This document shows, piece by piece, positions 1 through 21,503 of a DNA stretch of 21,503 bases. Source of the stretch: a virus; the IMG/VR virus record IMGVR_UViG_3300033153_007436, positions 1-21,503 of that record; one strand, 5' to 3'. Below the pieces are notes generated by a model that searched no databases, was not told where the DNA came from, and was given only the letters and a program-made list of their open reading frames with translations. Numbering within the stretch: position 1 is the stretch's first letter; each line of letters begins with the position of its first letter. Made by a program: the position numbers and the translations under genes.

Positions 1-324
1 TTTAAACGTACCGATAATCTTATGAAAATAAAAGAGATGAAGTCCCAAGATTGTATTATTAATCAAGTTGTAGAAGGCAGAGGAAAATACAAAGGGATGA
101 TGGGCGCGATTAAAGTTTTACAAGAAGATGGACAGATTTTATGCGAAGTAGGCACAGGGTTCACAGATAAAATGCGAGAAGAATTCTGGACAAATAGAAG
201 AGATGTTGTTCACAAGATAGTAGAAATAAAATACCAGGAGCTTAGTCCAGATAGAGTAATGAGGTTCCCAGTATTCATGCGCTTTAGAGAGGATAAAGAA
301 GAGGGTGGAAATATCAATGGATAG
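1..324 (+). CDS. ATP-dependent DNA ligase, C-terminal part (5' end outside window)
   Basis: The reading frame is open to base 1, so this is the 3' end of a longer gene. What remains fits the end of an ATP-dependent DNA ligase. 'LMKIK' (ATG at 22) fits nucleotidyltransferase motif V with its two lysines. It is followed by a D-x-I-I strand and a 'GRGKYKGMMGAI' turn of the OB-fold domain, then 'VGTGFTDKMREEFW', and finally 'RFPVFMRFREDK', the motif VI-like end. The enzyme seals nicks in duplex DNA using ATP, a natural partner for the polymerase downstream. The ATG at 22 has no Shine-Dalgarno site and lies inside a conserved motif, so it is unlikely to be the true start. The adenylated lysine (motif I) would be upstream of the window. 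The stop overlaps the next gene by 8 bases. A fragment alone cannot give the ligase subtype. Confidence 0.8.
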   Translation, partial: FKRTDNLMKIKEMKSQDCIINQVVEGRGKYKGMMGAIKVLQEDGQILCEVGTGFTDKMREEFWTNRRDVVHKIVEIKYQELSPDRVMRFPVFMRFREDKEEGGNING

Positions 325-529
325 AAGACGCATAACATTTGAAGAGTTTTGGAAGCAAGTGCCTCTTCCTGAAAAAGAAAAAAGTGATGCTGCTAATGCA
401 CTTTATCTTCTGCAAATATATATGGCAAAAGAAACATGGGAATATCAACAGTCCTATATCGATAATCTTGAAACTGAGAATGAAGCGTTAAGAGATTTAG
501 CAGGAACAAATCGAAGTAGATTCTCTTAA
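317..529 (+). CDS. Hypothetical protein, 70 aa
   Basis: A 70-residue soluble, charged protein of no family I recognise. It begins MDRRRITFEEFWKQ, and its C-terminal half (YIDNLETENEALRDL) looks like a short coiled coil. I chose the ATG at 317, preceded by GAGGGTGGAA. A GTG at 305 in the same frame would add four residues. The start overlaps the end of the ligase gene, suggesting co-transcription and translational coupling. The size and position fit a small phage early gene; no function can be read from it. Confidence 0.6.
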   Translation: MDRRRITFEEFWKQVPLPEKEKSDAANALYLLQIYMAKETWEYQQSYIDNLETENEALRDLAGTNRSRFS

Positions 530-554
530 GGGAACACGAGACAATAGGTTCCTT
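528..554 (+). other. Stem-loop in intergenic gap
   Basis: Right after the stop codon of the upstream gene, GGAAC (531-535) pairs with GTTCC (548-552), extended by a G-T and an A-T pair, around a 12-base loop. A TTTT run follows about 10 bases later, after a second weak dyad (AGGGATCCT). It may be a weak terminator or an mRNA-end stabiliser before the gene at 595. The T-run is short and displaced, so I do not call it an intrinsic terminator. Confidence 0.3.
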
Positions 555-594
555 ATAGGGATCCTTTTCACAGAAAAAAAATACAGGAGAAAAT

Positions 595-816
595 ATGAAA
601 GTAAAAGAACTAATAAAACTTCTTGAAGAACAACCACAAGATCATGATGTAGTAATGGCTTCAGACAGTGAAGGTAATAGCTACAATTATTTTGATGGAT
701 TCAATATTGGTTACTTTAATAAGGAACATAAAGAATTTTGGTGGCAAGATGACTGGGAAGAATCTAATCCAGGTGATGCATATCCAAATGATAATTGTAT
801 AGTATTTTATCCATAG
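595..816 (+). CDS. Small acidic phage protein (ELI..L / D.EGN type), 73 aa
   Basis: A 73-residue acidic protein with the layout of a widespread small phage family. It has an N-terminal 'VKELIKLLEEQPQDHDVVMASD' helix-strand, then 'EGNSYNYF', then a Tyr/Trp-rich acidic tail ending CIVFYP. Members are common in phage genomes and have no established biochemical role. The start is well supported by ACAGGAGAAAAT immediately upstream. It is followed eight bases later by the next gene with its own GGAG site, so both are probably on one message. The family resemblance is from memory of similar proteins, not from a search. Confidence 0.65.
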   Translation: MKVKELIKLLEEQPQDHDVVMASDSEGNSYNYFDGFNIGYFNKEHKEFWWQDDWEESNPGDAYPNDNCIVFYP

Positions 817-824
817 GAGAATAT

Positions 825-1181
825 ATGAAAGTAAGAACAGGATTTGTAAGCAACTCAAGCTCAAGTAGCTTTGTGATTGTAGGCAAACGGTATAGTACCA
901 GTGAGCTTAGAGAATTATTAGAGAACCATTTTACCGATGAAGAGTTAGGACATTATGATGAAGATCCATGCGAATTCCTTGAATATGAGAAGGATGGATT
1001 CCAATCTAAGTTCTCAAATTTAGATGTTGTTGTTGACTCCGAAGACGACTCGGTATATATTGGAGAGATTCCTCAGGCATCTAAGGAAACAAAAGATAGA
1101 ATTGCAAAGAAGATAAAGAAACTTGATAAAGAAATTGAATCAAGAAATATTCATTTAATTAATGAAGAGCTATATTGTTAG
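825..1181 (+). CDS. Protein with N-terminal GFVSNSSSSSF motif, 118 aa
   Basis: An acidic 118-residue protein. The best start is the ATG at 825, preceded by TAGGAGAATAT; an upstream in-frame start at 795 would overlap the previous gene and lacks a good site. The N-terminus reads MKVRTGFVSNSSSSSFVIVG. This serine-run motif recurs at the N-terminus of many otherwise unrelated phage and bacterial proteins and has no known function. The rest is a helix-rich acidic domain with a lysine-rich C-terminal segment (KIKKLDKEIE, possible coiled coil) and two cysteines (C47 region and the last residue). No catalytic motif is visible. It lies in a run of small early-type genes. Confidence 0.7.
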   Translation: MKVRTGFVSNSSSSSFVIVGKRYSTSELRELLENHFTDEELGHYDEDPCEFLEYEKDGFQSKFSNLDVVVDSEDDSVYIGEIPQASKETKDRIAKKIKKLDKEIESRNIHLINEELYC

Positions 1182-1190
1182 GAGAAAATT

Positions 1191-1358
1191 ATGATGACAT
1201 TTATAGGATTGCTATTATTTATTTTTATGATCGTCTGCGTGTATATACTTATATGTCTAGCAGCTGATATAGATCCAGATGATACAATCCCAGCAAAGAA
1301 AGTAAAGAATTTTTTAAGAAAATATTTAGTGGAGGATAAAGATGGCAAGACAAAGTAG
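1191..1358 (+). CDS. Small single-span membrane protein, 55 aa
   Basis: A 55-residue ORF starting at ATG 1191 with TAGGAGAAAATT upstream. Residues 3 to about 24 (TFIGLLLFIFMIVCVYILICL) form one clear hydrophobic transmembrane helix. A short acidic stretch (ADIDPDD) and a basic C-terminal tail follow. Topology is uncertain, with the charged tail probably cytoplasmic. It overlaps the next gene by 17 bases. Small inner-membrane proteins of this kind are common in phages, but nothing identifies a target. Confidence 0.6.
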   Translation: MMTFIGLLLFIFMIVCVYILICLAADIDPDDTIPAKKVKNFLRKYLVEDKDGKTK

Positions 1359-1611
1359 AGCACAACAATTACAAGAAACTTATGAAGGACAGTATGGAGA
1401 GTATCCTATACAACTGCTGGAAGATGAAATCATTCGTAAACTTAAGATGAAAAAAGATTTTGAGGAATCGAAAAAGGCAGAAGCTAAATCATATAGTGAA
1501 CTAATAAAAGAATCTGATGATGCTATTGATTATTGTGTTGAAAGGATTGATTACATTCAACATGAAGAAGCAGTAGCTAACCAGTTAAACAACTCAACAG
1601 AAGGAGAGTAG
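1342..1611 (+). CDS. Hypothetical helical protein, 89 aa
   Basis: An 89-residue, highly charged, almost entirely helical protein (MARQSRAQQLQETYEG...). The start at 1342 has GTGGAGGATAAAG upstream, a strong Shine-Dalgarno site inside the end of the preceding membrane protein gene. The middle (IIRKLKMKKDFEESKKAEAKSYSELI) could form a coiled coil. There is one cysteine and no recognisable enzyme motif. Its stop is directly adjacent to the next start (TAG then ATG). Confidence 0.55.
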   Translation: MARQSRAQQLQETYEGQYGEYPIQLLEDEIIRKLKMKKDFEESKKAEAKSYSELIKESDDAIDYCVERIDYIQHEEAVANQLNNSTEGE

Positions 1612-1941
1612 ATGCACAGACCAATGAGTTCTAGAGAAAGAAGACGAACAATTCTATCAAACTTAAAGGATGGAAATTTCACGACAAATGAAATCATTGA
1701 CAGATTTTATAATGAAAACTGTGAAACATTCATGACTTTGACACGAAGAAAACAAAAAGATTTTCTTACAACTACAAATGATCCAAATGTTTATACTCAT
1801 ATCAATAAGGAGCCTTCTTATTTAAAGAAAGCTGGATATGTTACAGAGCATGGAACAAAAGTTGGGAAGAAAGGATTGGAAGAAACAATTCTTAAGATCA
1901 CTCCCGCAGGGAGACGAGCTCTTAGGACTGAAACCTATTAG
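1612..1941 (+). CDS. Small basic protein, possible winged-helix fold, 109 aa
   Basis: A 109-residue basic protein starting right after the previous stop, with AAGGAGAG upstream. The N-terminal part (RERRRTILSNLKDGNFTTNEIIDRF) resembles a helix-turn-helix, and the C-terminal 'ILKITPAGRRALRTE' resembles the last strand and helix of winged-helix DNA-binding proteins ('T.aGr..l'). That suggests a small DNA-binding protein, but it is inference from pattern alone. It lies eight bases upstream of the DnaE gene, whose expression or function it could affect. Confidence 0.55.
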   Translation: MHRPMSSRERRRTILSNLKDGNFTTNEIIDRFYNENCETFMTLTRRKQKDFLTTTNDPNVYTHINKEPSYLKKAGYVTEHGTKVGKKGLEETILKITPAGRRALRTETY

Positions 1942-1949
1942 GAGTTAAG

Positions 1950-4646
1950 ATGACACAAAAGTTTGTACACCTCCACCTTCATACTGATTACAGTTTACTT
2001 GATGGTTGTATGAAGATTAAAGACTTAATCTCACAAGCAAAAAAGTTAAACTATGAAAAGATTGCAGTAACTAATCATGGGAATATTATTAATATGCCTA
2101 AGATTATTACTGAAGCTGCGAAAGAAGGTATCCAGATCATCCCTGGATGTGAACTCTATGTATCATGGGATTACCCAAGGACACTTAGAGAGAAGGAGAA
2201 GTATCAAGCTTACCATATGGTAGTACTAGCTACTAATCAGACAGGCTATAAGAATCTTTTGAAGCTCGTTTCAGAGGCTCATATAACAGGTAAGTATTTT
2301 AAACCACGTGTGGACAAAGAATTAATAGAGCAACACAAAGAAGGTTTAATATTTACTTCAGCCTGCTTGAATGGTGTCCTTAATAGAAAGACGGTTAAAG
2401 AAGAAGCAGACAGAGAAGAAATCATTAACGCTGCTAGATGGTTCAAGGAAGTATTAGGAGATCAAATTTATCTTGAACTTCAAAGACATCCAGATTTTCC
2501 AGAACAAGACAGAGCTAATGAAAGTACAGTTGACATAGCAAGAACAATGGGTTTCCCTCTTGTTGCTGCGTGTGATTCTCATTATGTATACCCAGAGCAC
2601 CATGGTGCATGGAAAGCAATGATGATGCTGCAAATGGCAATGAAACCATTTGATGCACCCAATGATTATTACATAAAGACTCAAGAAGAAATGGTTGAGT
2701 TGTTCTCAGATCTGCCGGAAGCAATAGAGAATACGATAAGAATTGCTGAGCAATGTGAGCCTATCGTTTTCGATGGTTCATATAAGTTCCCTGTATTTGA
2801 TACAGGTAAATTAAGTGAAGATGAATTCTTAAAGAGAGAAGCGTATCGAGGATTAGAACTAAGGTTAGCAGAAAATGGTCTTACAACAAAGCGTAGAGTT
2901 TACGAAGAACGCCTTGAGCATGAGCTCAATGTTATTAAAGGTATGGGTTTTAGCGGTTACATGCTGGTCGTATCGGATTTTATCAACGCGGCAAAAGAAA
3001 AAGAGATCCTGGTTGGACCCGGTAGGGGATCTGCAGCTGGATCTCTAATGTGTTGGGTAACAGGTATCACAGAAGTTGATCCTTTAATACCTGAATACGA
3101 TCTCCTATTTGAAAGGTTCTTGAACCCAGATAGAATTTCTATGCCTGATATAGATGTAGATTTTGCAGATGACAGGAGATTAGAGGTCAAGCATTACGTA
3201 GAGAAAAAGTATGGTAAAGATAAAGTAGCATCTATCATGACCATAGGTACAATGGCAGCAAGAGGATCGATAAGAGATGCTTGTAGAGTTGTTGGATTAA
3301 CCTATAGTAGTGGTGATGCACTAGCTAAAATGATTCCGGATGGAGTAAGAGGAAGGAATGTATATCTTAGGACGATTACAGATAAGTCTCATGAAGATTA
3401 CTGCAAACCTTTCGTTGACCTTGCGGATACCACAGGACCATACAAGGAAGCCCTATCGCTTGCATTAACAATGGAAGGCATGACAAAGAGCACGGGTGTG
3501 CATGCTGCAGGCGTTGTCATTTCAGATGATAAACCCCTAGTAGAACACATTGGTCTCATGTTAGATAAAGAAGGTAACATAGTAACTTCAGACGACATGA
3601 AGGTTTTAGAAAAGCTTATTGGTCTGATCAAATTTGACTTCCTTGGTCTATCTACATTGACTACCCTTGATATGACATGTAAATCTATAAAAGAAAACTA
3701 TGACATAGACATAGACATTAATAAGATACCGCTTAACGATAGTAAAACTTTTGATATGTTATGTAGTGGTAACTTGTCTGGAGTATTCCAATTATCAGGT
3801 AGTTCAGGTTTTAGAGATGTAGTGATCCAAGTTCAGCCACGATCAGTAGCTGAAATTGCTGATATCACATCTCTGTATAGACCTGGACCACTTGATAATG
3901 GTTTCATACCAAAGTACGTTAAAGCTAAGAATACTGGAATAATAGAGTACATGATACAAGCTAGTAATCCAGAAATTCAAAAGCAGATAGAAGAATGCTT
4001 ACTACCTACTAAGGGTGTGCTTATATATCAAGAACAAGTAATGAAACTTGTACAGATTATGGCAGGCTATTCTTTGGCTCAAGCAGATCTATTACGTAGA
4101 GCTATGGGAAAGAAGATTGCTGCTGAAATGGAAGCACAAAGAAAAACCTTTACAGAAGGTTGCGAAGCTAATAAAATTACTACAGTAGAAGCAAAGAAAG
4201 CATTTGATGCTATTGCTAAGTTTGCAGAGTATGGATTTAATAAATCACATGCTATTGCTTATAGCTTAATTAGTTATCAAACAGCATATTTGCGAGCGCA
4301 TTATCCAACTGAATTTATGGCTGCTTCCCTAACAGAAGTTGCAGGTGACAGAGACAAGACAATATCTTTTTTAAATGATTGTAAGGCAAACAAAATTAAA
4401 GTCCTCCCTCCTAGCATTAATAAAAGTTTGCTAGCCTACACTCCAGAAAAGAATAATATTATGTTTGGTCTCGGTGCAATTAAAAGTTTAGGGAATGTGG
4501 CTATAGATAATATAATAAAGGTGAGAGATAAAAGTGGAAAGTTCAAGAACTTTTTTGATTTCTGCTCAAAAGTAGATCTTAAAAAAGTGAATACTGCAAA
4601 GATTGAAACCTTAATAAGAGCTGGCTGCTTCGATGAAGTAGCCTAG
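1950..4646 (+). CDS. dnaE: DNA polymerase III alpha subunit DnaE, N-terminal/catalytic piece
   Basis: An 898-residue protein covering the PHP, palm, thumb, fingers and start of the beta-binding region of a bacterial C-family replicative polymerase. It begins 'FVHLHLHTDYSLLDG' (PHP metal-binding H7/H9/H11) and carries GPGRGSAAGS (phosphate-binding), 'PDIDVDF' with catalytic Asp402 and Asp404, and 'IKFDFLGL' with the third Asp near 563. It also has 'GVHAAGVVIS', 'LYRPGPL', 'YQEQVMKL', 'RRAMGKK' and 'AEYGFNKSHAIAYS'. The start has AGGAGTTAAG upstream. The PHP signature 'AVTNHGN' has Asn where most have Asp, so PHP exonuclease activity is uncertain. It stops at 'LIRAGCFDEVA', where full-length DnaE would continue. 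The C-terminal domain is encoded separately at 4864. E. coli DnaE is about 1,160 residues, matching the two pieces together. Confidence 0.93.
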   Translation: MTQKFVHLHLHTDYSLLDGCMKIKDLISQAKKLNYEKIAVTNHGNIINMPKIITEAAKEGIQIIPGCELYVSWDYPRTLREKEKYQAYHMVVLATNQTGYKNLLKLVSEAHITGKYFKPRVDKELIEQHKEGLIFTSACLNGVLNRKTVKEEADREEIINAARWFKEVLGDQIYLELQRHPDFPEQDRANESTVDIARTMGFPLVAACDSHYVYPEHHGAWKAMMMLQMAMKPFDAPNDYYIKTQEEMVELFSDLPEAIENTIRIAEQCEPIVFDGSYKFPVFDTGKLSEDEFLKREAYRGLELRLAENGLTTKRRVYEERLEHELNVIKGMGFSGYMLVVSDFINAAKEKEILVGPGRGSAAGSLMCWVTGITEVDPLIPEYDLLFERFLNPDRISMPDIDVDFADDRRLEVKHYVEKKYGKDKVASIMTIGTMAARGSIRDACRVVGLTYSSGDALAKMIPDGVRGRNVYLRTITDKSHEDYCKPFVDLADTTGPYKEALSLALTMEGMTKSTGVHAAGVVISDDKPLVEHIGLMLDKEGNIVTSDDMKVLEKLIGLIKFDFLGLSTLTTLDMTCKSIKENYDIDIDINKIPLNDSKTFDMLCSGNLSGVFQLSGSSGFRDVVIQVQPRSVAEIADITSLYRPGPLDNGFIPKYVKAKNTGIIEYMIQASNPEIQKQIEECLLPTKGVLIYQEQVMKLVQIMAGYSLAQADLLRRAMGKKIAAEMEAQRKTFTEGCEANKITTVEAKKAFDAIAKFAEYGFNKSHAIAYSLISYQTAYLRAHYPTEFMAASLTEVAGDRDKTISFLNDCKANKIKVLPPSINKSLLAYTPEKNNIMFGLGAIKSLGNVAIDNIIKVRDKSGKFKNFFDFCSKVDLKKVNTAKIETLIRAGCFDEVA

Positions 4647-4668
4647 CTCTTTCTTTTTTGGATCTATA

Positions 4669-4767
4669 ATGAACATTTTATTTAACATAGCGATAGCACT
4701 GTTGTGCTTGATATTACTTCTTGAATTTTTTGATTGGATTAACAAGGGAACTGAATGGGAACATTAA
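4669..4767 (+). CDS. Possible 32-aa membrane peptide between the dnaE halves
   Basis: A 32-codon ORF (MNILFNIAIALLCLILLLEF...) consisting of one transmembrane-like hydrophobic stretch and a short charged tail. It starts 23 bases after the first dnaE piece and overlaps the next ORF by 13 bases. The upstream site is weak (GGATCTATA). It could be a real small membrane protein inserted between the polymerase halves, or a chance AT-rich ORF. Confidence 0.35.
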   Translation: MNILFNIAIALLCLILLLEFFDWINKGTEWEH

Positions 4768-4982
4768 TAAGAAACGAAGATAATCAAATAGCATTTAGTT
4801 TTATGGAAAACAAAAAATGCAAACACTGTAACGGAACAGGATTAGAATATACGGAGGAAACAGATGAACAGAGCTCAAATGATTTATGCTTTAGAGGAAA
4901 CGATAGAAGCAGTAAAAGACAGTCGAGCGAAGGAGAAGACCCCCGTCCTGATAGCCCCTTTGGTCACGGACCTTACTCCTGA
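4755..4982 (+). CDS. Zinc-knuckle ORF between dnaE halves, 75 aa
   Basis: A 75-codon ORF whose first 36 residues look genuine. It starts MGTLIRNEDNQIAFSF, then 'CKHCNGTG', a DnaJ-type CxxCxGxG half zinc finger. The ATG at 4755 follows AACAAGGGAACTGA, a fair ribosome site. The rest (from about 4864) overlaps the start of the C-terminal dnaE piece by 119 bases in another frame, and its composition (DRSSKRQSSEGED...) is probably a by-product of that overlap. One CxxCxGxG motif would need a partner to bind zinc fully. The segment NQIAFSF loosely recalls a beta-clamp-binding Q-x-x-hydrophobic-x-F peptide, which is speculative. Confidence 0.45.
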   Translation: MGTLIRNEDNQIAFSFMENKKCKHCNGTGLEYTEETDEQSSNDLCFRGNDRSSKRQSSEGEDPRPDSPFGHGPYS

Positions 4983-5589
4983 GCAAAAAGCAGATGATGA
5001 ATATGAATCATTAGGTTATTTCATATCTCATAACCCATTAGAGAAGTATAGACATAAGCTCGTTACTTTAGCTAGCACACAAGATCTTGTTAATAAAAGA
5101 GAAGGTGAAAGTGTTGTGCTGGGTGGTCTAATGACAAACCTAAAAAGTATAATGACTAAAGCAAAAAAAGAGATGGCATTTTTTGATCTAGAAGATTTGC
5201 ATGGACGAGTTGAAGTAGTTGCTTTTAGTTATTTGTATGCAAAAAACAAGAACAAATTTGCAAAGAATAAGCCAGTAGAAATCCGTGGTAAAGTAGAATC
5301 ACAAGTAAGAGATATTAATGGTGAAGAATTTGTAACTACAAAGATTATTTTACAAAGTGTATCCGAATTAGAAGAAGGAAAGAGGATAGAGAAAGTTACT
5401 ATTTATCCAAAAGATGGTGATGACTTTAATAAAATATATGATATAATTATTTCCAATCCTGGAAATATACCAGTTGAAATTGACTACAATGAAGCTGTTC
5501 TTAAAACTGATTATAAAATACTATCAGAGAAATCAGTCCTAGAAGAATTAGAGAGCAGCTGCCTAACAAGGAGAAACTATGGGAATTGA
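4864..5589 (+). CDS. dnaE: DNA polymerase III alpha subunit DnaE, C-terminal piece (OB fold)
   Basis: A 241-residue protein matching the region of DnaE that follows the beta-binding helix-hairpin-helix. It opens with 'NRAQMIYALEETIEAV' (usual 'hRa.l...l...l.a'), has 'ESLGYFISHNPLEKY' (usual 'E.LG.YlsgHPl..Y') near 48-62, and then an OB-fold from about 80 to 150 ('SVVLGGLMTNLKSIMTK', 'MAFFDLEDLHGRVEVVAF'). It therefore picks up where the piece ending at 4646 stops. The start is strongly supported by ACGGAGGAAACAG before the ATG, so it is translated on its own. The two chains probably assemble into one polymerase; the OB fold would contact single-stranded template. I see no QxxLF-type clamp motif in it. 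It overlaps the next gene by 11 bases. Confidence 0.85.
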   Translation: MNRAQMIYALEETIEAVKDSRAKEKTPVLIAPLVTDLTPEQKADDEYESLGYFISHNPLEKYRHKLVTLASTQDLVNKREGESVVLGGLMTNLKSIMTKAKKEMAFFDLEDLHGRVEVVAFSYLYAKNKNKFAKNKPVEIRGKVESQVRDINGEEFVTTKIILQSVSELEEGKRIEKVTIYPKDGDDFNKIYDIIISNPGNIPVEIDYNEAVLKTDYKILSEKSVLEELESSCLTRRNYGN

Positions 5590-6664
5590 TTTTGATAAAT
5601 TTGCAGAGAGCTTAGAGCAGATGGAAGTCACAGAAGAAGATAGAGTTGAAGCAGACGATGTAGATTTCGATGAAGAAGAAATAGCAGAGGCTATGGATCG
5701 GATGATTGACATTGCTCCAGACAAAGTAACTAAAGCTAGAGCAAGAAGAGAATCTAAAGAAGTAATTAAAGAAGAGCTTGCAAAATACAGCCAGCTTAAC
5801 AGAATTTTTATAAATAGCGTTGATCATTTTAGAGAACTAAAAAGAACAGGAAAAGGTGAGACCCTTTGCATCTCTTTAAGTGATTGGCACTTTGGCAAGA
5901 ATAGCATCCTACATGGCAAGCCTACTTTTAACTCAGACATAGCGTTTAATAGAGTTGCAAATGTTATGGCTCCTCAAATTGTAGAACACATTAAAAGATT
6001 AGGAAAGACAAGTGAAATAGAAGATGTACAAATCTTTTTGCTTGGTGACTTGATTGAGAATGATATCATGTATGAGACTCAACGTCTTCATATTGATAAG
6101 CCTGTGTCAGCACAGTTCAACGATTGCCTTAAGGCTTTAATGGTACTAATAGGATCAATCAAAGGAGCTTTTGCAGATATTGGTAAACCAGATATGCAGA
6201 TAAGAATGGATGGCATTACAGGTAACCATGGTAGAGCACATGGTAAACAGGATACAGGTGAATGCTCCTGGGATACAGCTTTATATATGGCTGCAGAAGT
6301 AGCACTTAAGTATTCAAACTTAAAGGATGTATCTATTGATTATTCTTTTGACCACTATAAACTAGTAGAGGTGAGAGGACAAAGGGGATTACTTAGACAT
6401 CAAGCTCCATCTCAAGCAGAGACATCTTCGGCTAAAGCTAAGCTTGGCGGATGGAATGAAATTTTTGATTATGACTTCATGGTCTATGGTCACTATCACC
6501 ACTGGGGAGTGAATACATACCATGGTAAGCCTCTATTTAGAAATGGATCACTATGTGGAACAGATGATTACGCAATCAATTTATCAGTCGCAGATGACTG
6601 GGGTCAATTAATGTGGGGATGCAGTAATGATGACCCATGTACTTTTATACACAGAATTCGATAA
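5579..6664 (+). CDS. Calcineurin-like metallophosphoesterase, 361 aa
   Basis: A 361-residue protein with all the metal-binding blocks of the binuclear metallophosphoesterase fold: 'SDWHFG' (D102, H104), 'LLGDLIEND' (D157), 'TGNHGRAHG' (N216, H217), 'LLRHQ' (H274) and 'YGHYHHWG' (H305, H307). About 90 N-terminal residues are acidic and helical and precede the catalytic domain. The start at 5579 has AAGGAGAAACT upstream and overlaps the C-terminal dnaE piece by 11 bases, so it is translationally coupled to the polymerase. Family members include nucleases (SbcD/Mre11), archaeal polymerase D small subunits and protein phosphatases. A DNA-end or proofreading-like nuclease role is a reasonable guess from context, not shown. 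No DnaQ-type proofreading exonuclease is visible in this window. Confidence 0.85.
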   Translation: MGIDFDKFAESLEQMEVTEEDRVEADDVDFDEEEIAEAMDRMIDIAPDKVTKARARRESKEVIKEELAKYSQLNRIFINSVDHFRELKRTGKGETLCISLSDWHFGKNSILHGKPTFNSDIAFNRVANVMAPQIVEHIKRLGKTSEIEDVQIFLLGDLIENDIMYETQRLHIDKPVSAQFNDCLKALMVLIGSIKGAFADIGKPDMQIRMDGITGNHGRAHGKQDTGECSWDTALYMAAEVALKYSNLKDVSIDYSFDHYKLVEVRGQRGLLRHQAPSQAETSSAKAKLGGWNEIFDYDFMVYGHYHHWGVNTYHGKPLFRNGSLCGTDDYAINLSVADDWGQLMWGCSNDDPCTFIHRIR

Positions 6665-6677
6665 CAAGGGAGATCTT

Positions 6678-6884
6678 ATGAAAATTGAGAAACTTAGAAT
6701 TTTAGACAATGACAGGATGGAGACACCAGAAGGATCCATCATCGCACCTACAACATACTTTATGGATGTAGAATTAAACCAAGAGGATTCACTCGCTATC
6801 CCCATCAATGCTGAGACATACTTTGTTCTCCATGGCTTGATGAGCGAAGGAGAAGACACAATAGGACTAAGCCATTTAGTTTAA
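6678..6884 (+). CDS. Hypothetical protein, 68 aa
   Basis: A 68-residue acidic protein (MKIEKLRILDNDRMETPEGS...) with mixed strand-like segments and no recognised domain. I start it at ATG 6678, preceded by CAAGGGAGATCTT. A longer in-frame version from 6627 would overlap the phosphoesterase gene and has no site. It sits between the phosphoesterase and the next small gene in what looks like one operon. Confidence 0.55.
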   Translation: MKIEKLRILDNDRMETPEGSIIAPTTYFMDVELNQEDSLAIPINAETYFVLHGLMSEGEDTIGLSHLV

Positions 6885-6893
6885 GGAGTAAAG

Positions 6894-7292
6894 GTGAACC
6901 TAAAAAAAGAATCAGATAACTTCAAACAACCAACGACATTAGATGAAGCATTAGAGGCAAAACTTGATCCAGTTATTAATGCAATAAATGCACATGTAGA
7001 AAAAATCTATAGTGATTTTAATATGGCATTACATAAACAAATGGAAAATGCTGGAAGAGTAGAGTCTGAATTATCTAGAATGGTTCAGATTCTATGGGGT
7101 ATTGTAAACAAGGCTAACGTTAGATTAGCTGCGCTAGAGAGCACTCTAATAAAAAATGGGATGAGTCAAAAAACACTTGAGGAAGAGATCGTAAAGATTG
7201 AAGAAGAACTCAAGAAGAACAATGAATGGGAAGAGCTATCACTAGATGGTTTAATAAAAGATTCTGGTGCTTCACCAGCAACTCCCTCTTAG
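6894..7292 (+). CDS. Hypothetical coiled-coil protein, 132 aa
   Basis: A 132-residue protein starting at GTG 6894 with TTAAGGAGTAAAG immediately upstream. It is almost all helix. The central part (INAINAHVEKIYSDFNMALHKQMENAGRVESEL) and the C-terminal 'EEEIVKIEEELKKNNEWEEL' are likely coiled coils, and the last dozen residues are a loose Ser/Pro/Ala tail. There is no enzyme motif. Its stop overlaps by four bases the stop of a gene on the opposite strand, so transcription converges here without a visible terminator. Confidence 0.6.
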   Translation: MNLKKESDNFKQPTTLDEALEAKLDPVINAINAHVEKIYSDFNMALHKQMENAGRVESELSRMVQILWGIVNKANVRLAALESTLIKNGMSQKTLEEEIVKIEEELKKNNEWEELSLDGLIKDSGASPATPS

Positions 7293-7876
7293 AGTCCTAG
7301 TATCAGGTTAATCTCTTGGAGATGATACATGATACTCCGAGACGTACAGTAGCGTCTTCTAGCCAAGTCCTCTATGCTGTAGCCAAGCGTTATGTACTCA
7401 AACAAGAGATAGCGCTGATAGGGATTTAGAATCCTGGCATACAGTACCCACTCGTAGGAGATTGAGAAGGGGTCATCATAAACTAAATGATGTTCTTCTT
7501 CCAGTCTCCTACTTTTTAAACTAAACAAAATATTAGAATAATATAATTCAATTAACTCTATAGTATACAAATTAAAGTAATATGTTTTACGAGAACCTGA
7601 GTCTAGAGCTGCAAGAAAGCAAACTCTAACTTCATCAGACAGGTCAACAAGATTAGCATGGTCTATAATACACCCTAGCTTTTCTTTTACCCTATCATTA
7701 TCTGCTCCATGTAGGAGCTTGTAGTCTCTGTAGAATGAGTTACGAGAGAAGGTGAACTTAAGTAGTTCTAGCCCACTGAGCTTCTGGGTATCGATAAACC
7801 TCAAGCTCGACTCGCGGGTCTTCTTTGTCATAGAGTTTTTCTGATTCGATCTTGCAGATCTGTGAGTCGTCTTCAT
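7289..7876 (-). CDS. Putative DNA-binding protein with sigma-region-4-like HTH, 195 aa
   Basis: The third gene of a leftward block. The C-terminal ~55 residues ('LNPYQRYLLFEYITLGYSIE' followed by DLARRRYCTSRSIMYHLQEI) have the layout of a sigma-70 region 4 helix-turn-helix: a 'p..qr.l...y..g.s..eiA.......s...v..hl..i' pattern. The N-terminal part is basic and helical with no recognised domain. It may be a phage transcription regulator or a small sigma-like protein. The first ATG (7876) gives 195 aa and overlaps the resolvase gene by 119 bases. An ATG at 7831 would shorten both. Neither start has a strong Shine-Dalgarno site, so the N-terminus is uncertain. Confidence 0.6.
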   Translation of the reverse strand: MKTTHRSARSNQKNSMTKKTRESSLRFIDTQKLSGLELLKFTFSRNSFYRDYKLLHGADNDRVKEKLGCIIDHANLVDLSDEVRVCFLAALDSGSRKTYYFNLYTIELIELYYSNILFSLKSRRLEEEHHLVYDDPFSISYEWVLYARILNPYQRYLLFEYITLGYSIEDLARRRYCTSRSIMYHLQEINLILGL

Positions 7877-8222
7877 ATATTATTCCATTAAATGCATCAA
7901 ATTCTAGTTTACCAGCATTAGAAAGATCTTTCTTTCTTCTGGTACCCATATAGAATTTTGCTATAACCATGACGGGTCCATCGTAGGGCTCGCCTTTGTA
8001 AATTTTAGAAGCTTCTACTTCTATTTTATGTTTATACTCATTGAACTTCTTGTCCATATACATTTGGGCAAATACACGGCTACCAGATTTAACTGCTCTA
8101 GCTTTATACTGGTTCACTGGACTCAACGGTTCCCCGCTGACTTTTAATTTTGCGAGCAAACTCTTTTTGCTTTTGGTACTGTTGTTTTCTGTACTCTCTT
8201 TGCTTTTGTTTGTTGCGTGCAT
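7758..8222 (-). CDS. RusA-like Holliday junction resolvase, 154 aa
   Basis: The C-terminal 110 residues fit the RusA endodeoxyribonuclease fold. 'GEPLSPVNQYKARAV' fits the N-terminal strand and turn. 'VMVIAKFYMGTRRKKDLSNAGKLEFDAFNG' then 'IIYEDDSQICKIESEKLYD' give the family's conserved aspartates (D.sN..K...Da.nG......DD.qi). RusA enzymes cut four-way junctions and help resolve replication and recombination intermediates in many phages. I choose ATG 8222 because GGAGAGTT precedes it; a start at 8354 would add 44 residues lying wholly inside the upstream gene. Even so it overlaps the upstream nuclease ORF by 119 bases and the downstream gene by up to 119. Confidence 0.78.
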   Translation of the reverse strand: MHATNKSKESTENNSTKSKKSLLAKLKVSGEPLSPVNQYKARAVKSGSRVFAQMYMDKKFNEYKHKIEVEASKIYKGEPYDGPVMVIAKFYMGTRRKKDLSNAGKLEFDAFNGIIYEDDSQICKIESEKLYDKEDPRVELEVYRYPEAQWARTT

Positions 8223-8856
8223 AACTCTCCGAGTCTTTATATTTTTGGTACTGCTTACGCTTACGTTCAGCAGCAACTTTATTAAACTGTTTTTGTTTCT
8301 TCTTCTGTTTTTCTTTACCAGTTTCATATCCATCTTTGATATAACCGGTGCCATGACCTACTTTGTCTATCTTGCTCTTGACTAGTTCTTCAGTAAGTTC
8401 TTCACTGTAATCAACACGAACAAGATTGATACCTCGTCCTTTGCAAAGCTCTTCTTTCCGTTGATCTTTATCAACACCTCTAATAAATTCCTCCTCATCT
8501 TTATGTAGACCAGGAGTGAACTTACTGTGTTGTATACCATCAAACTCAAAGCCAAGATTATAAGGACTACCAAGACGAAAGTCTAGCCTTAGTTTTTCGC
8601 CAACATGATACTCTGGTTCTATCTTGATATTAGGAAATATTTTTGCTAGAATATCTTTTAACTTTACTCCACCAGATGATGTCTCTCTTTTGAGCTGACT
8701 CTTAAGATTTGGAGCATTCTTTTTAAGATGATAAATGATTTGACTTTTAGTATACTTACTTTCAAAATGCGAAACGAGTTCCTGTGGTGTGTAGCGCCCT
8801 GTAGCTGCAAGTATCTTTATTCTAACTGAATCTTTATCCGTAATACGATTACTCAT
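8104..8856 (-). CDS. HTH plus PD-(D/E)XK-like nuclease, 250 aa
   Basis: First gene of the leftward block. Residues 1-55 (GRYTPQELVSHFESKYTKSQ then IIYHLKKN) look like a helix-turn-helix. Residues about 80-165 look like a Vsr/DUF559-type restriction-endonuclease fold: 'LRLDFRLG', then 'NLGFEFDGIQHSKF' and 'DKDQRKEELCKGRGINLVRVDY' (a D..K...l...Gi.liRi pattern). The C-terminal ~80 residues are an extreme Lys/Gln/Arg-rich tail, likely helical and nucleic-acid binding. Candidate roles are a free-standing homing or mobility endonuclease or a DNA-processing nuclease. The last 119 bases are read in another frame as the start of the resolvase gene. Confidence 0.65.
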   Translation of the reverse strand: MSNRITDKDSVRIKILAATGRYTPQELVSHFESKYTKSQIIYHLKKNAPNLKSQLKRETSSGGVKLKDILAKIFPNIKIEPEYHVGEKLRLDFRLGSPYNLGFEFDGIQHSKFTPGLHKDEEEFIRGVDKDQRKEELCKGRGINLVRVDYSEELTEELVKSKIDKVGHGTGYIKDGYETGKEKQKKKQKQFNKVAAERKRKQYQKYKDSESYARNKQKQREYRKQQYQKQKEFARKIKSQRGTVESSEPV

Positions 8857-8891
8857 ACTTTATACTACCACTGGTGGATAGGAGAGTCAAT
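8857..8891. promoter_or_regulatory. Divergent intergenic region with small dyad
   Basis: Only 35 bases separate the divergent starts at 8856 (minus) and 8892 (plus). The gap holds TATACT (8861-8866), a possible -10 for the rightward gene whose reverse side also reads TATA-like, and the small dyad CCAC-TG-GTGG at 8868-8877, a possible operator. No clear -35 is visible on either strand. GGAGAG precedes the rightward ATG. Confidence 0.35.
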
Positions 8892-9053
8892 ATGCAAGTA
8901 GAAATCAAACTTATAAATAACTATAATTATAATAGAACCAATCTGATTAAAGGAAGATGCAGTAAGAACTTGACAATAGAAGAAGCACATGAAGTGTATC
9001 AAAAACTACTTGAGCTGCTTGACAAATTAACAAAAGAAGAAGAGGATGGCTAA
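8892..9053 (+). CDS. Small hypothetical protein, 53 aa
   Basis: A 53-residue ORF starting at ATG 8892 with AGGAGAGTCAAT upstream. It begins MQVEIKLINNYNYNRTNLIK and ends in an acidic helix (IEEAHEVYQKLLELLDKLTKEEEDG). It is the first rightward gene after the divergent region and overlaps the next gene by eight bases. No family is recognised. Confidence 0.55.
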   Translation: MQVEIKLINNYNYNRTNLIKGRCSKNLTIEEAHEVYQKLLELLDKLTKEEEDG

Positions 9054-9492
9054 ATATAAGTGGTGGAAGCATAAGAAATATAAAAGCATTTCTGTTATTG
9101 GATCAGATTTTTCAAGGTTTAGAAATTCAGAAATAGATATACAAGAATATTTAATACCAGAAAATCACATCCTTGATCATAGAATTATAGAAATAAAATG
9201 GAATGAAATACTCATAGCACAAGCATATAGATTACCAGATAACTCTATTACAATGTATCAAATGTTACAGATGAATGCTGGTGATCTTCTAAATATCAAC
9301 GGATATAATATTTACATTCCGAGAACAGGTGTATATAATATCCAGCTAATCCATAATCATTTGCGATTAGAAGCAAGAATAACAGGGGAGGAAGATAATG
9401 TTAGAGAATATCAATTTGAAGGAACGGACGCTGAACTGGCTAGGTCGGAAACAGTTTCGATCGAAAGGCAGAGGCACACTATGGGCTTCTGA
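9046..9492 (+). CDS. Hypothetical protein, 148 aa
   Basis: A 148-codon ORF starting at 9046 with AGAAGAAGAGG upstream. The first ~115 residues (MAKYKWWKHKKYKSISVIG...) are rich in Ile, Asn and Tyr with beta-type alternation and no recognised motif. The last 31 residues lie in another frame over the start of the Cas4-like gene (95-base overlap) and are probably unconstrained. The ORF could be read as a gene whose conserved part ends near 9400. Confidence 0.5.
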   Translation: MAKYKWWKHKKYKSISVIGSDFSRFRNSEIDIQEYLIPENHILDHRIIEIKWNEILIAQAYRLPDNSITMYQMLQMNAGDLLNINGYNIYIPRTGVYNIQLIHNHLRLEARITGEEDNVREYQFEGTDAELARSETVSIERQRHTMGF

Positions 9493-10345
9493 ATCTTCAG
9501 CAAAATTTATGAATCAATACGGAGAAGAAGAGGTCATAGGTAAATGCCATCGAGCAGTTTACTATAGACTCAAGGGTGTTAAGCCTACTAATCCTCCAAC
9601 AAATTCATCTCAAGTTGTCTTTTTACTTGGTCATCAAGTAGAGGCAGCAGTAACAGAAGCATGGAAACAGATGGGAATCTGGGAGAATAATTCTGTTAGA
9701 TGGGAAAACAAAGGGCTGAACTTATCTGGAGAATACGATGTCGTCTTAAGAGAAGGCGATCTATTCTATGGAGTAGAAGTTAAATCGTTCTATGGATACC
9801 ATGCCAATAAACAGATACTAGGTCACTGGTCAGGTAGAGGTAAAGCTAAAAGATTTATCGCTGGCAAACCTAAGGATGAACATTTAATGCAAGCAGTATT
9901 ATATGTCAAACAATCAGACGATGATCTTGCTGGCTTTAAACTCTTCTATGTATCAAGAGATAACTGTGATATGGCAGAGCATAATATCACGATAGATAAA
10001 GAAGATAATATTTACATTAATGGGAAAAGAGAAACAAGATTTACAGTTAAAGATATACATGAAAGATATAAAACGATGAACATGTATATTGAGAATGATC
10101 TTAAGCCCGATAGAGAATATACTCTACATCCTTCAGACGAAAGAGTAGAGGTCCTGTTCCAGAGAGGGGCACTGTCTAAGACAGCGTATGAATCTCACAC
10201 AAAAGGCAAAGAGAAGGTAAGAGACTGGCACTGTAGTTATTGTGATCATAAAGATCATTGTTGGAATGTAGATACAGGAGAAGAACCAATAGTAACTAAA
10301 GCAGAGGAGGTTGCGCCTGATGCTTTAGTGCATGGAAGTTTATAA
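9398..10345 (+). CDS. Cas4-like Fe-S PD-(D/E)XK exonuclease, 315 aa
   Basis: A 315-residue protein with the hallmarks of Cas4/RecB-type nucleases carrying an iron-sulfur cluster. It has one cysteine near the N-terminus in 'GKCHRAVYYRL' (C50) and three near the C-terminus in 'WHCSYCDHKDHC' (C279, C282, C288). Between them are the nuclease motifs: a His in 'LGHQVE' (H79), Asp in 'LSGEYDVV' (D114), E-V-K in 'YGVEVKSFYGYH' (E127, K129) and Gln in 'HLMQAVLYV' (Q165). Such enzymes process DNA ends, and phages use them in replication and recombination. The start has GGGGAGGAAGATA upstream and lies inside the preceding ORF. It is followed 16 bases later by the primase-helicase. No CRISPR array or other cas gene is present, so it is a phage replication nuclease rather than an adaptation protein. 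Confidence 0.85.
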   Translation: MLENINLKERTLNWLGRKQFRSKGRGTLWASESSAKFMNQYGEEEVIGKCHRAVYYRLKGVKPTNPPTNSSQVVFLLGHQVEAAVTEAWKQMGIWENNSVRWENKGLNLSGEYDVVLREGDLFYGVEVKSFYGYHANKQILGHWSGRGKAKRFIAGKPKDEHLMQAVLYVKQSDDDLAGFKLFYVSRDNCDMAEHNITIDKEDNIYINGKRETRFTVKDIHERYKTMNMYIENDLKPDREYTLHPSDERVEVLFQRGALSKTAYESHTKGKEKVRDWHCSYCDHKDHCWNVDTGEEPIVTKAEEVAPDALVHGSL

Positions 10346-10361
10346 ATAAGACGGGGGTCAA

Positions 10362-12812
10362 ATGTCTAGAATTAAAAATTTCGATCAAGTAATTGAGAAG
10401 ATTAAAGCACATCTCGTAGATTATCTTGAAGAAAAAGATATAAATACAAAAACAAATTTTAGTTGTATTCATCCAGATCATAATGATCAAATAGCATCAT
10501 GTGGTGTGATGAGACAATCTGATTTTCAGAAGTGGCATTGCTTTGGCTGTGGAGAATTTGGAGATATATTCGATGCGTGTGCTCACATGGAAGACAAACC
10601 AGTTAGTGGTCCAGAGTACATCAAAGAAACAGTAATGTATCTTGCAGAGAAGTACAGCATAGATGTACAAATGGAAGAGCCAACGGAAGAAGAGAAGTAT
10701 AGGATAGAAGCATTTGTTGCTTACAAGAAAGCTGCTCATTATGTTGCAGCACATCCTACTGAAAAAGCAATAACGGAGATGCAAAGACGAGAGTGGGTGC
10801 CATCAGAATGTGCGACAAGACTTATCGGATCTGTTGATTCATTTCAAAACTTTAAAACATACATGAAGGATCAGAACTTTAGCGTCTCGTTTCTTGAAAC
10901 GATAGACTTAATGAATCCTTATCTATTCAATGAGAACAATTTATTGTTCACTGTTTGCGATGAGTATGGGAGACCTTGCGGTTTTGGTGCAAGAAACTTA
11001 GACTTTGATCCTAATAATAAAGATAGTAGAAAATATATTAACTCAAAGAACTTTGGAACTGATGTTAAATGTCAGATCTATGAAAAGTCTAAAAGACTTT
11101 ATAGTATTCATCTAGCAAAGAAAGAAGTTGGTAGTATATATATAATGGAAGGCTATGGAGATGTAGAGACTGCAATCCAGAATGGATTAAGTAAAGTTGT
11201 TTGCGTTGGCGGTACAGCATTCACAGACTATCATATTATTGAGCTAGCGAAGATGGGCATTACAGACATCACTCTTTGCATGGATGGAGATGAACGAGGA
11301 CAAGCAAGCTTAAATAGAATGCTAGAGAAGTTTACTAATCATAAAGAATTTTCAATTCATGTTATAAGTATTCCAGAGAACATGGATCCGGATGATTACA
11401 TTAGAGAGTATGGGATCGAAAGATTCAGAAGTTTAAAGAGATGGACTGCTTTTGAATGGAAACTAAATAGCTATGATGATAGAATCGATACAGCTCTTAT
11501 CAGAAAAGAAGTAGTACCAATTATAGCAACAGAATCTTCTCCTATAGTTAGAGAGGAGATGGCTAATACTTTATCTGAAAGAATAGGGATCACAGTAGAG
11601 GCTATTAAAGCTGAGATAGAACAGATTCTTGATCAGTCAGAAGCTAAGAGGGCAATGGAGAGACAGGCAATTCTAAATACTCTTGCTACTGATATAAAGA
11701 TATGTCCAAATGATTGGAGACTATCAATCAATAAGGCTATGCAAAATCTAGATTCATTATCAGAGTCTTATAATGAAGACATGTTCAGTCCAATGGCTTA
11801 TCTTAAAGATCTTGAAATGATTCAAGTTAAAGAAGAAGACAGAGATAGTGTTGAGAGCACTTACGAATTTGCTGAGTGGAGAGAGTTTACAGACGCCGTT
11901 CTTGGTGATTGGATCGCAACACTCAATGTGATTGGTGGAGCTGCGAACACTGGGAAGACAGGACTCATGGCAGCAATGGCTTTACAACTAGCTAAGAGTG
12001 AAGAGAATGATTGCTTAGTTCTATTTCATACCATCGACGATACAGTCGCTCAGTTTACGACTAGACTTGTATGTCAGTATGCACAAGAGCTGATGCCAAA
12101 TATTAATCTGAACATGATTAAAAATCCTAATGGATATGCTAATGTCAGACAGATCAATAAAGCAAGACAGTATGCTTATGAAAAGGTTAAGCAACTGGTT
12201 GCACAAAATAGATTAGTCGTTAGAGGTGGTGAACAAGGTAGAGGTGCGAATACTCTAGCTTATGCACAGGAAATGATCCGATATTATAAGAAGATGTTTC
12301 CTGAGAAAAGGATTGTTTACTTTCTAGATAACTTTCATAGGCTTAGAGACTTTTCTAATATGGATGAAAGACTCAGATTCAAAGCTCTTTCTAATGCCAC
12401 GAAAGATATGGCTAAGAAAGAACAGATACCTGTGTGGGCTACGATGGAATATAATAAGGCAGGAGCATGGGATGGACGTCCTACTAACAATTCTATTTCT
12501 GAATCAGCAGCGATGGAATATGATGCTAATGTTATTATTCATATCTATAATGAGCTGCACCACAAAGATGATAAGTCAGAGCTTTATTTTGTAAGAACAG
12601 ATAATGAAGGTAGAAGATACAGGGCTCCTCGTATTGAATTAATCTTTGGCAAGAATAAGATTAACTCATTCAAGGGTAAGTTATACTTTGATTTCTATAC
12701 TGAGCAGTCGCGTTATGTGCCTGTTCCATCATCTATAGTTCAGCAAGATTTAGAAACAATACGCAAATCTAAAGAGGAAGAGAAGAAACCACGATACAGT
12801 AATGCAAGTTAA
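10362..12812 (+). CDS. Bifunctional DNA primase-helicase (DnaG/DnaB type), 816 aa
   Basis: An 816-residue fusion of primase and replicative helicase in the order seen in T7 gp4. The N-terminal CHC2-type zinc finger is 'CIHPDH' (C35, H37) with 'HCFGCGEFGD' (C60, C63). A TOPRIM domain follows at about 258-340 with 'IYIMEGYGDVETA' (E263) and 'LCMDGDERG' (D308, D310), which makes RNA primers. A linker leads to a RecA/DnaB-like ATPase with Walker A 'GGAANTGKTG' (about 525-534) and a Walker B-like strand 'RIVYFLDNFHRL' (D656). Near the end, 'KKEQIPVWATMEYNKAG' corresponds to the sensor region of DnaB helicases. The start has ACGGGGGTCAA upstream. It overlaps the next gene by 11 bases. It would unwind the fork and prime lagging strands for the split DnaE. 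Confidence 0.9.
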   Translation: MSRIKNFDQVIEKIKAHLVDYLEEKDINTKTNFSCIHPDHNDQIASCGVMRQSDFQKWHCFGCGEFGDIFDACAHMEDKPVSGPEYIKETVMYLAEKYSIDVQMEEPTEEEKYRIEAFVAYKKAAHYVAAHPTEKAITEMQRREWVPSECATRLIGSVDSFQNFKTYMKDQNFSVSFLETIDLMNPYLFNENNLLFTVCDEYGRPCGFGARNLDFDPNNKDSRKYINSKNFGTDVKCQIYEKSKRLYSIHLAKKEVGSIYIMEGYGDVETAIQNGLSKVVCVGGTAFTDYHIIELAKMGITDITLCMDGDERGQASLNRMLEKFTNHKEFSIHVISIPENMDPDDYIREYGIERFRSLKRWTAFEWKLNSYDDRIDTALIRKEVVPIIATESSPIVREEMANTLSERIGITVEAIKAEIEQILDQSEAKRAMERQAILNTLATDIKICPNDWRLSINKAMQNLDSLSESYNEDMFSPMAYLKDLEMIQVKEEDRDSVESTYEFAEWREFTDAVLGDWIATLNVIGGAANTGKTGLMAAMALQLAKSEENDCLVLFHTIDDTVAQFTTRLVCQYAQELMPNINLNMIKNPNGYANVRQINKARQYAYEKVKQLVAQNRLVVRGGEQGRGANTLAYAQEMIRYYKKMFPEKRIVYFLDNFHRLRDFSNMDERLRFKALSNATKDMAKKEQIPVWATMEYNKAGAWDGRPTNNSISESAAMEYDANVIIHIYNELHHKDDKSELYFVRTDNEGRRYRAPRIELIFGKNKINSFKGKLYFDFYTEQSRYVPVPSSIVQQDLETIRKSKEEEKKPRYSNAS

Positions 12813-13515
12813 TTTAAAAGACTTAGAACGGAAACAAATCTGTCCCATCTTATTTAGGCATGGATGGGACTACAAATCCCCCGAATCAGATCAGGATTTT
12901 TTTCGTTTTTGCATAAAAGAAATGATGGGATGGCAGCATCGTAAAGGGAGAGGTCTTAGCTATGATGTACTGTCATCTCTCATTTCTCGCCTAGCAGTAG
13001 AGAAAAAAATAGAGAGATTTAAAATCAGTGATGTACAGCTTGCATTAAAAAGCTTTACTAATTCTGGTTTATATTCTAAAATAGAGGAACTTGTCGCGAA
13101 TGTAGAGATACAAATAGGTATTGGAAAAGGGCATATAGTAAAAGATATTCTTCCTACAGTATCTAGAATCGGAGAGAAGACATGTGTTATTACTTGGAAT
13201 GATAACATTAAAAACATAGAAGACTTAAGACAATCATACCAGACAAGGTTTGCATCTGTATGGTCTTTTTATTCGTTAAATAAATACTCTGTTTTTTATA
13301 ATCTTTATTTTAATGAGAACAAAATAAAACATGTTAAGTATAAACCAAATCAATTTTATATTAGAGACTCAAGAACTTTTATTACTAAAATGGTTAATCT
13401 AGTTGGAGACGATGGACTTTACCCAGCACCACTAGAGGTTTGTAGAGAATGCAGTAGGAGAACTGAATGTCGGACAAGCAAAACGAGAACAACAAATTGG
13501 CAAAAAAGCTGGTAG
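12802..13515 (+). CDS. Putative Fe-S protein with Cas4-like cysteine layout, nuclease residues not evident, 237 aa
   Basis: A 237-residue protein. The cysteine pattern is one Cys near the N-terminus in 'QICPILFRHGWDY' (C14) and a C-terminal cluster 'CRECSRRTEC', the arrangement of the Fe-S domain of Cas4/AddB/RecB-like nucleases. In between, 'GIGKGHIVKDILPTVSRIGE' followed by 'KTCVITWNDN' resembles the 'G.iD.v....vviDyK' nuclease core. However, the expected catalytic Asp and Lys are not where they should be (N in place of K). I infer a nuclease-derived protein that has lost catalysis, perhaps a structural partner of the Cas4-like protein at 9398. It starts inside the primase-helicase gene and is probably coupled to it. 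The nuclease relationship needs a profile search to confirm. Confidence 0.5.
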   Translation: MQVNLKDLERKQICPILFRHGWDYKSPESDQDFFRFCIKEMMGWQHRKGRGLSYDVLSSLISRLAVEKKIERFKISDVQLALKSFTNSGLYSKIEELVANVEIQIGIGKGHIVKDILPTVSRIGEKTCVITWNDNIKNIEDLRQSYQTRFASVWSFYSLNKYSVFYNLYFNENKIKHVKYKPNQFYIRDSRTFITKMVNLVGDDGLYPAPLEVCRECSRRTECRTSKTRTTNWQKSW

Positions 13516-13694
13516 AGATAAACTTTGAAGATAGAAGAGATATGCAATATCTAGCAATAAAGAAATGGAATGCTGGAATAGTGACAGGCACAGAAGCTAT
13601 TGAAGAAATCTTAGATTTAGAAAAAATAATATACATAGATATAAATATACTAAGGCAAGCCAAAGGCAGAAAGCCTTCGAAGGGGAAACCATAA
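13467..13694 (+). CDS. Hypothetical protein, 75 aa
   Basis: A 75-residue basic protein (MSDKQNENNKLAKKLVEINFEDRR...). The ATG at 13467 follows TAGGAGAACTGA. It overlaps the previous gene by 49 bases in another frame and ends in TAATG, sharing one base with the next start. The Lys/Arg-rich tail (RQAKGRKPSKGKP) could bind nucleic acid. No family recognised. Confidence 0.5.
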   Translation: MSDKQNENNKLAKKLVEINFEDRRDMQYLAIKKWNAGIVTGTEAIEEILDLEKIIYIDINILRQAKGRKPSKGKP

Positions 13695-13957
13695 TGGATA
13701 AATTTATAGACAAGGTAACAGGAAAGGTAGTACTTAAAATAAACGATGATGGTACAGAAGAAATAGATAAAGAATTTTTTGATGGAGTTTTAGTAATAAC
13801 TAGAACATCAACAGAAGAAAATCATTATCATGAATTTGATCCAACAAATTTAGCAAGTGGAACAAGTGAAACTGAAGGACATAAGCATGAGATAGAAGGA
13901 AAGCTAGTGCAGCCAGCAGAGAATGGTCACACTCATGCGCTCCCAATGGGAGCATAG
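13694..13957 (+). CDS. Small protein with three HxH motifs, 87 aa
   Basis: An 87-residue acidic protein. After a strand-rich N-terminal region (MDKFIDKVTGKVVLKINDDG), it carries three evenly styled histidine pairs: 'NHYHEF', 'GHKHEI' and 'GHTHAL'. HxH pairs bind metal in phage tail spike and fibre tips (for example P2 gpV and T4 gp12). A 'GHxHxl' pattern is common in phage surface proteins, so metal binding is likely, though the role is unknown. The start overlaps the previous stop as TAATG, and the next gene starts two bases after its stop. Confidence 0.6.
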   Translation: MDKFIDKVTGKVVLKINDDGTEEIDKEFFDGVLVITRTSTEENHYHEFDPTNLASGTSETEGHKHEIEGKLVQPAENGHTHALPMGA

Positions 13958-13958
13958 T

Positions 13959-14273
13959 ATGACAAATGAATTTAAAGTATGTGCAGTATGCAAACATGCT
14001 AATCATGATCCAAGTTTAGGTGAAAGGAAAGAAGTTATTTGTATTCTTAATCCAAATAAACCTACACTAAAACAATCAGATGATATATGTTTACAGTATG
14101 TATCTAAATATAAAAAGATAAAAATCATACAAGATACTGGTATGCTGTTTGAATATGATCCTTCTACGGAATCAAGCAAAGAAGTATCATCAGAAGATTT
14201 TGAAAAAGAATACATAGAAGAACCAATAATAGAATCAAAAGAAGAGGAGACAGAGATACCATGGCAACTATAA
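13959..14273 (+). CDS. Small Cys-containing acidic protein, 104 aa
   Basis: The ATG at 13959 follows GGGAGCATAGT and gives 104 residues beginning MTNEFKVCAVCKHANHDP. A longer in-frame reading from 13923 lies inside the previous gene. The N-terminus has 'CAVCKHANHD' and later 'VICIL' and 'DICLQYV', possibly a zinc-binding knuckle made of two CxxC/C parts. The C-terminal 45 residues are very acidic (SSEDFEKEYIEEPIIESKEE). It overlaps the next gene by 13 bases. Confidence 0.55.
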   Translation: MTNEFKVCAVCKHANHDPSLGERKEVICILNPNKPTLKQSDDICLQYVSKYKKIKIIQDTGMLFEYDPSTESSKEVSSEDFEKEYIEEPIIESKEEETEIPWQL

Positions 14274-14419
14274 AATGTAAATGTGGCAACACATATTTCG
14301 CAAGAGTAATGATTAATCAATTCAAAGAACATGGTGCAAGTTTGTACATGAGCATGCATGAAGTAGAACCAGATCATGATATAAAAATATATCAGTGTCT
14401 CTGTTGTAAACTCTACTGA
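14261..14419 (+). CDS. Zinc-ribbon protein, 52 aa, possibly 5' part of a frame-broken gene
   Basis: A 52-codon ORF from ATG 14261 (upstream GGAGACAGAGATACC). It has two cysteine pairs, 'KCKCGN' near the start and 'YQCLCCKLY' at the very end, a compact zinc-ribbon pattern. It stops at TGA 14417-14419. The sequence just after continues as a coding-looking frame one base on (see the next entry), so this may be the N-terminal domain of a longer protein of about 105 residues. Whether the break is real, programmed or an assembly error cannot be told here. Confidence 0.5.
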   Translation: MATIKCKCGNTYFARVMINQFKEHGASLYMSMHEVEPDHDIKIYQCLCCKLY

Positions 14420-14582
14420 AGATGATAAAGAATTGTATACTATCATCCAAGCTGCACTTGAAGGCAAGGTTATAGAAAAGAAACCTAGACATAAATCTAA
14501 GCCATTGCATTCTGGTACCGCTGCTTTCGTTGGTGGTGACAATAGACCAGAAGATCATGGCAAATTTGTTAAGATGAATTGA
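14418..14582 (+). pseudogene. Out-of-frame continuation of the zinc-ribbon gene
   Basis: From 14385 to the TGA at 14580-14582 the +1 frame is open and reads like protein: EDDKELYTIIQAALEGKVIE, KKPRHKSKPL, then HSGTAAFVGGDNRP. It has no ATG start; only a TTG at 14433 is available. Its stop overlaps the next ATG as TGATG, a typical translational-coupling junction, and that next gene has no Shine-Dalgarno site of its own. This implies that ribosomes do arrive in this frame. A +1 shift at or before the TGA at 14417 would join it to the zinc ribbon. Confidence 0.45.
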
Positions 14583-14908
14583 TGAAACTTAAATACCCTA
14601 TATCAAAGCTAGAGTGGGAATGGTGGATAGATCATAAGTTTCCATTCATTCCAAACAAGTGGGGTATCAGTTCCAACTACTATCTTATTGGTCACGCAGA
14701 ATCTGGCTTTGACGTCTATCTAGCTTTTACTGATGAATCTAATTCTAAGGTATGGATAGAAAAAGCAAACAAGATTGCAATGCCTGGAATGATTTATTTT
14801 GAAGGACTAGAATCAATAGATGATAATGAAGAGTTTAATAAAGCACATCAATTCTTTATTGACAAAGGAATACTAGATGGAAAAGAAAATACTAGAGAAG
14901 ATATATAG
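14582..14908 (+). CDS. Hypothetical protein, 108 aa
   Basis: A 108-residue protein rich in aromatic residues (MKLKYPISKLEWEWWIDHKF, later ESGFDVYLAFTDESNSKVWI) with alternating strand-like segments. The ATG at 14582 overlaps the stop of the preceding frame (TGATG); a TTG three bases upstream is a less likely start. No family recognised. It overlaps the next gene by 32 bases. Confidence 0.55.
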   Translation: MKLKYPISKLEWEWWIDHKFPFIPNKWGISSNYYLIGHAESGFDVYLAFTDESNSKVWIEKANKIAMPGMIYFEGLESIDDNEEFNKAHQFFIDKGILDGKENTREDI

Positions 14909-15374
14909 TTACCTTCCTATTATACAAACAACGTGTAATAGATATGGATGGGATGGCAGAAACGGTAGCCCTATTGAAAGAGAAGCTGTTACTGAGTTCA
15001 GAATATTTATGGATTATCTACAACAGTTAATTCCATTAAGTGATATACCAAATCCTGCAGATGTTTTTGGAGATCCGCTCGGAGCTATAACCATCTTATG
15101 GGATGAACAGATAGATCCTGAAACGTATAAGTATGATTCATTTGAAATAAATATTAGAGGAGATGGCTTGGTTACTTATTCTTCTACTCTTGAAAGTATA
15201 GGGATCGAAAAGTTTAGTGGGTGTACATTAGAGCCACAACTAGATCAATACATATTAGAATATGTCAAGTTCTTTAAGGGAAAAGAAAATGAGATTAAAC
15301 AAAAAACAGGTGGACAAAATAGCATCAATAATAGCGTCAAGTCTAACAAGAATAATAATAAAAAAGTTCTTTGA
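14877..15374 (+). CDS. Protein of the 'GWDG...P..EA' type, 165 aa
   Basis: A 165-residue protein starting at ATG 14877 inside the previous gene. After a short helix it has 'RYGWDGRNGSPIEREAVTEF' and then 'DYLQQLIPLSDIPNPADVFG', followed by 'GAITILWDE' and 'FEINIRGDGLVTYSS'. This order matches a recurrent bacterial and phage pattern, 'GWdG..a.pi...a...A...l..l......P.....dG.i.l.W......i.i..dg...y'. Proteins of this kind are widespread small proteins without an established function. The last 25 residues are a Lys/Asn-rich tail. It is the last gene before a terminator. Confidence 0.6.
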   Translation: MEKKILEKIYSYLPIIQTTCNRYGWDGRNGSPIEREAVTEFRIFMDYLQQLIPLSDIPNPADVFGDPLGAITILWDEQIDPETYKYDSFEINIRGDGLVTYSSTLESIGIEKFSGCTLEPQLDQYILEYVKFFKGKENEIKQKTGGQNSINNSVKSNKNNNKKVL

Positions 15375-15399
15375 CGTTACAAGAAGATGGTAGTAGTAT
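15371..15399 (+). promoter_or_regulatory. Putative sigma70-type promoter upstream of terminator and RNR gene
   Basis: TTGACG (15371-15376), a 17-base spacer and TAGTAT (15394-15399) fit a sigma70 promoter. The -35 lies over the stop region of the upstream gene. A transcript from here would meet the intrinsic terminator at 15442 after about 40 bases, so it would reach the reductase gene only by read-through or antitermination. Confidence 0.45.
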
Positions 15400-15441
15400 G
15401 ATAACTCACTAGCAGTCTGTTAGAAAATTAATAAAATTAGT

Positions 15442-15462
15442 AGGGGCGTTTGCCCCTTTTTT
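15442..15462 (+). terminator. Intrinsic (rho-independent) terminator
   Basis: GGGGC (15443-15447), loop GTTT, GCCCC (15452-15456), extended by an A-T pair and followed by TTTTTT. This is a textbook GC stem with a T-run. It separates the small-gene operon ending at 15374 from the ribonucleotide reductase at 15478. The reductase ATG has GGAGAGG only a few bases downstream of the T-run. Confidence 0.85.
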
Positions 15463-15477
15463 ATTGTAAGGAGAGGG

Positions 15478-16368
15478 ATGATAACTCTAAGTGCAGGAAT
15501 ACTTAGTGACATAACAGTGTTCACAAAGTATGCAAAATATATACCAGAATTAGAAAGAAGAGAAACATTTGAAGAGATTGCAGATCGAAATAAACGGATG
15601 CATCTAATCAAGTTTAAAGACAACCAAGAAATATGCAACAAGATAGAAGGAGTATATGAAGCCTATGTCAAAACAAAGAAAATCTTACCAAGCATGCGCT
15701 CGCTCCAATTCGGAGGCAGACCAATCGAGCTTAGTCCAAATAGGATCTACAATTGCTGCTTCCTTCCAGTCGATGACTACAGAGCGTTTTCAGAATCTAT
15801 GTTCCTTTTACTTGGAGGAACTGGAGTCGGGTACTCCGTTCAGCAAGCACACGTTGACAAACTCCCGGAGATTAGGAAGCCTCATCGTAGCCGCAGATTC
15901 CTTATTGGCGATAGCATTGAAGGTTGGTCGGACGCAGTCAAAGTCCTGATGCAAGCGTACCTGGATGGGAGATCGTTACCACGTTTTGATTTCTCAGACA
16001 TACGAGACAAGGGTGCACCACTTATTACTAGTGGAGGGAAAGCACCAGGACCAGAACCGCTAAAAGATTGTCTCCATAATATGAAGAAAGTATTAGATAG
16101 AAAAGAAGATGGAGATCAGCTAACCACCTTAGAAGTCCATGATATCATGTGCTATATTGCAGACGCAGTTCTTGCAGGTGGTATCAGAAGAGCTGCATTG
16201 ATCTGTCTATTTGATGTAGATGATGAAGACATGCTTTCCTGTAAGTTCGGTAGATGGTGGGAGCTTAATCCACAACGAGGTAGAGCAAATAACTCTGCTG
16301 TTATCTTAAGACATAAAATTAAGAAGAAGGAATTCAAAGAACTTAGAACCCGGATTCTATTTTACTAA
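15478..16368 (+). CDS. nrdJ: Class II (B12-dependent) ribonucleotide reductase, N-terminal part, frame-broken
   Basis: This 296-residue ORF is the first half of an adenosylcobalamin-dependent ribonucleoside-triphosphate reductase, which converts NTPs to dNTPs for phage DNA synthesis. Diagnostic segments are 'PELERRETFEEIADRN', 'ILPSMRSLQFGG', 'RIYNCCFLPVDD' (the buried redox cysteine), 'LLGGTGVGYSVQ', 'AVLAGGIRRAALICLFD' and 'RGRANNSAVIL'. The start ATG at 15478 has AAGGAGAGGG upstream. After 'KKKEFKEL' the frame runs into RTRILFY and stops at 16368, while the expected continuation ('EPGFYF' and the catalytic 'NPCCEI') is found one frame over. On its own this product lacks the active-site Cys and the C-terminal redox tail. 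A monomeric class II enzyme is usually a single chain of about 700 residues. Confidence 0.88.
   Translation: MITLSAGILSDITVFTKYAKYIPELERRETFEEIADRNKRMHLIKFKDNQEICNKIEGVYEAYVKTKKILPSMRSLQFGGRPIELSPNRIYNCCFLPVDDYRAFSESMFLLLGGTGVGYSVQQAHVDKLPEIRKPHRSRRFLIGDSIEGWSDAVKVLMQAYLDGRSLPRFDFSDIRDKGAPLITSGGKAPGPEPLKDCLHNMKKVLDRKEDGDQLTTLEVHDIMCYIADAVLAGGIRRAALICLFDVDDEDMLSCKFGRWWELNPQRGRANNSAVILRHKIKKKEFKELRTRILFY
16310..16368 (+). other. +1 frame-break window in the ribonucleotide reductase gene
   Basis: The upstream reductase frame is open until TAA 16366-16368. The downstream frame is open only from 16310, after TAA at 16307-16309. Any ribosomal shift or lost bases must fall here. Protein similarity changes frame between 'KKKEFKEL' (to 16344) and 'EPGFYF' (from 16346). 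The junction contains CTT AGA (16342-16347), similar to the Ty1-type +1 slip site CUU AGG. Related enzymes have about ten extra residues here (a W..I...GSG stretch before EPG), so a short deletion is an alternative. Confidence 0.7.
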
Positions 16369-16447
16369 TAATGCTGAGTGGGGAACGAACCCTTGTTGCG
16401 AAATTGCTCTCAGACCATTTCAATTTTGTAATCTATGTGAGGTCAAC

Positions 16448-17317
16448 ATGGGTACCATAGAATCGCAGGAGGACCTAAATGCACGGGCGAGAGCAGCAGC
16501 TTTTATTGGCACTCTACAAGCATCATACACAGACTTTCACTACCTCAGAGATATCTGGAAAAAGACAACAGAACGAGATGGACTCATCGGAGTGTCAGGA
16601 ACAGGAATTGCATCAGGAGCATACAAAGACTTTGATCTTCAAGAAGCATCTGCAGCAGTTGTGGATGAAAATAAAGTTACTGCTAAACAAATAGGCATAA
16701 GATATGCATCTAGAACTACAGCGGTTAAACCTGCTGGAACAAGTTCGATGGTTCTCGGAACTGCCTCTGGAATTCATGGATGGCATGATGAGTACTTCAT
16801 AAGACGCATGAGACTAGGAAAGAACGAAGCCATCTATAAACACCTAGCTACACATCATCCTGAATTAGTTGAAGATGAATTCTTCAAACCACACAGTCAG
16901 GCTGTTGTATCTATACCAATTGAAGCACCGAAAGGAGCAATACTACGTCACGAAACACCAATAGAACTATTGGAACGAGTTAAATTATTTCACGATACAT
17001 GGATCAGACCTGGACATATCAAAGGTGATAATACACACAACATTTCTGCTACCATTTCTATTAAAGACGATGAATGGGATCAGGTTGAACAGTGGATGTG
17101 GGAGAATAGAAACTCTTACAATGGACTATCTGTGTTACCGTATGATGGAGGAAGCTACACTCAGGCTCCATTTGAAAGTATAAGCAGACAGAAATATCAT
17201 GCAATGATTAAACACTTAACAGAGATAGACTTAACTAAAGTAATAGAAGATACAGATGAAACAGATTTATCAGGAGAGTTAGCATGCAGTGGTGGAAGCT
17301 GTGAGCTGGTCATTTAA
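16448..17317 (+). CDS. nrdJ: Class II ribonucleotide reductase, C-terminal part
   Basis: The second half of the reductase in the +1 frame. The only ATG is at 16448, but recognisable protein begins earlier at about 16346: 'EPGFYFTNNAEWGTNPCCEI' (active-site Cys and Glu, 16388-16405), then 'LRPFQFCNLCEVN'. From 16448 come 'ARAAAFIGTLQASYTDFHYL', 'LIGVSGTGIASG', 'TAVKPAGTSSMVLGTASGIH', 'YFIRRMRLGKNE' and 'NGLSVLPYDGGSY'. The tail is 'ELACSGGSCELVI', the C-terminal CxxxxC redox pair. Both halves are well conserved in their own frames, which argues for a recent break or a programmed shift rather than an old pseudogene. Translation from 16448 alone would lack the catalytic Cys and should be inactive. 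Confidence 0.85.
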   Translation: MGTIESQEDLNARARAAAFIGTLQASYTDFHYLRDIWKKTTERDGLIGVSGTGIASGAYKDFDLQEASAAVVDENKVTAKQIGIRYASRTTAVKPAGTSSMVLGTASGIHGWHDEYFIRRMRLGKNEAIYKHLATHHPELVEDEFFKPHSQAVVSIPIEAPKGAILRHETPIELLERVKLFHDTWIRPGHIKGDNTHNISATISIKDDEWDQVEQWMWENRNSYNGLSVLPYDGGSYTQAPFESISRQKYHAMIKHLTEIDLTKVIEDTDETDLSGELACSGGSCELVI

Positions 17318-17330
17318 CAAGGGAGAATAT

Positions 17331-17648
17331 ATGCGTATGCATTATGAAAGAGACAGTACAGGAGAATTCACAGGCATAACAGTCTGTGACATTGACGGAG
17401 CTAAGGGTTATGCTTTTTGTTATCCAGACAAAGTTCATCACTATGATGTAGATGATAGAGGGATAATACTCGAAGCATTTTCTTTTGAAAGAGGTGATGA
17501 TTTTAATAAGAAAATTGGTAGACAAATTGCAGAAGGTAGAGCAGGTAAGGTTAGAGAGGGTAAGAATCCAAAAGATATATACTCTCCACGTATGCTATCT
17601 AAGATAAAAGATTATACCAAACGTAACGAACATTTATTTTCTTGTTGA
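17331..17648 (+). CDS. Hypothetical protein, 105 aa
   Basis: A 105-residue protein starting at ATG 17331 with CAAGGGAGAATAT upstream, 13 bases after the reductase stop. A longer frame from 17289 lies inside the reductase gene. The first half is strand-rich (MRMHYERDSTGEFTGITVCD), and the second half is basic and helical (RQIAEGRAGKVREGKNPKDI). No family is recognised. It is probably co-transcribed with the reductase. The promoter of the next unit overlaps its last codons. Confidence 0.6.
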   Translation: MRMHYERDSTGEFTGITVCDIDGAKGYAFCYPDKVHHYDVDDRGIILEAFSFERGDDFNKKIGRQIAEGRAGKVREGKNPKDIYSPRMLSKIKDYTKRNEHLFSC

Positions 17649-17672
17649 CATAAATTTAAAGCTATGTAATAA
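17645..17672 (+). promoter_or_regulatory. Strong sigma70-type promoter before the tRNA cluster
   Basis: A perfect TTGACA (17645-17650), a 16-base spacer and TAATAA(T) (from 17667), with TG directly in front as in extended -10 elements. It begins in the last codons of the preceding gene and would start RNA near 17680, reading the 24-codon ORF, the hairpin and the terminator at 17816. Confidence 0.7.
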
Positions 17673-17705
17673 TTGATACCAGTTAATAAATAGAAGAGGA
17701 TAGCA

Positions 17706-17780
17706 ATGCAAACAACTCTAGTAAACATTATCGAAGCAATGGAAGCCATTATGGTGGAAGGCGCGGAGGTATGCTTATAG
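17706..17780 (+). CDS. 24-aa peptide ORF downstream of strong promoter
   Basis: ATG 17706 follows AGAAGAGGATAGCA, a good ribosome site, and encodes MQTTLVNIIEAMEAIMVEGA plus four residues (EVCL), an amphipathic acidic peptide. Its end overlaps the GGAGGTA arm of a hairpin, so translation would compete with folding of that hairpin, as in a leader-peptide attenuator. It could equally be a chance ORF in a small regulatory RNA. Confidence 0.4.
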   Translation: MQTTLVNIIEAMEAIMVEGAEVCL

Positions 17781-17799
17781 GGTTTTAGTTACCTCCTTT
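17765..17799 (+). promoter_or_regulatory. Hairpin with anti-Shine-Dalgarno-like arm
   Basis: GGAGGTA (17765-17771) can pair perfectly with TACCTCC (17790-17796) around an 18-base loop. The second arm continues as ACCTCCTTT (17791-17799), identical to the core of the 3' end of bacterial 16S rRNA. It sits in a short transcript between a strong promoter and an intrinsic terminator. See findings. Confidence 0.45.
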
Positions 17800-17815
17800 G
17801 TTCCCTGGTAAATAT

Positions 17816-17846
17816 AAGCCCTAGTAGAAATACTGGGGCTTTTTTA
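17816..17846 (+). terminator. Intrinsic terminator upstream of tRNA-Ala
   Basis: AGCCCTAGTA (17817-17826), loop GAAA and TACTGGGGCT (17831-17840) form a ten-pair stem with one G-T pair, followed by a T-run (17840-17845). It ends the short transcript from the promoter at 17645. The first tRNA begins only seven bases after the T-run, so the tRNAs depend on read-through or another promoter. Confidence 0.85.
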
Positions 17847-17851
17847 TTTGT

Positions 17852-17927
17852 GGGGCTGTAGCTCAGTTGGGAGAGCGCTTGGCTTGCACCCAGGAAGTCG
17901 CAGGTTCGATTCCTGTCAGTTCCACCA
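17852..17927 (+). tRNA. tRNA-Ala (anticodon TGC)
   Basis: A 76-base cloverleaf. Acceptor GGGGCTG pairs with CAGTTCC (two G-T pairs). The D-arm is TAGCTCAGTTGGGAGAGC. The anticodon stem CTTGG/CCAGG has loop CTTGCAC. The T-arm has GTTCGATTC, then A and an encoded CCA. Decodes GCN, mainly GCA. Confidence 0.93.
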
Positions 17928-17934
17928 TATTTAT

Positions 17935-18009
17935 GCCGGTGTAATTCAGTGGGAGAATGCTTCCCTTACAAGGAAGAAGTCGGGCGTTCAAATCGCTCCA
18001 CCGGTACCA
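17935..18009 (+). tRNA. tRNA-Val (anticodon TAC)
   Basis: A 75-base cloverleaf. Acceptor GCCGGTG/CACCGGT has a G1-U72 pair. The anticodon stem CTTCC/GGAAG has loop CTTACAA. The T-arm GGGCG/CGCTC has loop TTCAAAT, with discriminator A and an encoded CCA. Decodes GTA and relatives. Confidence 0.92.
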
Positions 18010-18079
18010 TATATAGGAAGAAAAGATTAATAATTAATGCGGATTATAGTAGTGGTTACTAGATGGTTTAAGGAAGTAA

Positions 18080-18538
18080 ATGGATACTAAATTAATCGGA
18101 GACATAGGAGAACAAGCAACTATATTGGAGTGCTTAAAAAGAGGATGGAATGTTTTAACTCCAGTTGGAGATAGGTTGCCTTATGACCTTCTCGTTGAAC
18201 TCAATGGAAGTTTTATAAAGCTCCAAGTAAAAGTTGCGTGGGAAGAGAAAGGATCATATAGAGTAGATAATAGAAGATCAAAAACGAACAGAAAAGAATA
18301 CAAATATGACAGATATTCTAATGATGATTTTGATTTTGCAATTATTTATATAAGAGAATTAAATACTTTTTATATTATGCCATCAGTTTTCTTTAATTCA
18401 TATGGCAGTGGAATAACATTAGAAAGTATAGAGAAACGTCAAAGATTACCACAAGCTTCAAAGTATAAGGAAGCGTGGAATCTTATTAATAATAATTGTT
18501 GCGAGGTAGAGCAGTTGGTCAGCTCAGTTGGCTCATAA
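18080..18538 (+). CDS. PD-(D/E)XK (I-Ssp6803I-like) homing-type endonuclease, 152 aa
   Basis: The N-terminal half fits the small PD-(D/E)XK endonuclease family that includes the group I intron enzyme I-Ssp6803I. It has 'GDIGEQATILECLKRGWNVL' (E11), 'PVGDRLPYDLLVELNG' (D36) and 'FIKLQVKVAW' (Q49, K51), i.e. the E...D...QxK active site with spacing close to that enzyme. The start has TTTAAGGAAGTAA upstream. The length of about 150 residues is normal for the family. The last 12 codons lie inside the tRNA gene that begins at 18500, and the stop TAA is the anticodon-loop sequence CTCATAA. No intron is evident around it, so it appears free-standing. Its likely role is DNA cleavage that drives its own spread. 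C-terminal residues encoded by the tRNA gene suggest invasion next to that gene or loss of an earlier stop. Confidence 0.78.
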   Translation: MDTKLIGDIGEQATILECLKRGWNVLTPVGDRLPYDLLVELNGSFIKLQVKVAWEEKGSYRVDNRRSKTNRKEYKYDRYSNDDFDFAIIYIRELNTFYIMPSVFFNSYGSGITLESIEKRQRLPQASKYKEAWNLINNNCCEVEQLVSSVGS

Positions 18539-18576
18539 TCAACAGGTCGGAGGTTCGAATCCTCCCCTCGCTACCA
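18500..18576 (+). tRNA. tRNA-Met (CAT), initiator-like
   Basis: A 77-base cloverleaf with loop CTCATAA. It shares hallmarks of initiator tRNA: position 1 T faces T72 (unpaired), and the D-stem has A11-T24 (elongators have pyrimidine 11 and purine 24). The D-loop and variable region 'GAGCAG..GG.AGCTC' and 'AGGTCG' resemble bacterial tRNA-fMet. The anticodon stem GTTGG/TCAAC has only part of the three G-C pairs of initiators (G30-C40, G31-T39, T29-A41). T-arm GGAGG/CCTCC has TTCGAAT, then A and CCA. Its first 39 bases are also the end of the endonuclease ORF. Confidence 0.88.
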
Positions 18577-18579
18577 TAT

Positions 18580-18654
18580 GCCGACATAGTGTAAAGGTTA
18601 GCACGAAACCCTCATAAGGTTTAAGACCAGGATCGTTACCTGGTGTCGGTACCA
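18580..18654 (+). tRNA. tRNA with CAT anticodon (elongator Met or Ile2)
   Basis: A 75-base cloverleaf. Acceptor is GCCGACA/TGTCGGT, anticodon stem AAACC/GGTTT with loop CTCATAA, and D-stem T11-A24, i.e. elongator type. It could be Met, or Ile reading AUA if C34 is modified to lysidine. The T-loop is ATCGTTA rather than TTCxAxT: position 54 is A and 58 is T, swapping the usual T54-A58 contact. Confidence 0.85.
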
Positions 18655-18668
18655 ACAAAAGGAAGAGA

Positions 18669-18920
18669 ATGAAATATTTTGTATTAGTATTATTACTATT
18701 AGTAGCAGGTCCAGCATTAGCTAGTGACCTAACAGATGAAGTAGAAGCAAAGTGTAGAGTAGAGTATGTAGATACTGGAGTTTATTATACTTACTGTCCG
18801 AAAGGATCAGTGGCAGAGGCGGCTAGAACTAGTCACTCTAACCCAAAGTTTATGCCTTACACTAGAGTTGCATGCGTTAAGCCAGTCATAGTATGCACGG
18901 AAGAAGAAGTAGAAGAATAA
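18669..18920 (+). CDS. Small Sec-exported protein, 83 aa
   Basis: An 83-residue protein with a clear cleavable signal peptide: MK, then YFVLVLLLLVAGPALA and likely cleavage after ALA (residue 18). The mature part is about 65 residues with four cysteines (C29, C44, and two near the end), probably two disulfides in the periplasm or outside. It ends EEEVEE. The start has AAAAGGAAGAGA upstream, 14 bases after a tRNA. Exported proteins among tRNA genes are typical phage accessory cargo. It could act on the host envelope or on superinfecting phages, but nothing in the sequence shows this. Confidence 0.65.
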   Translation: MKYFVLVLLLLVAGPALASDLTDEVEAKCRVEYVDTGVYYTYCPKGSVAEAARTSHSNPKFMPYTRVACVKPVIVCTEEEVEE

Positions 18921-18924
18921 AACA

Positions 18925-18990
18925 GAGAGGGATATGCGGTTGTAGCTGTCCACTGAATGGTGGGTTGCAGTGTCCAAGTTACCCCTCTCG
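18925..18990 (+). ncRNA. Possible structured RNA with 7-bp closing stem and internal repeat
   Basis: GAGAGGG (18925-18931) can pair with CCCTCTC (18983-18989), enclosing 51 bases at roughly tRNA size. Inside are a CCAC/GTGG hairpin and an imperfect direct repeat, GGTTGTAGCTGTCCA and GGTTGCAGTGTCCA. I could not fold it as a tRNA: no T-arm fits and there is no CCA. It lies six bases upstream of tRNA-Ile. It may be a tRNA remnant or a separate RNA. Confidence 0.3.
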
Positions 18991-18995
18991 ACTAT

Positions 18996-19070
18996 AGTGG
19001 TATAGCTCAGCGGTAGAGCGTCGCTCTGATAAAGCGGATGCCGAAAGTTCAAATCTTTCTACCACTACCA
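18996..19070 (+). tRNA. tRNA-Ile (anticodon GAT)
   Basis: A 75-base cloverleaf. Acceptor is AGTGGTA/TACCACT, D-arm TAGCTCAGCGGTAGAGC, anticodon stem TCGCT/AGCGG with loop CTGATAA, and T-loop TTCAAAT, then A and CCA. Decodes ATT and ATC. Confidence 0.92.
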
Positions 19071-19073
19071 TAA

Positions 19074-19149
19074 GCAGCCGTCGTCTAATCGGTCAGGACA
19101 TCACCCTTTCAAGGTGGGAACGGGAGTTCGAATCTCCTCGGCTGTTCCA
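19074..19149 (+). tRNA. tRNA-Glu (anticodon TTC)
   Basis: A 76-base cloverleaf. Acceptor GCAGCCG/CGGCTGT has a G1-U72 pair. Anticodon stem TCACC/GGTGG has loop CTTTCAA, and the T-arm has TTCGAAT. The 3' end is T plus an encoded CCA. Decodes GAA and GAG, both very frequent in the window's genes. Confidence 0.93.
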
Positions 19150-19185
19150 TTTTACAACACATGCCATACTGTGTTATCCTAAGGT

Positions 19186-19659
19186 ATGCCATGGATCAAA
19201 GTCTTTCTTATATCAATCCTGCTAAACTCATGTTCATTCATGAGTCATCAGGTTAGTCCGACTGAACACAGAGGATATTCAATTGAAAGAGAGATACTCC
19301 CATACATTTTAGAATTCGAAAGAGTATGCAATGTAAAAATAGATACACATGTAAGATTTTCTAATATGTTAATGGGAGAACAGATGATAGCCTACTGCTT
19401 TCCTTTCATAAACAAACTTATACATATAGATTATGAATGGTGGAAAAAGCATAGCTGGGATCTAAGAAGAGAGCAGCTTGTATTCCATGAACTTGGTCAC
19501 TGTGTCCTTGGAAGGAAGCATGATAGTAGAATGATAGAAAGAGAGACTGTTGGGTATAGACCACACTCTATAATGCATCCTCAAATATTCGCTGACCTAT
19601 CAGACTATGTGATCTATAAAGATAGTTACATAAAAGAGCTTTGCAAAGAAAATAATTGA
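19186..19659 (+). CDS. Putative lipoprotein zinc metalloprotease, 157 aa
   Basis: A 157-residue protein with a lipoprotein-like N-terminus (MPWIKVFLISILLNSC, lipidation Cys at 16) and a zinc-protease signature 'FHELGHCVLGRKHD' (H101, E102, H105, possible third ligand H112). A 'HSIMHPQIF' segment about 15 residues later resembles the Met-turn of metzincins. The third His is one residue further than in the canonical HExxHxxGxxH, so this is a variant of that pattern. It would act outside the cytoplasm, anchored to a membrane. The only upstream AAGG is too close to the ATG for a normal site. ATG 19186 gives a sensible signal sequence and is preferred. It sits alone between tRNAs. Confidence 0.72.
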   Translation: MPWIKVFLISILLNSCSFMSHQVSPTEHRGYSIEREILPYILEFERVCNVKIDTHVRFSNMLMGEQMIAYCFPFINKLIHIDYEWWKKHSWDLRREQLVFHELGHCVLGRKHDSRMIERETVGYRPHSIMHPQIFADLSDYVIYKDSYIKELCKENN

Positions 19660-19684
19660 CACTCATTCAGTTATATGATTTAAT
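19656..19684 (+). promoter_or_regulatory. Sigma70-type promoter before second short RNA unit
   Basis: TTGACA (19656-19661), a 17-base spacer and TTTAAT (19679-19684). The -35 overlaps the stop codon of the metalloprotease gene. RNA would begin near 19691 and run to the terminator at 19794-19819. Confidence 0.6.
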
Positions 19685-19690
19685 ACCTAC

Positions 19691-19819
19691 ATGATTAAAG
19701 TAGCATGCACCCATATTCCTACGACTACGCCTTGGCACAGACCGGGAGTCGTACAGTAATATCTGGAGTAATGTTATTTTAATCACAAAATAGATCCAGA
19801 CATAAGTGCTGGATTTTTT
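19691..19819 (+). ncRNA. Short transcript with a 22-aa ORF and a hairpin
   Basis: Between the promoter at 19656 and the terminator at 19794 lies about 110 bases with no conventional gene. It includes a 22-codon ORF (19691-19759, MIKVACTHIPTTTPWHRPGV plus two residues) starting right at the expected RNA start, so it would be leaderless. A seven-pair hairpin, TACGACT (19720-19726)/AGTCGTA (19747-19753), lies inside the ORF. It could be a small RNA, an attenuator leader or a non-functional spacer. Confidence 0.4.
19794..19819 (+). terminator. Intrinsic terminator upstream of tRNA-Thr
   Basis: ATCCAG (19794-19799) pairs with CTGGAT (19809-19814) around a nine-base loop, followed by TTTTTT. The tRNA-Thr gene begins a few bases later, repeating the arrangement seen before tRNA-Ala. 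Confidence 0.75.
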
Positions 19820-19826
19820 AGTTTTA

Positions 19827-19902
19827 GCTGGAGTAGCTCAGTAGGTAGAGCCCCGCTTTTGTAAAGCGGCTGTCGCAGGTTCAATTCCTGTTTCCAGCTC
19901 CA
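19827..19902 (+). tRNA. tRNA-Thr (anticodon TGT)
   Basis: A 76-base cloverleaf. Acceptor is GCTGGAG/TTCCAGC, anticodon stem CCGCT/AGCGG with loop TTTGTAA, and T-arm CGCAGGTTCAATTCCTG. The discriminator is T, with an encoded CCA. Decodes ACA and relatives. Confidence 0.92.
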
Positions 19903-19905
19903 TGT

Positions 19906-19982
19906 CGGAATGTAGCGCAGCCTGGTAGCGCGCTTGCTTTGGGAGCAAGGGGTCGGAGGTTCGAATCCTCTCATTCCGACCA
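19906..19982 (+). tRNA. tRNA-Pro (anticodon TGG)
   Basis: A 77-base cloverleaf. Acceptor is CGGAATG/CATTCCG, anticodon stem CTTGC/GCAAG with loop TTTGGGA, and T-arm GGAGG/CCTCT with TTCGAAT, then A and CCA. Decodes CCA and relatives. Confidence 0.93.
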
Positions 19983-20000
19983 TTTTTTAAAGGGATTACT

Positions 20001-20159
20001 ATGGATGAAATTCATAAAGAATATTATGAAGAGATCAGAAAAGAAGAGTTGTTCATAGAAGTAATCAATAGAATATATAAATACTTTCCATGGCAACCGG
20101 ACGGAAAGATGGACACTGTTAAGGAAGATTTTCATAAACTAATATGCGAGAATGATTAA
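20001..20159 (+). CDS. Small acidic protein, 52 aa
   Basis: A 52-residue ORF from ATG 20001 (AAAGGGATTACT upstream): MDEIHKEYYEEIRKEELFIE, then VINRIYKYFPWQP and a charged helix. No family is recognised. The stop overlaps the next start as TAATG, so the two genes are coupled. Confidence 0.55.
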   Translation: MDEIHKEYYEEIRKEELFIEVINRIYKYFPWQPDGKMDTVKEDFHKLICEND

Positions 20160-20716
20160 TGAATATTACAGTATACACAGACATACATTTGGGCGCGCCT
20201 CATGCCATGAAAGACTTTGATCTTTTTGAAGAGGCAAAGAAAAGAAACGTATTCTTTACTGGAGACATCTTTGATATAAAAAATACTAAGAAGTCTAAAC
20301 TAAAAGAGTTTAAAGAACAAAGAGATAAACTAAAAGAAATAGCAGGAGATAGATACGTGTATGGTAACCATGAATGTATTAAACCTGATAAATATTATCA
20401 TGTAAAAAATGGAATCCTTTTTTGCCATGGACATACTATCTTTTGGGATGAAGAGAAAGTAAAAAGATGGGAAAGGAAGAAAGGCGGAATGAATAGGTTT
20501 GAATACTTCTTTTATCGATTTAAGCACAGAGGAGTTTACAGAGGTAAGAAAATAAATCTATCTCTTGAAGCAAAAGAAAAATGTTATGATCTCTGTGTTG
20601 AGCATGATTGTCATACTATTGTATTCGGTCACACTCATAAGTTTTGTGACATAGAATATAAAGGTAAAAGATTTATTAATGCCGCAAGAGGCAAAACAGA
20701 TATAACGGGTGTGTAG
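20159..20716 (+). CDS. Calcineurin-like (LpxH/YfcE-type) metallophosphoesterase, 185 aa
   Basis: A compact 185-residue phosphoesterase with every metal-binding block: 'YTDIHLG' (D8, H10), 'FTGDIFDI' (D36), 'YGNHE' (N70, H71), 'LFCHGH' (H90) and 'VFGHTHK' (H158, H160). The short 'D.HLG' and 'GDIFD' motifs recall LpxH-type UDP-diacylglucosamine pyrophosphatases and related small phosphatases. The substrate cannot be told from the sequence. It starts as TAATG after the preceding small gene. Its last three codons lie inside the tRNA-Trp gene, and its TAG stop is made from the conserved T8-A9-G10 of that tRNA. It is unrelated in length to the 361-residue phosphoesterase at 5579. Confidence 0.82.
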   Translation: MNITVYTDIHLGAPHAMKDFDLFEEAKKRNVFFTGDIFDIKNTKKSKLKEFKEQRDKLKEIAGDRYVYGNHECIKPDKYYHVKNGILFCHGHTIFWDEEKVKRWERKKGGMNRFEYFFYRFKHRGVYRGKKINLSLEAKEKCYDLCVEHDCHTIVFGHTHKFCDIEYKGKRFINAARGKTDITGV

Positions 20717-20782
20717 CTCCAATGGTAGAGCAGTGGATTCCAAATCCGAAGGTTCTAGGTTCAAGTCCTAGTGCGCCCGCCA
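20707..20782 (+). tRNA. tRNA-Trp (anticodon CCA)
   Basis: A 76-base cloverleaf. Acceptor is GGGTGTG/TGCGCCC with discriminator G, as in Trp tRNAs. The anticodon loop is TTCCAAA; its stem has a G27-A43 mismatch. The T-arm has TTCAAGT, then CCA. It overlaps the end of the phosphoesterase gene by ten bases. Confidence 0.88.
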
Positions 20783-20788
20783 ATTTAT

Positions 20789-20865
20789 GGTGGTATTAGT
20801 GTTAGCGGTTAGCACGACTGGTTGTGGTCCAGTTAGCATCGGTTCGAATCCGATATATCACCCCA
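20789..20865 (+). tRNA. tRNA-His (anticodon GTG)
   Basis: A 77-base cloverleaf with the extra 5' G (G-1) facing C73, the identity element of tRNA-His. Acceptor is GTGGTAT/ATATCAC, anticodon stem ACTGG/CCAGT with loop TTGTGGT, T-loop TTCGAAT, and encoded CCA. Confidence 0.93.
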
Positions 20866-20868
20866 TAT

Positions 20869-20945
20869 GGTTCCATAGCATAACTGGATAATGCAATTCA
20901 CTTCTAATGAATAGACTACAGGTTCGAGTCCTGTTGGAACTACCA
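20869..20945 (+). tRNA. tRNA-Arg (anticodon TCT)
   Basis: A 77-base cloverleaf. Acceptor is GGTTCCA/TGGAACT, anticodon stem ATTCA/TGAAT with loop CTTCTAA, and T-arm ACAGG/CCTGT with TTCGAGT, then A and CCA. Decodes AGA and AGG; AGA is by far the most common Arg codon in the genes here, which explains why a phage would carry it. Confidence 0.93.
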
Positions 20946-20974
20946 TTCCTTACATCTGAAGAGGCTGTCGAGGT

Positions 20975-21003
20975 TTGATAGCTTCATTTAATTATGGTAT
21001 TAT
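20975..21003 (+). promoter_or_regulatory. Strong sigma70-type promoter
   Basis: TTGATA (20975-20980), a 17-base spacer and TATTAT (20998-21003), upstream of the gene at 21039 after the last tRNA. The -10 is also the left arm of an inverted repeat. Confidence 0.65.
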
Positions 21004-21025
21004 GGTTAACGTAACGACCATAATA
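20998..21025. promoter_or_regulatory. Operator-like inverted repeat over the -10 and start site
   Basis: TATTATGGT (20998-21006) and ACCATAATA (21017-21025) form a perfect nine-base inverted repeat around a ten-base spacer (TAACG twice). It is preceded by another ATTATGGT (20991-20998 region), giving a direct repeat. Its place over the -10 and start fits a repressor site. It may also fold as RNA if transcription starts early. Confidence 0.5.
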
Positions 21026-21038
21026 ACAGGAGAAAAAT

Positions 21039-21503
21039 ATGAAAGTTTACAATCACGACATCGCAAATTTAGTCAGAAGAATGAGACGTTTTAAAGAAGA
21101 AATGATTAAGTCAGTTTCCTCTGGAGTTTCTGAATTAATTTCACATGATTACGTAAGATTAAATTCTTACTTAGCAGCAATCAAGTTTTTCAAAGCTTGG
21201 ATGATTTCTCAACCAGTTCTAGATCTTCCGGAAACTAGTCCAGAAGAACTTGAGTTAGGCGAGATGCCAGAAGCCTTAGATCTAGACAATGATGATCTAG
21301 TTTTAATCGTTAAGCTATTTGAATTAGTAGAGACTGAACTAGTTAACTCTCAGAGTGCTAGAAGAAGTACAGGTCTTGTTTCTCATGATGCATTAAGATT
21401 TGATTCTTACATTGAGAAAATTGAAAGATTCTTAGCTGACTTCGTTGATCAAACGAATCCTCTTGACCTACCAGAATCAGCTCCAGCAGTTGAAATGACT
21501 GGT
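21039..21503 (+). CDS. Repeat-containing phage protein, 3' end outside window
   Basis: The ATG at 21039 follows ACAGGAGAAAAAT. The frame is open to the window end (155 codons seen). The product is helical and has two related segments: 'LISHDYVRLNSYLAAIKFF' then 'PVLDLPETSP', and 'LVSHDALRFDSYIEKIERF' then 'NPLDLPESAP', about 80 residues apart. So it contains a tandem 'SHD..R..SY......F.....LDLPE..P' unit. Codon use shifts here towards CTT/GTT/TCT and away from the AGA/ATA-heavy style of the early genes, and the promoter is strong. Both suggest an abundantly made protein, perhaps of the virion. That is inference; the family is not identified with certainty. Confidence 0.7.
   Translation, partial: MKVYNHDIANLVRRMRRFKEEMIKSVSSGVSELISHDYVRLNSYLAAIKFFKAWMISQPVLDLPETSPEELELGEMPEALDLDNDDLVLIVKLFELVETELVNSQSARRSTGLVSHDALRFDSYIEKIERFLADFVDQTNPLDLPESAPAVEMTG

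Follow-up and report, generated by a model that had tools for sequence, protein, structure and literature searches.

Missing sequence rather than ribosomal decoding appears to underlie a broken ribonucleotide reductase frame in a metagenomic phage contig

RESULTS

The nrdJ frame break coincides with missing sequence

The window, the whole stretch of DNA analysed, is one virus contig of 21,503 nt held as a single record (IMGVR_UViG_3300033153_007436). Its ribonucleotide reductase gene, nrdJ, runs in two frames, and comparison with relatives indicates that missing sequence, not decoding, underlies the break. At 16344/16345 the window is 29 nt, or ten codons less one base, shorter than both its nearest relative, G001, and an intact relative, L001. 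A change of frame in nrdJ was found at none of the 80 homologous loci compared (0/80), placing the break far beyond chance. The preliminary description had called the gene broken by a +1 frame change; these words fit the consequence, while the cause would be the absent stretch.

ORF 15478-16368 encodes 296 aa, terminates at the stop codon 16366-16368, and matches the ribonucleotide reductase family PHROG 367 over profile positions 32-347 of 701 (E = 2.7e-55). The open frame 16310-17317, which overlaps it by about 60 nt, matches the same family over positions 360-696 of 701 (E = 7.7e-58), bearing out the proposal that the two halves match class II reductase in different frames. A frame scan agreed that NPCCEI, encoded at 16388-16405 in the second frame, lies upstream of the start at ATG 16448. 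This is the first ATG, GTG or TTG of that frame; other ATGs follow, so that it is not, as had been stated, the only one. CSGGSC, with its C-terminal cysteine pair, is encoded in the 3′ half, and the CTT AGA at the junction begins at 16342.

On sequence and predicted-fold evidence, the gene is identified as a monomeric class II NrdJ of a tailed phage, similar to the RTPR of L. leichmannii (PDB 1L1L). Its cofactor is presumably adenosylcobalamin (B12), as is known for the family. L001 matches RTPR by sequence (E = 9e-30), and its predicted fold (model pLDDT 69, pTM 0.73) has 1L1L as best PDB match (E = 8.6e-32, TM 0.76). Like RTPR, the window halves encode the NPC radical-cysteine loop and a C-terminal redox cysteine pair; unlike it, the window copy lacks ten residues before GEPG and changes frame. 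The single continuous frame that includes the helix-turn before GEPG is thus absent from the window and present in the relatives. Genes of the NrdJ type are common in phages, with matches in 1,182 phage records.

Table 1. Positions of the two broken genes and of associated features in the window
Feature	Position	Strand	Basis
Second broken gene; 5′ part 14261-14419, 3′ part ~14406 to 14582 in other frame	14261..14582	+	Comparison with G001/G002
Hairpin resembling an intrinsic terminator, with T run, just upstream of nrdJ	15440..15466	+	Sequence GGGGCGTTTGCCCCTTTTTT, read by eye
5′ part of nrdJ; homology extends to roughly the last codon before the junction	15478..16342	+	PHROG 367; 81% identical to G001, 76% to L001
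Putative deletion join, where CTT (left part) abuts A-GAA (right part); 29 nt absent	16343..16346	+	Comparison with relatives
3′ part of nrdJ, in the other frame, with NPCCEI radical-cysteine loop and CSGGSC shuttle cysteines	16346..17317	+	PHROG 367
tRNA-Arg(TCT), which decodes AGA	20869..20945	+	

Ten codons are present in every relative

The relatives comprised 80 IMG/VR loci at ~60-77% amino acid identity (55% over the best segment for L074). Near-duplicates are frequent among them: the 72 that are nearly full length comprise 62 distinct proteins. In all 80, GEPG is preceded by a stretch matching LW(K)xI(E)xSGSG, which the window lacks. The spacing of the stretch is identical in 78, the other two having an in-frame intein further downstream. 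G001 (IMGVR_UViG_3300023210_002044, locus L122), which is syntenic with the window over 2.0-16.3 kb, retains the ten codons at the extreme end of its contig. Mapped onto the L001 model, the missing segment is residues 286-295, which form the latter half of helix 279-292 together with the turn leading to strand 298-302. Two suggestions of the preliminary description therefore held: that some ten codons, give or take a base, had been lost before EPGFYF, and that a W..I..GSG-EPG segment is truly missing. The nearest isolate homologue, the NrdJ of Microcystis phage Mel-JY01 (PP395634.1), is full length and 63% identical to L001. Its one uninterrupted ORF, of 617 aa, contains the segment LWKKIELSQSG, which the window NrdJ lacks.

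Neither microhomology nor a repeat was seen at the join when the window was set against L001 and G001. An exact search of IMG/VR with the 37-mer downstream of the join gave no match, and a homologue search of genome contigs found none. The only exact IMG/VR match to the junction 19-mer, L082, was set aside as chance, since neither blastn nor tblastx aligned it with the window. The idea of a chimera, with two phages joined here, was unsupported, as both halves are about equally near L001 (76% and 77%). An intein or intron at the join was rejected: the inteins in two relatives sit ~13 codons downstream, in frame, with the segment kept. Long-read homopolymer error was likewise rejected, there being no 1-nt frame breaks in the other genes shared with G001 and a second syntenic relative, G002.

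Both halves retain the marks of constraint. Between the window and its relatives pN was 0.12-0.24 and pS was saturated in both halves. Amino acid changes on the window branch were not in excess (16 versus 18 in the first half, 21 versus 18 in the second). Of the near-invariant family residues, 188/194 are kept, two fall in the gap and four are substituted, which is comparable to the 6/198 at which L001 differs. These three measures agree with the earlier view that neither half has decayed. Constraint without decay in both halves suggests that nrdJ was functional until very recently, or remains so in the real phage.

A second gene is broken 1.9 kb upstream

The window was compared with all ORFs of G001 and G002. 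More than ten genes kept their frame; the one further frame change lay 1.9 kb upstream of the nrdJ break, in a gene for a small Cys-rich protein (CKCG...QC). Both relatives carry its homologue as an intact ORF of 129/131 aa, and these are 84% alike. The window copy lacks ~38 nt near 14400, although about ten bases at the join align to neither side, making the exact size of the loss uncertain; the comparison covers two relatives. Thus two losses, each of tens of bases and each breaking a frame, lie 1.9 kb from each other in this contig and occur in no other record, which points to a shared and probably technical cause.

DISCUSSION

The preliminary description had offered programmed frameshifting, a fresh mutation or an assembly error; the last two still stand, whereas frameshifting found no support. 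In that scheme, a +1 slip at CTT-AGA from CUU to UUA would enter the second frame and join the two into a shortened, active NrdJ, consistent with the catalytic residues kept in both halves. The site was said to resemble that of Ty1, CUU_AGG_C, where slipping relies on AGG being decoded slowly because its tRNA is scarce (PMC5009743), and the window does share the P-site CTT and the +1 relation of frames with Ty1 and with the CTTTGA of prfB. The resemblance did not survive closer comparison. Other window ORFs contain six further in-frame copies of CTT-AGA/AGG. AGA is the commonest Arg codon of the window (165/241) and the phage carries its own tRNA-Arg(TCT), and slow decoding in the A site is therefore not expected. 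The A-site codon is also a sense codon, with no stop at the site, and the purine-rich AAGGA lies ~10 nt upstream; bacterial prfB requires a stop codon, with an SD-like element placed 3 nt ahead of CTTT (PMC12421855). RNA structure at the join folded no better than shuffles (z = 0.51). All 80 relatives have a single frame and none has the slip site, an outcome that the preliminary description had itself named as refuting its reading. Unlike the known shifts, then, the window shows neither a slow or stop A-site codon, nor a correctly spaced stimulator, nor conservation, and its sequence is missing rather than just out of frame. With 29 nt absent a +1 slip cannot restore the ancestral protein: the product, joined as KEL-EPGFYF, would still lack ten residues present in 80/80 relatives, among them half of a predicted helix. 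Frameshifting would also leave the second broken gene unexplained, and we consider it very improbable. A variant in which a real ten-residue deletion combines with the +1 shift to yield small, regulated amounts of a shortened but functional NrdJ is hardly credible. Nor does a natural split enzyme with separately translated halves seem tenable. The two ORFs do lack internal stops, and there are known cases of split NrdJ genes that carry split inteins. However, the first start of the second half follows NPCCEI, the open frames overlap, and no intein sequence occurs at the junction; absence of the ten residues from both halves largely refutes this reading.

Comparison of contigs points instead to the record itself. 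During metagenome assembly, a blunt mis-join could have dropped a few tens of bases here, as at 14.4 kb. The record would then lack an internal 29-nt stretch encoding the SGSG turn and one half of a helix, located just ahead of the GEPG strand and of the NPC radical-cysteine loop. Its loss would shift the frame, and translation as written would stop within a few codons of the join, leaving a dead 296-aa fragment. We infer this cause from the assembled sequences and judge an assembly artefact moderately likely and the best of the explanations. A blunt 29-nt deletion can also be a real mutation, however; it is unusual for short-read assemblers to lose tens of bases where there is no repeat, and the nrdJ break is cleaner than the second one. 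Possibly, if somewhat doubtfully, the phage (or the dominant genotype of its population) recently suffered one real deletion that inactivated nrdJ and another in the small upstream gene, leaving it to rely on the host dNTP supply. The clean break in a contig that otherwise keeps frame with G001 and G002, and the lack of coding decay, would fit such a fresh event. In phages, class II NrdJ is an accessory function that needs just one gene, and an inactivated copy exists in the collection, the nrdJ of L041 having an in-frame stop. Against a real deletion, two independent frame-breaking losses would be needed so close together, both too recent for decay and both in this record only, and the nrdJ join has no microhomology.

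Frameshifts in conserved replication genes have been met before in phage records, polA being frameshifted in some Cyano SP phages (PMC6370689). The present case is alike in kind but involves two genes of one metagenomic contig and losses of tens of bases. A full-text literature search for programmed frameshifting in a phage ribonucleotide reductase found no paper; if true, the shift would have been the first such case known to us. When a lone metagenomic phage contig shows a frame change, relatives should be compared before recoding is proposed. In this record, two suspect sites are now marked.

Other features of the window and its relatives

Several further observations were made. At L057:2846-4000 and L076:2864-4000, inteins with a LAGLIDADG-type domain interrupt NP^C, the NrdJ radical-cysteine codon. 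For L057 the Pfam match to LAGLIDADG_3 was at E = 1e-15, and that to Intein_splicing (E = 9e-8) fell below the cut-off. The stop in the nrdJ of L041 is at a conserved Trp position (WM*DNR) and is the sole one among the 80 relatives. Full-length NrdJ is labelled 'recombinase' in the Vibrio and Oceanospirillum phage records OP056089.1, NC_079185.1 and OL658619.1.

Between its counterpart of the window gene at 14877 and nrdJ, G001 has ~7.7 kb (L122:1368-9118) with three Radical_SAM proteins, which the window lacks at 15374-15478. Replication genes in the window (1950-4646, 9398-10345 and 10362-12812) encode an 898-aa DnaE-type Pol III alpha, a Cas4-like exonuclease and a primase-helicase with Toprim and DnaB-like domains. 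Eleven tRNA genes lie at 17852-20945 in pairs or triplets, with small ORFs between them that include a PDDEXK_5 endonuclease (18080-18538) and a metallophosphoesterase (20159-20716).
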